Of a DNA stretch of 64,000 nt, positions 1 through 64,000 are shown in pieces. The notes under the pieces were generated by a model, which saw only the letters and a list, made by a program, of their open reading frames with translations, made no database searches and had not been told where the DNA came from. How positions within the stretch are numbered: position 1 is the stretch's first letter; every line of letters begins with the position of its first letter. This DNA is from a virus. The translations under genes were made by a program, and so were the position numbers. The DNA lies in the IMG/VR virus record IMGVR_UViG_3300034022_000278, positions 1-64,000 of that record, one strand, 5' to 3'.

Positions 1-149
1 ATCCAGTTCTGCGGCTCGTTACCATCCAAGATAGGATTAAAATAACTATCCTCGTCAAACAATTGACCTACCAATAAGTCTTTTTGTTCTACTGTTAAAA
101 GACCTACATAGATAGCCTTTTCTTCTGGTGTTAAATCTGATATTTTCAT
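1..149 (-). CDS. Partial small virion-operon protein, 3' end outside window
   Basis: The minus-strand frame begins with ATG at 149 and stays open to the left edge, giving about 49 residues (MKISDLTPEEKAIYVGLL...). It starts 3 bases after the stop of the 541-aa gene, which is the tight packing typical of this operon. The visible part is acidic and helical, with no domain I recognise. Position suggests a tail or appendage accessory protein; that is inference only. Confidence 0.6.
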   Translation of the reverse strand, partial: MKISDLTPEEKAIYVGLLTVEQKDLLVGQLFDEDSYFNPILDGNEPQNW

Positions 150-152
150 AAT

Positions 153-1778
153 TTATACGTTTCTTGAAAGTGTTGTTTGGAAAGTTTGTACTGCGGTGTA
201 ATAGTTAGCTGCTTCTGTGTCTGTAAGTCCGTCTCCAATAGATGAGAAAGCTTTCTCTCTTGATGAATATAAATCAGGGATTAAATTTCCTGTATTATAA
301 GATGAAATAAAAATATTGTTTGAATTTAAAGAAGTCGAAGGATGTGTATCACTCAGAATTTTAACACCATTTTTAAAAGTATTTTTTACACTTGCTCCCG
401 TTCTATTCCCTAAATGAAAACCAAAACTATTTACATTTGAAGCCTTAATTCCTGCACCATTATCGTTTAATGCTGCAGCTATTAAATCTCCAGAGATTCT
501 TGTTTGCATTAATAAATATGGACTTCCTCCACCTGAACCTGATGAACCTATTTCTACTGAGTTAGATACGATATTTGTTCTTGAATAAACACTTAAATGT
601 GTTGAATTTAAACTTAAAATTGAAGATGGGATTAAAAAAGTATTTGCATAAGCATTAACTCCATTCGGTGTACTTCCCGTACTTGAATGTACCCATCCTC
701 CATTGAAAACCAATCTAAATGCAGCGTCAGTATCCAAAGGATTACGAAGATTATATTTGTGCTGCGTGCTTGTTCCTCCAATAAATGGATAGATTGCTTT
801 CATCTTTGTCCATATTCCGTAGCCTTTTAAGTCAGTTACCAAAGTATTGACTGCATTTGCTTGAGTGACATTTTCTATTACGGCTGCATTCAAGAATGCT
901 TGTGCGTCAGAGTCTGCAACTATTGGCACGCCTACTTGGCGTAATAATTTTGTTTGGAAAGTTTGAACTGCTGTGTAGTAGTTAGCCGCTTCTGTATCTG
1001 TTAAGCCATCTCCAAATGATGAGAATGCACATTCTCTAATGGAATAGTAAATTGGAGAAGTTGCATTATTATAAGCACTAAGTGCATAAGGAACAACATT
1101 ACTATTTACTGATGTACTTGCTATTTCTGAAATTTTAGTTGAATTTTTCCATCCATTTAAAGTACCTACAACGTTTCTATTTGACATAAAAAGACCTAAA
1201 GAATTTGCAGATGCGCCTTGTAAAAAAGAACCGCCATTAAACGCCATATATGTTGTATTCCCATCTCTTGAACGGATATTAGAATTACTTGGGCTGTCAT
1301 CTACACCCATATCAATCATTACAGAACCATTAAAGTCTGTTCTTGAATAGTAACTCATATGCGCATTGTCTTTACTTGTCCAATTACCGCCTTTAAAAAA
1401 GGTATTCGCATAGGCATTTGTTCCATTCGGTTTTGCACCATTTACTGAATGCGTCCATCCACCATTAAATACTAATCTAAATGCACTATCACTATCAACT
1501 GGATTACGAAGATTGAATTTATGTTGAGCTGCCGTTCCTCCAACGAATGGATATAATGCTTTCATTTTAGTCCAAACACCATAGCTTTTAAGAGAAAGAA
1601 CCAAGTTATTTACAGCGTTTTGTTGTACAGGCTCTGTGATCGCAGCATTTGTAATAAACAACTGTGCGTCTGGATCAAATGCTGAGTAGCTCCATATAAG
1701 GGTGCTACCAATGTACACCCTATTTACTTGGGTACTACCAATCTTACAACTTACTATATTAGTTAGCCCTATCTTCAT
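153..1778 (-). CDS. Internally duplicated appendage or tail protein, 541 aa
   Basis: The short N-terminus (IGSTQVNRVYIGSTLIWS, about residues 13-30) resembles the leader seen on many phage appendage proteins. Two tandem copies of a roughly 240-residue module follow. Both contain GYGIWTKMKAIYPFIGGT-type and FNGGWxHS-type segments, a PNGxNAYANTF segment, and end in DGLTDTEAANYYTAVQTFQT. The duplication is direct and only moderately diverged. The Gly/Asn/Ser/Thr-rich composition fits a beta-rich extracellular virion protein, perhaps a lectin-like receptor-binding module. The function is inferred from composition and position among structural genes. Confidence 0.75.
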   Translation of the reverse strand: MKIGLTNIVSCKIGSTQVNRVYIGSTLIWSYSAFDPDAQLFITNAAITEPVQQNAVNNLVLSLKSYGVWTKMKALYPFVGGTAAQHKFNLRNPVDSDSAFRLVFNGGWTHSVNGAKPNGTNAYANTFFKGGNWTSKDNAHMSYYSRTDFNGSVMIDMGVDDSPSNSNIRSRDGNTTYMAFNGGSFLQGASANSLGLFMSNRNVVGTLNGWKNSTKISEIASTSVNSNVVPYALSAYNNATSPIYYSIRECAFSSFGDGLTDTEAANYYTAVQTFQTKLLRQVGVPIVADSDAQAFLNAAVIENVTQANAVNTLVTDLKGYGIWTKMKAIYPFIGGTSTQHKYNLRNPLDTDAAFRLVFNGGWVHSSTGSTPNGVNAYANTFLIPSSILSLNSTHLSVYSRTNIVSNSVEIGSSGSGGGSPYLLMQTRISGDLIAAALNDNGAGIKASNVNSFGFHLGNRTGASVKNTFKNGVKILSDTHPSTSLNSNNIFISSYNTGNLIPDLYSSREKAFSSIGDGLTDTEAANYYTAVQTFQTTLSRNV

Positions 1779-2065
1779 TATACAACGAAATAGATAGTTG
1801 TTGCAACTGGTGTAAGTGCAGCATACTCTGCTGCTGTTACAGCCGTTATAGCGTTGGTTGTGTATGTGGTGTTTACGTTCTTCAATATTGAAGTAGTAAA
1901 TCCATCACTAATTACTCCACCCGCATCCTTAAATCTTACTAGTTTATCAGCTTTATTATAAAAATAAGTTGAGTTAGCAACAGATGAAAAGTCAGCACTT
2001 GTATCTGTTACATGCGTATAATTAATTGCTATTGCTGGTGCTCCGATTACTGCTACTACTGCCAT
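1778..2065 (-). CDS. Small virion-operon protein, 95 aa
   Basis: Its stop codon shares one base with the start codon of the downstream 541-aa gene, so the two are probably translationally coupled. The product is Ala/Thr/Val-rich (MAVVAVIGAPAIAINYTH...). It has a central aromatic segment (FYNKADKLVRFKDAGG) that resembles repeats in phage fibre or appendage proteins. No catalytic motif is visible. It is probably a small appendage component. Confidence 0.65.
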   Translation of the reverse strand: MAVVAVIGAPAIAINYTHVTDTSADFSSVANSTYFYNKADKLVRFKDAGGVISDGFTTSILKNVNTTYTTNAITAVTAAEYAALTPVATTIYFVV

Positions 2066-2066
2066 T

Positions 2067-2363
2067 TTATTTTAATTTAATAAGTTCTACAAATGCATCA
2101 AAATCTGCTTTCTGTTCTACCGTCATGTCTACATAGTCAAGTTCTGTGAATTCTTTAGGAATACTATTTTCAATTCCATAAAACTTCATGATTCTTGGGA
2201 TAGGATTGTAGATATTTACAGACAACAATTCTTGTGTGTCTGAAAATTCATTCATAAAGAAATCATACTCTGCTGTCAAAGGATAAATTTCCTTCTTGTT
2301 TTCTAATTCATCATAAGCATAGATTTCTAAGCCTATAATGTCAATCTTTGTAACTGATTCCAT
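2067..2363 (-). CDS. Acidic small protein in appendage cluster, 98 aa
   Basis: A short, acidic, compact protein (MESVTKIDIIGLEIYAYDEL...) with alternating beta and alpha character; no family recognised. It lies 13 bases downstream of the beta-helix gene and 1 base upstream of the 95-aa gene on the same strand. A chaperone or baseplate-associated role is possible but not supported by any motif. Confidence 0.6.
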   Translation of the reverse strand: MESVTKIDIIGLEIYAYDELENKKEIYPLTAEYDFFMNEFSDTQELLSVNIYNPIPRIMKFYGIENSIPKEFTELDYVDMTVEQKADFDAFVELIKLK

Positions 2364-2376
2364 TTTTGTTTATTTA

Positions 2377-3564
2377 TTATAAGTAAATATTTCCTTGATT
2401 GTCTTCTGTATTCACAATTGCTTGGGTAAGATTTACATTAAATGCTGTACCTCCTTGATATGTATTTCCTCTCATAGAAATTGCTTGAGCAGTTCCTCCA
2501 TTGTTTAAATAAGGAGCAGTAGCATTAACTAATTTAAAAATACAATCTACAATAGTATCGGTAATAGATGCCGAAACACCTTGTATTCCATTACCGTTAA
2601 TATTATTCCAATTACATTCAATTGTTGAATTATATATTAAACTACCTGATGCTCCCAAAATTGCACAACTTGATGCTGATTTAAAAATACAATTATATGA
2701 AATTGATGATGATTTAAGCCAAGCTCCAGAACCAGAAGACGATATGCCCTGACAATTATACATTATTCCAACTGCATATAGACCTAATCCAGATGTAGAT
2801 ATTCCAATACATTGATTTAATTCTGTTCCAGCAGGATTAAATATTCCACTTTTAGTTGTTGATAGACCAGTTGAATTAAAACATTTACCACCACCCATGT
2901 TAATCCCATCTCCAGTAACCGATCTTCCAATAGAATTATATATATTTCCACTATCTATATAAATACCATCTGATCCACCAGTTGATACTGCAATACAATT
3001 GTATGTATTTCCTAGATTTGTATTATTTAAAGATCTTCCAGTTGCTTCTATATAACTGTTATATAAACTTCCTTCATTTCTTACACTTGCAAGTCCACTA
3101 CCAGATGCTGAAATACCCCATAAACTACCTCTATTATAAATACAACTTCCTGCATTTTTAAAAAAAGCACCACTACATTTTATTTGAGAAGATGTAGATT
3201 GAACTTTTAAACACAAATTAGTAATATCTGACATTAAAGAATATCCTATTCTAATAATTTTTATGTTGTAAATTTCACAACTTACTGCAACAGAATTATC
3301 AATAAAAGCATTGTAAAAATCTGTACAATTTAATGTATAAGTATGACCATTTCCATTGATATTTACACCAGTTTTTAATATTATCTCTATTGTTCCAGTC
3401 TCTACAACATCTGCAAACATTTCTATTACTTGTCCACTTACTGCTGCTGCCATAGCAAGGGTTAAGGTAGCATAGTATGTATATACTCCAGACGCATTAG
3501 ATATACCGAAGACTCCTGAAGCAGAGCCTCCACCTGATGATTTTATTTGAATTAGTGTACTCAT
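2377..3564 (-). CDS. Predicted right-handed beta-helix tail spike or fibre, 395 aa
   Basis: A short Gly/Ser-rich leader (SSGGGSASGVFGISNASG) is followed by a stretch typical of beta-helix entry (AMAAAVSGQVIEMFADVVE). About 300 residues of irregular short repeats follow, of the type YNS-x-G-x-S-x-SGxG, with Asn, Ser and Gly at turns (GISASGSGL, GISTSGLGL, GISSSGSGA). This is the signature of pectate-lyase-like right-handed beta-helices used by phage spikes. I see no clear catalytic pair, so it may bind host glycan without cutting it. Its neighbours are other appendage proteins. Confidence 0.7.
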   Translation of the reverse strand: MSTLIQIKSSGGGSASGVFGISNASGVYTYYATLTLAMAAAVSGQVIEMFADVVETGTIEIILKTGVNINGNGHTYTLNCTDFYNAFIDNSVAVSCEIYNIKIIRIGYSLMSDITNLCLKVQSTSSQIKCSGAFFKNAGSCIYNRGSLWGISASGSGLASVRNEGSLYNSYIEATGRSLNNTNLGNTYNCIAVSTGGSDGIYIDSGNIYNSIGRSVTGDGINMGGGKCFNSTGLSTTKSGIFNPAGTELNQCIGISTSGLGLYAVGIMYNCQGISSSGSGAWLKSSSISYNCIFKSASSCAILGASGSLIYNSTIECNWNNINGNGIQGVSASITDTIVDCIFKLVNATAPYLNNGGTAQAISMRGNTYQGGTAFNVNLTQAIVNTEDNQGNIYL

Positions 3565-3577
3565 TAGTATATTTTAT

Positions 3578-4834
3578 TTAGTAAATCTCTCGCCATTGTA
3601 ATGATGCTCCAGCAGTCGTTGCTGTTGCTCCTATATTAGTTGCTGCTATAATATAAATTTCTGAATCCGTAGAATCATAATTTTGTGAAATATAATTTTG
3701 TCTTGCATTTGATGCACTAGGATCTGAGTTTACAGCTCCGCTATTACCTACTGCTGCTGATACATATCCAGTAGCAAACACTAATCCGTCTGTGTAGGAA
3801 GTAGCATCTACACTTACTTCAACGCCTGAACGGGAATCTACAGATGTCCAAGTTGCTCCAGTTAAAAATGATATATTAGGTAATTTTACTACTTTATATA
3901 CAAGAGGTTCTTTTACTGAATATAAACTAAATTCTTGTAATCTTGCAAATAATCTATTTAAATAAGTTTGATAAGTGCTAGTTAATCTAATAGCAATTAT
4001 AGGTAATGTAGCTCCTGCTGCAATAGATCTTAATGTAGTATTCAATGCTGACCAATCTTGTCCTGCATCTGAATCTCCTGCTTCCGATATTACAGTAGAA
4101 CATATTTGATTAAAAGATCCTCCCGTTGTTACTCCAGTATTAAATATTTCACATCTTATGGGCAAATTAGGAGTTGCCATATAAGGTACAGAAATAGTAT
4201 TAGATGTCTTAAATTCGTGAGCAATAATATATTTACCATCAACTAAGAATCCACATCTAACTCTACCTAATCCTAACCAAGTAAAATCTATAAATAAAAA
4301 CTGTGTCTTTGTTATATCTAAATTATAACCTGAATCTCCAGTTCCATTGCATTTATCTACATTCCAATTTGCTTGTGTTATTTTAGAAGCATCACTCGGT
4401 GTACTACTTGTATTTGTTCTAACGCAAAAACTTAATATTCCTGCACCATTTTGTTCAAAGTAAATACCGTCTTTATCATCGTAATATCCCGTTCTCTTAG
4501 TTACATTAGTAACTGCTGCTTTAAAGCAAAAGGTTGAAAATATTAATTGACTTTTTCCAGGGATATAATTATGATAAATTTTTGTTTGATGTATTGCACT
4601 ACTTGTTACACTTGATGTAGTAGTTAATAAAGCTGATGATTGATTAGGATTAAAAGTAATAGTACCTCCACTAACAACTTTATCAAGAAAATTTATATTT
4701 AAACCGTAGACGTGTTTATAATCTCCTAATGTAAATGGTTGAGAAATTCTTTCTCTTCCAAATGCATCAGTGAGCATTGTAGTACCCGCAGTATCCTGTA
4801 GTCTTACTAATCCAGAAGTAATTGCAGTACTCAT
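3578..4834 (-). CDS. Structural protein with beta-sandwich character, 418 aa
   Basis: The N-terminal half (RISQPFTLGDYKHVYGL, then YIPGKSQLIFSTFCFK) matches a pattern I know from a large group of phage minor structural proteins. The middle part (FIDFTWLGLGRVRCGFLVDGKYI) resembles a concanavalin-like jelly roll. No enzymatic residues are evident. It sits 13 bases upstream of the beta-helix gene. A virion surface or appendage role is inferred from family resemblance and position. Confidence 0.65.
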   Translation of the reverse strand: MSTAITSGLVRLQDTAGTTMLTDAFGRERISQPFTLGDYKHVYGLNINFLDKVVSGGTITFNPNQSSALLTTTSSVTSSAIHQTKIYHNYIPGKSQLIFSTFCFKAAVTNVTKRTGYYDDKDGIYFEQNGAGILSFCVRTNTSSTPSDASKITQANWNVDKCNGTGDSGYNLDITKTQFLFIDFTWLGLGRVRCGFLVDGKYIIAHEFKTSNTISVPYMATPNLPIRCEIFNTGVTTGGSFNQICSTVISEAGDSDAGQDWSALNTTLRSIAAGATLPIIAIRLTSTYQTYLNRLFARLQEFSLYSVKEPLVYKVVKLPNISFLTGATWTSVDSRSGVEVSVDATSYTDGLVFATGYVSAAVGNSGAVNSDPSASNARQNYISQNYDSTDSEIYIIAATNIGATATTAGASLQWREIY

Positions 4835-4837
4835 TTA

Positions 4838-5179
4838 TTATACGTTATAAATGATAACTAACTCAGTTCCAGTGCCGTTATAAGCAATAGTTCCTGCTGC
4901 ATAGAAGTTGTTTAAAGCTCCAGCATCAAAGTTTAATGTTTCACCTGGCTTAATTGTACCGCCTAAGAATGTTCCATTTGCAAGTCCTACATTAGATACA
5001 GATATACTGTATACAATTGGAGCAATAGTTCCAGATGCAGTAACTCTGATTAATACTGGTACTCTAGTTGCACCTGTAGTACTTCCAATAGAATTCATTT
5101 TTACAAGTAACTCATTTTGACCAGTTACTTGTGCTTGTGTGTTATTATGGCCTACTATGGCTACATGTTTTTGTGACAT
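4838..5179 (-). CDS. Small beta-rich virion protein, 113 aa
   Basis: A Thr/Val/Gly-rich protein (VTGQNELLVKMNS at about residue 18) with no charged helices and a predicted all-beta fold. The gene ends 3 bases from the next structural gene. A plus-strand frame over 4908-5120 is its antisense shadow. A small adhesin or baseplate decoration is plausible; the function is unknown. Confidence 0.65.
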   Translation of the reverse strand: MSQKHVAIVGHNNTQAQVTGQNELLVKMNSIGSTTGATRVPVLIRVTASGTIAPIVYSISVSNVGLANGTFLGGTIKPGETLNFDAGALNNFYAAGTIAYNGTGTELVIIYNV

Positions 5180-5201
5180 AATAATTATTTTTAATGTTTT
5201 A

Positions 5202-5357
5202 TTATTTTCCTTTTAGAGCTTCTAACTCTTTGTACATAGTCAGCAATTCTGCTTCCTTTTGTGCAATTAACTCTTCTTGAGTAGGCTCATCTACTTCTAT
5301 AAATACAACCTCAACAAGGCCGTTTTCGTCATATATCTCGTTTCTAACTTGTGCCAT
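5202..5357 (-). CDS. Small acidic helical protein, 51 aa
   Basis: I place the start at the ATG at 5357 (MAQVRNEIYDENGLVEVVF...). An upstream in-frame ATG at 5390 would overlap the 3' end of the preceding gene, while the 5357 ATG follows an A-rich leader just after that gene's stop. The C-terminal half is a charged Glu/Lys helix (PTQEELIAQKEAELL) that could form a coiled coil. The role is unknown; it may be a chaperone-like or trimerising partner of neighbouring appendage proteins. Confidence 0.6.
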   Translation of the reverse strand: MAQVRNEIYDENGLVEVVFIEVDEPTQEELIAQKEAELLTMYKELEALKGK

Positions 5358-5368
5358 AATTTTATTAT

Positions 5369-6142
5369 TTATTCTTGTGGTTTTATCCAAATATTTGGTA
5401 CTATTCCTGTTTTATAAGTATTCCAATTAAATGTAGTGGGTGCAGTACCAATTGGGGTAGAAACCATTGAATATCCTACAGTAGGCGTTGGGCCAGAAGC
5501 AAAAGCAGTATTTAATGACATTAAGGCATCACTTGAAATTCCAGTAGTACTGATAGAGGCATTAGGTAAAACTCCTATCCAATATGTTATTCCTTTTAAG
5601 AACTGAAATGCAGTTGTAATTGTTTTTATACCTGTTGTAGAACAATCTATTTGCGCACTTTGATATAATTTTTGACTTGGTACACCCCCAGCATTTGAAT
5701 AAATTAATAATTCCATTAAACCTCCTACTGCAGCAGCGGTAATATTAATGTTTAATGATATTGTAAGAAAATCATTATTTGGCAAAAATGGATTTAAATC
5801 TACTCTACTTACAGAACCGTTGTATACACCCATTGAAGAAGCATTAATTGCTGCATTAAGTCCAAATGCCGAACCAACACCTCCATAATATGGATATATT
5901 CCTGCATTACCCTGCAATCCGCCACCACTTCCACCTGTTGCGTTAACTACAGGATTAGCAGGGTCAGTATTATTTACAGTTACGTTTGTACCCGCAACTA
6001 CAGATTGTACAACATTACCGCTAGTTTCAAGAGTTGTAATTATTCCAAGTGCATTTTTATAACACATTTTGCTAACATTCTTGTCAAAATATATTTCATC
6101 TAAATTTGCAGTTTGTGCGTCTTTAATTTTATACTCAGCCAT
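5369..6142 (-). CDS. Appendage protein with fibre-like N-terminus, 257 aa
   Basis: The N-terminus (KDAQTANLDEIYFDKNVSKM) and the following Asn/Thr/Val-rich segment ending in NATGGSGGG look like the stalk and flexible linker of a phage fibre. A C-terminal beta-rich domain of about 170 residues follows (FLTISLNINITAAAVGGLMEL). No enzymatic motif is visible. The Gly linker at about residues 70-76 separates attachment and distal domains. It is probably a trimeric fibre or head decoration. Confidence 0.6.
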   Translation of the reverse strand: MAEYKIKDAQTANLDEIYFDKNVSKMCYKNALGIITTLETSGNVVQSVVAGTNVTVNNTDPANPVVNATGGSGGGLQGNAGIYPYYGGVGSAFGLNAAINASSMGVYNGSVSRVDLNPFLPNNDFLTISLNINITAAAVGGLMELLIYSNAGGVPSQKLYQSAQIDCSTTGIKTITTAFQFLKGITYWIGVLPNASISTTGISSDALMSLNTAFASGPTPTVGYSMVSTPIGTAPTTFNWNTYKTGIVPNIWIKPQE

Positions 6143-6144
6143 AA

Positions 6145-6390
6145 TTACGAATTTAATAAGTTTTTAATTTGTTGATATGTTAGAGTATTATATATAGTAG
6201 TATTACCTGCTATATCTCTTGTATCGTAACAATTTAATATTTCTAAAGCTCTACGCTTATTTTTTAATTTATCTAGTGTCTCGCAGCATGCATTTCCAAA
6301 TTGCAATTGCTGCATGTATTTAAATGTCTCTTTTCCAAACTCGCATTGTTTATCCCAAACTAATAACGAGTAATCATCGCACATTGCCAT
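6145..6390 (-). CDS. Cysteine-containing small protein, 81 aa
   Basis: A small helical protein with five Cys residues (MAMCDDYSLLVWDKQCEFGK..., then NACCETLDK). Its start overlaps the stop of the collagen-like gene by one base. The adjacent genes at 6390 and 7037 are also Cys-rich, so the trio may be a functional set. I do not recognise the family. Confidence 0.6.
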   Translation of the reverse strand: MAMCDDYSLLVWDKQCEFGKETFKYMQQLQFGNACCETLDKLKNKRRALEILNCYDTRDIAGNTTIYNTLTYQQIKNLLNS

Positions 6391-7025
6391 TAGCTAATTT
6401 TATCAAGTATAAAAGTAGCATTTGATAAATATATCTTAGCTGAATCAGTTGATGTTCCTATAAGATTTATAGTATCTCCTGCAACTAAGGAAATATCTGA
6501 AAGTAAAAATGAAGTACTAAATCTAAAATTTTGTAAAAATGTGGAATAAAATATAGAAGTGTTATTAACATAAGTATCAAGTACTACTCCATTTTTATAA
6601 GCATTATATGTTAAAGACCCTCCTGTAAATAAAGAACTAATTTCAAAAGTTATTTTTGCTGAATAACTGATTCTATATAAAGCTGTTGCTGTTCCTACGG
6701 GTACTGTGTAACTAGTCCCTGTAATATCAGTTGAAGTGGGAGAAGTACCTACACTTCCCATACCTAACCTTTCTGTAGTATAAAATACTTGCTCGCAAGG
6801 ACAAACTCCAGCAGGACCTTGTGGACCTGTTGCGCCCGTAGCACCTGTTGCTCCGTTAGTACCATTAGTACCGTTTGCTCCATTTAGGTTTGGCGTAATA
6901 TAAGTTGTCCCGTCTGTGTATAAATAAGTGAAAGTTCCGTTACCATTAGAGGTAACACTTACTATTCCTTTTCCGTCATTTCCACTTAATAAAGTAATTC
7001 CTTGACAATCTTTACATCCACACAT
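6390..7025 (-). CDS. Collagen-like virion fibre protein, 211 aa
   Basis: The N-terminus has CGCKDCQG. A linker follows, then about 8 Gly-x-y triplets (GANGTNGTNGATGATGATG, then PQGPAG, about residues 48-74), the phage collagen-like triple helix. The C-terminal domain of about 135 residues is beta-rich (TSYTVPVGTATALYRISYSAK) and resembles trimeric C1q/TNF-type tips. It is inferred to be a trimeric fibre. The CPCEQ after the collagen run could cross-link chains. Confidence 0.75.
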   Translation of the reverse strand: MCGCKDCQGITLLSGNDGKGIVSVTSNGNGTFTYLYTDGTTYITPNLNGANGTNGTNGATGATGATGPQGPAGVCPCEQVFYTTERLGMGSVGTSPTSTDITGTSYTVPVGTATALYRISYSAKITFEISSLFTGGSLTYNAYKNGVVLDTYVNNTSIFYSTFLQNFRFSTSFLLSDISLVAGDTINLIGTSTDSAKIYLSNATFILDKIS

Positions 7026-7036
7026 AATTCTTTATA

Positions 7037-7864
7037 TTAACATCCACCGCAGCCACAGCCACAGTCGACAACCGTTTGACAATAAGTACTAGCTGCAGTA
7101 AGAATAGCTTCTGCAGTATCAAAATCTCCGCATGCAAATGCAGATTGTATTCCGTAGATAAAAATTTCCATTTGATCTACTTGGTCTTTTAATTTTCTTA
7201 CAGTGATAGAATCACATGCATCGATTAAAGCAACAACAAGTCTATCTTTGCAATTACATACATTGCATAAGAATAGTTCATATTGTGTATCATTAGTATA
7301 TTCTGTTGTTGATGTTAATACAGAATAAACTACTTGATATATACCGTCAGGTTGCGACCATGTTTGGTCTACCAAAGCGGTAAAAGGAACTGGAGTAGGA
7401 TTTCCTATTTGTCCAGTGTATAAGTTAATAGTAGGATTTTTAAAAATAAACTGCTCTAAAACAGATACTCCCATTATAACAGTAGATAATACTGACTGAG
7501 AGATATTAACTTGGTAAGTTCCTCCGTTGTTAGCACCTGTACCTGTTATTAATGCTACTATCTTAGTACCTGGAGTTACTCCAATACCTGTTAGATATTG
7601 CCCTACAACGAAAGTACCTGATAAATGTGATACATCTGTAAAAGTAGTTCCTGAGATTGTTCCTGTGCCAAAAGCATTAACAGCTGGAGTATAAGTCCAA
7701 GGGTAAACATTTACAGTTGCTGATACTACAGCAGTTGTATCTATATTAGGAGTTCCCCATCCTGTAGGATTAGTAGTTAGGTTATAGGCATTAGTCTCTT
7801 CATATAAATTAACTAAGTTACATTTATTTCCAAGGGTAAGCGATATTTTAGGTACTAATGCCAT
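7037..7864 (-). CDS. Cys-rich structural protein, 275 aa
   Basis: The N-terminal two thirds are beta-rich with a Gly/Thr repeat segment (FTDVSHLSGTFVVGQYLTGIG). The C-terminal 75 residues are helical and end in a Cys cluster (CNCKDRLVVAL..., final VDCGCGCGGC). The cluster suggests metal binding or dense disulfides, unusual for a cytoplasmic protein. A hairpin at 7907-7944 separates it from the upstream gene, so it may start a transcription subunit. No known family assigned. Confidence 0.65.
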   Translation of the reverse strand: MALVPKISLTLGNKCNLVNLYEETNAYNLTTNPTGWGTPNIDTTAVVSATVNVYPWTYTPAVNAFGTGTISGTTFTDVSHLSGTFVVGQYLTGIGVTPGTKIVALITGTGANNGGTYQVNISQSVLSTVIMGVSVLEQFIFKNPTINLYTGQIGNPTPVPFTALVDQTWSQPDGIYQVVYSVLTSTTEYTNDTQYELFLCNVCNCKDRLVVALIDACDSITVRKLKDQVDQMEIFIYGIQSAFACGDFDTAEAILTAASTYCQTVVDCGCGCGGC

Positions 7865-7906
7865 GTTTTAAAGTTTATCAAAGATAATAAAAATTTATGT
7901 ATTTAA

Positions 7907-7944
7907 ATAATTAGGTTGTACTAGAAGTAATACAACCTAATTAT
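7907..7944 (-). terminator. Terminator hairpin between structural genes
   Basis: A 14-bp perfect stem (7907-7920 with 7931-7944; arms read ATAATTAGGTTGTA and its complement) encloses a 10-base loop in the gap between the 377-aa and 275-aa genes. On the minus strand it is followed by AT-rich sequence including TTTTTATT. The stem is nearly symmetrical. It probably ends the transcript of the 377-aa gene. Confidence 0.65.
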
Positions 7945-7952
7945 AAATTTAT

Positions 7953-9086
7953 TTAGTAGTATTCAATAGCAAACTGAAACTTAACATTAGAAAGTGTTCC
8001 ATAATTTGCAACACTAGATAATGGTTCTATTTGTAAATTTAAATAACCTGTTGCCCATACATCCGCTAATAAGCCTGTGTTAGGGTTAATAGCTTGCGAT
8101 ATATATTTATCGCCTATAATATTTACTACTGTACCTCCTTGAGAACTAATACCTGCGGGTAATATCATTTCTCCGTAACGAGTTCCTGGATCTCCTATAT
8201 TAGTAGATACATACGTACCTACAGGAGTACCTGGTATAATGCTGTTAGTGTCCTGGTATCCAGTTAAATTTCCAGATGAAATATATCCACTATTAACTTC
8301 TAATCCTGTAGTAATATCATAAAGTGTAGTTCCTATAGAACCTGCTAATGTAAATGTTGATTTATTTAGTAAGTTAGTATATACTTTTATTTTTGCAATA
8401 CCTGTAGCATACGGATTAAATTTAAAGTATACTCCAGAAGCATTACTAAATACTAAAGGTTTATTTCTCCCATCTTCAGATTCAGAATAAGCACCAAAAG
8501 TTGTACCTCTATTTATATAGTTTGTGCTATTATAAATAGAATAAATAGGATTAGTTGCTAGAGTTCCTCCAGATACTAAACTAGGAATAGTAATAATATC
8601 AGATAAATATTGTGTAGTTGCGGGCGCGCTCCATGTCCAAGCTCCAGGTAGAGGATTCTCTATACAGTAAAATGTATAAGGTTTGCCGTCTGGTGGAACT
8701 GTTGCAGGAACATTAATAGCGTAGTTATTAATTCTTCCTCCTATGTTAGAAGGATATAAAGTAATAATACCGTCAGAATTATTTACTATGATTGTTGTAC
8801 GGCCAGTTTTAGGTTGAGGTAATTTAGCTGCGTAATTAGTTACAGTGACAGTTCTAAATACATTTACTCCGTAATTTAAAACTGCAGTAGTACTTGCACT
8901 AGTATTATTTGCAATTAAATTGTCATAAACATCAGTAAAATCTGGCGTACCAGTACTTTCTAAAGGTACAACAATTCCGTATCTGTTTTTGTATGCTACA
9001 ACATTATTTTCTATACTTTTAAAGATATCTACTTCTAGACCGTCTTCATTTTGTGCATCTCTATTATATTTTTTTTCAATGTTCAT
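7953..9086 (-). CDS. Structural protein, 377 aa
   Basis: The N-terminus is charged and Tyr-containing (MNIEKKYNRDAQNEDGLEVD...). A long Thr/Gly/Asn/Ser-rich beta region follows, including a stretch (ITLYPSNIGGRINNYAINVP) typical of phage fibre shafts. It is bounded by terminator hairpins on both sides and so forms its own transcription unit, which suggests high or separately timed expression. No enzyme motif is seen. A head fibre or tail appendage is the best guess. Confidence 0.6.
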   Translation of the reverse strand: MNIEKKYNRDAQNEDGLEVDIFKSIENNVVAYKNRYGIVVPLESTGTPDFTDVYDNLIANNTSASTTAVLNYGVNVFRTVTVTNYAAKLPQPKTGRTTIIVNNSDGIITLYPSNIGGRINNYAINVPATVPPDGKPYTFYCIENPLPGAWTWSAPATTQYLSDIITIPSLVSGGTLATNPIYSIYNSTNYINRGTTFGAYSESEDGRNKPLVFSNASGVYFKFNPYATGIAKIKVYTNLLNKSTFTLAGSIGTTLYDITTGLEVNSGYISSGNLTGYQDTNSIIPGTPVGTYVSTNIGDPGTRYGEMILPAGISSQGGTVVNIIGDKYISQAINPNTGLLADVWATGYLNLQIEPLSSVANYGTLSNVKFQFAIEYY

Positions 9087-9117
9087 TGTATAGAATATTT
9101 GTAATAATTAAAAATAT

Positions 9118-9159
9118 AGTAGCCCACCACTCGACAGCAAAATTCCGTGGCAGGCTACT
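9118..9159 (-). terminator. Terminator after the 429-aa structural gene
   Basis: The outer stem AGTAGCC/GGCTACT (9118-9124 with 9153-9159) and an inner CCAC/GTGG pair form a GC-rich hairpin in otherwise AT-rich DNA. On the minus strand it is followed by ATATTTTTAATTATTAC. It lies 12 bases past the stop of the gene ending at 9172, as expected for an intrinsic terminator. Confidence 0.75.
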
Positions 9160-9171
9160 GGGGTTGGAGAA

Positions 9172-10461
9172 TTACACCATATCAAAGTTAGCAGCTGTCA
9201 AACCTAAAGCTTGAACAAATGTTTCACCGTTGTTTGCAGTCACTGTATCCAATAAACCTAATGGAGAAGTAGAGTCAAGATTCAAATAAACGAAAACACT
9301 ACCTTTTCCACCGTCCATAGAAACAAGACCTGAAATTGATTCTTCCCAAGCAATACCCAAACAAGAGTAACGAGAAGATAATACTGTATTTGTTCCAATA
9401 CCTGGAATTTTTACAAATTGGTCTCTTGAAATAGCAGGAGTAGAAGTTTGTTGCATTTCTCCTTCAAATCCATAACCCATGTATTCATCCATTGCAACTT
9501 GTTGCCATGTACCATTACCGTTAAATGCTCCTACCATGTGAGATACTAATGTAGTAGTATCAGAGAAAGTTGCAGTAAAACGATTAGCATAGTAATCACG
9601 GAATTGATTTACATCAAATGGTGCCGCAACACCTGTGATAGCGATACCCCAGTTAGTAACTGCAGTCAATTTACCGTGAGTAGTAGCATAAGCAGTACCA
9701 GTTGCTAAAGCAGTTACAGTAGTTCCTTGGAAAGCAACAGTTAACGTAACTGTAGTTGTAGAAGGTACAGTAGCTACTTCATAAGTTGCTCCTGCAATAA
9801 ATACTAAGTCACCAATTGCTAAAGAGTGTGCTGCTGAGTAAGTCAACAATTTAGATTGGTTAGTAGCTGCCAAAGTTGTAGCTCCAATTGCTGCTGCAGT
9901 ACCATCAGATATTGCTTCAAATTTTACATAACCATTTGCAGGTTCTTGATTAGTGAAGTTTCTGATACCACTTTTCATTAACAAAATAGCTAATTCACGT
10001 TGAGTACCAGCAGCATCTGTACGAACAGGTCCAGCAAATAAACTCATTGGCTGAGAACGGTTAGCTGCATCATTATCACGCTTACGTAATTTGATCCAGA
10101 AATCAGTAAAATTAGCCGCAGGAAGAGATCCTGTTGTACCATTATAACCGATTACTGATCTTTGTTGAACTGCAGGTTTGTGACGAGAGATAGTAAATTT
10201 AACTTTACCTTTAGTCAAAACAGGAGACTTCAAAAAAGATTTAGAAGTTCCACGACCCTCAACTACGAAGAATTTATCTCCATCAGCTAATAGCGCATAT
10301 TCAGTATTACTAATTCGTTGCATTCCTGCATTTACTAATACTACAGCTCCTGAAGGTAAGTTAGCAGGAGTAACAACTGTACCCACTGTAGGCAAAGTAG
10401 AACTTGCAACTGTACCATCGTTCAGTAATACGCTGAACACGTTGTTTGCTTTTCTTAACAT
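9172..10461 (-). CDS. Probable abundant head-associated structural protein, 429 aa
   Basis: An Ala/Thr-rich protein (MLRKANNVFSVLLNDGTVAS...) with long beta regions, including an Ig-like stretch (VATVPSTTTVTLTVAFQG, about residues 230-250). It has its own GC-rich terminator and more optimal-looking codons than its neighbours, both suggesting a high-copy virion component. Its position one gene past the connector-like 254-aa gene suggests head auxiliary or tail-tube material. I cannot name the family with confidence. Confidence 0.6.
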   Translation of the reverse strand: MLRKANNVFSVLLNDGTVASSTLPTVGTVVTPANLPSGAVVLVNAGMQRISNTEYALLADGDKFFVVEGRGTSKSFLKSPVLTKGKVKFTISRHKPAVQQRSVIGYNGTTGSLPAANFTDFWIKLRKRDNDAANRSQPMSLFAGPVRTDAAGTQRELAILLMKSGIRNFTNQEPANGYVKFEAISDGTAAAIGATTLAATNQSKLLTYSAAHSLAIGDLVFIAGATYEVATVPSTTTVTLTVAFQGTTVTALATGTAYATTHGKLTAVTNWGIAITGVAAPFDVNQFRDYYANRFTATFSDTTTLVSHMVGAFNGNGTWQQVAMDEYMGYGFEGEMQQTSTPAISRDQFVKIPGIGTNTVLSSRYSCLGIAWEESISGLVSMDGGKGSVFVYLNLDSTSPLGLLDTVTANNGETFVQALGLTAANFDMV

Positions 10462-10495
10462 TTCTGTTTGTTTTTAAATTAATATTATTATTTAT

Positions 10496-11260
10496 TTATT
10501 CTAGTTCCTTAAAAGGTTCTACTATTTGCATTTTTTGTTCTTTTACTCTTTGATACATTAAGTCCATTGCTATATCTATTATAACTATATGGGTAGATGT
10601 ATCTAACTCGCAATTTTGTTGATTAGCAGGAGTATCTCTATCTACTACAATTGCTTGTGGATTTTTAATATATCGCATGTGATATATGTTTATGTTAAAA
10701 GTACCATCTGTAAACAACTCATGTCGTTTAGCAGTTGCAGGAGCAGTAGGCGATATACCTGTTACCTGTCTGGAGAATTCCGATCTCCATATTCTAGCAT
10801 CTCCCGAGGATTTGTAGAAAGGTTTTTTATATTTGCTCCAACTGAATCTCTGCATCTCGTTGTGAGCAATCTGGACAACATATCCTACAATATTAGTTGT
10901 TGTTCCACATGTCATTTTATCTATAGTACATTCTTCGTATATAGTGTACATGTGGTCTAACGGTAAATCAAAGAACTTTCCTGTTACATCTGTGTTCACA
11001 ATTATTCCTGCTTGTGATGCAGAAGGGGTTAGGGCAGGAGCATCTTTGATAAGTGCTCCCAAACCTTGATCCCTAATTTCTGTTTCTTGAAAGCCTTTAC
11101 CCTTTCTATTATTTAATTCGTCAAAGTATTTTTTAACATATAACTGCTCAGCCTCTGTTAGTACAGAAGATAATTCAAAATCTTCATAACCAGGGGAACC
11201 AAAACTATCACTTCTGTCTAGTTTCAATTCTAATTCATCGGCCATTTGGTTTGCAGTCAT
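10496..11260 (-). CDS. Head-tail connector (portal-adaptor/ring) type protein, 254 aa
   Basis: The N-terminus (MTANQMADELELKLDRSDSF, then PGYEDFELSSVLTEAEQLYV) matches a layout I know from crAss-like and related podovirus neck proteins: an N-terminal helical bundle, then a beta domain, and a C-terminal helix carrying IVIIDIAMDLMYQRVKEQK. Such proteins stack under the portal and close the head. The assignment rests on pattern recall and on position two genes past the capsid gene, not on a catalytic motif. Confidence 0.55.
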   Translation of the reverse strand: MTANQMADELELKLDRSDSFGSPGYEDFELSSVLTEAEQLYVKKYFDELNNRKGKGFQETEIRDQGLGALIKDAPALTPSASQAGIIVNTDVTGKFFDLPLDHMYTIYEECTIDKMTCGTTTNIVGYVVQIAHNEMQRFSWSKYKKPFYKSSGDARIWRSEFSRQVTGISPTAPATAKRHELFTDGTFNINIYHMRYIKNPQAIVVDRDTPANQQNCELDTSTHIVIIDIAMDLMYQRVKEQKMQIVEPFKELE

Positions 11261-11263
11261 ATC

Positions 11264-12202
11264 TTAATTTCTTTTTGCTAAATCAATTTTTGCTTTTACT
11301 CTCAATTTTACTTCTTGATTGTCAGGGTTAAGTAAGTAGTTAATAACATCAGTCATATCTCCTAACTCAGCACCATTATCAAGTGTGTATCTTTTTTCAC
11401 CTTTACGAATAACTGCACCAGCTTCTACAGCTTCTTGTACAAAGATTCTTTCAGCATATTGTGGATGGTTAACAATCTCTAAGAAATATGTAGGATTACT
11501 GTCTACAATATTTAATACTTCGTTCTTCAACCATTCGTCATTTGCTGTAGCAGGTATAGTTCTACCAAGAGATTTAATAAATCCTATTGTAGCTGTTTTA
11601 CTATTTGTAATTTCTGCGTACTTAACAAAAGCATTTGCTTTAACACTAGCTTCTTCTAATTTCTTAGTAGTTACCTTGCTTTCGTCTACAATCATAAACT
11701 CATAAGTAGCTTTTAATGTTCTATCATCATAAGATGGTGATATACGCATTTTATCAGCTAACAATATAAGATACTTTAACATATCTAAAGACTGATTAAG
11801 ATTTAATGTTGTACCTTCTTTTGTAAGTACTACACGTCCTCTTCTGTCTGTTCTCCAGAAGTTATCCTCTTGCTTAAGTGTTGGGTTTAAATCCACACCT
11901 AATTCTTTTTCAAAGAACTCTTTTTGAGTCATTCCGTTAGGAAAAGACTCCATGTATTTTTGAACTTTAACTCTCTTTTGGTCGTCCAAAATTACTTTTA
12001 CTCCGCCTCCCAAGTTTGCATTATTAAGCGGAACTTGAAAGCTTCGTTTTGTTTTATTGTACATGAAAGGATCTTTTTTGTTATCCTGTCCTTGTACTAA
12101 TAAGGTACTCCATTTCCCCGATGATTCTACTGGTTTTATAGCTACGATTCTATTTTGTAGAAAAGATCCATAAATTTGTTTTTCAATTTTTGCTGTTTCC
12201 AT
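11264..12202 (-). CDS. Head-region protein between capsid and connector genes, 312 aa
   Basis: A Lys/Glu-rich mixed alpha/beta protein with a conserved-looking C-terminus (VIRKGEKRYTLDNGAELGD, then INYLLNPDNQEVKLRVKAK). A similar ending occurs in crAss-like head-cluster proteins of unknown role. It lies just past the capsid terminator, 3 bases upstream of the connector-like gene. It could be an internal or neck component. No enzyme motif is seen. Confidence 0.55.
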   Translation of the reverse strand: METAKIEKQIYGSFLQNRIVAIKPVESSGKWSTLLVQGQDNKKDPFMYNKTKRSFQVPLNNANLGGGVKVILDDQKRVKVQKYMESFPNGMTQKEFFEKELGVDLNPTLKQEDNFWRTDRRGRVVLTKEGTTLNLNQSLDMLKYLILLADKMRISPSYDDRTLKATYEFMIVDESKVTTKKLEEASVKANAFVKYAEITNSKTATIGFIKSLGRTIPATANDEWLKNEVLNIVDSNPTYFLEIVNHPQYAERIFVQEAVEAGAVIRKGEKRYTLDNGAELGDMTDVINYLLNPDNQEVKLRVKAKIDLAKRN

Positions 12203-12239
12203 TTTTGCTGTCTTAATTAATTCTCTTTATTAAAAATGT

Positions 12240-12266
12240 CCCCTCGAGGCGTTCAACTCCGAGGGG
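12240..12266 (-). terminator. Intrinsic terminator after the major capsid gene
   Basis: A GC-rich perfect 7-bp stem (CCCCTCG at 12240-12246 with CGAGGGG at 12260-12266) has a 13-base loop. On the minus strand it is followed by ACATTTTTAATAAAG. It lies 17 bases past the capsid stop codon. Terminating after the capsid gene lets this message accumulate independently of the neck genes. Confidence 0.85.
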
Positions 12267-12283
12267 ATCATTTCCTATAGTTT

Positions 12284-13795
12284 TTATCTTTCTACTGAAA
12301 GACGTAAATCTACTACTTTTGTAGGATCTTCGATCATCAATCCACCCCACTTCTGGAAGTGTACTGAGTAACCGTCTACTGGAGAAGCTACCATCTTTGG
12401 TGAACCTTTACCTGCAGGAGAGAAAGGATCTCTCATACCTGGGATATACGCCCAGTTGTAATCTGGAACTCCTTTTGGCTTAACTCGGTAGATACCTGCA
12501 TTGTCGCCATAATCCAAAGCAAGGATTCTGTGTGATTCAACAAGACCTTTTCCATCTGGGTGACGTTGTGGGAAGTAAACATCATCATCGAAGAAATCAA
12601 CGATTTCAACTTTGATAACAACTCCGTTGTACCATTCGTACACGTTCCACTGTGGTTCCATTAAACCTTTAGTGTTATTACCACCTAAGTTACCTGCATC
12701 TGTGTTAGACATCAAGAATTTATCAGAAATTACTGTGAATTTTCCTGTTCCTGATTTAGCTTGGATTTGCTTAGAGATTTCAATAGCACCGAATTCTCCT
12801 GTTAACAAGTGAATTACACGCTTACCTCTTTCAATTTTACCAACACCCATATCTAACAACAATTCTAAATGCCAGTCAAGGTCATAAGAGTTATAGTAGT
12901 GAACATTAGATGGAGCAATTTGCTCGAAGAAACCTGCACCTGATTCGATAGCATATTTAGTCTTGTCATCTTTGTTTAAATACTTGTGATCAGCTGTCCA
13001 GTTTTTCTTACCGTACATCAACATACGAGCAAACATTTCTTCACACTGGTGATGAGCTACCATATCTTGGTAGTTAATCCAGATTGATTCTTGTTGACCT
13101 TTGTAGTTAAATCCAAACTCTAATGGTTCGTTTTTACCTTTGTTGATAGTATTACCTGCAACTTCATACTCCATACGCAATGTAGAAGGACGATTTTCCA
13201 TTCTCCAAGGAGATGTAAAATACGGCTTAGCACCTTGGTAAGATAGAGTAGATGGAGACAAAGAGTAAAATTTAGACCAACGACCTCCGATAGACAATTC
13301 CTCAGAAGGAACAGACTTAGTAGAGCTATCAGTTACTAATTCAACTTCAACTTTGTAACGAGAACCTGCGTCCATAGATTTTTTAACCAACAAGTGGTAA
13401 TCATCTACTTCTCCACGAAGTACGTTAGTTTCTTCAAACAACGGTTCGTCAAAGATTAAGTAAAAACGCTCTCCGTTAGCACCAACATTTGCTGGGAAAG
13501 TCCCTGCAGAAATAGTACGTCCGTCAATTGTTTCAGCATCTACTAGAGGAAGATTCTTGTCGTGTTGACCTTGCAACATCCAGTTATAGAAACCATTTTC
13601 TTGTTCCACCTCTTTAACAGGGAAACGATCTACGAATTCACGTAATTTACCTTGAAGGTTAGTTTTGTATATCTGTTTGATAACATTACTAATCAACTGT
13701 GGCTTTTGTTGATACAAAGCGTGGAAGTGGTTATCTGTAACCAATCCATTGTAATCTTTAGCTTCATACCTTTGTAATGGGAGTAATTGAGCCAT
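12284..13795 (-). CDS. Major capsid protein, crAss-like HK97-type, 503 aa
   Basis: The start (MAQLLPLQRYEAKDYNGLVT), the length of about 500 residues, and the place between a scaffold-like gene and neck genes match crAss-like capsid proteins. Such proteins polymerise into the icosahedral shell on an HK97 fold. The gene has the most regular codon usage in the block, a separate A-rich leader, and a strong terminator directly after the stop, all in keeping with very high expression. No N-terminal cleavage propeptide is obvious. Frames at 12433-12621 and 12612-12812 are shadows. Confidence 0.88.
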   Translation of the reverse strand: MAQLLPLQRYEAKDYNGLVTDNHFHALYQQKPQLISNVIKQIYKTNLQGKLREFVDRFPVKEVEQENGFYNWMLQGQHDKNLPLVDAETIDGRTISAGTFPANVGANGERFYLIFDEPLFEETNVLRGEVDDYHLLVKKSMDAGSRYKVEVELVTDSSTKSVPSEELSIGGRWSKFYSLSPSTLSYQGAKPYFTSPWRMENRPSTLRMEYEVAGNTINKGKNEPLEFGFNYKGQQESIWINYQDMVAHHQCEEMFARMLMYGKKNWTADHKYLNKDDKTKYAIESGAGFFEQIAPSNVHYYNSYDLDWHLELLLDMGVGKIERGKRVIHLLTGEFGAIEISKQIQAKSGTGKFTVISDKFLMSNTDAGNLGGNNTKGLMEPQWNVYEWYNGVVIKVEIVDFFDDDVYFPQRHPDGKGLVESHRILALDYGDNAGIYRVKPKGVPDYNWAYIPGMRDPFSPAGKGSPKMVASPVDGYSVHFQKWGGLMIEDPTKVVDLRLSVER

Positions 13796-13830
13796 TTTTT
13801 TCTTTTGTTATTAATTGTTAGACGAATAAT

Positions 13831-15021
13831 TTATTTATTTCCCTTAGTTGCTCTTTCAAGCAAACTTAGTATTCCTTCTGTTTTTTGAGAAGTTTCCATA
13901 GAGGTATTTCTACCTACTCCTCTTTGCTCTTCAGCTGCTATAACTTTATCTAGTTCGTTAATAGCGGCAGTCTTAGCAACTGCTTTTAATTTAGCAATAT
14001 CTGGTTTAAACTTACCTTCTTTATCTAAATTAAATAATCCCATAGTATCGTAGTAGTTAATTAACATCTCAAACTCTACAGGGTTTCTTTGTTGTTTATA
14101 CATTAAACTATTAAACTCTTTCCCTGATTTAGGGTCCGTGTAAACTGGGTTTACTATATTGCTTTTTAATTTATCCTTAGCAATTTTATTAAGACTTAAA
14201 CCATCGATGAAAGATTCTCTTGTATCAATGTGTCCTAATAAATTCTCAAATGCATCTGTCTGTGCTTTTTGAGCTGCTTTAGTCTTTAGCTCTTTACTGC
14301 TTCTAGACTCCTGAATAACTGATTGCGCTTGTGTCTTTAGTTCAGGAATTGCTTTTAGTGCCTTTTCCTCTAATTTATTTACTGCTAACGCATCGTCTAT
14401 CGCTTCTAATGCATCTGCATCTGAGAAGTTTTTAGCTTTTAATTGTTCAAAGTAGATTTGTTTCTGCAAATTTTCATCTGCTTTAATATCTTCTACTCCA
14501 ACACTATCAAAGAACTCTAATCTCTGTGCCATAAGAATAGCATTGTCGGTATCATCAAATGCATCTTCGATTTCTAAAAATCTTTTCTTTGCAGACGACA
14601 TGCCTTTTTTCCAATTCTCTTCTTTGGCCTTAAAATTTGTTTCAACTGTTTTGCTTACTAAATCTTTAATAGAATCAAATGTTCCTGGCATCTCGTCTAA
14701 CTTTTCCATCTCTTCAACGGTTAAGACTCCTGCTGTAACAAGTTCTTTCATTAATGCTTTGTAAACTATCTCATTCTTGTTCTCGTTAGAACCTGAATCT
14801 TTTGTCTCTGTTGCTGCTACTTGTGTAGCTTTGCTTTCCCGTGTAGTAGTATCGTCTCCTTTTTCCGCTACTACAGGTGTTAATGTAAATTCTTCTGCTG
14901 AATCTTCTAAAGGTTCTCCGCCTTCATTTTTTGATTCTACTGCTGAATTTAGTTCTTCTGCCGACATTATTTGAAGTCCTTCAAACAAGTCATTGATATC
15001 TGCATCCATATTTGCTGTCAT
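13831..15021 (-). CDS. Probable scaffolding protein, 396 aa
   Basis: A very charged protein with an acidic, low-complexity N-terminal third (SAVESKNEGGEPLEDSAEEF and a Thr/Glu-rich stretch). Long Glu/Lys/Ala helices likely to form coiled coils follow to the C-terminus. There is no Cys-rich or catalytic motif. Placement between portal and capsid genes, size and composition fit an internal scaffold that guides shell assembly. In this group such proteins are poorly conserved, so the call is by context. Confidence 0.65.
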   Translation of the reverse strand: MTANMDADINDLFEGLQIMSAEELNSAVESKNEGGEPLEDSAEEFTLTPVVAEKGDDTTTRESKATQVAATETKDSGSNENKNEIVYKALMKELVTAGVLTVEEMEKLDEMPGTFDSIKDLVSKTVETNFKAKEENWKKGMSSAKKRFLEIEDAFDDTDNAILMAQRLEFFDSVGVEDIKADENLQKQIYFEQLKAKNFSDADALEAIDDALAVNKLEEKALKAIPELKTQAQSVIQESRSSKELKTKAAQKAQTDAFENLLGHIDTRESFIDGLSLNKIAKDKLKSNIVNPVYTDPKSGKEFNSLMYKQQRNPVEFEMLINYYDTMGLFNLDKEGKFKPDIAKLKAVAKTAAINELDKVIAAEEQRGVGRNTSMETSQKTEGILSLLERATKGNK

Positions 15022-15098
15022 TAATTAGTTACAATATTAAAAAAATTTTTATACATAGTCTATAAATTATTTATGAATTCATCTATAGTCCTATAGCT
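15022..15098 (-). other. AT-rich gap between portal and scaffold genes
   Basis: This 77-base gap has an imperfect inverted segment (TATAGTC, ATGAATTCAT, CTATAG) and a T-rich run on the minus strand. It could hold a weak terminator for the portal transcript or a promoter for the scaffold and capsid genes. Nothing definite. Confidence 0.3.
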
Positions 15099-17534
15099 TT
15101 ATTTAGTCTTAGGTTTGGCATTAATCGCTTGTTTTTGAATTTCCTCTCTAGCTTGATTGGCTCTTTGAGTCTCTGCAAGTTTCTCTTCTGCTATTCTAAC
15201 CTGATCTTGTTTATACTTTTCATCTACATCGGTACGTCTAATATCTAAATAATCATCTATACCGTTATTATCTGTATCTACTCTTGCCCCATCTGCTGCA
15301 TGTCGACTATTAGTATTATCTTCTTTCATGCCTGCAATCTGCAAGTTAGCTGCGATCTGTTCTCGTTTTATTGCTATCTCGTCATCGTGGAATTTAATCT
15401 CTACTTGACGTTGTGCATCTTTGTCTGCCATAAGAGCTTTAGTCTGCTCTTCTTGAGAAGCCATTTTCTTCTCTTCCATTTGCTGTCCTTCTTCTTTAAT
15501 TCTTCTTGCAGAATCTTCTAGTCTTCTAGCAACTTCTTGTACAGACTCTGATTGTGTAATAGCAATAAGATCCGATATAGTAGCTTGGCCATTTTGAATA
15601 GCTGCTTGAGATAACGCTCTTAAGTCGTCATATAATTGCGTATCGTTTGTAGAATTAGATACATGAACATCATATTCTGAAGCTACAAACTCGTCAAATT
15701 TAGTCACAATGTGTTGGCCCATATCGTCTAATAAGAACTGACCCTTTTTAGGATTTTTCTTATAAGCATATTTACAAGCCTCTAAGAATTTAGTAAGAAC
15801 TCTTTTACGGAAGTTAGCATCTATTGCAAACCATTTCTCAGTAATGTGTGAAGTCTGTGATACTTCCATTTCTACACTACCGTTAGATTGTCTATTACTT
15901 ATTTGGCCTTCTCTAGCTCCTGATACACCTGCAACTTTACCAAGAGTATTTTCTATGTCTAACATCAGATTAGTATACATACTAATTTCGTTAGGGTCGC
16001 CTACTTGTATTTGTTGTGCTGTTAATGTGTTAAATGCTCCTGCAGATTTACCTTGTGAAGGTCCTTTAAGAATCTCATTAGTTGGGTCTAACCATGCAAA
16101 CTTATTAATAGTTACATAGCGCATCCACTCTTTTGGATCCCAACCAGATGGCACCAGTGAAGAGTTCAGGGCAGTGAAAGACCCTTTGTATGTAGCAATA
16201 GCTAATTCTCTTTTGTAATATGATATATCGTAAGAGTATGTAAATGGTTTCATTATATCCATCAATGATTGTACTTTGTAATCATTGGTACTATTTACAC
16301 TTCCTACATACGGAGGAGTTCCTTTAGATTTATTTACTAAAGATTTAGAAGCATAAGGTACAGGGCGCATTACTGTGTAAACGTGGTCAGCAATTTTAGT
16401 ACCTTCCATCCATTCGTTTACCCATATCCATTTTACTGTTTCTCCTAATTCTTTTTTAGGTTTATAATCTTCAGGAACCCAATCCTTTTGTTCTTGTCCA
16501 TCTTGATCGAAGAATGTAAGTTCCCCTACCTTTCTTCTACTTCTCCAACATACTTTCAATACTCTTACGTTTCCGTAAGTATCAAAAGCTCCTGAGAAAG
16601 TTCTAGTTCCCATTTCATTTGGGTGAAAAATACTTAATGCTCCTTGCTCTCCATAATAATCATAAACAGATACGTCACGATTAAGTCCGATACCACCGCC
16701 TCCAGCGGAAGCATCAGTTTTTCCTCGTTCTAAGAAATCTATATCGTCCTCTGATAACTCTTCCCAATAGTCATCTACTATTTGTCCTACAGATTTATAT
16801 CCGTATTCAACAATAATATCTGCATCTTCAATATACATAGAGTTGCCTCCCATTGTATATAAGTTCATCGGGTTAACTCGTCGCATAACAGGGTTACCTC
16901 CTAATACTCCGCAATACATTATTTCTTCACCGCTCACTAGTAAATCCTCAAAAGTGCGCAAGAAAGTAAAATCAAAATCCCCTTCTTTGTATTCTTTTTT
17001 TAGTATTTTATTAGCTGTAATTTCAGCTACATCCTGGTATTCGTAAGTTTGATAATTCTGTAATTTCTGAAGTCTCTTTTGTATTTCTTCATCAGAAATT
17101 GAAGTAGTTTTAATAATGCCTGTTAACTCAGCTTTAATTTGCTCCATTAACTCAGCTTCTTTTCTCCCAATACCATCAGTATCGTTAGCTGATATATAAG
17201 CTTTAAATTCTTTTTTTCTTTTAGAGTATTCTCCTAATAGTAAATTAATTTTAGAATTCTCAATGCCCACATGCTGAAAAGATGCAGGTAAAGACTCGAG
17301 ATCCAGATTGTCTGGATTAATAAATTTTTCAAAATCCTTAACGTTGATTATATTAGCCCTTAAATTATAGTTAGCTTTTTTATTCTTAAAGTTAGAACGT
17401 AGGTTTACATCAGAAGTTAATAAATGCTCTGCAAAATCCATATTCTTTTTAAACCAATTGTCATCTTTTTTGGAATCAGGTAGCTTCTGTCTAGGGAAAC
17501 TAATATATCCTTGCATTTTAACTGGAGAACTCAT
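15099..17534 (-). CDS. Portal protein, crAss-like, 811 aa
   Basis: It forms the dodecameric ring at the packaging vertex. The N-terminal two thirds match crAss-like portals: a helical wing (about 1-200), a crown/clip region with FEDLLVSGEEIMYCGVLGG at about 200, YDISYYKRELAIATYKGS at about 430, and a Gly-poor stem. The C-terminal 170 residues are a Gln/Glu/Lys-rich coiled coil (barrel). Near residue 750 they contain DTDNNGIDDYLDI, a calcium-binding thrombospondin-3/dockerin-like loop, which is uncommon in portals. It lies 26 bases downstream of terminase, the usual order. Confidence 0.9.
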   Translation of the reverse strand: MSSPVKMQGYISFPRQKLPDSKKDDNWFKKNMDFAEHLLTSDVNLRSNFKNKKANYNLRANIINVKDFEKFINPDNLDLESLPASFQHVGIENSKINLLLGEYSKRKKEFKAYISANDTDGIGRKEAELMEQIKAELTGIIKTTSISDEEIQKRLQKLQNYQTYEYQDVAEITANKILKKEYKEGDFDFTFLRTFEDLLVSGEEIMYCGVLGGNPVMRRVNPMNLYTMGGNSMYIEDADIIVEYGYKSVGQIVDDYWEELSEDDIDFLERGKTDASAGGGGIGLNRDVSVYDYYGEQGALSIFHPNEMGTRTFSGAFDTYGNVRVLKVCWRSRRKVGELTFFDQDGQEQKDWVPEDYKPKKELGETVKWIWVNEWMEGTKIADHVYTVMRPVPYASKSLVNKSKGTPPYVGSVNSTNDYKVQSLMDIMKPFTYSYDISYYKRELAIATYKGSFTALNSSLVPSGWDPKEWMRYVTINKFAWLDPTNEILKGPSQGKSAGAFNTLTAQQIQVGDPNEISMYTNLMLDIENTLGKVAGVSGAREGQISNRQSNGSVEMEVSQTSHITEKWFAIDANFRKRVLTKFLEACKYAYKKNPKKGQFLLDDMGQHIVTKFDEFVASEYDVHVSNSTNDTQLYDDLRALSQAAIQNGQATISDLIAITQSESVQEVARRLEDSARRIKEEGQQMEEKKMASQEEQTKALMADKDAQRQVEIKFHDDEIAIKREQIAANLQIAGMKEDNTNSRHAADGARVDTDNNGIDDYLDIRRTDVDEKYKQDQVRIAEEKLAETQRANQAREEIQKQAINAKPKTK

Positions 17535-17560
17535 AGTGATAATTTATTTAAGATACAAAT

Positions 17561-19738
17561 TTATGGATAAAAATTGGAATTAATAGTATTGATAGGTTTC
17601 TTTTTTAAAACACCCATCTTATCCCAATAGGGATTATCCATAAAACCTTTAATATCTTCTTTAAGTTTAACGTTCTCTTTGAACATTGTAGAGTCTAACC
17701 ACATTAGCATACCTAATGCAGAAACTCTGTCAAAGTTGCCACTAGGATTCCACATTACTAATTCTGTTATCATAGCAGGAGAATATAATGTCTCGTACAC
17801 TCTTGTCTCAGATTTCTCTGAGATTCTCTCTTGCAACCAAGACTTAATCATATTTCTTGCTTCAGCATTAACTGTACCAGATGCGTTAATACCTTTAGAA
17901 GTATTAGTTCCTGCTTTATAAGTATCTGTAGATCTTAATTGATAAGGAGTATCTGCAAGTAAGTAAGTACACTTATTTTGGTCAAAGTAATTGTAAAGAC
18001 CAATAAGGTTTTTCTCGTACATTCCTATTGCATTATAGTACAACAACATCTTACGGCATACTTCGTAGAAATCTTTTGCTTCCCCTGTACGTCCTGTATA
18101 CTCGGCAACTATTTGTCGAGTAAAACGATTCAATATAATTATAGACGGCAAGGAATCAGTAGTGGATTTATCTTTATCTACAACGTCGATTCCTGCGATG
18201 TGCACTCCTCTCGGCACTACACCTTCGTCATTCTTTTGGGGTTTTACCCACAATTCTATGCAACTTCTTTTGTCGTCATTGTTATTAAGTGGAAACTTTC
18301 TAATAGGTTGTGCATCTTGCTCTGTAAAAAACTCAGGTTCGTTGGCAGAGTTAAAAGATATGTGGCCTTTAAAAGATGCTTCTGTATATTTCTTATACTT
18401 ACCTCCCTCTACTTCAGCTAGTTGTTCTTTAAGTTGTAGCGTAGGGAAGAATGCTCCTTCTAGAACTAAGAATGCTTCACTCGGAACCATTGGTCCGTTG
18501 ATAATTTCTGTTTGATATACAGTCGGGTCGGGTGATTTTTTTGCAATAGACCGTCTGTATTCTATATTTACTCTTGCTAGCGCTTCATCTGTTTCTAGAT
18601 TAGGGCCTTTCTTAAATTCATTTTGTACTAATGAGTACGGCACAAAGTATCCTATCTTTCCTCTATGCTCAAATACATCATCAAATTCTACGCAGTTATA
18701 ATCTTGTGGATTTCTAAATATACTTTCTGCATATAATGCCGCTCTACCTGATACAAGCCCACCCGTTCCTAGGGCCCATATTACAAGGTTTTTCTTAGCC
18801 TTTGCTGCTTGGATAGCTTCAATAGCTCCCCAAGATTCCTTTATATTATACATGAAACCTACCTCATCTAGTGCTACTAAGTTGGCACGAGTACCATTGG
18901 CTGCTAGTGGATTATCTTTAAAGGTTCTGTGGTATAATTTAGATTTAGAAAGTGCTGCTGTAATATATTTGTTAGACTGTAGCGACCCTGTGTAGTTTGA
19001 GAATAGCGGTGCGGGGTATTCTTCATCGCCTATGGAAAATCCCCCAGGTAATAACTCAAATGCCGTCTTTACCTTAGCTACTAATGGTTCGGTGTATTTA
19101 GTATCAATTGCACCGATGATACTTTCTGACGAAGTATATTGTTTTAATTTTCTTCTTGATAAATAATCGTCGTAGTCTGTAGCTCCATCAAATAAAAAGT
19201 TATGGGCAACTATTGCTGAAGTAGAATAAGACTTACCCGACCCCCTTGCTTGTATAGACATAAAATGCTTTGCTGCATTTTTGTATAAAGGCTTACCTAA
19301 AGATTTACCGTGGTTTCTTCTTAAGTATTCTCTTGCGGGAACGTAAGTCATTTTCTGAGATTCTGCTTCAGTAATCCTTTTAAGGATGATTGAGATTGCC
19401 TTATCTGGTCCATATCTTCTATCGCATGTATAAACCTTGTCCCCTGTGAATCCTGAAAAGCCCCGACACTCGTCATAGATAAGAAATAATTCCCAATCTA
19501 TATCGCGCAAAAACGGCAGACCAAATGCTTGTGCTACAGACGTATCGTCTTCAAATTGTATATTGTGAAAGTTGATGTAATAGTATAGAGGGCCTGGCAT
19601 CCACTTGCCCCCGACCCAATAACCTTCTATGCACTTACGCTTTTCTTCTTTCCAAAAAGCAATACGTTCATAGTATTCTAATTCAGGATGATAATTAGGA
19701 ATATCTTTAAGTCTAAAATTAGAATTTTCTATTATCAT
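17561..19738 (-). CDS. terL: Terminase large subunit, 725 aa
   Basis: This is the packaging motor ATPase and headful nuclease. Walker A is ARGSGKS (about residues 164-170). Walker B is LVALDEVGF with D291/E292. The C-terminal RNase H-like nuclease begins at HIAGIDVVDKD with the first metal ligand at about D518. The length is typical for crAss-like TerL. The start ATG at 19738 overlaps the stop of the upstream 173-aa gene by 4 bases, so the two are coupled. Plus-strand frames in this stretch are shadows. Confidence 0.95.
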   Translation of the reverse strand: MIIENSNFRLKDIPNYHPELEYYERIAFWKEEKRKCIEGYWVGGKWMPGPLYYYINFHNIQFEDDTSVAQAFGLPFLRDIDWELFLIYDECRGFSGFTGDKVYTCDRRYGPDKAISIILKRITEAESQKMTYVPAREYLRRNHGKSLGKPLYKNAAKHFMSIQARGSGKSYSTSAIVAHNFLFDGATDYDDYLSRRKLKQYTSSESIIGAIDTKYTEPLVAKVKTAFELLPGGFSIGDEEYPAPLFSNYTGSLQSNKYITAALSKSKLYHRTFKDNPLAANGTRANLVALDEVGFMYNIKESWGAIEAIQAAKAKKNLVIWALGTGGLVSGRAALYAESIFRNPQDYNCVEFDDVFEHRGKIGYFVPYSLVQNEFKKGPNLETDEALARVNIEYRRSIAKKSPDPTVYQTEIINGPMVPSEAFLVLEGAFFPTLQLKEQLAEVEGGKYKKYTEASFKGHISFNSANEPEFFTEQDAQPIRKFPLNNNDDKRSCIELWVKPQKNDEGVVPRGVHIAGIDVVDKDKSTTDSLPSIIILNRFTRQIVAEYTGRTGEAKDFYEVCRKMLLYYNAIGMYEKNLIGLYNYFDQNKCTYLLADTPYQLRSTDTYKAGTNTSKGINASGTVNAEARNMIKSWLQERISEKSETRVYETLYSPAMITELVMWNPSGNFDRVSALGMLMWLDSTMFKENVKLKEDIKGFMDNPYWDKMGVLKKKPINTINSNFYP

Positions 19739-20256
19739 ATTTCTCCGCTATCTGATAGTGATGCAATAGACTTACCTTTTTTGGTAGTCTTCTCTTCTTC
19801 GTAATCTCTCTTAATTTTCTTATAATCCTCAAACATCTTAGGCGTGTTGCTCAACATCTTATCTAGTTTAACTAACTCGTCAGTGTCCCCTGCTTGAATA
19901 GCGTTTCTATAGAGATCCTTTAGGGAATTATCTCTGAGCACCATTATCTCACTCCAGTTTACTAATGATTTCTCTGCATCAGATAGTACTAGGTTCTTAA
20001 ATACGTCTATGATACTTTGTATGCTATCCCATTTAAATTTAGGGATTTTTATAAAGTCCTTAGATAATACTTCTAATTTATTTGGATAATGAAAGAATTT
20101 AGACTCAGGATTAAAAGCATAATTAACAGCCCACATTACTCTTGAGCTTTCTTCTTTGCCTTTAGATTTATCTTTATTATAAAACTGAGAAAACTCAGTC
20201 AGTAATAAATACTCTGAGTTTACTTCCCAATAATTATTATCATGAGCCGCTTTCAT
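19735..20256 (-). CDS. Candidate small terminase subunit, 173 aa
   Basis: An all-alpha, highly charged protein ending in a Lys/Glu-rich helix (KIKRDYEEEKTTKKGKS). It overlaps the large terminase start by 4 bases. Size, helical character and position match a DNA-recognising small terminase. No clear helix-turn-helix can be pointed to by eye, so a different packaging accessory role remains possible. Confidence 0.5.
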   Translation of the reverse strand: MKAAHDNNYWEVNSEYLLLTEFSQFYNKDKSKGKEESSRVMWAVNYAFNPESKFFHYPNKLEVLSKDFIKIPKFKWDSIQSIIDVFKNLVLSDAEKSLVNWSEIMVLRDNSLKDLYRNAIQAGDTDELVKLDKMLSNTPKMFEDYKKIKRDYEEEKTTKKGKSIASLSDSGEI

Positions 20257-20437
20257 CCTTAATCTTTTTTAGCTTATTCCACAATTCTCCCATAGGAAGT
20301 GTGCAGGTAAACTGCATACCATTGCTGTAAATTGTTGAGGTTCCTATTTCTGACCCTTGTCCTATTGCTGTAATATCGTAGAAAGTCACAGGCGCAATAG
20401 TTTTATCTTCTTTAATTATTTCAAATGTTATGTTCAT
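20240..20437 (-). CDS. Small beta-rich protein, 65 aa
   Basis: The gene overlaps both neighbours (17 bases with the downstream gene and 17 with the upstream gene), indicating a compressed operon. The product (MNITFEIIKEDKTIAPVTFY...) alternates short strands with a central Gly/Ser loop. No family recognised. It may be a small packaging or DNA-binding accessory. Confidence 0.6.
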   Translation of the reverse strand: MNITFEIIKEDKTIAPVTFYDITAIGQGSEIGTSTIYSNGMQFTCTLPMGELWNKLKKIKDESGS

Positions 20438-20690
20438 CTTTTTCTATTTTTAAATTTAAACAATGATTAGCATGTCTTATCTTTCTTTGATTAGGAATAA
20501 ATTTACCAAAATTATCTATATGGATTACTGGAAACTTTTCTTTATCATAAAGCTCGTCGCTCTTCTTGTCTATGTCGGCAATCACTTCAGCAATCTTACC
20601 ACCAAGTAAATTCCAAACTTCTTCTGCTTGTCCTATCTTTACTCCGTGGCGCATTGCTACTTCTAACAGTAATCTACGTTGTTCAATCAT
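20421..20690 (-). CDS. Possible HU/IHF-like small DNA-binding protein, 89 aa
   Basis: An N-terminal helical pair (EVAMRHGVKIGQAEEVWNLL) is followed by a beta segment with HIDNFGKFIPNQRKI, which resembles the FGxF strand-turn of HU/IHF proteins. crAss-like phages commonly carry IHF-like genes near their structural block. The DNA-intercalating Pro of HU is not recognisable, so the resemblance may be superficial. It overlaps the upstream 205-aa gene by 8 bases. Confidence 0.4.
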   Translation of the reverse strand: MIEQRRLLLEVAMRHGVKIGQAEEVWNLLGGKIAEVIADIDKKSDELYDKEKFPVIHIDNFGKFIPNQRKIRHANHCLNLKIEKDEHNI

Positions 20691-21300
20691 TAGGCGGTGC
20701 TATACTAAAATCAAAAGTTTCTTCCTCTAATACGGGGGCCTTAGAAGCATCAATGTCGTATTCAGAATTGACAACTGCTTTAGCATACTCCATTGCAGGG
20801 TCTTTTATATCTGCTCCCCAAATTGATTCTTCTACAAACTTTTGCTCCTCCTCGTTCTTATCCATAATAGCTTCATCTAATTCCTCTGTAAACTTCTTAG
20901 TAGTTGGAGGAATAGTAGTCATGATAAGATTTACTTCAAATTGGAATCCATCTTGGTCAGGCTTAAATTGCAGTTGTGGATGAATCATATTTTGATCATT
21001 TAATAACTGCGTGCCCATGAAAGATTTCTTAGTGCTCTTAAGTCTAGACAGGATAACATTAAATTGTTTCTCCTCTATGTTTAATACATCCCTAATTTCT
21101 TTACGCATATCAGTAGACAGAATAAACTTAGCTCTCTTATTGGGAGGAAGTGCTTCATACTCATTATTCAATTTAATGAGCTCTGCTAATACGTCCCTCT
21201 CTTGTGGCGTAAGATTGAGCATAAAATTCATAAAGGCTAGAATCTGGCGATATATCTTTCCTTCGTTAGTAGGAAGGGATATTACTTTTCTTTGCTTCAT
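20683..21300 (-). CDS. Predicted helix-turn-helix regulator, 205 aa
   Basis: The N-terminal half carries a helical region (FMNFMLNLTPQERDVLAELI, then DVLNIEEKQFNVILSRLKS) with the layout of a winged-helix or sigma-4-like domain, likely contacting DNA. The C-terminal half is acidic and probably disordered (PVLEEETFDFSIAPPND). It lies at the promoter-proximal end of the packaging operon. A role as a late-gene regulator or packaging accessory is inferred. Confidence 0.5.
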   Translation of the reverse strand: MKQRKVISLPTNEGKIYRQILAFMNFMLNLTPQERDVLAELIKLNNEYEALPPNKRAKFILSTDMRKEIRDVLNIEEKQFNVILSRLKSTKKSFMGTQLLNDQNMIHPQLQFKPDQDGFQFEVNLIMTTIPPTTKKFTEELDEAIMDKNEEEQKFVEESIWGADIKDPAMEYAKAVVNSEYDIDASKAPVLEEETFDFSIAPPND

Positions 21301-21649
21301 CGATAATTACTTTTTGTAAATCTACGTCTGTTGCTAGCATCTTAGCTACTTCATACCATGTGATTAATGCGCCTTGTGCTAGAGAGCCTAGTACATCTAG
21401 GATAACATGGTACTCCATATTCTTAGCATCTATGTTATCAGGTCGTAAGTATTTAAACTGCTGTATAGTTCTCTCACTGTACCCTGCTTCCTTAACAATG
21501 ATATCTACTGCCCAAGCATTTTCATTATCCTTCATAGGATAAGATGTGTACTTAAACTGCAGACCATCTGCTAAACATTTTTCTGTTGCTGTTAAAAAGC
21601 AAGTAGCTAGTACTGTCTTAATCTGCTTTAAATTCTCCGTTGTGCTCAT
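21266..21649 (-). CDS. Unknown protein in the packaging/regulator cluster, 127 aa
   Basis: A helical protein (MSTTENLKQIKTVLATCFLT...) with a central motif (GYSERTIQQFKYLRPDN) that could be a short DNA-contacting helix pair. It overlaps its neighbours by 35 and 32 bases in different frames. The length of both overlaps and their coding quality suggest the arrangement is real. Function unknown. Confidence 0.55.
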   Translation of the reverse strand: MSTTENLKQIKTVLATCFLTATEKCLADGLQFKYTSYPMKDNENAWAVDIIVKEAGYSERTIQQFKYLRPDNIDAKNMEYHVILDVLGSLAQGALITWYEVAKMLATDVDLQKVIIDEAKKSNIPSY

Positions 21650-21824
21650 CGTTAATATTAATTTGTAAAATAAATTTAGTAGGGCCTATGTCGTTGCTGA
21701 TGCAAAAGGAAGCTTCAAATACTTTGTTATGCTTTAAGCAGAACTCTATAAAATCTTCTTCCAAGGCCTCTTCTCTTTTAAATAATCCTTGTAAATCACC
21801 AGATATAAATTCTCCAATTCTCAC
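21618..21824 (-). CDS. Small acidic protein, 68 aa
   Basis: A mixed alpha/beta product (MRIGEFISGDLQGLFKREE...) fills the gap between the RepL-like gene (10 bases away) and the 127-aa gene. No family recognised. A plus-strand frame over the same bases is its shadow. Confidence 0.5.
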   Translation of the reverse strand: MRIGEFISGDLQGLFKREEALEEDFIEFCLKHNKVFEASFCISNDIGPTKFILQININDEHNGEFKAD

Positions 21825-21834
21825 CCCAGTAACC

Positions 21835-22140
21835 TTACAATGAAAAGATTTCTAGATTTAATCTATATCTTCCCCTTGTTTCTGCTGTCCGTATTAAGTC
21901 CCGCTCTTTTAGAGAAGCTAAATGCTTATCCAAAGTGGGAGGAGATATTCCTAACTTATTCATGATGGCAAGTTTATTTTGTTTATCTGCGTACCATAGA
22001 TTCTTTTCAAAATCTAATTGACGCATGATATAGAATAATACATGGAAGGTTCTATCGTTTGATTTTAATAATACGCTTTCCTTTGTATCTAAATACACTG
22101 CTACCATTTTTCTATTTTTATTATCTCTGTACTTATACAT
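21835..22140 (-). CDS. RepL-like winged helix-turn-helix protein, about 101 aa
   Basis: The domain runs MVAVYLDTKESVLLKSNDR, a helix (FHVLFYIMRQL), then the recognition unit (LGISPPTLDKHLASLKERD) and a basic wing (TAETRGRYRLN). This is the RepL/MarR-like winged helix found in plasmid replication proteins and phage regulators. I chose ATG 22140 over the more distal ATG 22167; a start at 22107 (MVAVYLD) is also possible, because a TATATTTG element ends 2 bases before the 22140 ATG. It lies just downstream of a palindromic site that it may bind. Confidence 0.65.
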   Translation of the reverse strand: MYKYRDNKNRKMVAVYLDTKESVLLKSNDRTFHVLFYIMRQLDFEKNLWYADKQNKLAIMNKLGISPPTLDKHLASLKERDLIRTAETRGRYRLNLEIFSL

Positions 22141-22142
22141 TG

Positions 22143-22150
22143 CAAATATA
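22143..22150 (-). promoter_or_regulatory. Bacteroidota-type -7 promoter element
   Basis: The minus strand reads TATATTTG, a match to the Bacteroidota TAnnTTTG -7 element, just upstream of the winged-helix gene. A TTTG lies 14 bases further upstream, shorter than the usual spacing, so the -33 box is doubtful. If used, the transcript would be leaderless or would favour the internal start at 22107. Confidence 0.4.
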
Positions 22151-22157
22151 CATAATT

Positions 22158-22227
22158 GATAGTACAAATATCATAATAATATAGATACTATCCAAATTTG
22201 ATAGTATAAATATACAAATAAGATAGT
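22158..22227. promoter_or_regulatory. Putative operator: palindrome and GATAGT half-sites
   Basis: A perfect inverted repeat, ATACTATC-CAAATTT-GATAGTAT, lies at 22185-22207. Further GATAGT half-sites lie at 22158-22163 and 22222-22227. All sit in the short gap between the RepL-like regulator and the exonuclease gene, overlapping the putative promoter. The arrangement fits an autoregulated operator; the winged-helix product is the obvious candidate ligand. Confidence 0.5.
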
Positions 22228-23030
22228 TAAATTATTGGATTTAGTATTTGGTGCTCTATCATTTTGAGGTACGTGCGGTTACTTACAGGGTAATTAGTTT
22301 GGCATTTGTGCTCTTTACATTGCAAGTAATATCTTCTTACTCCCATTGCAGTAGTGTAGCATTTAGTAACCCTTGGGTGTAGACTTCCACATTCTGGGCA
22401 AGCAAAGTTATCATTGCCGTAAAGTTTGCCGTAGTTAAACTGTGTCTTAGCGTAAGGTCTTAATTTTTGATACACTCGCTCTAAAAGTCTAACATCCTCA
22501 TCGCAGTATTTAACCATATCGTTAAGTGCATCTTCAGATTTCTCTTGGCATATTCTGTCCCACAATGTGTAATCAGTAGATATCTTCTGTCCTACTCCTA
22601 AGTATTTTCCTAGTTCATCTAGTTTATTAGAAGCAAAACTAAATTGTGACTTAGCTATTTTAAGAGTATCTATAGTTTCATATCTAGGGTTCATGTGTAG
22701 CCCGTGGAGGATGGCTCTTGTGCGTAACCATTTTAAATCAAATCTATCTCCGTTATGTGCTACTATTTGATTGGCTTTATTAAGCTCCTTGACAAAGTCC
22801 TGTATTAGAGTTTTGTCACACTGAGCATCATCCCATCTAAGATTATGAACTTCTTCCTCACCTTCCCACTTCCATGATATGCAGATTACAGAAGGGTACT
22901 TAATAATCTGATGTGGTTGGATAGAAAGATTATATCCTAATCTCCAAGCACTAACTATGAAATAAGAAACCTCTATATCATAGAACATTCTCTTTCTAAC
23001 GCTTTTAGTTTTACTTTTATTTTTGCTCAT
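22227..23030 (-). CDS. DEDD-type 3'-5' exonuclease with C-terminal zinc ribbon, 267 aa
   Basis: An RNase H-like exonuclease (DnaQ/YprB type). Motif I is YDIEVS (about residues 17-22), motif II is VAHNGDRFDLKWL, and motif III is MVKYCDEDVRLLERV with the final Asp. A C-terminal zinc ribbon follows (CPECGSLHPRVTKC, then YYLQCKEHKC), probably for nucleic acid binding. It is separate from the exonuclease domain of the phage polymerase. It is the first gene of the leftward block, beside the regulator, so it is probably expressed before the structural genes. Confidence 0.85.
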   Translation of the reverse strand: MSKNKSKTKSVRKRMFYDIEVSYFIVSAWRLGYNLSIQPHQIIKYPSVICISWKWEGEEEVHNLRWDDAQCDKTLIQDFVKELNKANQIVAHNGDRFDLKWLRTRAILHGLHMNPRYETIDTLKIAKSQFSFASNKLDELGKYLGVGQKISTDYTLWDRICQEKSEDALNDMVKYCDEDVRLLERVYQKLRPYAKTQFNYGKLYGNDNFACPECGSLHPRVTKCYTTAMGVRRYYLQCKEHKCQTNYPVSNRTYLKMIEHQILNPII

Positions 23031-23428
23031 ACTGTGCTTGTTTTTAACTTGTTCGTAAAGTTATGTAATAATTCAATATGATGAAGGAATAGTAGGCTAA
23101 TAATAATGTAAATATTATTAGGAATTTTGAATTATTATAGTTATGGGACGTACTATCATGTAAGTGGTAGTCCAACTATCAGTGCTTGTTAGGTTATTAC
23201 TATCACTCTGATGGTAGTAAGAGCCTACCAATTATGGTAGTAGAAAATTGTAACTAATTGTTATATAGTATTTTATGATTTTAGACTAATGTATAGGTAA
23301 ACCTACACAGTAGGTGCACTTGTACGAATGTATAAATGTAGCGCTGTTTAGCCACTTACCTTTAGATTATTTATAATTTTTTTTTTATATTTTTTTTGAT
23401 GCCATCAGTATATTATTATTGGGTGTGT

Positions 23429-23485
23429 GGTATCGGGAGTGGTTATTATTTATTTAGGATTGCTGTATGGTATCGCAAGTGGTTA
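23429..23485. repeat. Direct repeat GGTATCGSRAGTGGTTA, 40-base period
   Basis: Two copies of a 17-base sequence (GGTATCGGGAGTGGTTA at 23429-23445 and GGTATCGCAAGTGGTTA at 23469-23485) start exactly 40 bases apart, close to four helical turns. They sit upstream of the GC-rich ORF and a possible TAAATTTG -7 element at 23509-23516, as expected for paired activator or repressor sites. Confidence 0.5.
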
Positions 23486-23519
23486 CCACCTTAAACCAGA
23501 ACCCCTACTAAATTTGGGC

Positions 23520-23534
23520 GGGGGAAACACCCCC
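23520..23534 (+). promoter_or_regulatory. G5/C5 leader hairpin
   Basis: GGGGG, a 5-base loop (AAACA) and CCCCC form a strong short hairpin just after the TAAATTTG element and 24 bases before the ATG of the 107-aa ORF. It would lie at or near the 5' end of the transcript, where it could protect the RNA or control translation. Confidence 0.45.
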
Positions 23535-23557
23535 CCTATAACTCGTAACTCATAAAA

Positions 23558-23881
23558 ATGTCAACTATGAAATTAAATTTAGCAATTCTCGGTAACCTTG
23601 TTAAGGTATACGGAGCGCCATTATACGGAGCGACATCCGTTGAAGACGCAGGTACTATTGGTGCTAGCGAATACACGGTTATCGACAACAATACACTTAT
23701 GGTGATTGCAGACGGTAACACGATGTATTTCCCTATTCGACGTAGCGTTGTCGATGCGGGATTCACGGATGACCGTGTGTTCACAATCGGCATCTTCGAG
23801 GCCGAGCGTGACGCAAGCGGGGAGCGTGACGGCATTGCTTGGTCAGTGACCAAGGGTGCACGCAAGGTATTTGCGTATTAA
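23558..23881 (+). CDS. GC-rich orphan protein, 107 aa
   Basis: The product (MSTMKLNLAILGNLVKVYG...) is Gly/Val/Asp-rich with predicted beta structure and no recognised domain. Its base composition is by eye near half G+C, with CGT, GGC and GAC codons, unlike every neighbour. The start follows an A-rich leader (ATAAAA). Hairpins bracket the gene (23520-23534 and 23880-23908). A minus-strand frame over the same bases also stays open; I favour the plus strand because of the leader, hairpins and gene direction. It was probably acquired from another source. Confidence 0.6.
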   Translation: MSTMKLNLAILGNLVKVYGAPLYGATSVEDAGTIGASEYTVIDNNTLMVIADGNTMYFPIRRSVVDAGFTDDRVFTIGIFEAERDASGERDGIAWSVTKGARKVFAY

Positions 23882-23908
23882 GGAACGGGTGCGCAAGCAC
23901 CTTTCCTT
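23880..23908 (+). terminator. Hairpin with GCAA tetraloop ending the GC-rich gene
   Basis: GGTGC-GCAA-GCACC (23888-23901), capped by a stable GNRA tetraloop, is extended by AAGGAA/TTCCTT across a small internal loop. It starts at the stop codon of the 107-aa ORF. The following bases have only a weak T tract, so it may be an RNA 3'-end protecting stem as much as a terminator. Confidence 0.6.
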
Positions 23909-24064
23909 TATGCCTTAAACTTGTCATAGAACCATCGTCGAGCACTACGTGAGTGTGCTTGTTTAGTTACTTAACTCATTAATACTCAGAGATATGTGTG
24001 TAGTTAATGGTGTGGTTACTAAGCCATCATGGCTAAGAAACCCTAACTCTTAAAGAGTTGATAT

Positions 24065-24090
24065 GCCATATCCTTTAATAAGGGTATGGC
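24065..24090 (+). ncRNA. 11-bp hairpin in the non-coding array
   Basis: GCCATATCCTT, loop TAAT, then AAGGGTATGGC gives an 11-bp stem with one G-U pair, followed by TTAATTTAATT. The preceding 170 bases hold smaller hairpins (AACTCT-TAA-AGAGTT near 24044) and no ORF. It could end an upstream transcript or be part of a larger folded RNA. Confidence 0.5.
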
Positions 24091-24096
24091 TTAATT

Positions 24097-24179
24097 TAAT
24101 TAATTGTAGTAGAATAGTAAGTCCATTAAGTTGGTGATACACCAGCAACATTATGTTGTGTAACTACTACAATTAATTA
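24097..24179 (+). ncRNA. Structured RNA element closed by a 16-bp perfect stem
   Basis: TAATTAATTGTAGTAG (24097-24112) pairs perfectly with 24164-24179 around a 51-base interior. The interior can form GGTG-ATA-CACC and further short stems. No ORF lies inside. A perfect 16-bp closing helix in AT-rich intergenic DNA is unlikely by chance. The stem start (TTGTAGTA) resembles that of the elements at 24562 and 24667, suggesting a related set. Confidence 0.6.
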
Positions 24180-24301
24180 CTCTCATCCAAGCAGGAGAAG
24201 TTCTTCCACTTAGAGAAGAATATGACAAGCACTTTGAAATAGTAAGTGCCAAGGGTTGCAACCTTGTGAGAGTACTATTTATTAACATTTAAATTAAAGA
24301 A

Positions 24302-24511
24302 ATGTATTCACAGAAAAATATTACGAATCAAAGGTTCACTGTAAGATTTTGTGCTGTTGCAAATTATTTAGGATTTAAAAAGATTGGATCTTTTGAAAAA
24401 CTCCTTAATCAAATGCAGCCAAACAATAAAATTACATTTGGACCTAGTCATGTCCGAGTATGTAGATTACTCGCAGAAATAAATGACTTTAAAAAATATG
24501 AAGCTGAATAA
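24302..24511 (+). CDS. Small basic protein, 69 aa
   Basis: A Lys/Asn-rich alpha/beta product (MYSQKNITNQRFTVRFCAVA...). FLGFKK-like and SFEKLLNQMQ helices give it a weak resemblance to small nucleic-acid-binding proteins. An A-rich leader (TTAAAGAA) precedes the ATG. It is flanked on both sides by structured non-coding RNA elements. Function unknown. Confidence 0.55.
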   Translation: MYSQKNITNQRFTVRFCAVANYLGFKKIGSFEKLLNQMQPNNKITFGPSHVRVCRLLAEINDFKKYEAE

Positions 24512-24561
24512 TAGTAAGCTTCATATTTGTAATGCACCATTCTCACTTCCCAAAGAATGAG

Positions 24562-24645
24562 CAGTTGTAATCTAAGTAAGACAGATAGCCTAGGAGTGAT
24601 GCCTAGTGAAACCCTGATAGTTCAAACGTAGAGAGATTACAACTG
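24562..24645 (+). ncRNA. Structured RNA element closed by a 12-bp perfect stem
   Basis: CAGTTGTAATCT (24562-24573) pairs perfectly with AGATTACAACTG (24634-24645). The 60-base interior has a CTAGG/CCTAG hairpin and ends with GTAGAG before the closing strand. It lies just upstream of another long-stem element whose 5' arm also begins ACAGTTGTA. No ORF is inside. Confidence 0.6.
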
Positions 24646-24666
24646 AGTGCAGAGGGGTAATACATT

Positions 24667-24803
24667 ACAGTTGTAGTAAACTATGGGTTGAAATGTCCTG
24701 GGTAGGTAAGTAGTACATGGCACATTATAGCTGTGTTGCATATATCCTTTTTATAAGGCTCAGTCCCAAAATGTGCTATATAATACTAGTTTACTGCAAC
24801 TGT
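24667..24803 (+). ncRNA. Structured RNA element closed by a 17-bp stem, 137 nt
   Basis: ACAGTTGTAGTAAACTA (24667-24683) pairs with 24787-24803 over 17 bp with a single G-U wobble. Inside, GCACATT (24720-24726) pairs with AATGTGC (24770-24776), enclosing a CCTT/AAGG hairpin. The 3' arm runs into TTTTG. The nested helices and a wobble rather than a mismatch favour a folded RNA over a DNA palindrome. Confidence 0.62.
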
Positions 24804-24840
24804 TTTGTATTTATTTAACTTATACTTAAAAATTTAATTT

Positions 24841-24987
24841 ATGATGTTTGAAGATGCACAAGATATGTTTATGTTATACAGCATATCACCTGAATTAACG
24901 TGTACTTGTGATGAAGTTCATGAATGTCAACAATGTTGGGAAGAAAGAAAAGCTGACAGAGATGTAGCTGCTATTGAACCAATTTAA
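24841..24987 (+). CDS. Small Cys-containing protein, 48 aa
   Basis: Frame MMFEDAQDMFMLYSISPELT..., then CTCDEVHECQQCW, an acidic protein with four closely spaced Cys that could bind one zinc ion. The A-rich leader (TTTAATTT) and an uninterrupted frame between structured RNAs support it. The second ATG at 24844 could be the true start. Function unknown. Confidence 0.5.
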   Translation: MMFEDAQDMFMLYSISPELTCTCDEVHECQQCWEERKADRDVAAIEPI

Positions 24988-25214
24988 GAAATATATGTCA
25001 GTGTGGGTGATTCCTGTAACAGCTGGCTAAATACATGCATCTGAAATAATGATGTATTGTCGCTATCTACTAGCTATAAAAAAGACTAATCATCTTAGTA
25101 GAAAAGCATCGCCTTAAACTTAGTAATAAGAGAGGAAAGACTACCAACACAGTAAGATGCACGCATAAGCTTTTAATAGTTTGCTTATGTATTTTTAAAC
25201 TTAAACTTAAACTT
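24988..25214 (+). other. Non-coding stretch with hairpins and a terminator-like stem
   Basis: No ORF. Visible helices include AATACAT/ATGTATT (25030-25058), CTACTA/TAGTAG (25067-25101) and CATAAGC/GCTTATG (25164-25189) followed by TATTTTT. The last has the form of an intrinsic terminator. The stretch resembles the other structured intergenic segments of this region. Confidence 0.45.
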
Positions 25215-25367
25215 ATGAAAAGAAAGAATTTAGCGCATATATTTACAGGAATGTTTACTATATGTTTGTTATTAGGAGCAATCCTGATGATTGGTGGTAA
25301 TCACCTAGGAGATTTAATAGTAATATCTTCAGCTATAGGAGCAACAGCTACCTTTGCAATATCTTAA
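25215..25367 (+). CDS. Tiny membrane protein, 50 aa
   Basis: A basic start (MKRKNLAHIF) is followed by two hydrophobic helices (FTICLLLGAILMIGG and LIVISSAIGATATFAI) around a short NHLGD turn, a hairpin topology in the inner membrane. It starts 26 bases past a terminator-like hairpin. It could be a holin-like or superinfection-related protein; there is no direct evidence for either. Confidence 0.55.
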   Translation: MKRKNLAHIFTGMFTICLLLGAILMIGGNHLGDLIVISSAIGATATFAIS

Positions 25368-25372
25368 TTAAA

Positions 25373-25462
25373 ATTGAGCAGCAGATAATCTTATACTGTA
25401 ATGCTCAATAGACTTTATAAGTCAGTAGAATCCTCTTGTTATAGCTTAATCAAGAGGATTCT
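25373..25462 (+). ncRNA. Three tandem hairpins, the last terminator-like
   Basis: ATTGAGCA/TGCTCAAT (25373-25409), then GACTT-TAT-AAGTC (25411-25423), then AGAATCCTCTTG/CAAGAGGATTCT (25427-25462, a perfect 12-bp stem), spaced by only a few bases right after the membrane protein gene. The final one is followed by TTTAAAG. The middle 13-mer is repeated exactly at 26342-26354. Confidence 0.6.
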
Positions 25463-25501
25463 TTAAAGATATCACAATGAAACATCTAATAAATCAAAGT
25501 T

Positions 25502-25597
25502 ATGAAACAAATATTAGTAGGCAATTATTGGATAAATGTAAATGATTTAACATATAGTTATTCAAAATATCCAAAAAGAATCTTAGTAAAATATTAA
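25502..25597 (+). CDS. Very small basic protein, 31 aa
   Basis: Frame MKQILVGNYWINVNDLTYSY..., aromatic and basic, with an A-rich leader (AAAGTT). Too short for a family call. Included because it has a plausible leader and sits in the gap between a hairpin array and the 84-aa gene. Confidence 0.35.
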   Translation: MKQILVGNYWINVNDLTYSYSKYPKRILVKY

Positions 25598-25658
25598 ATA
25601 AAAGATTAATTTAGTAAATAGAACTTGTAGTTCTGGGTAATAATTTAAAAAGCACATT

Positions 25659-25913
25659 ATGGACTTTGAAAACGATTACATATATAGACTTGAGCTTGTC
25701 TTCGATGAAGATGATGTATTAGTCTATAATATTATCTCACCTGATGATGATGAGGTAATTAAAAACATTGAGGATGATCTATATTCTAAGTATTTACACA
25801 AAGAATCAGATAGATCTAAGTATAAATTTACCAAGCTTTGGACTTTTGAAGCTGGTATAAAGATAGCGGTAATAGCTAATACAGCTATTAACCGAAAGTA
25901 TGCATTAAACTAA
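25659..25913 (+). CDS. Acidic small protein, 84 aa
   Basis: A strongly acidic N-terminal part (EDDVLVYNIISPDDDEVIKN) is followed by a more basic C-terminus (KFTKLWTFEAGIKIAVI). This charge layout is common in DNA-mimic or protein-binding anti-host proteins; that reading is inference only. The leader is A-rich. No family recognised. Confidence 0.55.
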   Translation: MDFENDYIYRLELVFDEDDVLVYNIISPDDDEVIKNIEDDLYSKYLHKESDRSKYKFTKLWTFEAGIKIAVIANTAINRKYALN

Positions 25914-25977
25914 GGATGCCACAGGACTAAACATTGATAAGCCTGTTTAAAAATTGGATGTACGTAGAAATACGTAA

Positions 25978-26060
25978 TATATTGTTGCCTTGAGAAAGCA
26001 AGACTAAAAACATGTAGAGACATAAACAGTCCTACACAATATAAATGAGTTCTCAGCAAA
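25978..26060 (+). ncRNA. Conserved-loop RNA element, copy 1
   Basis: The closing stem TATATTG/CAATATA (25978-25984 with 26037-26043) is followed at once by the hairpin TTGC-CTTGAGAAA-GCAA (25985-26001). The interior contains TGTAGAGA, and GAGTTCT follows the closing strand. The same order of elements, with different but still pairing stem sequences, occurs at 27808-27930. The loop CTTGAGAAA is identical in both. This pattern of conserved loops with covarying stems is good evidence for a functional RNA. Confidence 0.65.
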
Positions 26061-26181
26061 TAGTTAATGTGTCACAGTCTATATATAATGTATAGAATAC
26101 CTCTTACTATATGACCCTATTCTTGTATAATACAAGTCAAAGGGTGCTAAAAGTAATTAGTAATTCATAGGTAAGTTCTTG

Positions 26182-26212
26182 GTGGAAGAAGCGTGTTCCA
26201 CTATCTTTTTTT
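26182..26212 (+). terminator. Intrinsic terminator
   Basis: GTGGAA, an 8-base loop, and TTCCAC (26182-26201) are followed by TATCTTTTTTT. It lies inside the non-coding array, so it probably ends the transcript that carries the conserved-loop RNA element upstream of it. Confidence 0.75.
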
Positions 26213-26407
26213 AATTAAATAGAGTGAAATCTATTTATTTACTGCGATAAACAGTTCTTTATTTTACCAGTAATGGTTGTTAGCACCGTCAAGAAAATAC
26301 AACCAAATTACATTTTATGTACATGCTCGTGTATGTGAAAAGACTTTATAAGTCTGTGTTTTAGAGCAAAATCTATAAATTATTTATCTTTAAAAAACAA
26401 AATTATT

Positions 26408-26920
26408 ATGAAAAAAGTAACATTAGTATCAGCAAAAGGAGTAAAAGGAAACAAAGTGCAATTAACGTTTTCTCAAATTGTAGAAACGGGTAAAGCACCA
26501 ACAGGTCTATTAGGCATCTTGAATGCAAGTGATGAAAGATTTAATCAGTCTAAGCCTCGTTTGGCTTGGTTGACTGCACAGCCTGCAGATGTAAAGCTTC
26601 AATTTGGTCTAGATGTTTCTGGATTAGCTGAAGGAGAAGAGTTAGAAATTGATATGGTTGATCCTAAAATTACGGGAGATGATCGTTCTTTGAATCTTCA
26701 AATTACAGAAACTACAAAAGGTAGTGACTATGATGTTGCAAACTTTGAAACTCGTGCTAAAAGAGCAGGTAAAGATGGTGAATTCATTATGAGCAATGGT
26801 ATGTATATCTATGTCAACACTACTGTTGTTGTAGGTGAGCCAAAGCACACTTTGATTGCAGACACAACTCGTCAAGCTGTTACAGGTAGTTCAGCAATTG
26901 CTGACGCATTAGGTATTTAA
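26408..26920 (+). CDS. Probable abundant early protein, 170 aa
   Basis: A soluble beta-rich protein (MKKVTLVSAKGVKGNKVQLT...) with clean, regular codons, a long untranslated leader and its own strong terminator, all hinting at high expression. Short strands and basic loops early, then an acidic middle (GEELEIDMVDPKITGDD), could fit an OB-like nucleic-acid-binding fold. No family can be assigned with confidence. Confidence 0.65.
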   Translation: MKKVTLVSAKGVKGNKVQLTFSQIVETGKAPTGLLGILNASDERFNQSKPRLAWLTAQPADVKLQFGLDVSGLAEGEELEIDMVDPKITGDDRSLNLQITETTKGSDYDVANFETRAKRAGKDGEFIMSNGMYIYVNTTVVVGEPKHTLIADTTRQAVTGSSAIADALGI

Positions 26921-26930
26921 TATCTGAAGC

Positions 26931-26961
26931 AAAGGGGGAATAGTAAATCTATTCTCCCTTT
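26931..26961 (+). terminator. Strong intrinsic terminator after the 170-aa gene
   Basis: AAAGGGGGAATAG, loop TAAAT, and CTATTCTCCCTTT form a 13-bp stem with one G-U pair, followed by TATTTT. It lies 10 bases past the stop codon and isolates the 170-aa gene as a monocistronic unit. Confidence 0.88.
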
Positions 26962-26988
26962 TATTTTAATTACCTAAATAATCCCATC

Positions 26989-27252
26989 ATGCAAGAAACA
27001 AAACCAAGAGTAATTATTACTGAATTGGGAGTATACTTACGAGCAATAGAGCTTGAGTATAAGCCTAAAAATAATGAGCATAGAGCTCAATTAATAACTG
27101 ATAACTTTCCTGTGCTGTGTCTTGAAGAAGACATTGAAGAATATGAGGAAATGTGCTATTATAGTAGCTTAGCAGAGAGCCAAGACTACGATTTAATAGG
27201 TAAAAGAGACAATTATTGTAGACAATTAGGAAGATCAAATCCTTTTTATTAA
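26989..27252 (+). CDS. Acidic small protein, 87 aa
   Basis: A helical protein (MQETKPRVIITELGVYLRAI...) with an acidic middle (CLEEDIEEYEEMCYYSSL) and basic end. It starts after the strong terminator with an A-rich leader and is followed 19 bases later by another small gene. A minus-strand frame over it is a shadow. Function unknown. Confidence 0.55.
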   Translation: MQETKPRVIITELGVYLRAIELEYKPKNNEHRAQLITDNFPVLCLEEDIEEYEEMCYYSSLAESQDYDLIGKRDNYCRQLGRSNPFY

Positions 27253-27271
27253 ACATTTAAATATTAGGAAT

Positions 27272-27529
27272 ATGACAACACATTTAAGAGTATCAACTTA
27301 CTATAATGATGAACATCCTCAAAGGATGATGAAAAGATTAGGTATTACCTATCAGCATTCAACACCACAAAGTATGGGTGACCAATGGTGGTTCTGGAAT
27401 TGTGAAAATGTACCTGACCCTTTACCTGAGCATACTAGCATTTTGGAATGCAACGACCCTATGGAAATGATTGGTTGGGGACTATCAAAAGAGGACGCTG
27501 AAAAAATACGTGATTACACTTTGTTATAA
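27272..27529 (+). CDS. Small protein, 85 aa
   Basis: The product (MTTHLRVSTYYNDEHPQRMM...) has a Trp-rich middle (DQWWFWNCENVPDPLP) and an acidic C-terminal helix. The preceding ATT-rich leader and tight spacing to the 87-aa gene suggest co-transcription. No known family. The following 731 bases are non-coding. Confidence 0.55.
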   Translation: MTTHLRVSTYYNDEHPQRMMKRLGITYQHSTPQSMGDQWWFWNCENVPDPLPEHTSILECNDPMEMIGWGLSKEDAEKIRDYTLL

Positions 27530-27807
27530 TTAAAATTAATGAACTGTGAGTACCGATAATCCGCCAAATACATAATTATTTTATAGTTTTGGCACAGTAT
27601 AAAATTACCCCGCTAGAAGTAAACAAATAATAAATGCCGCACCTCTTGCGAGTGCTTAATGGATGACTTAACATCTACGGTAAATTGTTAGAATCCATAT
27701 CAAGGTGGAGTTGTTTGTGGAAGGATATAAATAGAAATAATCCCGTCCTAGACGGTGTAAATACTAAACTACTATATTCAGCAACTTGGGCTGACAGGGT
27801 ATGTTAT

Positions 27808-27930
27808 TGTGTTGTTCCCTTGAGAAAGGAGCACGAGCTATAATTCATCAGCTATTGAAGAAGGTACATCGGAATAATGGTGTAGAGATTATATGCTGGT
27901 TTGTAACAACACAGAGGAGTTCTTAACCTC
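27808..27930 (+). ncRNA. Conserved-loop RNA element, copy 2
   Basis: The closing stem TGTGTTG/CAACACA (27808-27814 with 27906-27912; extendable to 9 bp) is followed by TTCC-CTTGAGAAA-GGAG (27815-27831). TGTAGAGA lies in the interior. GAGTTCT sits in a GAGG/CCTC-closed loop after the element. Relative to copy 1 (25978-26060), two closing pairs and one or two hairpin pairs change on both strands while pairing is kept, and the 9-base loop is unchanged. It ends 5 bases before tRNA-like 1. Confidence 0.65.
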
Positions 27931-27934
27931 AACA

Positions 27935-28010
27935 TAGTGAGGTGGCGTAATGAGGCGAGGTTGCCGAGTCCTATATGGTTGCTTTACGGTTCGAGTCCGC
28001 CCTCACTGCC
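27935..28010 (+). tRNA. tRNA-like sequence 1, non-canonical
   Basis: The length is 76 bases with an encoded 3' CCA. The acceptor arms AGTGAGG/CCTCACT pair over 7 bp, and the T loop reads TTCGAGT. However, the T stem has only three clear pairs, and neither a normal D stem nor an anticodon stem can be drawn, so I cannot assign an anticodon. It may be a degenerate tRNA or a tRNA mimic. Confidence 0.35.
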
Positions 28011-28137
28011 ATTAGCCCTCTGCCTAGCGCTGGGTATGGATCGAAGATAGGGATAGCCTCTTGAACGTTAGTTAGAATGTTTCGGCATTCTTTAATCAAT
28101 GCGCACTACGCCTTCCGAATCGTGTGTCGGCACAGTT

Positions 28138-28174
28138 TGTACGTTCTGGGGATAATACAAAGACGTACATTTTT
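28138..28174 (+). terminator. Terminator hairpin before tRNA-like 2
   Basis: TGTACGT/ACGTACA (28138-28144 with 28163-28169), an 18-base loop and a TTTTT run. It directly precedes the 5' end of tRNA-like 2, so it would separate the transcript or mark a processing boundary. Confidence 0.65.
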
Positions 28175-28245
28175 AGTCAGGTGGTGTATTTGGTAAACAC
28201 AACTAGTTTTTAGGAGGATAGCAGGTTCGATTCCTGTCCTGGCTA
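28175..28245 (+). tRNA. tRNA-like sequence 2, anticodon arm shortened
   Basis: The acceptor AGTCAGG/CCTGGCT (7 bp, one G-U) with discriminator A, U8, D arm GTGT-ATTTGGTAA-ACAC, and T arm GCAGG-TTCGATT-CCTGT are all canonical. Only about 20 bases remain for positions 26-48, two or three fewer than needed. The sequence there (around TTTTTAG) does not form a 5-bp anticodon stem, so the anticodon is uncertain. CCA is not encoded. Confidence 0.5.
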
Positions 28246-28260
28246 CTAAAATTAAATGTT

Positions 28261-28362
28261 ATGAAAAATGAAAACTGGTGGAATGGTTTCCTAGTGGGAA
28301 TTATTATCGGAGGTGTGATTGGAATAATTATACTTGATTTAGTTCAACGAGGAATACTGTAA
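28261..28362 (+). CDS. Tiny single-span membrane protein, 33 aa
   Basis: MKNENWWNGF leads into one hydrophobic helix (LVGIIIGGVIGIIILDL) and a short basic tail. It sits between tRNA-like sequences 2 and 3 with an ATT-rich leader. It may be a holin/pinholin-type or membrane-associated host modulator; size alone does not decide. Confidence 0.5.
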   Translation: MKNENWWNGFLVGIIIGGVIGIIILDLVQRGIL

Positions 28363-28369
28363 AGAAAAT

Positions 28370-28523
28370 AGTCAGGTGGCGGAAATATGAGAGACGCAAG
28401 AGGTAGAGTTTGGTCTGTAACAGGGATAACTGGTGAGGACACATCTAACAATTTCACGGAGGGTCTAAAAAAGTGAAAGCGGAAAACCTAAGTTACGTGC
28501 AGGGGCAGTTCCTGTCCTGACTA
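28370..28523 (+). ncRNA. tRNA-like sequence 3, 154 nt with expanded centre
   Basis: The ends match tRNA-like 2: acceptor AGTCAGG/CCTGACT (a perfect 7 bp), the same GCAGG/CCTGT T stem, a discriminator A and a GTGGCGGAAAT...ACGC D-arm-like segment typical of leucine-type tRNAs. The T loop (GGCAGTT) lacks the TTC consensus, and about 95 bases replace the anticodon/variable region, including a TTTCAC/GTGAAA stem. It is probably not a decoding tRNA. Confidence 0.4.
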
Positions 28524-28542
28524 CTAATTAAATTAAATAACA

Positions 28543-28608
28543 ATGGAATATCTTATAATTGCAATTGTAGTATTTGCAGCATTTATTTTAAGTGAAGTAA
28601 ATCACTAA
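28543..28608 (+). CDS. Micro-ORF, single hydrophobic helix, 21 aa
   Basis: MEYLIIAIVVFAAFILSEVN-type frame: one membrane helix with a short polar end. Very short; supported only by an A-rich leader and the similar tiny membrane ORFs at 25215 and 28261. Confidence 0.3.
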   Translation: MEYLIIAIVVFAAFILSEVNH

Positions 28609-28633
28609 TTATTAACCATCTAAAACAAAAGTT

Positions 28634-29182
28634 ATGAATTATAAATTTAATGAAGAGAAACTATCCTTTGAGGTATATACAAAGAATTATTTAAATGTAA
28701 TTCTAATTGTATTATTTACTGCATTAGTATCAGTTAGTGCTACATTATTAGTACAAACAAAAAAGTTAGATAGAATTAAATATGTAACTGAAGAAACAAG
28801 AATGTTGGTAATTCAACAAGAAAATGCGTTTAGTGAAGAAAAATTGAGAGAATATATTATTGGACTTAATGTAAAGTTTCCTCACATAGTATTTGCTCAA
28901 GCTAAGTTAGAATCAGGTTATTTTAAGTCAACTATTTTTAGAGAAAATAATAACTTATTCGGTATGAAGATAGCAACTAGAAGACCTACTACTAACAAAG
29001 GTGAAAACAGAGGGCATGCTGCATTTGATTCATGGAAAGAGTCTGTTGTAGATTATGCATTCTATCAAGCTAGATACTTAGGGGATATTAGGACAGAGGC
29101 AGAGTATATACAATATCTTAAAGCTAACTATGCTGAAGATCCAAAGTATATAGAAAAAGTAATTAAATTAAGTAGAAAATGA
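28634..29182 (+). CDS. Membrane-anchored endo-beta-N-acetylglucosaminidase (lysin), 182 aa
   Basis: An N-terminal transmembrane helix (VILIVLFTALVSVSATLLV, about residues 24-42) is followed by a glucosaminidase (FlgJ/LytD type) domain. The catalytic Glu lies in FAQAKLESGYFKS, the substrate-binding segment is NNNLFGMKIATRRPT, and a helical stretch (SVVDYAFYQARYL) is typical of the fold. It would cut peptidoglycan from the periplasmic face. It overlaps the next gene by 4 bases. Placement with early-strand genes, away from the tail genes, suggests a host-lysis role. Confidence 0.85.
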   Translation: MNYKFNEEKLSFEVYTKNYLNVILIVLFTALVSVSATLLVQTKKLDRIKYVTEETRMLVIQQENAFSEEKLREYIIGLNVKFPHIVFAQAKLESGYFKSTIFRENNNLFGMKIATRRPTTNKGENRGHAAFDSWKESVVDYAFYQARYLGDIRTEAEYIQYLKANYAEDPKYIEKVIKLSRK

Positions 29183-29463
29183 GCCATACAAGAGTAAAAA
29201 CAACTTATAGTATAGAAGGATCATGGGGCAGTACTGAGACTAAAACTTTGTATTGCCACCATAACCATAGCTGTGATGTAACTACATTTTATGATGAAGA
29301 TGGTGACGTAACATCTATGTCATTTGCGGACTGGGAGTCAGGTCATGACTTATGGGACGCTATGCAGAAGTTATGGTTTCCATTTAAGGATGAATGGGGA
29401 GAAGAATTAAAAGATGGTGTAGAGCATTACTTTATACCACCTTGGGAAAATAAAACTAAATAA
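29179..29463 (+). CDS. Small protein with His/Cys-rich centre, 94 aa
   Basis: A central CHHNHSCDVTTFYDEDGD segment (about residues 27-44) could bind metal. The C-terminal half is Trp-rich and acidic. It overlaps the lysin gene by 4 bases, so the two are coupled. Function unknown; it could be a lysis accessory. Confidence 0.6.
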   Translation: MSHTRVKTTYSIEGSWGSTETKTLYCHHNHSCDVTTFYDEDGDVTSMSFADWESGHDLWDAMQKLWFPFKDEWGEELKDGVEHYFIPPWENKTK

Positions 29464-29465
29464 TT

Positions 29466-29744
29466 ATGACAAATAAAAACATTGATAAAGCAATAATGCA
29501 TTGTTATAGGGAGTTGTTTGCAAATGCAACTCCCGCAGCATCATTTGATGAGCTATTAAAGAACTCTACAGTAAATGAAAGAGGGCAAAGAGAAATACCT
29601 TTTATGGACTATGAAATAGAAGAGTCTGTCTTTGATGAAATAGTAGAAGATACTACTAAGCTTTATAAAATCAAACACAAGATTTTTAAGCAATCATTTA
29701 AAAATACAATATTATTTGGATGTAGTCCTAAATTTAAAAAATAA
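29466..29744 (+). CDS. Small protein, 92 aa
   Basis: A helical N-terminal part with a Glu-rich middle (FMDYEIEESVFDEIVEDT) ends in a basic tail (FKNTILFGCSPKFKK). It resembles small accessory proteins of Bacteroidota phages in layout only. It starts 2 bases past the 94-aa gene. Confidence 0.55.
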   Translation: MTNKNIDKAIMHCYRELFANATPAASFDELLKNSTVNERGQREIPFMDYEIEESVFDEIVEDTTKLYKIKHKIFKQSFKNTILFGCSPKFKK

Positions 29745-29748
29745 AAAG

Positions 29749-29946
29749 ATGGAAGGAACATTAGTTAAAAAAGGTAAAAAATGGATTGTTAAGTATACTG
29801 AAGATGGTAACTTATTAGAAATGGAAGTTGATTCTTATCAAGCTGATGCTCTTAATGCATCTAAAAACAACCATAAAGTCGTATTTGAACAAATATGGAT
29901 TAAAGAAAAGAAATGGATAGCATTAATATCATTTAAAACTATTTAA
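29749..29946 (+). CDS. Small basic beta-rich protein, 65 aa
   Basis: I place the start at the ATG at 29749 (MEGTLVKKGKKWIVKYTEDG...) because it follows an AAAAAG leader and avoids overlap. The frame continues upstream to 29716, inside the previous gene. The short strands with basic turns have an SH3-like look. No family assigned. Confidence 0.6.
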   Translation: MEGTLVKKGKKWIVKYTEDGNLLEMEVDSYQADALNASKNNHKVVFEQIWIKEKKWIALISFKTI

Positions 29947-29947
29947 C

Positions 29948-30166
29948 ATGAACAGCAAGACAATTACAATAGAGTTAGAAAACGTTCAACTAAATGTTGG
30001 ATATTACTTTACTGCAGCGTATGAATCTGATGAACAAGAGTTAGAAAATATGCATTTAGAATTAATTCACACTGTATCTGGAGATGATATAACTGAATTA
30101 TTACATCATTATGATGAGAAGATTAGAGAAATAATCTATGAGCAATTAAATCATTTAAATAATTAA
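29948..30166 (+). CDS. Small acidic protein, 72 aa
   Basis: An acidic alpha/beta protein (MNSKTITIELENVQLNVGYY...) with a helical C-terminus. It starts 1 base after the previous stop. Size and charge are typical of the accessory proteins in this tightly packed operon. Function unknown. Confidence 0.55.
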   Translation: MNSKTITIELENVQLNVGYYFTAAYESDEQELENMHLELIHTVSGDDITELLHHYDEKIREIIYEQLNHLNN

Positions 30167-30169
30167 AAG

Positions 30170-30646
30170 ATGGAAGCAAAATTAATTAAAACAAAAGTTG
30201 GATATCATCTTTGGTTAAATCCTGAAACAAAAGAACAACAACATATTGCCTCAGACTGTGAAATAGTAAGTGATAATGGGGCAGATTTAAGAAAGTATAA
30301 ACTATCCCTCAAAAACTGTCAAGTAATTGAACGTGGTTATGATTTGGATGAGTTGGTTAAAGAACAATATCCTATTGATGAACCATCATTTAAAAGAGGG
30401 TTTAAATTATCACTTGAGGTAAATTCTGATAAAAGATTTACTTTAGAAGATATGATTAAATGTTTTAACGCTTCTATAGATGAAGGGTGGGTACGAGCAG
30501 ATTTTTACATTCAATCACTACAACAAACTGAATGGGATGTTGAGATAGTTATGGAAGATTCAATTGGAATTGGAGATAAGTACACTCCAAATACTAAACC
30601 AAAGTTAGATGCAGATGGTTGCATTATATTAAAACGTAAGATATGA
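30170..30646 (+). CDS. Conserved Bacteroidota-phage-type hypothetical, 158 aa
   Basis: The N-terminal strand-rich half (LIKTKVGYHLWLNPETKEQ) and C-terminal WDVEIVMEDSIG, then DADGCIILKRKI match a protein type I have seen in phages of Flavobacteriia and relatives. Its function is not established. It overlaps the next micro-gene by 4 bases. Confidence 0.6.
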   Translation: MEAKLIKTKVGYHLWLNPETKEQQHIASDCEIVSDNGADLRKYKLSLKNCQVIERGYDLDELVKEQYPIDEPSFKRGFKLSLEVNSDKRFTLEDMIKCFNASIDEGWVRADFYIQSLQQTEWDVEIVMEDSIGIGDKYTPNTKPKLDADGCIILKRKI

Positions 30647-30768
30647 AACAAAGAATAGCAGACTGGTTATTTAACTTTTGGTATAACAATCATACTCATC
30701 ATTGGGTTGCATTTGACCCAAATAGTTTAAGAGAAAAATGTAGATATTGTAAAGTAATTAAAACATAA
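30643..30768 (+). CDS. Small CxxC protein, 41 aa
   Basis: The frame (MKQRIADWLFNFWYNNHTHH...) has a His-rich middle and ends CRYCKVIKT, enough ligands for one zinc. An ATGA-type overlap with the previous stop argues for translation. Function unknown. Confidence 0.5.
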   Translation: MKQRIADWLFNFWYNNHTHHWVAFDPNSLREKCRYCKVIKT

Positions 30769-30771
30769 GAT

Positions 30772-31080
30772 ATGGAACAAGAACTAAACTTAAATTGTTT
30801 TGATTGTAATAAATCATTACAAGATTGTGCTTGTATGGAAGATACAATTGATATGAAACAAGAAACACTAGAAGAAGTTGCATTAAGATTATACCCTGAA
30901 GAATGGAATTGGAGAGAAAAACGAATATTCAAAGAAGGCGCTAAATGGCAAGCAGAAAGAATGTATAGTGAGGAAGATATAAAAAATGCATTCCTTGAAG
31001 GTTGGGAGTTAAGAGATGGAGAATTAACTTTCCGTAAAGCTAAGAATAAATGGTTTAAACAATTTAAAAAAAATAGCTAA
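30772..31080 (+). CDS. Accessory protein with N-terminal Cys cluster, 102 aa
   Basis: The N-terminus has NCFDCNKSLQDCACM (possible zinc site). The body has EEVALRLYPEEWNWREKRIFKEGAKWQAERM, given here only by its ends (about residues 36-64), a helical pattern recurrent in phage accessory proteins of Bacteroidota. The C-terminal helix is basic. Its role is unknown; a minus-strand frame across this locus is a shadow. Confidence 0.6.
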   Translation: MEQELNLNCFDCNKSLQDCACMEDTIDMKQETLEEVALRLYPEEWNWREKRIFKEGAKWQAERMYSEEDIKNAFLEGWELRDGELTFRKAKNKWFKQFKKNS

Positions 31081-31144
31081 GATATTAACCAAAACCATCA
31101 TAAATAGTAATAAATAGCTATTATAATGGCTAAAACAAACAATT

Positions 31145-31522
31145 ATGATTACAATTTTTAGAAATGGATATGTACTTTTATTAAGTTACAGTCCTTGCGA
31201 AGTCTTTACTTATTTTAATGTAAAAGAAATGCATGGCTTATCTTACATAGAATGTGATGCTTATGCAAATACAAAAGATAGTGCTTATATAGCAGGGTGG
31301 AGTAACTTTGTGCCTAAAGAATTTGGTGAATATACAAATGATAATCCAAGATATGTATTTATAAACTTGTCGAGGTGTGGTACAGACATTGAAACATTTG
31401 GATTGATTATGCATGAGTTAATGCATCAGTCTTTTCACATGCATAAAGATGAAGAGGACATAATCACATGGGCTGAGTTAGAGTCCTATGAAGTATTTAA
31501 ACTTGTAAAAGAAAACTTATGA
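31145..31522 (+). CDS. Small zincin-like putative metalloprotease, 125 aa
   Basis: The centre has HELMHQSFHMH (about residues 90-100), matching HExxH with further His ligands downstream, in a helix preceded by a strand. The domain is compact, as in minimal zincin-fold phage proteins. It could cleave host or phage proteins early. The 64-base gap upstream holds no gene. It overlaps the next ORF by 4 bases. Confidence 0.65.
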   Translation: MITIFRNGYVLLLSYSPCEVFTYFNVKEMHGLSYIECDAYANTKDSAYIAGWSNFVPKEFGEYTNDNPRYVFINLSRCGTDIETFGLIMHELMHQSFHMHKDEEDIITWAELESYEVFKLVKENL

Positions 31523-31686
31523 CAGCAGTAGAATGGTTAGTTGAGCAAATTAAACAGAATGTACATAATTCATTTGAAGAATTTGAATTGTTAATTGAAC
31601 AAGCAAAACAAATGGAAAAGCAGCAGATAAAAGAAGCATACCTAAGAGGCATTAAGAATTATGACCCAACCTTTAAATCAGAATAA
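31519..31686 (+). CDS. MTAVE-type small helical protein, copy 1, 55 aa
   Basis: MTAVEWLVEQIKQNV, then EQAKQMEKQQIKEAY, ending FKSE. This family of short helical proteins is frequent in phages of Flavobacteriia. A second copy follows 1 base later. The start overlaps the metalloprotease stop by 4 bases. Function not established. Confidence 0.65.
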   Translation: MTAVEWLVEQIKQNVHNSFEEFELLIEQAKQMEKQQIKEAYLRGIKNYDPTFKSE

Positions 31687-31687
31687 G

Positions 31688-31876
31688 ATGACAGCAGTAG
31701 AAACACTATTAGACTGGCTTGGTAAGAATCATTACTATATTGGAAATGACTTATTAGAAAAAGTTGAAGAACTTAAGGAAGTGGAGAAGCAACAGATAAT
31801 AGATGCGTATGAAACGAGCCATATATCAATGATGACAAGTGAGCAATATTATAATGAAACTTTTAAATCAGAATAA
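31688..31876 (+). CDS. MTAVE-type small helical protein, copy 2, 62 aa
   Basis: MTAVETLLDWLGKN, then EKQQIIDAYETSH, ending YYNETFKSE. It shares the start, the EKQQI helix and the FKSE end with copy 1, so the two are diverged tandem duplicates. I chose the ATG at 31688 over the more distal 31661 start, which lies inside copy 1. Confidence 0.65.
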   Translation: MTAVETLLDWLGKNHYYIGNDLLEKVEELKEVEKQQIIDAYETSHISMMTSEQYYNETFKSE

Positions 31877-31877
31877 T

Positions 31878-32018
31878 ATGGAGTTTGTATTAGGATTTGC
31901 AATAGGTGGGTTAAGCATGTTGATTTGGTTTAAGCTAACCTTAATTCAATGGAGAAAAGAACTTGAAGAGTTGAAAGACTTTGACACTTGGAAAGAATGG
32001 AAAAATAAAACAGAATAA
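31878..32018 (+). CDS. Small membrane-anchored helical protein, 46 aa
   Basis: MEFVLGFAIGGLSMLIWFKL is one membrane span, followed by a charged cytoplasmic helix (WRKELEELKDFDTWKEW). It starts 1 base after the previous stop and ends 2 bases before the next ATG. Function unknown. Confidence 0.5.
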   Translation: MEFVLGFAIGGLSMLIWFKLTLIQWRKELEELKDFDTWKEWKNKTE

Positions 32019-32020
32019 CT

Positions 32021-32260
32021 ATGAAAAAATCAGATGAAAAAAGATTGCAGGCAGCTATTGAAGATATACTTTGGATGGCAGCAAGGTACGCACATGGAAG
32101 ACACACTTACGCACCATCTATGGTCCGATATTCAGTAGGAGTATTTAAAGATGTATTTCCAAACTTTAATATAAAACAAGACCATGTTATTGAGCCGTCA
32201 ACGGATATGTATTTTAGAAGTGATTATTTAGACGATATTTTTAATCATAAAATAGAATAA
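32021..32260 (+). CDS. Conserved-type small protein, 79 aa
   Basis: The product (LQAAIEDILWMAARYAHGRH at about residues 9-28) resembles a widespread small phage protein type with an RYAxGRxTYA pattern. It has a mixed helical fold. Function not established. Confidence 0.6.
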   Translation: MKKSDEKRLQAAIEDILWMAARYAHGRHTYAPSMVRYSVGVFKDVFPNFNIKQDHVIEPSTDMYFRSDYLDDIFNHKIE

Positions 32261-32261
32261 T

Positions 32262-32534
32262 ATGGAACAAGAAAATATTCCCTTAACTGAAGAATTACTC
32301 TTGAGTTTTGGATTTGAAAAAATAGTATACAATTCAGATGAAACTGGTTTTGGGGTAGACTATAAGTTAAAACATAAGGACTTCTTATTGGTATATTGCG
32401 ATGACTTCTCAATATGTATTATGGGACATGAAGATGATGTAGGTATAGCACCTGACATAGAATTATTTAGATATGTACATCAGTTACAGAATCTGTATTT
32501 TATACTATCAGGAGAACAATTAAAAACAAAATAA
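32262..32534 (+). CDS. Conserved-type small protein, 90 aa
   Basis: The N-terminus reads IPLTEELLLSFGFEKIVYN, and the C-terminus YVHQLQNLYFILSGEQLK. This start and ending recur in many Bacteroidota phage and prophage proteins of about 90-120 residues. It is probably a small cytoplasmic protein; its role is unknown. Confidence 0.65.
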   Translation: MEQENIPLTEELLLSFGFEKIVYNSDETGFGVDYKLKHKDFLLVYCDDFSICIMGHEDDVGIAPDIELFRYVHQLQNLYFILSGEQLKTK

Positions 32535-32564
32535 CACAAAGTGTGTTACACAAAATGTAGAATT

Positions 32565-33026
32565 ATGAAGAAAACAGAAAAAGTAATGTACATAGGTAAC
32601 GGCTTTGGATCGTTACTATGGGGAACATGGTATAATCTTATCAAAGAGTATGACAATGATTATTTAGTATTTGATGAGTATGGCAATGAGGCTGCAATCC
32701 CAAAGAAAGACTTTGCGGATAGAGATATTGAATCTAATGTAATAGCAGAGCAAGAATTAATAGCAAAACAAAGAGCAAGGAGTTATATGATGTTGAAAGA
32801 TGGATATAGACTTAAAGAAGAAGCTCAAGATGTTGTTCAAAAAGATGTTCATTATGATAATAGTAACGGTAGCTTATACTTATTTGCTCAACAACATGAA
32901 CTTAATGCTTGGGAATTTGATATCATAAAAAGAGTGGTTAGATGTAGAGAAAAAGGATACTTTCATGAGGATTTAGCTAAGACCATAAGAGTTATTGAAC
33001 TTTATTTAAAAGAACATAAATTATGA
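32565..33026 (+). CDS. Accessory protein, 153 aa
   Basis: I place the start at the ATG at 32565 (MKKTEKVMYIGNGFGSLLWG...) with leader AGAATT rather than an in-frame ATG at 32541. The N-terminal third is SH3/KOW-like (WYNLIKEYDNDYLVFDEYG). The rest is helical and charged. It overlaps the next ORF by 4 bases. Confidence 0.6.
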   Translation: MKKTEKVMYIGNGFGSLLWGTWYNLIKEYDNDYLVFDEYGNEAAIPKKDFADRDIESNVIAEQELIAKQRARSYMMLKDGYRLKEEAQDVVQKDVHYDNSNGSLYLFAQQHELNAWEFDIIKRVVRCREKGYFHEDLAKTIRVIELYLKEHKL

Positions 33027-33205
33027 CACCAAAAGAAAAAGCATTTGAGTTAGTAGAAAAGTATACAAATGTAAGATGGGATATTGACCCTGATACTGCA
33101 AAACAATGCGCCCGAATTGCAATAGATGAAATATTAGGCTATATGGGTGCGGATAGAGGTACTGAGTTTTGGCAGGAAGTTAAATCCGAAATCGAAAAGT
33201 TATGA
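33023..33205 (+). CDS. MTPKEKA-type small protein, copy 1, 60 aa
   Basis: MTPKEKAFELVEKYTN, then AKQCARIAIDEIL, ending FWQEVKSEIEKL. A very common small-protein layout in phages of Flavobacteriia. The next ORF is a diverged second copy. It is coupled to both neighbours by 4-base overlaps. Confidence 0.65.
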   Translation: MTPKEKAFELVEKYTNVRWDIDPDTAKQCARIAIDEILGYMGADRGTEFWQEVKSEIEKL

Positions 33206-33417
33206 AAGGAATAAAAGAACAGACTATAGCTTTAATAGATGAGTTTGAAGGTTTACGTAGTCCTAAGATGTCAGATTATTCAAACATAGAATATCCAACA
33301 GCAGAATTATGCGCACTTGTTGTAGTTAAGTATATACTAAAAGCACTAGATCCAGAAGATTATATTGCAAGAGATTATTGGTTAGAAATTGAAAATGAAT
33401 TAAAAGAAGAAGAATGA
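33202..33417 (+). CDS. MTPKEKA-type small protein, copy 2, 71 aa
   Basis: The layout matches copy 1 (IALIDEFEGL, then AELCALVVVKYIL, ending YWLEIENELKEEE), with a 12-residue insertion in the loop. This indicates an old tandem duplication. Overlaps of 4 bases at both ends. Function unknown. Confidence 0.6.
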   Translation: MKGIKEQTIALIDEFEGLRSPKMSDYSNIEYPTAELCALVVVKYILKALDPEDYIARDYWLEIENELKEEE

Positions 33418-33638
33418 AAAAGTTATTATTATTAGTAGTATTAGCATTAGTAATGCTATCCTGCAAGAAAGAAGTGTGTAACTGCGGTGTTATACAAAGT
33501 GATAGTGTCTATGACTATTCAGTAGTTATAAGAAACAGTTGTTCTAAGAACAACAAAACATTCTACCTTAGTGAAGGAGATTGGATGAATGCTCATCCTG
33601 GAGATAATTATTGTATTACTAATGTAGATTCTTGGTAA
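33414..33638 (+). CDS. Predicted small lipoprotein, 74 aa
   Basis: A lipoprotein signal (MKKLLLLVVLALVMLSC, lipobox LVMLSC with the acylated Cys at residue 17). The mature part is Cys- and Asn-rich (KKEVCNCGVIQ, NSCSKNNK). A phage-encoded lipoprotein at the cell surface can block superinfecting phage; that role is inferred. The overlap with the previous gene is 4 bases. Confidence 0.7.
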   Translation: MKKLLLLVVLALVMLSCKKEVCNCGVIQSDSVYDYSVVIRNSCSKNNKTFYLSEGDWMNAHPGDNYCITNVDSW

Positions 33639-33640
33639 TT

Positions 33641-34006
33641 ATGAAAAAGTTATTATTAATAGTGGTTTTACTGTTTAGTATAAACAGTTTTTCTCAAAGT
33701 ATTATAAAGGCATCTGCTGCACAAATAGGATACTGGAATACAAATACAGATAAATATGACTGGAAAGCTACTGTAAAAACTACTATCACATTTACAATAC
33801 AAAATGGATATATGTTTAGTACAGATAAAAACAATTCTGTATATGAGATAGTTTCATTAGAAAGTACTAATGGTACAGAAGGAGTGTGGAATGCAACAGA
33901 TGATGTTGGAGATGACTGTAGTATTATATTAAAATATAATGCTGATGAACCAAATATACTTGCAATAGTTTATGATAACTTTTGTGTTAGATATTATTTT
34001 GAATAG
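33641..34006 (+). CDS. Predicted secreted protein, 121 aa
   Basis: I place the start at the ATG at 33641 (MKKLLLIVVLLFSINSFSQS...), giving a clean signal peptide with cleavage likely after NSFS; a TTG start at 33632 is less likely. The mature domain is beta-rich with acidic ends. It is encoded 2 bases downstream of the lipoprotein gene, so the pair may act together at the envelope. Confidence 0.65.
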   Translation: MKKLLLIVVLLFSINSFSQSIIKASAAQIGYWNTNTDKYDWKATVKTTITFTIQNGYMFSTDKNNSVYEIVSLESTNGTEGVWNATDDVGDDCSIILKYNADEPNILAIVYDNFCVRYYFE

Positions 34007-34028
34007 TATAAATTTATTAAAATAAAGT

Positions 34029-34244
34029 ATGAAATTATATGATGTACCTAGATATTCTAGAGTAAAGGTTGAAGGTTTAGAAGTATTTGCTAAACCTGTA
34101 GGTGAATTTAACTTTTTATATGTAGATGGAATGTATTCTACATGTAAAGATGATAATGGAGAATTATTTCATCTAATGGCTGATACAGAAGTAGAGTTAG
34201 TGTGTTCCATGAAGGAACATGATTTAAAATCTTTAAATAGTTAA
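34029..34244 (+). CDS. Small beta-rich protein, 71 aa
   Basis: The product (MKLYDVPRYSRVKVEGLEVF...) alternates strands with a hydrophobic core (FNFLYVDGMYSTCKDDNG). The pattern is like small phage proteins with an SH3-type barrel. Function unknown. A minus-strand frame downstream is a shadow. Confidence 0.6.
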   Translation: MKLYDVPRYSRVKVEGLEVFAKPVGEFNFLYVDGMYSTCKDDNGELFHLMADTEVELVCSMKEHDLKSLNS

Positions 34245-34246
34245 AC

Positions 34247-34351
34247 ATGGCATTAATAGTAATCAGTATACTCTGCATTTTAATTTGTGGAGTTATTTTA
34301 ATTGGCTTTGCAAAAAGCATCTATGACGATTTAGATAAAAATGAATCTTAA
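34247..34351 (+). CDS. Tiny membrane protein, 34 aa
   Basis: MALIVISILCILICGVILIG is one strongly hydrophobic span, followed by a short acidic tail (YDDLDKNES). The leader TTAAAC and tight spacing favour real translation. Function unknown. Confidence 0.45.
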   Translation: MALIVISILCILICGVILIGFAKSIYDDLDKNES

Positions 34352-34360
34352 TTAAAAATT

Positions 34361-34561
34361 ATGAAAGCAGAAATAATAAAAAATGGAACTCTTCAGATTG
34401 TTTTAACACCTGAAGACGATTTAGACAGAGCAGCATTAGCTATGATGTCTAAAAGCGGAGGTATAGAATCTACTATTATAGATTCACAAACTCAAGTATT
34501 AAATAAAATAATCCACGAGGGATTAATTATAAGCACAAAGAGTGTAGTAAATAATCAGTAA
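34361..34561 (+). CDS. Small protein, 66 aa
   Basis: The product (MKAEIIKNGTLQIVLTPEDD...) has LTPEDDLDRAALAMMSKSG in the middle, a motif layout found in small phage accessory proteins. Leader TTAAAAATT. No function assigned. Confidence 0.55.
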   Translation: MKAEIIKNGTLQIVLTPEDDLDRAALAMMSKSGGIESTIIDSQTQVLNKIIHEGLIISTKSVVNNQ

Positions 34562-34576
34562 ACAAAAATCAAAAAC

Positions 34577-34765
34577 ATGAACAAATTATTTAAAATTGTA
34601 GAAGTAAACGGTAAATTTATCGTGATGGTTAGTACTAAAAATCCTATTTGGAAATTTTGGGCTAAACAAACTTATGAAATAGCTATTCAAAAGAATGGCA
34701 GTCGTTGTGTGTATGATCGTTTGCGTTTTGCAAAGACATATATTACTTTACAGGGCAAAATTTAA
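34577..34765 (+). CDS. Small basic protein before the polymerase gene, 62 aa
   Basis: A basic beta-rich product (MNKLFKIVEVNGKFIVMVST...) with many aromatic residues, ending 9 bases before the DNA polymerase ATG. It may be a nucleic-acid-binding accessory; no motif supports a specific role. Confidence 0.55.
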   Translation: MNKLFKIVEVNGKFIVMVSTKNPIWKFWAKQTYEIAIQKNGSRCVYDRLRFAKTYITLQGKI

Positions 34766-34774
34766 TATTCTTTA

Positions 34775-36784
34775 ATGATTTATTTAGTAACTAATCAGCA
34801 GTCGTTATTTACGGCTGCTGGTTATTCTATGGCTACTGTTGAAGAATCCCTAAAGTATCTAGAGACACTAGATGTAATAGGTTTTGATACAGAAACTAGA
34901 GGAATGGACCCATTCACAAAAGATTTACTAAGTATGCAATTAGGCGATGAACAACGTCAATATGTAGTAGATTGTTTAACTGTTAGCCCAGTGCTGTATA
35001 AAGACTTGTTAGAACGTAAAGTTTTAATAATGCATAATGCTAAGTTTGACCTTAGATTCTTGCTGTATTATGGTATTGTATCTACTAAGATATTTGATAC
35101 TTTCTTAGTAGAAAGAATTCTAACAACAGGTTTAGATACAGTAAGAAGATCTCTAGATGCAGTAGTATATAGATATTGTAAAATAGAATTAGATAAGACT
35201 ATACGAGGTAATATTCATAGAGAAGGTTTATCTACAAGAGTTATTAAATATGCTGCTGATGATGTTAAGTATTTACATCAAGTTAAAAGAAAGCAAGAAG
35301 TAGCTCTTGAGAATAATTTCCTAACAAGAACTGCTTCTTTAGATAATGAATTCGTAGTATGCTTGGCATATATCGAGTTTTGTGGTATGTATATGAATCC
35401 TACAGATTGGAGAAGTAAATGCGATGATGATTTAAAAGATTTATTAGCGGTACAAGAAACTTTGGATAATTTTATTCTAGATAATTCTGCTACTTATTCT
35501 AAATTTATTGATAATCAATTATCTCTATTTGCTTCTGGTATTAAATGTAAACTTAATTGGGCATCGTCTAAGCAAGTTATTCCGTTTATGCAATCTTTGG
35601 GTGTAGACACATTGACTAAGGACAAAGAAACAGGCTTGATGAAAGATTCTATAGACAAGAAAGTTTTAGGCCCGCAAAAGAAAAAGCATCCTATTATTTC
35701 TACATATATAGAGTATACTGAATCGCAGAAAGAAGTTAGTACTTACGGTGAAAACTGGTTTAATTATATTAATAGTGCAACTGGAAGAGTGCATACTAAT
35801 TATAATCAAATTATGAACACTGGCAGACTATCTAGTGGTCAAAAGGGCATGCCTAAGAAAGGAATAGCTCAAATGCCTAACATGCAGAATATACCAAGTG
35901 ATAATAGAACTAGAGGCTGCTTTCAAGCAGAGAAAGGTAATATGTTAGTAGTAAGTGATTATGCAGGTCAAGAGCAAATAGTATTAGCCAACAAGTCCTT
36001 AGATAAGGATTTACTTGAGTTTTATGCTAAAGGTCTTGGGGACATGCATAGTTTTATAGCATCGAAGATATTTCCAGAATTAGGAGATTTAAGTCTAGAT
36101 GAAATAAAAGATAATCATAAAGGTAAAAGACAGATTGCTAAGGGTGCAGGTTTTGCTATTAATTATGGCGGAACAGGAATGACTATTGCGCAGAATCTAA
36201 ATATATCTATGACTGAAGGTGAGGAAGTTTATAAAGCTTACTTTAAAGCATTTCCTGGATTAGCTAATTATTTCAAAGTAGAAAAGAAAAGAGCATTAGA
36301 ATTAGGTTATATTCAATTTAATAATATAAGCGGTAGAAAATGTTTTATTCCTTTCTTTGAGGAGTTTAAGAAACTTCACGGTGAGATATACGAAACAGAT
36401 GGATTTTGGGATGATTATAAGTTAGAAAAGAGTAAAAACTCTCATACTTTCCTTAATTATTTTAAACCTAAAGTACGAGAATACTTTATGAAAAAGGGAG
36501 ATATCGAAAGAATGTCTTTAAATTATCCTGTGCAAGGTAGTAGCGCAGACATTACTAAATTAGCTGGTATCTATTTCTTTAGATATTTGGTAGAGAAAGA
36601 TTTAGTATTTAAAGTAAAACTACCTAATGTAGTTCACGATGAATGGTTAGTAGAGTGTCCAGAAGAGATGGCACAAGATATGGCGGATGTCCTACAAGAT
36701 TGTATGGAAAAAGCAGGTGAAGTATTCTGTAAGACAGTAAAGTTGAAAGCAGAACCGATGATAACTAAAACTTGGAAACATTAA
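34775..36784 (+). CDS. DNA polymerase, family A with 3'-5' exonuclease, 669 aa
   Basis: The replicative polymerase. The exonuclease domain (about 1-190) has motif I GFDTETRG (D38, E40), motif II HNAKFDLRFL and motif III YAADDVKYL. The polymerase domain has motif A VVSDYAGQEQ (D395), the motif B helix RQIAKGAGFAINYGG (from R452) and motif C VVHDEW (D622). All catalytic Asp residues are present. crAss-like phages carry either a family A or a family B polymerase; this one has family A. It heads the core replication operon, 1 base before the DnaA-like gene. Confidence 0.97.
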   Translation: MIYLVTNQQSLFTAAGYSMATVEESLKYLETLDVIGFDTETRGMDPFTKDLLSMQLGDEQRQYVVDCLTVSPVLYKDLLERKVLIMHNAKFDLRFLLYYGIVSTKIFDTFLVERILTTGLDTVRRSLDAVVYRYCKIELDKTIRGNIHREGLSTRVIKYAADDVKYLHQVKRKQEVALENNFLTRTASLDNEFVVCLAYIEFCGMYMNPTDWRSKCDDDLKDLLAVQETLDNFILDNSATYSKFIDNQLSLFASGIKCKLNWASSKQVIPFMQSLGVDTLTKDKETGLMKDSIDKKVLGPQKKKHPIISTYIEYTESQKEVSTYGENWFNYINSATGRVHTNYNQIMNTGRLSSGQKGMPKKGIAQMPNMQNIPSDNRTRGCFQAEKGNMLVVSDYAGQEQIVLANKSLDKDLLEFYAKGLGDMHSFIASKIFPELGDLSLDEIKDNHKGKRQIAKGAGFAINYGGTGMTIAQNLNISMTEGEEVYKAYFKAFPGLANYFKVEKKRALELGYIQFNNISGRKCFIPFFEEFKKLHGEIYETDGFWDDYKLEKSKNSHTFLNYFKPKVREYFMKKGDIERMSLNYPVQGSSADITKLAGIYFFRYLVEKDLVFKVKLPNVVHDEWLVECPEEMAQDMADVLQDCMEKAGEVFCKTVKLKAEPMITKTWKH

Positions 36785-36785
36785 G

Positions 36786-37259
36786 ATGAAAAAAGGTAGA
36801 ATTGCTAAAGTACAAAAAATTTCTTTTGAAGATAGATTATTAAAATTAAAAGAAGAATTAATTCTATTAGATAGTATTGCGCATTTACATAATTATTTTA
36901 AACATTGCAAATTGCATAAGAATAGTTATATAGTAGAATTGCGTAGAATAGTGGCATTAGAATTAATAGTTAAAGGAATTTCTTATTCAGAAATTGGTAG
37001 AATATTATCTAGAGATCATAGTAGCATACTTAGTTTACTACATTTAGATAGTCATACTAGTGTGCATTTAGAAGTTAAGGCTAATTATCTTGAATGGATA
37101 GAAAAAGGTTTATATCCTATTACTTATACAAAGAGAGTACCTTCTGCAGATCATAAGGACGGTTGGAAGAGTATAGTTATGTATGAATTAAAAGAATTAA
37201 AAGATGACGAAAAGGGAAAAAATACAAAAAGAAGCTACTTTAGAGGCAGTAAAGAATAA
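36786..37259 (+). CDS. Protein with DnaA domain IV-like helix-turn-helix, 157 aa
   Basis: The central region (VALELIVKGISYSEIGRILS, then RDHSSILSLLHLDSH, about residues 55-90) matches the DnaA C-terminal DNA-binding domain, including the hallmark RDHSS. There is no AAA+ domain. It could recognise the phage origin or adapt host DnaA. Its 3' end overlaps the helicase gene by 56 bases in another frame, an unusually long overlap. Confidence 0.75.
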   Translation: MKKGRIAKVQKISFEDRLLKLKEELILLDSIAHLHNYFKHCKLHKNSYIVELRRIVALELIVKGISYSEIGRILSRDHSSILSLLHLDSHTSVHLEVKANYLEWIEKGLYPITYTKRVPSADHKDGWKSIVMYELKELKDDEKGKNTKRSYFRGSKE

Positions 37260-38292
37260 ATTCAATGGTATTCTTTTTGTTAGTCCCAGGGTAGGTAAAT
37301 GCAAAATAACGATTGATGCTTTAAATACTGTGGATAAGGCAATTAAGGTGTTAATTGTGGCACCTCAATTGTCTATTTTAGAGGATTGGAAGGTAGAAAT
37401 TGTTAAATGGAATCTTGTAGATAACATTGATGTAGAATATGTTTGGAGCAATAGTTTGAAGAAAATAAATGCTGGTGCTTATCATCTAATTATTGCTGAT
37501 GAGTGTCATAGTTATAATCTAAAGGTACTTGCACAATTGCGTCTACATCAAATAAAAGGTAGTAGAATTTTAGGATTAACTGGAACTTTAACACAACAAG
37601 ATGAGTTTAATTTAAATAATATTCTTACCTTAGCTCCCTTCTTCACATATACTTTCGAGCAAGCTATCAAGGACAAAATTATTGCAGATTATGAAATAAT
37701 TTGTGTCGCTGTAGATTTGGATAATACTGAAAAATATGTATTAGGAGGGTCAGAGGCCGCGCCTTTTTATCAAACAGAGAAAGATGCTTATAATTATTGG
37801 GATACTGCTTATAAAACGGCTGTACACAAGGGTAGGTACAAAAATCTAAGATTCTTAATGTCTAAAAGAACAGGAATTATTTATAATTCTAAAGCTAAAT
37901 TAGATGCTACTGTAGGAATAGTAGGTTCGATAAAAGGTAGGTGCTTGATATTTACAGGTAGGCAAGAAATTGCCAATCAAATAGGCGATGGATGCTTTCA
38001 CAGTAAAGCTGATAAGTCTTCTTTAGAAGATTTTAAAACTGGCAAGATTAATAAATTATCTGTTATTTCTATGATTTCTATGGGCATTACTATTCCTAAT
38101 TTAAAGATAGCAGTGTTCAATCAATTGAAAAGTGTAGAGAGTCTTTGTATTCAGCAAACAATGCGTGCTATGAATCTTCAAGGTAAATCTAAAGCCAAGA
38201 TATATATACTATATCTTAAAGGCACTCAAGACGAAGTATGGATGAATTCTGCATTACAAGGATTTGAAAAAACTAAAATTAAATGGATATGA
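37204..38292 (+). CDS. Superfamily 2 helicase, 362 aa
   Basis: Motif I is SPRVGKCK, a variant P-loop (about residues 26-33). Motif II is IIADECHSY (DECH). Motif III is LGLTGTLT. Motif VI-like is QQTMRAMN near the C-terminus. It is a compact two-RecA-domain DNA or RNA unwinding enzyme of the phage replication set. The start lies inside the upstream gene (56-base overlap), and the stop overlaps the next ORF by 10 bases. Confidence 0.88.
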   Translation: MTKREKIQKEATLEAVKNKFNGILFVSPRVGKCKITIDALNTVDKAIKVLIVAPQLSILEDWKVEIVKWNLVDNIDVEYVWSNSLKKINAGAYHLIIADECHSYNLKVLAQLRLHQIKGSRILGLTGTLTQQDEFNLNNILTLAPFFTYTFEQAIKDKIIADYEIICVAVDLDNTEKYVLGGSEAAPFYQTEKDAYNYWDTAYKTAVHKGRYKNLRFLMSKRTGIIYNSKAKLDATVGIVGSIKGRCLIFTGRQEIANQIGDGCFHSKADKSSLEDFKTGKINKLSVISMISMGITIPNLKIAVFNQLKSVESLCIQQTMRAMNLQGKSKAKIYILYLKGTQDEVWMNSALQGFEKTKIKWI

Positions 38293-38603
38293 AATTTGAT
38301 AGTATTAACGAATGGTCTAGGTCTATAAAAGATAGATTAGACATTGCAGTAGAAGACGATAAACTGTTACAATTAACAGAAATGGTACTTAATAAAAAAA
38401 TAAAGTATGATTTTATGGGATTTGTAACTTTTGATGAGCCTAGATTTGATCTTATAACTGCTTTAGAAATAGATATAATAGCAGATGAAATAGAATTAGC
38501 AGTATTGCGAGAAGAAATATTTCTATCTAAATTTAATTGCTATGATGTTGAAGAATTGTTAGATAAATTAATATATGGGTATGAAGATAGAGCTTACAAT
38601 TGA
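38283..38603 (+). CDS. Acidic helical protein in the replication operon, 106 aa
   Basis: All-alpha and acidic (TALEIDIIADEIELAVLREE). It overlaps both neighbours (10 and 29 bases), so it is probably translated as part of the helicase gene set. It may be a helicase accessory or loader; no recognised domain. Confidence 0.6.
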   Translation: MDMKFDSINEWSRSIKDRLDIAVEDDKLLQLTEMVLNKKIKYDFMGFVTFDEPRFDLITALEIDIIADEIELAVLREEIFLSKFNCYDVEELLDKLIYGYEDRAYN

Positions 38604-39153
38604 GAAAATGGTTGAAAAGCAATTATTACCTAATCAGGTAATATTATTGTTGTTAATGTATAACCAAAAGTTTAATGAGATTAAGAGTTTATTCGGTATA
38701 AAGGAAGCAATTATTATTAGAGATAGTTTAGTAGGTACTCCGTACATATTAAATACTACAGGTAGCAATATAAAATTCATGGAAACTCTTATTAGCAGAG
38801 AAAATGTTGCAGATTTATTGGGAATTAAAACGGATGCTAATATTAATTTCTGGGAATTTTATAATTGTTATCCTGTAAAAGTTGGCTCTAGAGTATTGCG
38901 CGCATCGGGCCCTACTTCACAGTTAGCATTAAAGCATGAGAAGAAATATCTAATGCGTGTTAAAACTAATGAGAGCCATCTTAAGGCTATAGCAAGTATT
39001 AGTGCTTATGTGGCTAAACAGAAGTCTAGTGGTAAGTTAGAATTTTTGCAGAATATGGAAACTGTATTAAACAACAGTTCTTGGGAACAATGGGAAGTAT
39101 TTATTCAAGAAAGCGGAAAGGAGGAAGAGGAGTGGAATAGCACAACTATTTAA
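38575..39153 (+). CDS. Replication-operon protein, 192 aa
   Basis: A helical protein with an N-terminal segment (MVEKQLLPNQVILLLLMYNQ) reminiscent of initiation or helicase-loading proteins. A conserved-looking SRVLRASGPTSQLALKHEKK (about residues 103-122) follows. It is immediately upstream of the DnaB-like helicase, where a helicase loader would be expected. The role is inferred from position. Confidence 0.55.
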   Translation: MGMKIELTIEKMVEKQLLPNQVILLLLMYNQKFNEIKSLFGIKEAIIIRDSLVGTPYILNTTGSNIKFMETLISRENVADLLGIKTDANINFWEFYNCYPVKVGSRVLRASGPTSQLALKHEKKYLMRVKTNESHLKAIASISAYVAKQKSSGKLEFLQNMETVLNNSSWEQWEVFIQESGKEEEEWNSTTI

Positions 39154-39172
39154 ATTTAAACAAATAAAAATT

Positions 39173-40246
39173 ATGGCAAAAATAAAATATTGGGATAAAC
39201 TCAAGGAAGAGATTGCCAGGGGTAAGTTAGGATTAAACACGGGTATTCCCTTTAGTGGATTTACTACTCTTAGTAAGCATATTAAGAATATTCAACAAGG
39301 TAGATATGATCTAATCTTTGCAGGTACTTCTATCGGTAAAACTGCATTTGTAAATAGTACCTATGTTTATGGTGCTATAGAATATCTTCAGAATAATCCT
39401 GGGTATGTGCACGATTTAGAGATTATCTACTATTCTTTAGAGATTCCTCCGCAAGATCAGATTGCTAAGCATATTGCTTCTTTAATCTGGAAGAACCATG
39501 GGATACTAACTTCTATTGATGAAATTAAATCTAAGGGTGACATGGAAATATCACCTCAAGTAGAGTTGTTAATAGGGGAATATGAGGTAAAAATGAATGA
39601 GATTCAGGATAAGTATCTATTTTATAGAAGTAATTTAAATCCTGATTTCTTATATAAAGACCTAATGGGGTATGCTGAAAAAAGAGGTACAGTAATACGT
39701 GATGACAATGATTTTATCATTGATTATGTTCCTAATAATCCTTCTTTAATTACCTTAATAATTATTGATCATATTGGTTTAGTAGATCTTGGTAAATACT
39801 CTAGTTTAAAAGAAGCTATTGACAAAATCTCTAAGACCTTAGTGTTCTTTAGGAATAAATTTAACTTTAGTCCAGTAGTAATATCTCAAATAAATAGGGG
39901 CTCTGAACAAATGGACAGAAGAGATGGAGATAGTTGGATGCCAATGCTCAGCGATATTAAAAATACAGGCAATGTAGCAGAGGATTCAAATACTATTATA
40001 GGTCTAGCAAGTCCTTTTTATTTAGGAGTAGAGAAATGCCTTGGATATGACATCGGTAAATTTAGGGATAGATATAGGTTAGCTAAGATTCTGAAAAATC
40101 GGGATGGACAAGCACAACTAAATATTAGCTTCCTGTTTATTGGCGAGTATGGGGGATATTATCAATTACCCAAAGCGGACGAATTAAACGGAAAGCCTGA
40201 AGAGCTTAAAAAGATTGATGAATATTATAAAAACAAGAACTTATGA
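39173..40246 (+). CDS. DnaB-like replicative helicase, 357 aa
   Basis: A RecA-fold hexameric helicase. Walker A is AGTSIGKTAF (GTSIGKT at 51-57). The H1a-like Glu is in YYSLEIPPQ. Walker B is LIIIDHIGLVDL. The H3 Gln is in VVISQINRGSE. Arg-rich segments (RDRYRLAKILKNRDGQ) come near the C-terminus. It is shorter than DnaB and lacks the N-terminal collar, as in several phage helicases. It works with the primase at 42609. Confidence 0.9.
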   Translation: MAKIKYWDKLKEEIARGKLGLNTGIPFSGFTTLSKHIKNIQQGRYDLIFAGTSIGKTAFVNSTYVYGAIEYLQNNPGYVHDLEIIYYSLEIPPQDQIAKHIASLIWKNHGILTSIDEIKSKGDMEISPQVELLIGEYEVKMNEIQDKYLFYRSNLNPDFLYKDLMGYAEKRGTVIRDDNDFIIDYVPNNPSLITLIIIDHIGLVDLGKYSSLKEAIDKISKTLVFFRNKFNFSPVVISQINRGSEQMDRRDGDSWMPMLSDIKNTGNVAEDSNTIIGLASPFYLGVEKCLGYDIGKFRDRYRLAKILKNRDGQAQLNISFLFIGEYGGYYQLPKADELNGKPEELKKIDEYYKNKNL

Positions 40247-40539
40247 TAAAAGACAAGTATATTTGGGTAAAAGCTAAGTTAACTGCTCATCCAGCTTTAC
40301 GAGATTCTAATGAGAGGTTGTATTATAACTATCTACAAGAGATAGGGTACGATATTAATAAGCCAACTAAAGAGTTTCTAAAAGATATGGAGAAAAGAGT
40401 TATACCTTATATGGATTCTTTTGGGAGAGCTTCTCGTAAAGTACAAGAGGAACATCCTCATCTAAGAGGCGCTACTTGGCAGAAAAGAAAGACAGTAAAA
40501 GAGGCAGAAATACGCCAAGAAATTAGGGATTTAACTTAA
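40243..40539 (+). CDS. Small basic helical protein coupled to helicase, 98 aa
   Basis: Basic helices (NERLYYNYLQEIGYD, then KRVIPYMDSFGRASRKVQEE) overlap the helicase stop by 4 bases. Similar short proteins with a DSFGRASRKVQ pattern occur in other phages of this group as far as I recall. They probably bind DNA or the helicase. Function unproven. Confidence 0.6.
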   Translation: MIKDKYIWVKAKLTAHPALRDSNERLYYNYLQEIGYDINKPTKEFLKDMEKRVIPYMDSFGRASRKVQEEHPHLRGATWQKRKTVKEAEIRQEIRDLT

Positions 40540-40585
40540 AAATCCTTATCTTTAATAAAGTAAACAATCTAAAAATCAACAATTT

Positions 40586-41260
40586 ATGGGTCAACTCGTG
40601 TTTGTCGTTGGAAAAAGCGGCACAGGAAAATCTACCTCATTACGGAACCTAAATCCAGAGGAAACAATTATCATTAATACGGATCAAAAAGCGCTTCCGT
40701 TTAAACAATTTAACTTAAAGTACAATGAAGAGAATGACAATTATGTCAAGACTTCTGATGTGCAAGTAGTAATTGGTACCTTAAAGCGGGCACATGGTAA
40801 TAAAAAAATCAAAACTGTTATCATCGACACATGGAGTCGTATAATGACAGATGCAGTAATGAATCCTTCTTTTCGAGCAGAAAAAGGTTTTGATAAGTAT
40901 GGCAAATTTGCCGCTAATCAATATGACTTAATTAATATCATTAATGATAAATTAAGAGAAGATATCATTGTATATTTATTTGCTCATCCAGAAACTCACT
41001 ATGATGATGGTGGTTTCTCTACAGAAAGAATCGGTGTACAAGGTAAAATGCTAGAAAGATTCGTTCCTGAAAGCTTTAGTTCTATTGTGTTTTATGCAGA
41101 AATTGTAAAGACACCTGGGGCACCAAATCGTCACGTATTTAGAACCTTAAATTCTGGTACAGATACGTGCAAAACTCCTATTGAAATGTTTGAAGAAGCT
41201 CTAGTAGATAATGATCTAGTAGAGGTAAACGCAGTCATAAGAGAATATTATTCAATTTAA
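40586..41260 (+). CDS. RecA-fold phage ATPase (AAA_24 type), 224 aa
   Basis: Walker A is VVGKSGTGKSTS (GKSGTGKS at 9-16). Walker B is VIIDTWSRIM. A later strand (DIIVYLFAHPETHYDDGGF) completes the RecA core. This family (phage nucleotide-binding protein) is found next to SSB and recombination genes and is thought to be an annealing or recombinase-type ATPase. An A-rich leader of 46 bases separates it from the helicase set. Confidence 0.82.
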   Translation: MGQLVFVVGKSGTGKSTSLRNLNPEETIIINTDQKALPFKQFNLKYNEENDNYVKTSDVQVVIGTLKRAHGNKKIKTVIIDTWSRIMTDAVMNPSFRAEKGFDKYGKFAANQYDLINIINDKLREDIIVYLFAHPETHYDDGGFSTERIGVQGKMLERFVPESFSSIVFYAEIVKTPGAPNRHVFRTLNSGTDTCKTPIEMFEEALVDNDLVEVNAVIREYYSI

Positions 41261-41285
41261 TAAATAACCAATAAAAAGTAAAACA

Positions 41286-41909
41286 ATGCAAGATTTAATT
41301 TGGGACGCAGTTCCGACACAGAGAAAGAAGAAAGAAGAGTCTTTCTCATTACCAACAATGACAATGTCTGCAATCGCTAAAGTAGGAGCAGGTAGAAAGT
41401 TTAGTTTTAATAAAGCAGCGCAAGGTTCTTTAGGAATCGAAGGGGGAGAAAGAGTTTCTTTCGGTTTTACAGCTGATGGTGCACAAATCTTTATTCGTAA
41501 AGTATTTGGAGAAATCGAAGGATTCGGTTTAACTCAATCATGTACTATTAGTGATAAGAAAACTTACGAGTTTATTGCTAAAAGATTAGGATTAAATACT
41601 GAAGTAGAGAATCATTTTGATGTTCTTCCTTTAGCAGGATATTCTGAATTAGTTCTTAGAACAGCAGTTGCTGAAGAAGTGATGGAGTTTAATACTGTAG
41701 ATTTAGGTGAAGTATCTGACGAAGAAGACATGGATGCTGATCTATCTACTATTCCTGGAACACCTGAAGGAGGAGCTCTTTACGAAATGGCAGACCACAC
41801 TATGGAAGTAGAAGATGCTTTAGTAGAAGAGACTATCGAAGATGAAGTCGATGAAATGCTTGAACTTGAAGAAGACGAAGAAGAGAACGACGAAGAAGGA
41901 GTTTGGTAA
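41286..41909 (+). CDS. Replication-associated protein with acidic Trp-ended tail, 207 aa
   Basis: The N-terminal 130 residues are a mixed fold (VGAGRKFSFNKAAQGSLGIE). The last 60 are almost wholly acidic and end EENDEEGVW. An acidic C-terminus capped by an aromatic residue is the mark of SSB-like proteins, which use it to bind partners. It lies between the RecA-like ATPase and the candidate SSB. The assignment to DNA binding is inferred. Confidence 0.55.
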   Translation: MQDLIWDAVPTQRKKKEESFSLPTMTMSAIAKVGAGRKFSFNKAAQGSLGIEGGERVSFGFTADGAQIFIRKVFGEIEGFGLTQSCTISDKKTYEFIAKRLGLNTEVENHFDVLPLAGYSELVLRTAVAEEVMEFNTVDLGEVSDEEDMDADLSTIPGTPEGGALYEMADHTMEVEDALVEETIEDEVDEMLELEEDEEENDEEGVW

Positions 41910-41957
41910 GAAGTAATTAAGTAAGTAAATAATTAACAATTTTAAATAATAAACAAT

Positions 41958-42554
41958 ATGATCAATTTAAATGACGCATCATTTGATGCAGCAGAAGGTA
42001 AAGCAATTTTCAATGGCGGAAATGCAGGTGTAGCAGAAAATGTTATGATGACAGTAGAGAAGAAAAAGGCTGATGATAAGCCTAATTCTCCTGATTACAA
42101 GTTATCATTTACCGATGCAAATGGTGGAACTTGTAACACAAGTTTTTGGTATGTAGAAAAAGCTACAGATTACTCTACAGTTGCTGAGCTAATCCAAAAG
42201 CAAGGTAAAGTTCTTAAGCATGTTATCCATGCAATTTATGGAGATGCTTACCAATTTCCTACAGGATTTAACAGCGCTAAAGAATTGTTAGACGGTTGTA
42301 TGCAACTTATCCGTACTGGATTAGGTACAGGTCTTAAATTCCGAGTATTTGCTAATTACGGTTCTACTCAAGGAATTAAGGATTATATTCAGCCAAGAAG
42401 TTGGGTGCCTTTCTTGGAGCCAATGTCTGTTGCTATCGCTGATACTCGCCTAAAAGCAGGTAATATCGATGCAATGGCACGTATTCAAAAAGATTCATTT
42501 GTTGCTAGCGGAACTGCTAATGCAAATGATATTGTCGCTGGAGACGAGTGGTGA
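41958..42554 (+). CDS. Candidate single-stranded DNA-binding protein, 198 aa
   Basis: The N-terminal 130 residues are beta-rich and Lys-containing (MMTVEKKKADDKPNSPDYKL), consistent with an OB fold. The tail ends NDIVAGDEW, acidic plus aromatic. Codons are regular, and the gene has its own terminator just before the primase, as expected for an abundant protein. Its neighbours are replication enzymes. No diagnostic SSB motif can be shown by eye. Confidence 0.55.
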   Translation: MINLNDASFDAAEGKAIFNGGNAGVAENVMMTVEKKKADDKPNSPDYKLSFTDANGGTCNTSFWYVEKATDYSTVAELIQKQGKVLKHVIHAIYGDAYQFPTGFNSAKELLDGCMQLIRTGLGTGLKFRVFANYGSTQGIKDYIQPRSWVPFLEPMSVAIADTRLKAGNIDAMARIQKDSFVASGTANANDIVAGDEW

Positions 42555-42575
42555 GAAAAAAATAATTAATTTTAC
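42555..42575 (+). other. Leader between candidate SSB and terminator
   Basis: A short A-rich spacer (GAAAAAAATAATTAATTTTAC) joins the SSB stop and the terminator; no promoter can be seen in it, so primase expression probably depends on readthrough. Confidence 0.4.
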
Positions 42576-42608
42576 TGAGGGGGACACTAATGTCCTCCTC
42601 ATTTTTTT
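42576..42608 (+). terminator. Intrinsic terminator abutting the primase start codon
   Basis: TGAGGGGGACA, loop CTAA, and TGTCCTCCTCA (42576-42601, one G-U pair) are followed by seven T, and the next base begins the primase ATG. It would end most transcripts after the candidate SSB. Readthrough messages would place the hairpin over the primase translation start and so lower primase output. Confidence 0.88.
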
Positions 42609-43613
42609 ATGAAAGAAATCAATCTAAATTCAATAGTATTTAATAGTCAGATTACGAGAGAGGACATTCTTAAGCATGTTACGCAAGAAGAAATCTATTC
42701 GTTCTATTTGGGAGAAGATATTACACATTTAGGAATATTTCACAGTCCTTTACGGGAAGATAATATTCCATCGTTTGCTTTGTATTTTCACAAGGTAAAT
42801 AGAAACATTCTAATGTTTTATGACTTTGCCACAAAAGATTGTGGTGACTTTGTAGTATTAGTTATGAGAATGTTTAATGTTGATTATCCTGAAGCTTTAA
42901 AGAAAATTACTTTTGATTTAGGACTATCCAATTTTAGTGTAGATCTTACTAAGCAAGTGATATCTTATACAAGAATTATTCATAAGGATAAAATTAAATT
43001 GGGAATTAAAACAAGACCCTGGAATTATAGAGATAAAGAATTTTGGAATTCTTTTGGTATTTGTAAAGCTACATTATTAAAATTTAATGTACATCCTATT
43101 AGTTATGTGTTTTATAACGACACTGCCGTTAAGGCCCACGAACAAGCCTATGCTTATGTGGAAATAAAAGATAATAGAGTAAGTTATAAAATCTATCAAC
43201 CAACAGAGATTAAAATTAAAAAATGGATTAATAATGCAGATTATTCTGTACACCAAGGTTATACACAATTGCCTAAATCTGGTGATATGTTAATTATTAC
43301 TAAGTCTTTAAAAGATGTTATGAGTATTCACGATTGTTTAGATATACCTGCTATAGGCCTACAATCTGAGAGTGTAATGATGAAAGATTCAGTAATGGAT
43401 GAATATAAATCTAGATTTAAAAAAGTAATTTGTCTATTTGACAATGATGAAGCAGGTAAGAAATTATCTAAGAGCTTCACAGAAAAGTATGATATTCCAT
43501 ATTTCTTTGTGCCTGAAATGCCTAAAGTTACAGACTTCAGTGATTTAGTTAGAGTAGTAGGTAAGCAAGGAGCTGTGGATATTGTAAAATTAAAAATTAA
43601 GAAGTATGAATAG
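42609..43613 (+). CDS. DnaG-like primase with TOPRIM domain, 334 aa
   Basis: The N-terminal part keeps the CHC2-like core (HLGIFHSPLREDNIPSFALY, about residues 45-64) but lacks its zinc-binding Cys. A TOPRIM domain follows with LIITKSLKDV as motif 1 (Lys/Ser replace the usual Glu region) and LFDNDEAGKK with the paired Asp. It makes primers for the family A polymerase with the DnaB-like helicase. The leader contains a terminator. Its stop codon overlaps the start of a gene remnant. Confidence 0.88.
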   Translation: MKEINLNSIVFNSQITREDILKHVTQEEIYSFYLGEDITHLGIFHSPLREDNIPSFALYFHKVNRNILMFYDFATKDCGDFVVLVMRMFNVDYPEALKKITFDLGLSNFSVDLTKQVISYTRIIHKDKIKLGIKTRPWNYRDKEFWNSFGICKATLLKFNVHPISYVFYNDTAVKAHEQAYAYVEIKDNRVSYKIYQPTEIKIKKWINNADYSVHQGYTQLPKSGDMLIITKSLKDVMSIHDCLDIPAIGLQSESVMMKDSVMDEYKSRFKKVICLFDNDEAGKKLSKSFTEKYDIPYFFVPEMPKVTDFSDLVRVVGKQGAVDIVKLKIKKYE

Positions 43614-43692
43614 AGCGGACACATTAAGTAAAACTAGTAAAGATTTAATGATGAAAGAGCAACGATTTAAATTTGTCGTACTTTCTATCTAA
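43606..43692 (+). pseudogene. Remnant of an older 5' end of the VWA metallopeptidase gene
   Basis: The ATG at 43606 overlaps the primase stop and opens a 28-codon frame whose first residues (MNRADTLSKTSKDLMMKE) match the start of the intact peptidase at 44492 (KADSLAQTSKHLMLSE). The frame then runs into the opposite-strand endonuclease gene and stops. The normal order was therefore primase-peptidase with overlapping stop and start. The two starts differ at many bases, so the new one came from a related phage rather than a local copy. Confidence 0.7.
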
Positions 43693-44469
43693 ATAATAAT
43701 TAGCATCATTGTAAAGGTAATCAGATATTTTAATTAAATTTTGTTTACCTTGATATGTTAAAACATGTAATTGAGTAATCTTACAATTTTTAGGATTATA
43801 TAATTTAGTTTTATTAAGGTAAAGTTCTTTTATTAAAATACTTTGCACTTTACTTAAAAAATCAAAAGGACCTAACATACTAAAAAGATAATCTTTGTTT
43901 ATATTATTAGTATAAATACAACCGTCTCCATCAAAATACCCTCTTATAAAATGATGGTATAAATTTTCGGAAATAGTTGTAGGAAAAGTTAGCGTAGTGC
44001 CTTTATTGGGGTAAAGTCCATGAGGCAAAAGATCTTGTATAAGGTTAGGAGCAGTAATAGAAAGTTTCCACTGTTGCTGTCGATTTCCTAATTTTTTAAC
44101 AGAAAGAATAGGTCCTGTATAATTTAACACATCTTTAAATTTTACAAGAATTGGTTTATCTTTTTCTTGTAAACTTATAGATAATACTTTTTTAGTTACA
44201 TTACCATCTGCATATAACAGCCCTAAAAAATAAGCTTTTTCCTCAGTATTAATTATACTAAAAAAATCTTGATTGTGGGAATACTTAGTAGAAGATTGGG
44301 ATAATGTTCTTATTTGAGTATTAGATTTTTTAATAATTGAATAAATAGTTTGAGGAGTACAATTACATAATTTTGCTATTACATAACAAGATTTGCCCGA
44401 AATATAGGAATCTATAATTTCTAATTTTGTCATAGGTAATTTGTACCCTTTATTCTGTTTTATAACCAT
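43645..44469 (-). CDS. Free-standing LAGLIDADG-type homing endonuclease, 274 aa
   Basis: An N-terminal helix-turn-helix (SCYVIAKLCNCTPQTIYSII) precedes two LAGLIDADG-type motifs, FLGLLYADGNV (about residue 80) and FIRGYFDGDGCI (about 170). It would cut one defined DNA site to promote its own spread. It lies on the strand opposite to the operon, between the primase and the peptidase gene, and its 3' end overlaps the remnant at 43606-43692. It is related to the intron-encoded endonuclease at 44942. Confidence 0.88.
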   Translation of the reverse strand: MVIKQNKGYKLPMTKLEIIDSYISGKSCYVIAKLCNCTPQTIYSIIKKSNTQIRTLSQSSTKYSHNQDFFSIINTEEKAYFLGLLYADGNVTKKVLSISLQEKDKPILVKFKDVLNYTGPILSVKKLGNRQQQWKLSITAPNLIQDLLPHGLYPNKGTTLTFPTTISENLYHHFIRGYFDGDGCIYTNNINKDYLFSMLGPFDFLSKVQSILIKELYLNKTKLYNPKNCKITQLHVLTYQGKQNLIKISDYLYNDANYYLDRKYDKFKSLLFHH

Positions 44470-44491
44470 AGTACAAATATAATATTATAAT

Positions 44492-44718
44492 ATGAATATA
44501 CAAACCAAAGCTGATAGTTTAGCACAAACTTCCAAGCATCTTATGCTTTCCGAGCCCTATTACGGGTTCTTTCTCATTTTATTAAATAAATTATGGTACA
44601 CAAAAGTACCCACGGCTGGCGTTGGTAAACAAGGAATAAATTATCAGCTAGTCATTAATCCTACTTTTTGGGAAGAGTTATCGGAAGACCATAGATTAGG
44701 CCTTCTAAAACATGAGCT
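44492..44718 (+). CDS. VWA metallopeptidase (DUF2201 type), exon 1
   Basis: It encodes residues 1-75 and two bases of codon 76, ending ...LLKHEL. Read alone it stops within 10 bases after the HEL, so it is not a complete gene. Joined to 45829-46792 it gives 397 codons in frame including the stop, with HELLHIAFGH at 74-83, the zinc site HExxHxxxGH of the DUF2201/VWA metallopeptidase family. The start at 44492 replaces an older one (remnant at 43606). Confidence 0.85.
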
Positions 44719-45828
44719 CAATTAGGGCTCCTTATACAGTAATGTATATGTAAAATGTCTTAAATTGACGGGGACCCCCTAAAGTTTTATCTACTAAGCA
44801 TGCACCGTGAGGTAGTATGTGGCTGACTTAATTACTCAGGTATAGTAAAAAAGATAAAAATGTCCGAATGGGAAATCCGCAGCCAAATTTCTTGGTTATA
44901 TGATTTATTTTTGGTATATTGCAGTATAAATACTTACATATATGAAAACAGAAATAGAACAAAAAGTAATTGATTATTATATTACTGATAAGTTATCAGG
45001 TAAAAAGATTGCGAGTTTATTACAAATAAATGTAAAAACAGTTTTTGCAATTTTAAAAAGAAATAATGTAAAATCAAGGACTTTGTCTGAATCAACAATG
45101 AAATACACTTGTCAAGATGATTTTTTTAATGTTATAAACACAGAAAAGAAAGCATATTGGCTAGGAGTACTATTTGCTGATGGTAATATTACAAAAAAAG
45201 CAAGTAAATCGGGACAAATTATTTTTTCATCAAAAGATAAAGAATGGGTAGAACTATTTTTATTAGATGTTGGCTCAAATAATTCCCCCAATTGTGAATA
45301 TCATAAATTATTTAAAAAATATATATGGAAAGCTCAGATAACTTCTGCGCAAATGTATGATGATTTAAATAACTTAGGATGTACACCAGCTAAAACTAAA
45401 ACAATTAGAGTGCCTATATTAAATGATGCATTAATGCACCACTTTATTAGAGGATATTTTGATGGTGATGGTACAGTTGGTGTTTATAAAAATCTAAAAA
45501 ATAATGATTGGAAAATTATAAAGTCAGGTTTTTGTTCGGGCTCACAAGAATTTATTATTGACGTATTAAGTATATTACCAGTAAAAAATAAAACTATTAA
45601 ACATAGTAAAGAATGTTATATTACACAACATTCCTTGCAAGACACTTTTAATCTATTTGGTTACATGTATAAAGATTGTACTACATGTTTAGAAAGAAAG
45701 AGACAAGTTTTTATTAATTACTTAGACACATATAAACCAAGAAAGAGGTTCAACGACTACAATAGACCATCCTAATAAGGATGAAGGTATAGTCTGATCT
45801 CATGTGAAAGCATGAGTTAACAAAAATG
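44719..45828 (+). mobile_element. Group I intron with LAGLIDADG endonuclease
   Basis: The 5' site is GAGCT|CAATTAG; the downstream GGCTC pairs with GAGCT to form P1 with the expected U-G at the splice site. The intron ends in G (45828). The core has a P-like AATTGACGGGGACC, Q-like AATCCGCAGCC (44874-44884), R-like CAACGACTAC (45751-45760) and S-like AAGGTATAGTCTGATC (45784-45799). P7 forms between GACTA and TAGTC, P8 as CATCCT/AGGATG, and P9 as CTCATG/CATGAG (45799-45816). Precise removal restores the peptidase frame. Confidence 0.92.
44942..45775 (+). CDS. Intron-encoded LAGLIDADG homing endonuclease, 277 aa
   Basis: The N-terminal HTH (GKKIASLLQINVKTVFAILK) is followed by the LAGLIDADG-type motifs YWLGVLFADGNI (about residue 74) and FIRGYFDGDGTV (about 168). 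It would cut intronless alleles of the peptidase gene to drive homing. Its last codons overlap the intron core strands R/P7 and P8 (45751-45775), so sequence there serves both protein and RNA. It is paralogous to the minus-strand endonuclease at 43645. Confidence 0.9.
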   Translation: MKTEIEQKVIDYYITDKLSGKKIASLLQINVKTVFAILKRNNVKSRTLSESTMKYTCQDDFFNVINTEKKAYWLGVLFADGNITKKASKSGQIIFSSKDKEWVELFLLDVGSNNSPNCEYHKLFKKYIWKAQITSAQMYDDLNNLGCTPAKTKTIRVPILNDALMHHFIRGYFDGDGTVGVYKNLKNNDWKIIKSGFCSGSQEFIIDVLSILPVKNKTIKHSKECYITQHSLQDTFNLFGYMYKDCTTCLERKRQVFINYLDTYKPRKRFNDYNRPS

Positions 45829-46792
45829 TTTGCATATTGCTTTTGGTCACTTAAGTGCTGTATTTAAATTTAGTGATAGAAAATTAGCTAATATAGCTAT
45901 GGATATGGAGATTAATCAATATATTATTCCTGAATGGTTACCTAAAGGAGGCATTGATATTGACAAATATCCAGAATTAAATTTAGACAGAAAAGCAGGT
46001 TGTAGATATTACTATGACAAGCTTAAGCAAGCTAAGGATAAAAAAGATCAAACTGGTACTAGTGGCAGCGATGCATTTGATAGACTGTGCGATCAAATGG
46101 ACGGTGACGGTGAAGGCCTACCTGACCATAGCACATGGGACGAGTTCGAAGATTTATCTGAGGCAGAACAAAAGCTAATAGAAAAGCAAACGCAAAGACT
46201 CTTAGGCACTGCTAAAGAACAGACTTTAAAGAAGCAAGGTAATGTTCCTAATGAGATGAATGATCTAATTCAATTAGATGTAATATTACCCCCAAAATTT
46301 GATTGGAAGGGATATATTAGAAGGTTTACTGGAATTAGCACAAAGGTGTTTACTAAGAAGATACGCAGAAAAGAGAATAAAAGATACGAAGGTAATCCTG
46401 GTCTTAAAATTAAAATGAGACAAAAGATGCTATTAGCTATCGATACCTCTGGATCTGTTAGTACTCAAGAGCTTGGAGAATTTATGAATGAAATATATCA
46501 TATTTACAAAGCAGGTGTAGAAATTACTATTGTTCAATGTGATACTGAAATTCACAGTATTGAAGATTACAAAGGCAAGTTTGAATTAAAAATATCTGGT
46601 AGAGGTGGGACAGAATTTGACCCCGTATTAGATTATTTTGAAAAAAATACACAATTTACTAGTTTAATATATTTCACTGATGGTGAATGTTATACTAATA
46701 AAAAGCCTTCAAAGAAAGTATTATGGGTATTGTCTGAACAATCAACTATGAATGAAGCCCTTCCTGGGAAAGTAATAAAATTAGAACTTTAA
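45829..46792 (+). CDS. VWA metallopeptidase (DUF2201 type), exon 2
   Basis: It continues from codon 76 with LHIAFGH. A charged linker (KKDQTGTSGSDAFDRLCDQ) follows, then the VWA-like domain with MIDAS residues LLAIDTSGSVS, and later the acidic strand YFTDGEC. The full protein of 396 aa would combine a zinc site with a metal-dependent protein-binding domain. It probably acts with the MoxR-like ATPase encoded 10 bases downstream. The TTG at 45830 is not a real start; the frame is only complete after splicing. Confidence 0.87.
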
Positions 46793-46802
46793 AAAATTAA
46801 AT

Positions 46803-47972
46803 ATGAGTCAAGTAAAATTAAATGTAGATGAGTTAAAATCATTTATCAAGCATATTGTGCATAATAATCAGGTTATCCAAACTCAAGGTAAAGTGCCTGT
46901 TACTATTAACGTAGTGGGTGATGCTGGTCTAGGAAAAACTTCTGCAATATTGCAGTCGGGTTCTGAATTAGGCCTAGAAGTAGTTAAATTAAATCTATCA
47001 CAATTAGAAGAATTAGGTGATTTAATTGGTTTTCCAGTTAAAGAATATAAAGTTAAGAATGCAGAAGGTAAAACTTTATGGATTACTGAGCAAGAGATTG
47101 CTACTGCAGGTGAGAAAGGCTATAGAGTTGTAGATAAAAGAATGACACATGCCGCACCAGAATGGATTCAGGGTAAAGGTGAGGGTGGATTCTTATTATT
47201 AGATGATTTCTCAAGAGCTGACCATAGATTTCAGCAAGCTGTAATGGAAATATGTGACCGTCAAGAGTATATTTCTTGGAAATTGCCTAAGAACTGGCAC
47301 GTTATCCTTTCTTCTAATCCTGACAATGGTGATTACAATGTAACTTCATTGGATGTTGCGCAGCAAACTAGATTTATTTCTGTTGAGCTAAAGTATGATG
47401 TTAATGTATGGGCTAAATGGGCAGAAAATGTAGGAATAGATGGTAGATGTATCAACTTTATGTTGATGAATCCTGAATTAGTAACTCAAAGAGTTAATCC
47501 AAGATCTGTAACTACATTCTTTAACTCTATTAGTTCTATCCAAAAGTTTGATGATGAGTTACCAATGATTCAAATGATTGGTGAAGGTTCCGTTGGAACA
47601 GACTTTAGTTCTATGTTTACTATGTTTATCAATAATAAGTTAGATAAAATTATAAGCCCTGAAGATATCTTAACAAAAGATGCAGGTTATGTATTTGGCT
47701 CTTTAAAAGATATGATTGGTGAAGGTGATGAGTTTAGAGCAGATATCTCAAGTGTAGTAGCTACTAGAATTATTAATTATTCTATAACTAAAGCTGCAAC
47801 CAGCAGCATTGCCGACCCTATAATTCAAAGATTAGTGGCTATAACTACCGATTGTGAGTCTTTCACAGACGATTTGAAGTATTATATCATTAAGGAGCTG
47901 TTAAACGGTAATAAGCCTAAATTTAGTAAAATAATGTTAAACGCAAAGGTCGCTAATATGGCCATAAAATAA
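46803..47972 (+). CDS. MoxR-type AAA+ ATPase, 389 aa
   Basis: Walker A is GDAGLGKTS (G39-T46). Walker B is GGFLLLDDFSRA. Sensor 1 is VILSSNPDNGDYNV, and an Arg is at QQTRFISVEL. MoxR proteins typically pair with VWA proteins to remodel or load metal into target complexes, and the partner is encoded directly upstream. Such pairs are known in crAss-like phages, but their target is not established. Confidence 0.88.
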   Translation: MSQVKLNVDELKSFIKHIVHNNQVIQTQGKVPVTINVVGDAGLGKTSAILQSGSELGLEVVKLNLSQLEELGDLIGFPVKEYKVKNAEGKTLWITEQEIATAGEKGYRVVDKRMTHAAPEWIQGKGEGGFLLLDDFSRADHRFQQAVMEICDRQEYISWKLPKNWHVILSSNPDNGDYNVTSLDVAQQTRFISVELKYDVNVWAKWAENVGIDGRCINFMLMNPELVTQRVNPRSVTTFFNSISSIQKFDDELPMIQMIGEGSVGTDFSSMFTMFINNKLDKIISPEDILTKDAGYVFGSLKDMIGEGDEFRADISSVVATRIINYSITKAATSSIADPIIQRLVAITTDCESFTDDLKYYIIKELLNGNKPKFSKIMLNAKVANMAIK

Positions 47973-47977
47973 AGATT

Positions 47978-49150
47978 ATGAAAAATATTTTAGTATTTAG
48001 TACAGAAGGTTCAGAAATAAATCCTGACAACAGCATTAAAAGATTGTATTTAGATGTAGAGACAATTATTGTTGTAGATAACGAGGAGCAAGAAAACTTT
48101 GGAAATCATTCTGGTGCAGATTATACTCCTAAAATAGGCGATAAATTATATTTTATGCCTAATGTAAATATTCCTAGAGTTAAGTTAAAAAATCTTATTT
48201 TAGATTATAATATCAAAGTAGTTAAGAATATAGAAGATGCTACAGCAATATTTGCTAATAGACATTCTTTAAGTAAGATGGTAAATTCTAGAGGATTTTA
48301 CACTTTACCTGTTGAAAACTTTAAAAATTGTTATGAGATTCTTAAAGTTGCTTTAGATTTGAGAGAAAAAACTGCAATCGAAACAGCTTTAGAATTTTAT
48401 ACTGAAGATATTGTATTTTTAAATTGGGAGTCTTTAAGTATAATTACTAATGGAGATTTGCAAATTTATAAAAATAGTATAATTAACGAAGGCACTTTAG
48501 CGTATTCAAAGAGAAGTTCTGTTCATATACAAACTATTTCTCCTGGTGATGCTAGGATTCTTAAGGATATAGAAGGCAAATCTATTTACAGCGATGGTAG
48601 TTTAGTTTCTAACTTAAATGGAGACGACGCTGTGTTGATAGATGCAGTAGTTTATGAGCAGTTAGCACAAATGTTTAAAAGTAGCGATTTAGATAACACC
48701 GTAATTGCAATGGAGATTATGGCAAATAGTAAGTATAAGGAAAGTTTACTTTATATTCACTTGCTATTTAAAGAACATTATAATGCAATTGCAGAAAGTC
48801 ATACTAAAAATCACGTTAATTTCAAAGCATTATTGTCTTATTTAGGCAAAGATAATTACTCATTAGAAAGTAAATTAGATACTATTGTAGATAGTTTAAT
48901 TCTTAAAGGAGTATTAACTGAAGATATGTTAAATATTCTAATGACTAAGTATTCTCAACAAATAGTAAATCACGGAAGTTCTAGATATTTCAGAGTTAAA
49001 AGTGTTACTGCAATTGATCAAGTTTTACAGATTGTCAATAGCAATTACAATTACACTACAATGCCTGATTTTATTCCAATAGTAATAGCGGAAGAAACAG
49101 TAATAGAGGATATTCCTGCTATTAGCGAATCGGACCTTCAATGGTTATAA
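47978..49150 (+). CDS. Unknown protein in the MoxR/VWA cluster, 390 aa
   Basis: A helical and charged protein with an N-terminal alpha/beta part (LDVETIIVVDNEEQENFGNH) and no enzymatic motif I can name. It ends in an acidic, aromatic-terminated tail (PAISESDLQWL), as do the two replication proteins at 41286 and 41958. It is 5 bases downstream of the MoxR gene, so it may be a client or regulator of that pair. Confidence 0.6.
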   Translation: MKNILVFSTEGSEINPDNSIKRLYLDVETIIVVDNEEQENFGNHSGADYTPKIGDKLYFMPNVNIPRVKLKNLILDYNIKVVKNIEDATAIFANRHSLSKMVNSRGFYTLPVENFKNCYEILKVALDLREKTAIETALEFYTEDIVFLNWESLSIITNGDLQIYKNSIINEGTLAYSKRSSVHIQTISPGDARILKDIEGKSIYSDGSLVSNLNGDDAVLIDAVVYEQLAQMFKSSDLDNTVIAMEIMANSKYKESLLYIHLLFKEHYNAIAESHTKNHVNFKALLSYLGKDNYSLESKLDTIVDSLILKGVLTEDMLNILMTKYSQQIVNHGSSRYFRVKSVTAIDQVLQIVNSNYNYTTMPDFIPIVIAEETVIEDIPAISESDLQWL

Positions 49151-49160
49151 AAACACAAAT

Positions 49161-49691
49161 ATGGTTAGTGAACTTAAATTAGAGTTCCCAGAATTTATTA
49201 CGCATATACCACAAAATAAGAAAGTATGGGTTAAAATTGGTTATAATAAAATCCATGCATCCGTGCATTTTTCAACAAGAGCCGCCTTAGTTGCGGCTAT
49301 GCACGGTTATATAGAAAAACATATTCCAGAAAATTTAACAATACAAGGCCCAGTAGAAACTCGTCTTACGGTGTATGCTCCAATAAATTTTGGGGGAATG
49401 AAAATGATCATCGACAAGGTCACGGGAAAAAGAAAAGTAAGTTGGAAACCTGCTGCAGCGGACTATGAACCAAATTGGGATATAGGAAACTTAGCATTAA
49501 TTTGGCTTAAGTGCTTAGATGATGTATTAATCAAGAAAGGAATTATTCCTGAAGATAATATTAAACATTTAAGAAAAACTAGTTACGAATTCATCCCTGT
49601 ATTAAATTTTAAAGATAGAAAGTTAGTGTATGAAATTAAGACACTAGAATTAACTCTTGAAGATTTAGTACGAGGATTAATAAAAAAATAA
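49161..49691 (+). CDS. RusA-like Holliday junction resolvase, 176 aa
   Basis: The C-terminal half has PNWDIGNLALIWLKCLDDVL, then KKGIIPEDNIKHLRKT, the RusA pattern with a first Asp after a short strand and a second acidic pair after the helix (the usual DvDN is here WDIGN). The N-terminal part is beta-rich. It would cut branched DNA before packaging. It lies 2 bases before the nuclease gene. Confidence 0.72.
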   Translation: MVSELKLEFPEFITHIPQNKKVWVKIGYNKIHASVHFSTRAALVAAMHGYIEKHIPENLTIQGPVETRLTVYAPINFGGMKMIIDKVTGKRKVSWKPAAADYEPNWDIGNLALIWLKCLDDVLIKKGIIPEDNIKHLRKTSYEFIPVLNFKDRKLVYEIKTLELTLEDLVRGLIKK

Positions 49692-49693
49692 AT

Positions 49694-50707
49694 ATGGAGT
49701 ATAGAGATATTAAAAAGTTGAATCAAAGTATCCTTAAAAAGATACTTACAAGTCCTAAAGAATATCTAAAAGCAAAAGAAAAACAAGAAAATGGGGAGCA
49801 GTCTATCGCTCCTCATTTTGTGTTTGGCAGTGTTGTAGATATAATGTTGGTAGGATCTAAGGATGAGTTTGAGGAGAAGTTTGTTAAAATACCTGATGAA
49901 TCTAAGTGCAGTGAAGCGGTAAAGGCTATCGTAGATGGAGTTTTTGCAGAGATGGCAGCATTAGGAGGAACTGTAAGTGTAGATAGAAATGTAATTCTTA
50001 AACATTGCAACAATGTAGGTTATTATAATAATTGGAAAGATGATACTAGAATAGATAAAATTCTAGTAGACGGTAAAGATTATTTTGAGCTGTTAAAGAC
50101 TACTCAAGGCAAGACTACTATTACAGAAACTGAGTATGCTAAAGCGCTTAGTTGCGTAATGGCTCTTAAATCTGATGAATTTACTAGACCTTACGTAGAC
50201 AAAAAACACGACAAAAATGTAGAATTCTGGGATAAATTTATTATAGAATTTAGCTACAAAGGTTTTGAACTAAAGGGTGAATTAGATAGAGTTTGTATAA
50301 ATCACACTAAAAAAACTATAACTCCAATTGACTTTAAAACTACAGGAAAACCTATTACAGGATTTGAATATGAGTTTTTTAATTATCGTTACGATTTCCA
50401 AGCTGCAGTATATTATTGGGGATTAACACAAGATTCTAAAATTAAAGAATTAATGGAACAAGGTTATACTGTAACAGATTTCTTATATATTGTTGTTGAG
50501 ACTAATCTGACAAACGATCCGATGATATTTAGTGTTGATACAGATGCACTAGGAATAGGATTCTACGGAGGAACTTTAAGTAGCGGTAAAAAAATGGAAG
50601 GATTTAAAGATGCTTTGGAAAGACTACAGTATTGTTTAGATAACAATGCTTGGAAGTTCCCAATGGAGTATTATAAAAATGGAGGCAAACTAAATATTAA
50701 GATATGA
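49694..50707 (+). CDS. PD-(D/E)XK nuclease, 337 aa
   Basis: The core is FELKGELDRVCINHTKKTIT, then PIDFKTTGKP: the catalytic Asp of GELD and the D-x-K of DFKT. QAAVYYWGL follows on a helix, as in RecB/Cas4-like and phage exonucleases. It would degrade or process DNA ends and probably works with the RecA-fold ATPase and RusA-like protein in recombination. The stop overlaps the next gene by 4 bases. Confidence 0.85.
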   Translation: MEYRDIKKLNQSILKKILTSPKEYLKAKEKQENGEQSIAPHFVFGSVVDIMLVGSKDEFEEKFVKIPDESKCSEAVKAIVDGVFAEMAALGGTVSVDRNVILKHCNNVGYYNNWKDDTRIDKILVDGKDYFELLKTTQGKTTITETEYAKALSCVMALKSDEFTRPYVDKKHDKNVEFWDKFIIEFSYKGFELKGELDRVCINHTKKTITPIDFKTTGKPITGFEYEFFNYRYDFQAAVYYWGLTQDSKIKELMEQGYTVTDFLYIVVETNLTNDPMIFSVDTDALGIGFYGGTLSSGKKMEGFKDALERLQYCLDNNAWKFPMEYYKNGGKLNIKI

Positions 50708-51321
50708 GTTTAGTTAAATATACTAAGACTTCTACCTTTTTGTTTCCATTATTAGAAATTCCTAAAGCACTATTTACTTGCAATGTTAAAACTATTTTAG
50801 GTAAACAAATGTTTACTCTAAGATTTATAAACTCTTATTTATTTGATGAGAACGTTGCTTTGTATAGAGAAAATTGTATATTTTTATTGATTAAGAATTA
50901 CCGAGATGTAGATTTTGAAACATTTTACACCACAATGCGAGCATTTCCTAATTATAGGGATTCCTATGAGAAGAATAATTATCTTATTATGGTGTATGCA
51001 GTGTCCGAAGAGATGTTACCTGATTATACTTTAATATTAAATGGCAAATATTCAGAGATAAGTGCTGCTGCTAAGAAATTAATTCTTAGTAATCACTTCT
51101 TTTCTGGTAAAGCATTTACGCTACCGTTGATATTAAATAAATCTGAGTCTCTAAAAGATAGTTGGGAAGATAGATTATCTTCTCCTACAGCTCCTGCGTA
51201 TTTATATGACCAAGAAGTTTGGCCAATTATAGATAGAGATGTGGAAAAATTAGACAATAATATGCTTAAAGAATTTGCTTATACTGATAGCAAACTAGAG
51301 CCAAGTGGGGAATTTAATTAA
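50704..51321 (+). CDS. Unknown recombination-cluster protein, 205 aa
   Basis: A mixed protein (MSLVKYTKTSTFLFPLLEIP...) with RFINSYLFDENVALYRENCI, no Walker or nuclease motif. It is coupled to the nuclease gene by a 4-base overlap and followed by a 36-base leader of the UDG gene. Function unknown. Confidence 0.6.
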   Translation: MSLVKYTKTSTFLFPLLEIPKALFTCNVKTILGKQMFTLRFINSYLFDENVALYRENCIFLLIKNYRDVDFETFYTTMRAFPNYRDSYEKNNYLIMVYAVSEEMLPDYTLILNGKYSEISAAAKKLILSNHFFSGKAFTLPLILNKSESLKDSWEDRLSSPTAPAYLYDQEVWPIIDRDVEKLDNNMLKEFAYTDSKLEPSGEFN

Positions 51322-51357
51322 GAGTTCCCCTCTTGATTAATCACTAAAACAATTAAC

Positions 51358-52041
51358 ATGTTAGGCAAACAATATTGGATAGAACAATTGGGAGAAAAAT
51401 GGGCACTAAATCTTAAGGGTGTACTAAATACTCCTTATATGGAAAAGTTAATAAATTATATCAACATTGAGTATGCCCTAAAAACAATATACCCTTCCAA
51501 CCTTACTACTATTTTTAATACTTTTAAGGAGTGTTCTTGGGATGATGTAAAAGTAGTAATCATAGGAAAGGAGCCTGGTTTTAATGTAGGTATTTTCCCT
51601 GAGTTACATTCGGATAGTTATATAGATAGTATCCACAATGGGTCTCTGTATAATATAGCAAGATGTGTAGAGCGAGAATATTATAATGGGTTAAATCTAG
51701 ATTTTGATCTTTCTTTGTCCTCATGGAATAAGCAAGGTGTGCTGTTTTTAAACAAGGCCTTGACAGTGCGGAGTGGTGAATCAGGGTCCCATTTAGCGCC
51801 TTGGAAAAAGTTTCACGATGCAGTAATAGCATCTATAGTAGAATATAAACCAGGAACTATTTTCTTTTTATGGGGAGAAGAGGCACAAGAGCATGCAGAT
51901 AAATTAAACAATCAACATGTCTTTAGTTGGGAATGCCCACACGTTGCTTCTATAGAAAGGAGAGATTGGAAATGTCCTAATTTTAAACAAGCAGATAAAT
52001 TAATGATAAGCTTATATGGAGAAAATCAAATTCAATGGTAG
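51358..52041 (+). CDS. Uracil-DNA glycosylase family protein with altered motif A, 227 aa
   Basis: The fold and order match family 1 UDG: VVIIGKEPGFNVG (canonical GQDPYH), GVLFLNKALTVRSGESGSH (canonical LLLN region), FFLWGEEAQEHADKL and the C-terminal CPHVASIERRDWKCP (canonical HPSPLS). The catalytic Asp is Glu here, the Tyr that excludes thymine is Gly, and the loop His is kept in PHVAS. It may have shifted specificity or reduced activity. UDG genes are common in crAss-like phages. Overlaps the next ORF by 26 bases. Confidence 0.82.
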   Translation: MLGKQYWIEQLGEKWALNLKGVLNTPYMEKLINYINIEYALKTIYPSNLTTIFNTFKECSWDDVKVVIIGKEPGFNVGIFPELHSDSYIDSIHNGSLYNIARCVEREYYNGLNLDFDLSLSSWNKQGVLFLNKALTVRSGESGSHLAPWKKFHDAVIASIVEYKPGTIFFLWGEEAQEHADKLNNQHVFSWECPHVASIERRDWKCPNFKQADKLMISLYGENQIQW

Positions 52042-52390
52042 CTATGCTAGGCACTATGCGGGCAAAGTTAAATTAGAATTTACAATAGACCAATTGTTTA
52101 AAATAGTTAATGCTGCTATTAACGGCACTACTATTATGCAATTATCTCTGCAATATAAAACTTCTCGTAGAGTAATATTAGACATTCAGCGATTGTACTA
52201 CAGCACTAGGGGCACTTTTAAGAGTGTATCTTATAAGATACATCGATTAGGTAACAAAGACGTAGAGTATTACTCAGAAGAAGAATTAATAGCAGGAATT
52301 CCTAATTATAAATGGGAAGATTTAGGGGTAGAAGAACAACAATTTTATTTAGAATACGGTAGGAAAGAAAAGAAAAATAAAAAAAACTAA
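52016..52390 (+). CDS. Predicted HTH protein, 124 aa
   Basis: A helix-turn-helix region (GTTIMQLSLQYKTSRRVILD, about residues 39-58) is followed by basic segments and a Lys-rich C-terminus (YGRKEKKNKKN). It starts inside the UDG gene. It may regulate the replication operon or help target DNA repair. Not assigned to a family. Confidence 0.6.
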   Translation: MEKIKFNGSYARHYAGKVKLEFTIDQLFKIVNAAINGTTIMQLSLQYKTSRRVILDIQRLYYSTRGTFKSVSYKIHRLGNKDVEYYSEEELIAGIPNYKWEDLGVEEQQFYLEYGRKEKKNKKN

Positions 52391-52396
52391 TCAAAA

Positions 52397-52729
52397 ATGT
52401 TTGAAGTAGGTACAAAAGTAGTATGTATAGATGATTCTATTAAGCCTGGACAAGAAAGTTTTGTAGCAAAAGCTTACAAGAATTGGGTCAAAGTTGATAC
52501 TGTTTATACAATTAGAGGAATCTTTAATAATAAAGATATTGTTACAGGAATTTTATTAAAAGAAGTAGTTAACGGGCCCATTTACATACATCTTATTGAT
52601 GACTGGTCCGAGCCTATGTTTGCTACTACTCGTTTTCGAGAACTAGGTTATGATGAGTTAGAAGAAACGGAAGAAGATGCAGAAACAATATTAGAAAGTA
52701 TCGATATTGGAGAGTTAATGTTAAACTAG
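52397..52729 (+). CDS. Small acidic protein, 110 aa
   Basis: A beta-rich N-terminal part (FEVGTKVVCIDDSIKPGQES) with an SH3-like look, then an acidic helical end (ELEETEEDAETILESIDIGE). It could be a DNA mimic or a small binding module. Follows the HTH gene by 6 bases. Confidence 0.6.
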   Translation: MFEVGTKVVCIDDSIKPGQESFVAKAYKNWVKVDTVYTIRGIFNNKDIVTGILLKEVVNGPIYIHLIDDWSEPMFATTRFRELGYDELEETEEDAETILESIDIGELMLN

Positions 52730-52743
52730 ATTAAATTAAAAAC

Positions 52744-53085
52744 ATGATGGAAGGAATGACTGACGAAGTCAAAACTTATGTAATAATGCTTTCAGCATTT
52801 CAAGTAGTACTAGATTGCCAATTGGAGCTAAAAGGTACTATTTATGAGCAAGACAAGAAAATTACTCAAAAAGTCAGAGAAGCAGTAAATGTATTAAATC
52901 TTAGCAATGCCAAGAATAGAAATAGAATTTGGGCCGCAGATGAAATACAAGCTATGACAATGACTAGGTCTATTTCTAGAATAGCTGAATTAATAGCTAA
53001 ATCTGATGGAGTAGGGTTATCCGTGATAGATAATTTACTACAAGAGGGTATGGATTTTTCTAAGTATAAATTAGTAGAATTATAA
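52744..53085 (+). CDS. Last gene of the rightward operon, 113 aa
   Basis: An all-helical protein (ELKGTIYEQDKKITQKVREA, then IWAADEIQAMTMTRSISRIA) with an amphipathic repeat, no known domain. A bidirectional terminator starts 3 bases past its stop. Confidence 0.6.
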   Translation: MMEGMTDEVKTYVIMLSAFQVVLDCQLELKGTIYEQDKKITQKVREAVNVLNLSNAKNRNRIWAADEIQAMTMTRSISRIAELIAKSDGVGLSVIDNLLQEGMDFSKYKLVEL

Positions 53086-53087
53086 AA

Positions 53088-53117
53088 AAAAGCAGTGATT
53101 TAATTATCACTGCTTTT
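53088..53117. terminator. Bidirectional terminator between convergent operons
   Basis: AAAAGCAGTGAT, loop TTAATT, and ATCACTGCTTTT form a 12-bp perfect stem with A tracts on one side and T tracts on the other, so it terminates in both directions. It sits between the stop of the 113-aa gene (53085, plus) and the stop of the giant gene (53121, minus). Confidence 0.93.
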
Positions 53118-53120
53118 CTA

Positions 53121-56100
53121 TTATTCTATAGTTCTTTGTCCTGTTCGATATAATCTTATTGCTTGAGCTCCTATAGGAAGCGCTTCGCCTAAGTGTACTA
53201 AGAACTTACTGTTACCTTTAAAAGGACCTCCTTCAAAGATATCATCGTCATCTTTATCATTTAAATAACCTCCTACATCACCTACTAAACTGTTAACATC
53301 TTCTACTAATGCCGCCATTGGCACAGCAGTTTTAGTTAACTTTTCAAACTCCAAAGGATTAGTATAAAAGCCAATATCTGTACGGAGTCTTATAGTTTGA
53401 TTAAGTAGGAAATTAGTTATAATTTGATCTTCTTCATCGTCATCGCCTGCCATTGCTTTAAGAAACAATGCTATACCCATAAGAGTCATCATTATGTATA
53501 ACTCAGTCATATTTTTACGAATATTAGCTGCATCCGTATCATCAAATCTTTCACCAAATTGGGTTTTCTTAAACATTAACTTTCTTGCTAATTGTTTAAG
53601 AGTAAATAAAGTATCAGACACTGCGTTCTCGTTAGTCTGCATACCAAAAAATTTACCCCCCAGATAGCCAATACCTGCGCCTAAAGCAGTACCTACTCCT
53701 GGCAAAAACATAGTACCAACTGCAGCACCTGTAGTTAATAGTTGTCCTTTAGTATAACTTTTATATCGACCTTTACGTATATAAGGTTCATCTAATCCAT
53801 AAGATAATGCGTAATCTACTTTTTCTGATTCAAATCTATTAGCAAATCCTTCAAACATCCAAGTTCTAAATTGAGAAAGAGCTCTACCGCCTATAGTAGA
53901 TTTTACTTGAAGGGCATTATTGTAATCCCCATGGTTCATCTCGATTACTCTTTTGATTTTCTGAACCATTTTGGTCTCATCGATATCTGTAGTAAAACCA
54001 GGTTTTAATGTTCCACTTTCAATATCATAAGCATCCCACATAGTAACAACTTCACCGTCGGGACCTGTAGCAGGAAACTGTGGAGAATTATCAGGTTTCT
54101 TAGACATCATTACTGCAATCATTACTGGAGCATAATTTAAATACTCGGAACGTTCCTGCAAACTAAAAGGCCCAAATCTTTTTAACTTAGACATTGAAGA
54201 TTTTTGAGACATGTCAAACATTTCTTTATTAGAAGTTTGAAGTAAATCCCATTTATCCATTAATGTTCTAATTTTAACACCATTACTATTTACACCTTCC
54301 CAAGCATTAAAAGATAAGTTCTTTCCTATTGAGTTAGTAGTAAGTAAATAAGCTTTTCTTAAATCTGTTGCTGAGTATTCTCTACCATCAGCTCCTTGTA
54401 CCATATTAGAAATTACCCCAAAACCAATATTAGAACTGGCAGAGAAAAAGTTCCACCCTAAGCCTTTTAAAGTCATATACTTTAACACAGTATCACCTAC
54501 TCCAGATAAAGTTCTAAAACCACCCAAAGAATCAATTTGACCTTGTAGGAAGTCTTTGGAATCTTGATCAGTTTCGGTTGCTAATAAAGCTTCTAATTCT
54601 TTTTTTCTAGTTTCTTCTGCTTTAGTATATAATTTAGTTTTAGAAACTCCTTCAACTTTTCTACCGCCTATTCCATAAAAAGTAGAATCCATGAAAAAAT
54701 CCCACGCAGATTTTAAATTATCTAAACCCTCTTTAGTAAGAGGTTTACCATTTTCATCAAATTGAGATTGCCCTGCTTTATTTGTTACTAATTCTTTACG
54801 ACTTTTAAAAGCTTGCTCAAGTAGTTTAATTTGGGGCTCTATAATAGATTTATGCTTGTAAGCTAAAATATTAAGAGAATATGCCTTAAGTATTTTAGTT
54901 ACATCCCAAGATTTTTCTTTAGATATAGCATCTTTAGCTTCTCTATTAAATCTTAGATTATCTTCATTTGTAGCAGCTTTACCAGTTTCCTGTTTATGCT
55001 GTATTTGCATCTGCTTTACTAACTCTCTAACTTTTACAGCAGTATCTTCAATAAATTGTATTTGAATATTTTTTTCTATATTACCTGTTAAAGGATCTAC
55101 ATCGGAATATACAGTAGTAGCTAAATCGGTAGTAGTTTGCAGTTGCTTCATTTTATCCCAAAAAGGAATAATACCCATCATTATACCTTTCTCCTGGAAA
55201 GTATCCATTAAACTTTTTTGAATAGTAGGCAATACACCTACGCCCATTAAAGCTTTCTTTTGTTCAGGGAGAGTATATCTTAAAGTATTTAAAGTTTCCA
55301 TCATATAATTATGGTAATTATATAATGCATCGTCTGCTTCTATTTTAGCATAGTTTTTATCGTACCATTTAGTAGGACCATTTACAGTTTCTTTACGAGG
55401 AACTTGTACAATATATTCCCTAATTCCTTTAGGAGAATAAAAAGAATCCGCTCCTTTTTTTCTAGAAACAGGGTTTTCAGCCATATCCATGCCCCAATAA
55501 GGTGAATATTCTTTTAACCAATTTTCAAATAAAGTATCTTTTTCATCTTGAGATAAATTAGGCTCCATTTGCATGCTTTCGTAAATAGCTTTTCTACGAA
55601 TCTTAAACTGCTCTATTTTATTTTCTACTCTTTTAATATAATACTCGTAACCTTTTTCTCCTAATTGAGATTTTAATTCTGCGATATGTTTTTGTTTAGA
55701 ACCTTCATTATAAGAAACTCTTTTATAGATAAATTCTGCGGGAGTACTTTCATCTTCTTGTAAACTATCCTCAAATAGAATACGAGGGTCAAAAGAAATA
55801 GTATTTTTATTAGTCCAATCAAAATATGCTTTAATGCCATTAGCATTTTTAGTTAATTTTTTTGTTTTAGGATCTCTTGACCAAAAAGCTTTTTTCATTA
55901 ACTCATTACGTACTTCAAAAAATTCAGATGAAAATCTATTTACAGTTCTACCTGTTTCTTTACCATCCTCTGTTAATTGTTTTAATATATCAAAATTACC
56001 GCCTGATTTTTTTAGAAATTCCTTAGTTAAATTGTCTAATTTTTTCCACATTTCTGAAGCCTCTTGCTGTGCTCGCATGTTTGCAGCTTCTACTGCAGAA

Positions 56101-57155
56101 AATCCTGCTTGTAATATTGCATCATCGTGGCGACTTAAGTTAAGAGTATTAGTCGCAATCTTATTTACATCTCTAATATTTTGAAAAATCTGTTCTTGCG
56201 TTAATTTACCGTCTGTATATTGACGTACAAATTCTGTAACATGATTATTCTTAATAGTTGTTAAATCACTTTGCAAGTCTTGTGCTTGGGCTGCTAATGC
56301 TCTAAATTTAGAACGTATTTCTGGAGTATTAAATTCATCTGAATCTAAAAAAATATGTTGATTAGCTTCCGTAGAAAAATCTCCAGCTCTTAACCAAAGA
56401 TCAATAATACGTTGAGCATAATAAGTATCATCAGCGCTTACTGCTGGATTTCTTAATAATTCTTCTACTTCTTTTAATTCACTTTTACCAAAATTTTCTA
56501 TATCTTCAAAAGCTTTAATATTATTAGCTAATAATACTCTTTCTTCTGATTGTTCTAAACTCTGAATTAGTTTCTCTAATTTTTGTAAAGTAGTTCTTAA
56601 CTCTGCAGGATCTTTTATATTAGCAAGATTTTGACGCTGTTTAATAATTTCTGTATTAATCTTATCTTTTCTTAATCTTTCTACAGAAATAACTTGATTT
56701 TCTGCATTAGCAATTAATTCGTCTGTAGAGGATAATCCATTACGTTCTGATGTAATAGTTCCTGGATACATATAATTAAATGCAGAGCTATCAAAATCAT
56801 TAACAACAAATACAGGATCTCCTTTAGCAGCATTTCTTTGTCTTTGCTTTTCAACATTAACTGGAAGATAATTATACTTCATAGTTAATTCAAAAGTATT
56901 TCCCCATAAATTTTTATAAGTAAAATAGTGGGAAGTACCATTTTGTTGGTTGTACTTCCTAATTCTAGCAGCAACTCCTGCAAAATTTTCTACTTTAGAT
57001 TCAAATTTAATTGCTTTTTTTATCTCAGTAATACTTTTTACATCAGGCATTTTGTAACCATTTGCTGCAAATGCCATATTTGCTAATGTGTCTCCTGTTT
57101 GCTTAACAAGGTCTTTCCATTCTTTAGTATTCTTATTCGGACACGCTAACGCCAT
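53121..57155 (-). CDS. Giant virion-type protein, 1344 aa
   Basis: The N-terminal 850 residues are long charged helices with Gln/Lys-rich repeats (QLTEDGKETGRTVNRF, KKALMGVGVLP), as in the internal proteins injected by podoviruses. Near the C-terminus are a Gly-rich hydrophobic hairpin (AAVGTMFLPGVGTALGAGIG, about 1140-1165), a membrane-like helix (YIMMTLMGIALFLKAM, about 1213-1230) and an acidic patch (GDDDEEDQ). crAss-like phages carry comparable giant cargo proteins next to the RNA polymerase. No peptidase or lysozyme motif is visible. It starts 6 bases past the polymerase stop. Confidence 0.7.
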   Translation of the reverse strand: MALACPNKNTKEWKDLVKQTGDTLANMAFAANGYKMPDVKSITEIKKAIKFESKVENFAGVAARIRKYNQQNGTSHYFTYKNLWGNTFELTMKYNYLPVNVEKQRQRNAAKGDPVFVVNDFDSSAFNYMYPGTITSERNGLSSTDELIANAENQVISVERLRKDKINTEIIKQRQNLANIKDPAELRTTLQKLEKLIQSLEQSEERVLLANNIKAFEDIENFGKSELKEVEELLRNPAVSADDTYYAQRIIDLWLRAGDFSTEANQHIFLDSDEFNTPEIRSKFRALAAQAQDLQSDLTTIKNNHVTEFVRQYTDGKLTQEQIFQNIRDVNKIATNTLNLSRHDDAILQAGFSAVEAANMRAQQEASEMWKKLDNLTKEFLKKSGGNFDILKQLTEDGKETGRTVNRFSSEFFEVRNELMKKAFWSRDPKTKKLTKNANGIKAYFDWTNKNTISFDPRILFEDSLQEDESTPAEFIYKRVSYNEGSKQKHIAELKSQLGEKGYEYYIKRVENKIEQFKIRRKAIYESMQMEPNLSQDEKDTLFENWLKEYSPYWGMDMAENPVSRKKGADSFYSPKGIREYIVQVPRKETVNGPTKWYDKNYAKIEADDALYNYHNYMMETLNTLRYTLPEQKKALMGVGVLPTIQKSLMDTFQEKGIMMGIIPFWDKMKQLQTTTDLATTVYSDVDPLTGNIEKNIQIQFIEDTAVKVRELVKQMQIQHKQETGKAATNEDNLRFNREAKDAISKEKSWDVTKILKAYSLNILAYKHKSIIEPQIKLLEQAFKSRKELVTNKAGQSQFDENGKPLTKEGLDNLKSAWDFFMDSTFYGIGGRKVEGVSKTKLYTKAEETRKKELEALLATETDQDSKDFLQGQIDSLGGFRTLSGVGDTVLKYMTLKGLGWNFFSASSNIGFGVISNMVQGADGREYSATDLRKAYLLTTNSIGKNLSFNAWEGVNSNGVKIRTLMDKWDLLQTSNKEMFDMSQKSSMSKLKRFGPFSLQERSEYLNYAPVMIAVMMSKKPDNSPQFPATGPDGEVVTMWDAYDIESGTLKPGFTTDIDETKMVQKIKRVIEMNHGDYNNALQVKSTIGGRALSQFRTWMFEGFANRFESEKVDYALSYGLDEPYIRKGRYKSYTKGQLLTTGAAVGTMFLPGVGTALGAGIGYLGGKFFGMQTNENAVSDTLFTLKQLARKLMFKKTQFGERFDDTDAANIRKNMTELYIMMTLMGIALFLKAMAGDDDEEDQIITNFLLNQTIRLRTDIGFYTNPLEFEKLTKTAVPMAALVEDVNSLVGDVGGYLNDKDDDDIFEGGPFKGNSKFLVHLGEALPIGAQAIRLYRTGQRTIE

Positions 57156-57161
57156 AATGTT

Positions 57162-60100
57162 TTATTTACCACAAATTAACAAATAATTTTTGAATTCTTC
57201 ACTGTCAAAAGTAAAGTCGCCAAGTAACTCATTTTCACCCATCATTTTTTGATAAGCATCCCAGTCATCGTCACTTGGTCTATTTTCATTTCTATTGCCT
57301 TCATCCTCACCGTAAGAAGAAGTTGGTATAGTGCTGTAATCTATTCCTAAATTTCCTAAGACAGATAAGTTAAGACCTGTAGGCGCTTCTACTTTTCCTG
57401 TGTTTTTATTAGAAACCATTACTAGTTTAGTAGTAGGTCTAGAAACTGCTACGTATAAAGATTGATTCTTAGCTTTATTACTTCCTGCATTAGAAGATCC
57501 CATAATATTATCCTCCATTACATATACATTAGTATAAGTAGATCCTTGAGCTTTATGGGAAGTTAATGCATAGCCGTATTCTAAATTTCCAAATTTAGCT
57601 TGTAAAGCGTAAGCCAATTGTCTGTCAGTATTCCACAATTGTTTTAAAGTTGCAGCATATTCTTCTTTGCTAGATTCTGCTATTATAGGAATTTTAACAG
57701 GATTACCATTTTGAGAAACAATTTTTCCTGCATCATCCTTAAGAGTAAGCAAATCTACATCAAATTTATAATTTTTATTTCTAGTACCTTTTGCTCCAGA
57801 ATAAACATTAACATTTACTAAGTACTCTGGACTAAATTCTGAAGATACTACTACCATATCTTCACTATTAAAGAATACTATATCTACCTCTTCTTTTCCT
57901 TGATTAGGATTGTAAGAATCATAAGCTGTTAATATTTCTCCTGGAATAAATTTCTCAGTAGTTGCTCTATCTCCAAATAATTTAGTTCTTACTTTTCTAT
58001 TAAGATTTTTAACACTTTGGCCACTACTATGATTTTGATTGTTAAATGTTACTATTTTAGCAAAATTAACATCTCCTTTAGCTTGCTGTACATCTTCAAC
58101 AAATTGAGTTAAAGCTGTATCTTCACTTTTTTCCCAAGTTATAGAAGAACCACTTACTGCGTCGTACATATCTACTCTATCTACAGAAGTAATTGGATTA
58201 GCTACCCTAGAAGTATTGTTTTCAGCATTAGCTGCTATCTTAGTTCCTATACCAATAATAGGAGAAGTAGCTGCTTGACGCATTTTTTCTGTTAAAGTAT
58301 AACTATTTTTTAATCCAAAAACATCACTATCTTTTTCTTGACCAACTGGAGGCAATTGAGCTCTATCGCCCATAAAAATAACTTTAGCTCCTTGAGATAC
58401 CCATTTCTTAATTTCACTTAGTAATTCATCGGATACCATAGAACTTTCATCTATAACGATAATTTGTCCATTTTTAATAGGAACTCTTCCTTTATCTCTA
58501 GCAAAAGTATCTGGTTCAAATTTACCCGTACTTTCGTCAAGTTTAATAGCTAAAGCAGAAGCAAGAGTTCTGATATCAGCATTTATGCCTTTTAAAGATT
58601 TTGCTAATACTTTTTTAGCTTTATGAGAAGGAGCAATTGCTAAAATTCTTTTATCTCCTACTTGAGATAGTATCTGCTTAATAATAGTAGTCTTACCTGT
58701 TCCTCCTTTACCTTCTAATAAAAATGCTTTTTCATCCGAATTTAAGAATTCTTTAAGTTTATTAATAGCAATAGTTTGTCCTGCATTAGCAAATACTCCT
58801 GGGAATATTTCGTACTTAGTATTTACTGGAGCTTGTTGTTGAGTAGATAATTGAGTACTTCTTAATTGTTCTACTACTTCAGCTAATGCTGTAGGATGCA
58901 TTCCTTGACCTCTAGCAGCAGACTTACCTGCATATAACAAAATAGCACTGTCTAGTTTACCTTGGTTAATTTGATCAAGTATCCATTTACGTTGTTCTTG
59001 ATTTCCTGCAAAATCTTCTGCTTCACCGCTTTCATCTAACCAAGTAGCGTATCCTGTAAGTAGCCAATCTTTATAAGCTTGTACAGCTGTTTGTATAGTA
59101 GGTACTTTTCTAGTATTGCCGTAACCAGCTTCACTAAAAGGATTGCCAAAATGTTCATTCTTGTTAGCTACTTCTGTACGCATGGTATTAACTCCTTCTG
59201 GAGTATAGATAGGTCTAGTTTTTAAATCTCCTGACCATTCTCTTGATGTATCTATTGTAGGTTTAACACTAGTTGGTTTTGTAGCTACAAATTCTTTAAA
59301 TCCTTTTATATCTTTAGCCGATCCTAATGCAAGAGTTTGTTCTGCACTTCTAACTAGTATTTGATCTTCTATTCCTCCTAATGGATCTGTAATATTAGTA
59401 CCTATAATACCGTCACCTTCTTTATTAGTTTCTGTTTCAGTATAATTAACTCCATCTAAAACTGTAGGATTTTCTAAGTTAACTATAGCAGCTATACTTT
59501 GTAATTTAGTTGCAGCACCTGGTTCATATTGTTCTCTATTAAATTGATCCCAACTTGCATATCTAGATGCAGTAGTTAAATCACTAAAATAAATTCTATC
59601 ATTTTGTGGAGTCAATTGCTCGATAACATTAGGAGCAGCTGTACCGTGATATAGAATATTTTTTACTTTACTGTTAGGAAATACTCCATCAAGATATTGA
59701 GAATATTCTTCCTGAGTTCCTATTTTAGCTAGTTCAGGATTAGCTTTAAATAATTCTGCTACTCCTTCTTTAATATTAATAGATGGTTGAGTAGTATTTT
59801 TAAATATATTACTATACATATCAGCTTCTGATATTCCGTCTTTAGCTAGTTTTCCTGATATTACTGCATATAATAAATTAGGTATTTGTTCTTTAAAAGT
59901 TGTTCCTACAAAAACATCTTTTCCTCTTAATCCTTCTTTTATAAGAGTCTTAGCTTCTTCCCCAAAAGAAATCCTATCTTTTATACTACTTTCTTCCTGT
60001 ACTAATAATTGAATAGTTTTAAACTCACTTACTAATTGTAATTCATTATTTTTATCGTTAATCCAATTAGGTATAACAGAGTTTACAAAGTTTTTAATAT

Positions 60101-63100
60101 TTTCTGATAAAGTATTTATAGTAGATGGTTGTATAGTAGGCACTCCTTGTGTATTAGGTTTATTTTTTAATGCATCATATTTCTTTTGACCAGTTTTAGC
60201 ATTCATTGCTTTTAAAATACCATTTCCTTGAGCATATTCTGCTTTAAGTACTTTGCCATTACCGTCTACTTGGAACTTATAACTATTGCCGAATTCAAAG
60301 AATTCTTTAGTGTCTATATTGTTTTCCTTAAGAGTTTCTTGATTAGCTTGAATTAAATCCATTGTACTTTTAACAGTACTAGCTAATGCAGAACCTGGTT
60401 TAATATCTAGCCCTAAAGCATTAAGTAAATCTGCTAATAATTCTTTTAATTGTTCCCAAATAGATATTCCTGCTTCATCAGTAATACTATTTAAATGTTC
60501 TTGAAAACCTATATCTGTAAGAGCCATTGTGACAAACTCTTCTAATTTAATAGCACCGTAGTATTTACTTAGATACTCAGGTAGATTTTTTGTATCAGGA
60601 CTAAATACTGTAGATCTGCCTTCTTTAAAATTTGTATATAATCGTTGAAATTCTTTTAATCCTTCATCACCTTCTTTAGCTATTAATTGATTAATATATA
60701 ATTTTTGAAGAGACTCTAATTTTTGTATAGCATCAATTGTTTTAGCAGAAAGCCCATCAATATTACCCGATTGGTATGCTTTAATACTAGCAGCAGTGAA
60801 AGTATGAATTAACTCATGCGCAGCTACTACAGCTAAACCATTAGCATCTTGATTTCTTGGATGATTTAAGTTTATATTTAAAGTTCCTGTAGATGCGCTG
60901 TAAGATCCTCTACTAGTAGTTTTATTATAAGTAACATTAAAGTTTTCAGGTAATTGCAATCCTCTAATTATTTGTAATAATTGACGATTAAGAGTAGATA
61001 CTCCTTCAGCTGTTTCTATATTATTTAATAAATCATCAAGAGCTTCTGCAGTACCTGCTAAGTTTCTAGATATTCCTAAATCTGCAATAGTATCCTTTTT
61101 AGCAGTATTATTTACTACGTTAATTTTAAATTCTTTTGACGGAGTAACTGGTACACCAGATATTGTATAACCAGGAGCTCCTTGTTGAGGTAGTGGAGAA
61201 GTGACTACATTTTTAATTTCAGCAGGCATTGCATTTCTAGCCTGAGAATTATAACCTACAAATCCGTAACTACCCGATAAAACAGGAATTCTACGATAAA
61301 CTCTATCTACACTATCAAATTCGTATAAAGCATATTTAGAAGGTAACTTAGTATCATAAATGCTTAAGAAATGCGTTTGTGTTAATGTAGGCTCTCCTGT
61401 ATTAGGGTCAGTAACTTCTACAAAGTTATCTTTTAATGCTTCTTCATTTAACGTAAAGCTTCCTTCAGGAGATGCTACTATATTTCCTTTTAAATTACTT
61501 AAACTAACTGTTTTAGTTTTATCAGGATTATTTTGTAAATATTGTCTAGTAAATGCAGAAGGTTGTGAATAAATAGGACCATCCTCTGCTACGTTTCCGT
61601 AGAAAGTATTTACAAAGTCAAACGGTACTCCTTGTAAGTATTCACCAAATCCTAATGATTTTAAATATGCAGTAGGAACAAATTTCAAATATTGCTTAGA
61701 ACCTTGTTTACCTCCTTCAAGGAAAGCTGCTGCTACAAGTTCTTGTGCCAACATACGACTAGTATAGTCAATGCCGTTAAACCTTCCTACAGAGAAGTTT
61801 TTGCTTAGTAAGTAATTAAATCCATCGTAGATATTTCTTTCGTCGAAATTCTCTCCTGCAGCTGCTTCAAAGTTAATTCTAGAAATAGTACCGTTTTTGT
61901 TAATATCAAAAGAAAGTTTGTTAAGGAATCCATTCTTTTGAAACCAAGGGTTGGTAGATAACCCATTTAAAATAGTAGCCAAACTATCATTTTTAGGCTT
62001 AGTAGCAGTTTTCTTAGAATCAATAAATAATCTTCTTCTTTCTACGTCTGGGTTTTCTCCAAATAGATTAGTATTAGTATTGGCATATAAATAAGAACGC
62101 ATTTCATTAAATACTTCTCCTTGAGTTTCTACTAATTTAGACATACTCATAGAAGCCCCTTTAGGCAAATGTGTTCTTACTTCAGATATAATTGTTTTAA
62201 ATCCTACATTTTTATATGGAAAATACTCATTAAAAATTTGATCGGCAAACATCGTACCGTAGTAAGAAGCATATCCGTTAATAGTAGTAGGATCAGCAAG
62301 TTTACCTTCTGAATATTCCCCCAGTAATTTTTGCGCATTAAATATTTGTAAATAAGGTAATCTTTGTATTTGTTCTACTTTACTTTCAGTCTCTAGTAAA
62401 GATTTAGGAATACCACTAGACTCAGTATTAATAGTAGACTGTAGTACCTTAATATTTTTACCAATTTCTGTTAAATTTTGGAATTTCTCTAATAATGCTA
62501 ATTGCTCTAAATTAAAATCAGGCGTATTATCCTTCGGATCAATAGTTAAACTCTTATTTTTAATATTATTTATTAAATCCTCACCAGATTTAGAAGACAT
62601 TTGTTCTAATATACTAGGATTTAATTCTTGATAAGTTCCTTTAGGGTCGTATTTTGCAGCTAATGCTGTAAAAATATCTTTCTCTGCATTTGGATTATAA
62701 GAAGTTAGAGAAGATCGTGCATCTCTTAATTTATCCACATATTCCCAGATAATCTCTTGAGTTATTAATCCTACTATTTCTTTTTCTTCAAACCCTAATA
62801 ATGTTAGGGCCCGAATTACATCAAAAGTTTCATCATTAATATTTAATTTATCTAATATCTGTGCTTTTTCGTTATCCACAGCTGTAGATTGTAGAGCTCT
62901 AATAATAGTAGACTTAAATTTCAAAGATTCTTTCTCTTTATCCGTTAATTCTCTTTTCTCTGCTTTAGCTTTATTTATAAGATTCTGAGATTTTAATGTG
63001 TATTTACCTGATATATCTCCTTTAGATTCTACTTCACCAAATGTAGCTAATGGTAAATTATTTTCTAGTAACTCTGCAGTTGTAGGAACTCTAGGGTCTA

Positions 63101-64000
63101 AGAATGTTCCAAATAAAGCTTCTCTAGTTTCTTCTGTTAGATTTTCAAGAGTAATTTCCTTACCCTGTGCGGTAGCATTAAAAGTAGAATCTAGTGAAAA
63201 AGACCCTACTCCATTTTTACCAGCAGTAGCATTGATAAATTTAGTACGTTGGTAGCTATCGGATAGGATAATAGGTAAGGCTTTATCAGCATTTCTACTG
63301 TTATTAATTTCTGAGGCCAAACCTTCAAATTCTCCAAAGGAGTCTAATGCCATTATAGAATTGATAATTTCAGGATTAGAACTTTTCATTATTCTAAGGT
63401 GAATATCTATAATATTATTTTGTCTAGAAGCTTTGTATGATCTTTTAAGTATTGAAATAGTTTCAAAAGTATTATTTAAAGCATCAGCAAGATCTTTGTT
63501 AGATTCTTTAGATAATATCTCTGCAATAACTTCTGAAGCTTTTTTAGCATTCTCACTAACTATTTCTTCACCTGCTTCATTAAGATTAATTTTTTCCTCA
63601 ATATAAGCATCTATTGCTTTTCTATCTTCTTTGTTTAAATTTAATTGCTCTTTTAGGTCTTCTAAATGCTGCGTTTGAATTTTTAAAGATGCAGCAATTT
63701 TCTTTTTATCCGACATAAAACCTGTTTGGATTTTACCGTCTTTATAAAAATGGTTGTACATATAGGTGTACAATTTATCGACATCAAAATCCGATCCCAT
63801 CTGCTTAGTGAAATCCCTCGGTGCTAGCATTAAATCTCCCGAAGCTTCTGGTAAGAAGCCTACTATTTCTACAGCTGCCATAGAGTTACGCTCCTGTGTA
63901 GGAATACGGAAACCAAATAATTGTAATAGTTTTTCTGGAAGTTTAGTTGTATCTAGCAACATTCTTCCATCTTCTCCTTTTATAGTAAATTCTTTTAATG
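57162..64000 (-). CDS. C-terminal part of giant virion RNA polymerase polypeptide (partial)
   Basis: Open at the window edge; about 2279 residues visible. Numbering from the Met at 63962: FGFRIPTQERNSM (16-28) and GSDFDVDKLY (56-65) carry the DxDxD metal site of the crAss-like, double-psi beta-barrel RNA polymerase. Downstream modules follow: an HELIHTF zincin site (1049-1055), an ADP-ribosyltransferase-like ILYHGTA segment (about 1415-1530), a DUF4326-like domain with HFGNPF (about 1604), and an SF1 RecD/Dda-type helicase with Walker A GKGGTGKTT (1751), VIDESS (1836) and YALTSHKAQGS (about 2128). The polymerase is injected in crAss-like phages to transcribe early genes. Confidence 0.85.
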   Translation of the reverse strand, partial: LKEFTIKGEDGRMLLDTTKLPEKLLQLFGFRIPTQERNSMAAVEIVGFLPEASGDLMLAPRDFTKQMGSDFDVDKLYTYMYNHFYKDGKIQTGFMSDKKKIAASLKIQTQHLEDLKEQLNLNKEDRKAIDAYIEEKINLNEAGEEIVSENAKKASEVIAEILSKESNKDLADALNNTFETISILKRSYKASRQNNIIDIHLRIMKSSNPEIINSIMALDSFGEFEGLASEINNSRNADKALPIILSDSYQRTKFINATAGKNGVGSFSLDSTFNATAQGKEITLENLTEETREALFGTFLDPRVPTTAELLENNLPLATFGEVESKGDISGKYTLKSQNLINKAKAEKRELTDKEKESLKFKSTIIRALQSTAVDNEKAQILDKLNINDETFDVIRALTLLGFEEKEIVGLITQEIIWEYVDKLRDARSSLTSYNPNAEKDIFTALAAKYDPKGTYQELNPSILEQMSSKSGEDLINNIKNKSLTIDPKDNTPDFNLEQLALLEKFQNLTEIGKNIKVLQSTINTESSGIPKSLLETESKVEQIQRLPYLQIFNAQKLLGEYSEGKLADPTTINGYASYYGTMFADQIFNEYFPYKNVGFKTIISEVRTHLPKGASMSMSKLVETQGEVFNEMRSYLYANTNTNLFGENPDVERRRLFIDSKKTATKPKNDSLATILNGLSTNPWFQKNGFLNKLSFDINKNGTISRINFEAAAGENFDERNIYDGFNYLLSKNFSVGRFNGIDYTSRMLAQELVAAAFLEGGKQGSKQYLKFVPTAYLKSLGFGEYLQGVPFDFVNTFYGNVAEDGPIYSQPSAFTRQYLQNNPDKTKTVSLSNLKGNIVASPEGSFTLNEEALKDNFVEVTDPNTGEPTLTQTHFLSIYDTKLPSKYALYEFDSVDRVYRRIPVLSGSYGFVGYNSQARNAMPAEIKNVVTSPLPQQGAPGYTISGVPVTPSKEFKINVVNNTAKKDTIADLGISRNLAGTAEALDDLLNNIETAEGVSTLNRQLLQIIRGLQLPENFNVTYNKTTSRGSYSASTGTLNINLNHPRNQDANGLAVVAAHELIHTFTAASIKAYQSGNIDGLSAKTIDAIQKLESLQKLYINQLIAKEGDEGLKEFQRLYTNFKEGRSTVFSPDTKNLPEYLSKYYGAIKLEEFVTMALTDIGFQEHLNSITDEAGISIWEQLKELLADLLNALGLDIKPGSALASTVKSTMDLIQANQETLKENNIDTKEFFEFGNSYKFQVDGNGKVLKAEYAQGNGILKAMNAKTGQKKYDALKNKPNTQGVPTIQPSTINTLSENIKNFVNSVIPNWINDKNNELQLVSEFKTIQLLVQEESSIKDRISFGEEAKTLIKEGLRGKDVFVGTTFKEQIPNLLYAVISGKLAKDGISEADMYSNIFKNTTQPSINIKEGVAELFKANPELAKIGTQEEYSQYLDGVFPNSKVKNILYHGTAAPNVIEQLTPQNDRIYFSDLTTASRYASWDQFNREQYEPGAATKLQSIAAIVNLENPTVLDGVNYTETETNKEGDGIIGTNITDPLGGIEDQILVRSAEQTLALGSAKDIKGFKEFVATKPTSVKPTIDTSREWSGDLKTRPIYTPEGVNTMRTEVANKNEHFGNPFSEAGYGNTRKVPTIQTAVQAYKDWLLTGYATWLDESGEAEDFAGNQEQRKWILDQINQGKLDSAILLYAGKSAARGQGMHPTALAEVVEQLRSTQLSTQQQAPVNTKYEIFPGVFANAGQTIAINKLKEFLNSDEKAFLLEGKGGTGKTTIIKQILSQVGDKRILAIAPSHKAKKVLAKSLKGINADIRTLASALAIKLDESTGKFEPDTFARDKGRVPIKNGQIIVIDESSMVSDELLSEIKKWVSQGAKVIFMGDRAQLPPVGQEKDSDVFGLKNSYTLTEKMRQAATSPIIGIGTKIAANAENNTSRVANPITSVDRVDMYDAVSGSSITWEKSEDTALTQFVEDVQQAKGDVNFAKIVTFNNQNHSSGQSVKNLNRKVRTKLFGDRATTEKFIPGEILTAYDSYNPNQGKEEVDIVFFNSEDMVVVSSEFSPEYLVNVNVYSGAKGTRNKNYKFDVDLLTLKDDAGKIVSQNGNPVKIPIIAESSKEEYAATLKQLWNTDRQLAYALQAKFGNLEYGYALTSHKAQGSTYTNVYVMEDNIMGSSNAGSNKAKNQSLYVAVSRPTTKLVMVSNKNTGKVEAPTGLNLSVLGNLGIDYSTIPTSSYGEDEGNRNENRPSDDDWDAYQKMMGENELLGDFTFDSEEFKNYLLICGK

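Follow-up and report, generated by a model that had tools for sequence, protein, structure and literature searches.

A candidate array of phased operators and a putative autoregulatory operator of like motif beside a winged-helix gene in uncultured Crassvirales phages

We analysed a stretch of viral DNA of 64,000 bases, hereafter the window, which corresponds to positions 1-64,000 of the 88,042-base record IMGVR_UViG_3300034022_000278. Judged by its terminase, the source of the window is an uncultured crAss-like phage of the Crassvirales. TerL has its top match in Cellulophaga phage phi14:2 (Steigviridae; 32.6% over 95%), with gut crAss-like phages next and weaker, and the portal protein matches phrog_6547. 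Genes are arranged on either side of a control region (Table 1). Leftward lie a winged-helix gene, small genes, TerL and the portal gene, and rightward lie small genes followed by DNA polymerase A, helicases and a primase. The GC skew changes sign at 22-23 kb, where the cumulative skew has its minimum, and again near 53 kb, tracking gene direction. Elsewhere in the window an endonuclease gene with a LAGLIDADG-like match (44942-45775) is found amid the replication genes, and an Rfam tRNA match at 28175-28245 scores 39.9 bits (cut-off 29); ARAGORN did not report this tRNA.

Table 1. Features of the control region and its flanks (window positions)
Feature	Position	Strand	Basis or remark
Winged-helix protein, 90 aa, candidate binder of all sites	21835..22107	-	conserved start MVxVYLDT
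Putative -7 promoter box, TATATTTG	22143..22150	-	sequence
Operator site II, half-site TTTGTACTAT	22159..22168	-	motif conserved in relatives
Operator site I, ATACTATC-N7-GATAGTAT	22185..22207		palindrome, near-unique in record
Operator site III, half-site	22222..22227		22 bp from half-site at 22200
3'-5' exonuclease gene (phrog_403), between the site clusters	22227..23030	-	family match
Promoter-like element, TTAGGAATTTTGAATTATTATAGTTATG	23118..23145	+	conserved; relatives often cTTGACATTGTAAAATATTTTAGTTATG
Array unit 1, CTATCA-N6-TGGTAG	23153..23170		sequence, unit searches
Array unit 2, degenerate, CTATCA-N5-TGTTAG	23176..23192		sequence
Array unit 3, CTATCA-N6-TGGTAG	23200..23217		sequence, unit searches
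Array unit 4, CTACCA-N4-TGGTAG	23225..23240		sequence, score matrix
Second leader element, TATAGGTAAACCTA-N5-TAGGTGCA	23292..23318		conserved in relatives
Third leader element, GTGGTTACCACC...AACCCCTACTAAATTTGGGCGGGGG...CCCCCCC	23479..23537	+	conserved, just ahead of first rightward gene
First rightward gene past the array	23558..23881	+	107 aa, without family match

The sequence-only reading of this DNA had pointed to a family of ACTATC/GATAGT hexamers in both gaps of the control region. All seven occur where it placed them, at 22158(-), 22187(+), 22200(-), 22222(-), 23152(+), 23175(+) and 23199(+), and the spacings of 23 and 24 bases that it gave for the divergent region are correct. The palindrome that it described at 22185-22207 is perfect, with 8-bp arms (ATACTATC-CAAATTT-GATAGTAT), and was the sole match with fewer than three mismatches when the 88,042-base record was searched allowing up to three. 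The same reading had named a background-level hexamer frequency as an outcome that would speak against it. The 64-kb window contains 50 hexamers against 42.3 expected, a number reached by 13 of 100 shuffles, and because this count is ordinary it tells against the claim on that reading's own terms. Although the window-wide count is ordinary, the hexamers are clustered beyond chance: four in 70 bp were seen in 0 of 1000 dinucleotide shuffles and three in 53 bp in 10 of 1000. The post-hoc choice of motif was checked on the window's 2014 reverse-complement-collapsed hexamers. A cluster of four in 70 bp exists for 19 of these, and three of the 19 also have a separate three-in-53 cluster 0.2-1.5 kb away, namely ACTATC, AATTTA and AATAAT, the latter two being low-complexity, unlike ACTATC.

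In the right-hand gap the repeating unit is an 18-bp inverted repeat and not a bare hexamer, and a fourth unit is present there without an exact hexamer. In the left-hand gap, the hexamer at 22222-22227 touches the end of the exonuclease ORF. As we read these sites, the hexamer is half of the true unit, the inverted repeat ACTATCA-N6-TGATAGT.

An AlphaFold2 model of the product of the leftward gene, for which a longer, TTG-started ORF extends to 22167, is a compact winged helix (pLDDT 87.8, pTM 0.80) with a helix at residues 56-68 and two wing strands. By this predicted fold the protein is of the winged-helix DNA-binding type, a helix-turn-helix with a two-strand wing. The earlier label of RepL-like was dropped, as the RepL profile PF05732 matched nothing in the record at E ≤ 10 and did not match the winged-helix protein at E ≤ 0.1. 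The ArsR-type family PF01022 (HTH_5) gave a weak match across 26 residues (23.4 bits against a cut-off of 22), and the NCBIfam models listed were all far below cut-off, with the SdpR-type NF033789 at 19.4 bits against 100. Foldseek returned no PDB match to the model at E ≤ 0.001. SarX (5hs5) is similar in fold only (Z 8.3, rmsd 2.9, 73 aligned), and the SarX and CRP/NtcA fold matches, considered as possible identities, were taken merely as the common winged-helix arrangement. The best viral fold match is an unnamed protein, 71% identical, and the ninth is a crAss-like 'Replication protein' (E 9.4e-3, 19% identity). Protein searches for relatives gave 12 loci and then 48, the eight most diverged of which (L073-L080) have protein identities of at most 61%. 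Among genome_contigs, 18 stretches matched a pattern for such relatives and 0 were confirmed; the phage collection yielded none that was credible (a single match, E 0.08), and a profile run against 14 kb of phi14:2 found nothing credible (best E 1.6).

The sites at the winged-helix gene's own promoter recur across these relatives. The sequence TAYATTTG is present at most 135 bp before the start codon in all 48 loci scanned, and the window's version, TATATTTG, fits the Bacteroidota -7 box consensus, TAnnTTTG. Ahead of the TATATTTG box, an upstream TTTGTACTAT or TTTTGACTATC is found in 40 of the 48 loci, the eight without this site II motif being L073-L080. Site II is fuller in several relatives, for example as the inverted repeat CTATCA-N5-TGATAG. 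Site III is likewise a fuller inverted repeat in six loci (L053, L055, L058, L061, L062 and L072), in which the three operator centres are at -113.5, -91 and -49.5 from the start codon, at distances of 22.5 and 41.5 bp. In L068 and L070 site I is the 20-mer ACTATCATGTTTGTGATAGT with perfect 7-bp arms, and the same 20-mer recurs among the array units of L045 and L050. The distant relatives L075-L080, which lack the operator, have AGAATA and TATTCT near the start codon, forming a perfect AGAATATATTCT in three of the six (L075, L076 and L078); in the four of this group that were aligned, the recognition helix LEKMIASLR replaces LDKHIASLK.

The right-hand array is similarly widespread. Its four units in the window have centres 22.5, 24.5 and 24 bp apart, and arrays could be extracted from 37 of the 48 loci. 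The relatives have about four repeats, spaced mostly 22-25 bp and positioned ahead of the rightward replication genes, with units that are CTATCA-N4..6-TGATAG or variants using CTGTTA, CTACCA or CTATAG. Many of these loci are close kin, and thinning leaves 22 non-redundant arrays including that of the window; the array of L032 is irregular and that of L048 is degenerate and was read by eye. Ten loci remain. The records of L044 and L060 end too soon, and the other eight are L073-L080, where no array was found: a degenerate unit search, run on all 48 loci, gave one weak pair, in L080, and in the seven diverged loci scanned (L073-L077, L079 and L080) spaced inverted repeats never formed a chain of at least three. 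In the clade formed by L040-L043, L046 and L047 the array units have become CTATAG/GTATAG-like and CATACC/GGTATG while the operator motif is unchanged. A further matching inverted repeat is present about 50 bp past the array in L053 (by eye), L058, L062 and L072 (G010:13836-13853, G009:22180-22197, G005:76861-76878), with no counterpart in the window's record. No second copy of the array units was found in the window, and a scan for kin with the pattern GTTAKGTTATTACTATCA returned 16 stretches, of which 5 had an array already known and 11 were unrelated by eye.

In the window the operator and the array are separated by the exonuclease gene. Among 24 loci tabulated, the array is at most 400 bp from the start of the winged-helix gene, with no intervening ORF of at least 100 aa, in 11; an ORF is inserted between gene and array in 12, and L049 has a longer gap but no such ORF. 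The inserted ORF is exonuclease-sized in 7 of the 12 loci and different in 5, where exonuclease identity was assigned by family match in the window and by eye in L009, L010 and L013. Because array and gene adjoin in 11 of the 24 loci and a varied ORF is inserted in 12, the two gaps of the window are probably one control region opened by insertion of a gene. The window's exonuclease gene shares 68.7% DNA identity over 299 bp with Flavobacterium phages. When the control region was compared with the phage collection by BLASTN, it matched 18 records, all of them Flavobacterium phages, and the best 10 of the 18 match the exonuclease only.

We assessed the specificity of the shared motif with patterns of differing stringency. 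The degenerate form CTRYYA-N6-TRRYAG has 27 matches in 8 records (approximately 402 kb). The control region accounts for 23 of the 27, and the reversed-pattern control matches twice; the degenerate form was derived from the arrays themselves, and its informative part is the scarcity elsewhere. The strict form CTAYCA-N6-TGRTAG matched in one of six records, hitting solely two array units of a 91.5-kb near relative, and its absence from the other five means that the strict form is not general. For the core ACTAT-N9/10-ATAGT, 12 of 18 matches are in the control region (none there in L048) and the reversed control has 5, a modest specificity. A score matrix trained without the window's clade placed array units first, second and sixth in the window and the palindrome seventh, with ranks three to five outside the control region. 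The best unit exceeded all 60 shuffles; the second did not exceed the best shuffle.

If a single regulator is served by both sets of sites, the motif should be shared by the two gaps, conserved and phased, as it is, and operator and array should also co-vary within genomes, which they do not. Such co-variation, convincing by eye in L053 and L055, was rejected on a test of 24 genomes, in which operators scored 13.13 of 16 against their own array and 13.06 against those of other genomes. Against the shuffled own array the mean was 11.65 and the maximum 13 (of 16). The near-identical stand-in for the window, L035, scored 13, no higher than the top score among 39 unrelated stretches (mean 11.3).

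Immediately before the array, stopping 7 bases short of it, is the promoter-like element. Its form in many relatives is cTTG-N16-TAGTTATG, and in the window's copy TAG replaces TTG. A matrix that included L035 scores this copy at 22.4 and the next best in the window at 11.9, so that there is no near second copy; a pattern scan returned 3 contigs, all already known, and no further kin. Past the array the leader is AT-rich and non-coding. The second leader element can be read as TAGGTAAACCTA-N5-TAGGT, the arms of which change together, to ATCTA/TAGAT in L010 and ACCTT/AAGGT in L032, and the surrounding 23255-23380 folds with z -3.1 on the plus strand and -1.1 on the minus strand. The third element is strongly conserved across relatives as GTGGTTAnnACC...ACCCCTACTAAA..TTGG.CGGGG...CCCCC, and L038 and L047 have additional AGTGGTT copies upstream of it; no second copy of the element was found in the window, and shuffles fold as well as 23400-23545 does (z 0.5 and 1.0). 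Farther to the right, among small rightward ORFs, 23882-25480 contains long nested stems; for instance, a stem of 14 bp closes the stretch at about 24098-24178, and the arms that pair within 24650-24820 are long. Fold z-scores on the plus and minus strands are -5.2 and -2.7 for 23882-24090, -3.8 and -4.9 for 24085-24290, -2.5 and -3.6 for 24650-24820 and -5.7 and -5.0 for 25370-25480, with weaker folds at 24505-24830 (-1.3 and -2.6) and 24990-25215 (-0.3 and -1.1). These stems are possibly non-coding RNAs or terminators, and 23882-25480 has no Rfam match at gathering scores.

One DNA-binding protein acting on both gaps is the best reading of this locus, and to this extent the one-protein switch of the sequence-only reading is supported in part; its RepL label and an enrichment of the hexamer over the window are not supported. 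The repeats are inverted and helix-phased, 40 of 48 loci keep the motif ahead of the winged-helix gene, and 23 of 27 degenerate matches are in the control region. We think it reasonably probable that the hexamers are half-sites of operators for the winged-helix protein, whose dimers would act on both gaps in a change from early or middle to late expression. The analysis shows where the sites lie, how they are phased and conserved among relatives, how the genes are ordered, and a winged-helix model; that this protein is the binder, that it binds as a dimer, that each effect is repression, and the timing are what we infer. Dimers would bind two or three sites at the protein's own promoter, which would lie on the same face of the helix, since in relatives the centres are separated by about 22 and 42 bp. 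They would also bind the four array sites, 22.5-24.5 bp apart. The array lies just past the promoter-like element, where rightward transcription would begin, and would thus overlie roughly the first hundred bases of the resulting transcript. As it accumulates, the protein would limit its own promoter, at the head of the leftward packaging and structural genes, and would cover the start of the rightward replication genes, and in this way would serve the change from replication to packaging genes. Dimers at intervals of about two turns would fit a repressor of rightward transcription and of its own synthesis. Early, middle and late modules are reported for Crassvirales in the available text of PMC10136315 and PMC8375218, and the portion of PMC10136315 available reviews this temporal programme without naming the sites of any regulator.

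The array could instead be an iteron-type origin, a fairly unlikely alternative in which the winged-helix protein would be an initiator that uses the four repeats as iterons and shuts down its own synthesis via the operator. Plasmid Rep proteins bind iterons and repress their own gene through an inverted-repeat operator, and the locus likewise combines an inverted-repeat operator with repeats spaced by about two turns that have a common motif; the array units are, however, inverted and not plain direct repeats. The AT-rich, non-coding leader past the array and the replication genes downstream would suit an origin, whereas the promoter-like element that abuts the array would not. That the cumulative GC skew reaches its minimum at 22-23 kb is no more than suggestive, as the skew also tracks gene strand and singles out no origin. 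An initiator would also agree with the crAss-like 'Replication protein' among the viral fold matches. The available text of PMC10136315 and PMC7551546 credits crAssphage with two copies of RepL and calls the exact mode of Crassvirales replication unknown, and PMC7551546 describes the RepL of p-crAssphage, but PF05732 is unmatched in this record. It is unlikely that the protein is a bifunctional initiator-repressor, with self-repression via the operator and origin opening at the array coupled to the early/late change; if true, this would give a sequence-defined candidate origin and a copy-control circuit in a Crassvirales lineage.

It is distinctly improbable that another phage or host protein, such as a virion RNA polymerase subunit or some regulator of the host, binds the sites and that the winged-helix gene is a mere target. 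Such a binder would be compatible with the absent co-variation within genomes and with the virion polymerase that the available text of PMC10136315 and PMC8375218 reports to transcribe the early genes of a crAss-like phage. The sites, however, stay with the winged-helix gene whether or not a gene is inserted, and they were not found in the 8 relatives with the most diverged protein.

That the repeats are stems of a structured leader RNA transcribed rightward, an idea attractive on the plus strand in the window's nearest kin, fails over the wider set of arrays and is very improbable. The window's stretch does surpass shuffles in folding (z -3.2). In the window, L036, L037 and L038, units 1 and 3 have G.U without A.C pairs (with one other mismatch, in L037), and L008 shows an exchange of TAGG/CCTA to TATG/CATA. 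Across relatives, however, no covarying structure on one strand was seen. RNAalifold gave little for either strand of the 22 non-redundant arrays (-4.6 and -0.3 kcal/mol). No clear preference for a strand emerged: 17 of the 22 arrays reached z ≤ -2 on one strand and 13 did so on the opposite one, and the minus strand had the lower energy in 10. In 16 main-type arrays G.U pairs did not clearly outnumber A.C pairs (22 against 13; two-sided p 0.18), and Rfam has no match at the array.

Unless its array turns out to be an origin, a locus repressed by the winged-helix protein from both sets of sites would be a variation on known systems. As with lambda Cro/CI and phi29 p4, a small protein is encoded beside a divergent region, and inverted sites recur at two or more promoters with spacings in helical turns; here the candidate binder is a winged-helix protein in a Crassvirales phage, and the four-unit array is past a promoter-like element. 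ArsR/SdpR-type autorepressors are likewise small winged-helix proteins, to which the HMM similarity is weak, and here a phage gene is concerned. Iteron plasmids (RepE, RepA) also pair an operator at the regulator gene with motif-sharing repeats, 22-25 bp apart here, whereas the units of our array are inverted repeats, the protein has no RepL match and an origin role is putative. In the open-licence literature we found no paper on these sites. The sites of the sequence-only reading are confirmed and its interpretation is partly supported, and the proposal made here is sharper: phased operators in an array plus an autoregulatory operator of like motif, both kept across uncultured Crassvirales. 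It names a 90-aa protein and gives base-level positions for its probable sites in tens of uncultured phages, and with short probes of DNA both regulation and replication mode could be tested in vitro with no need for phage culture.
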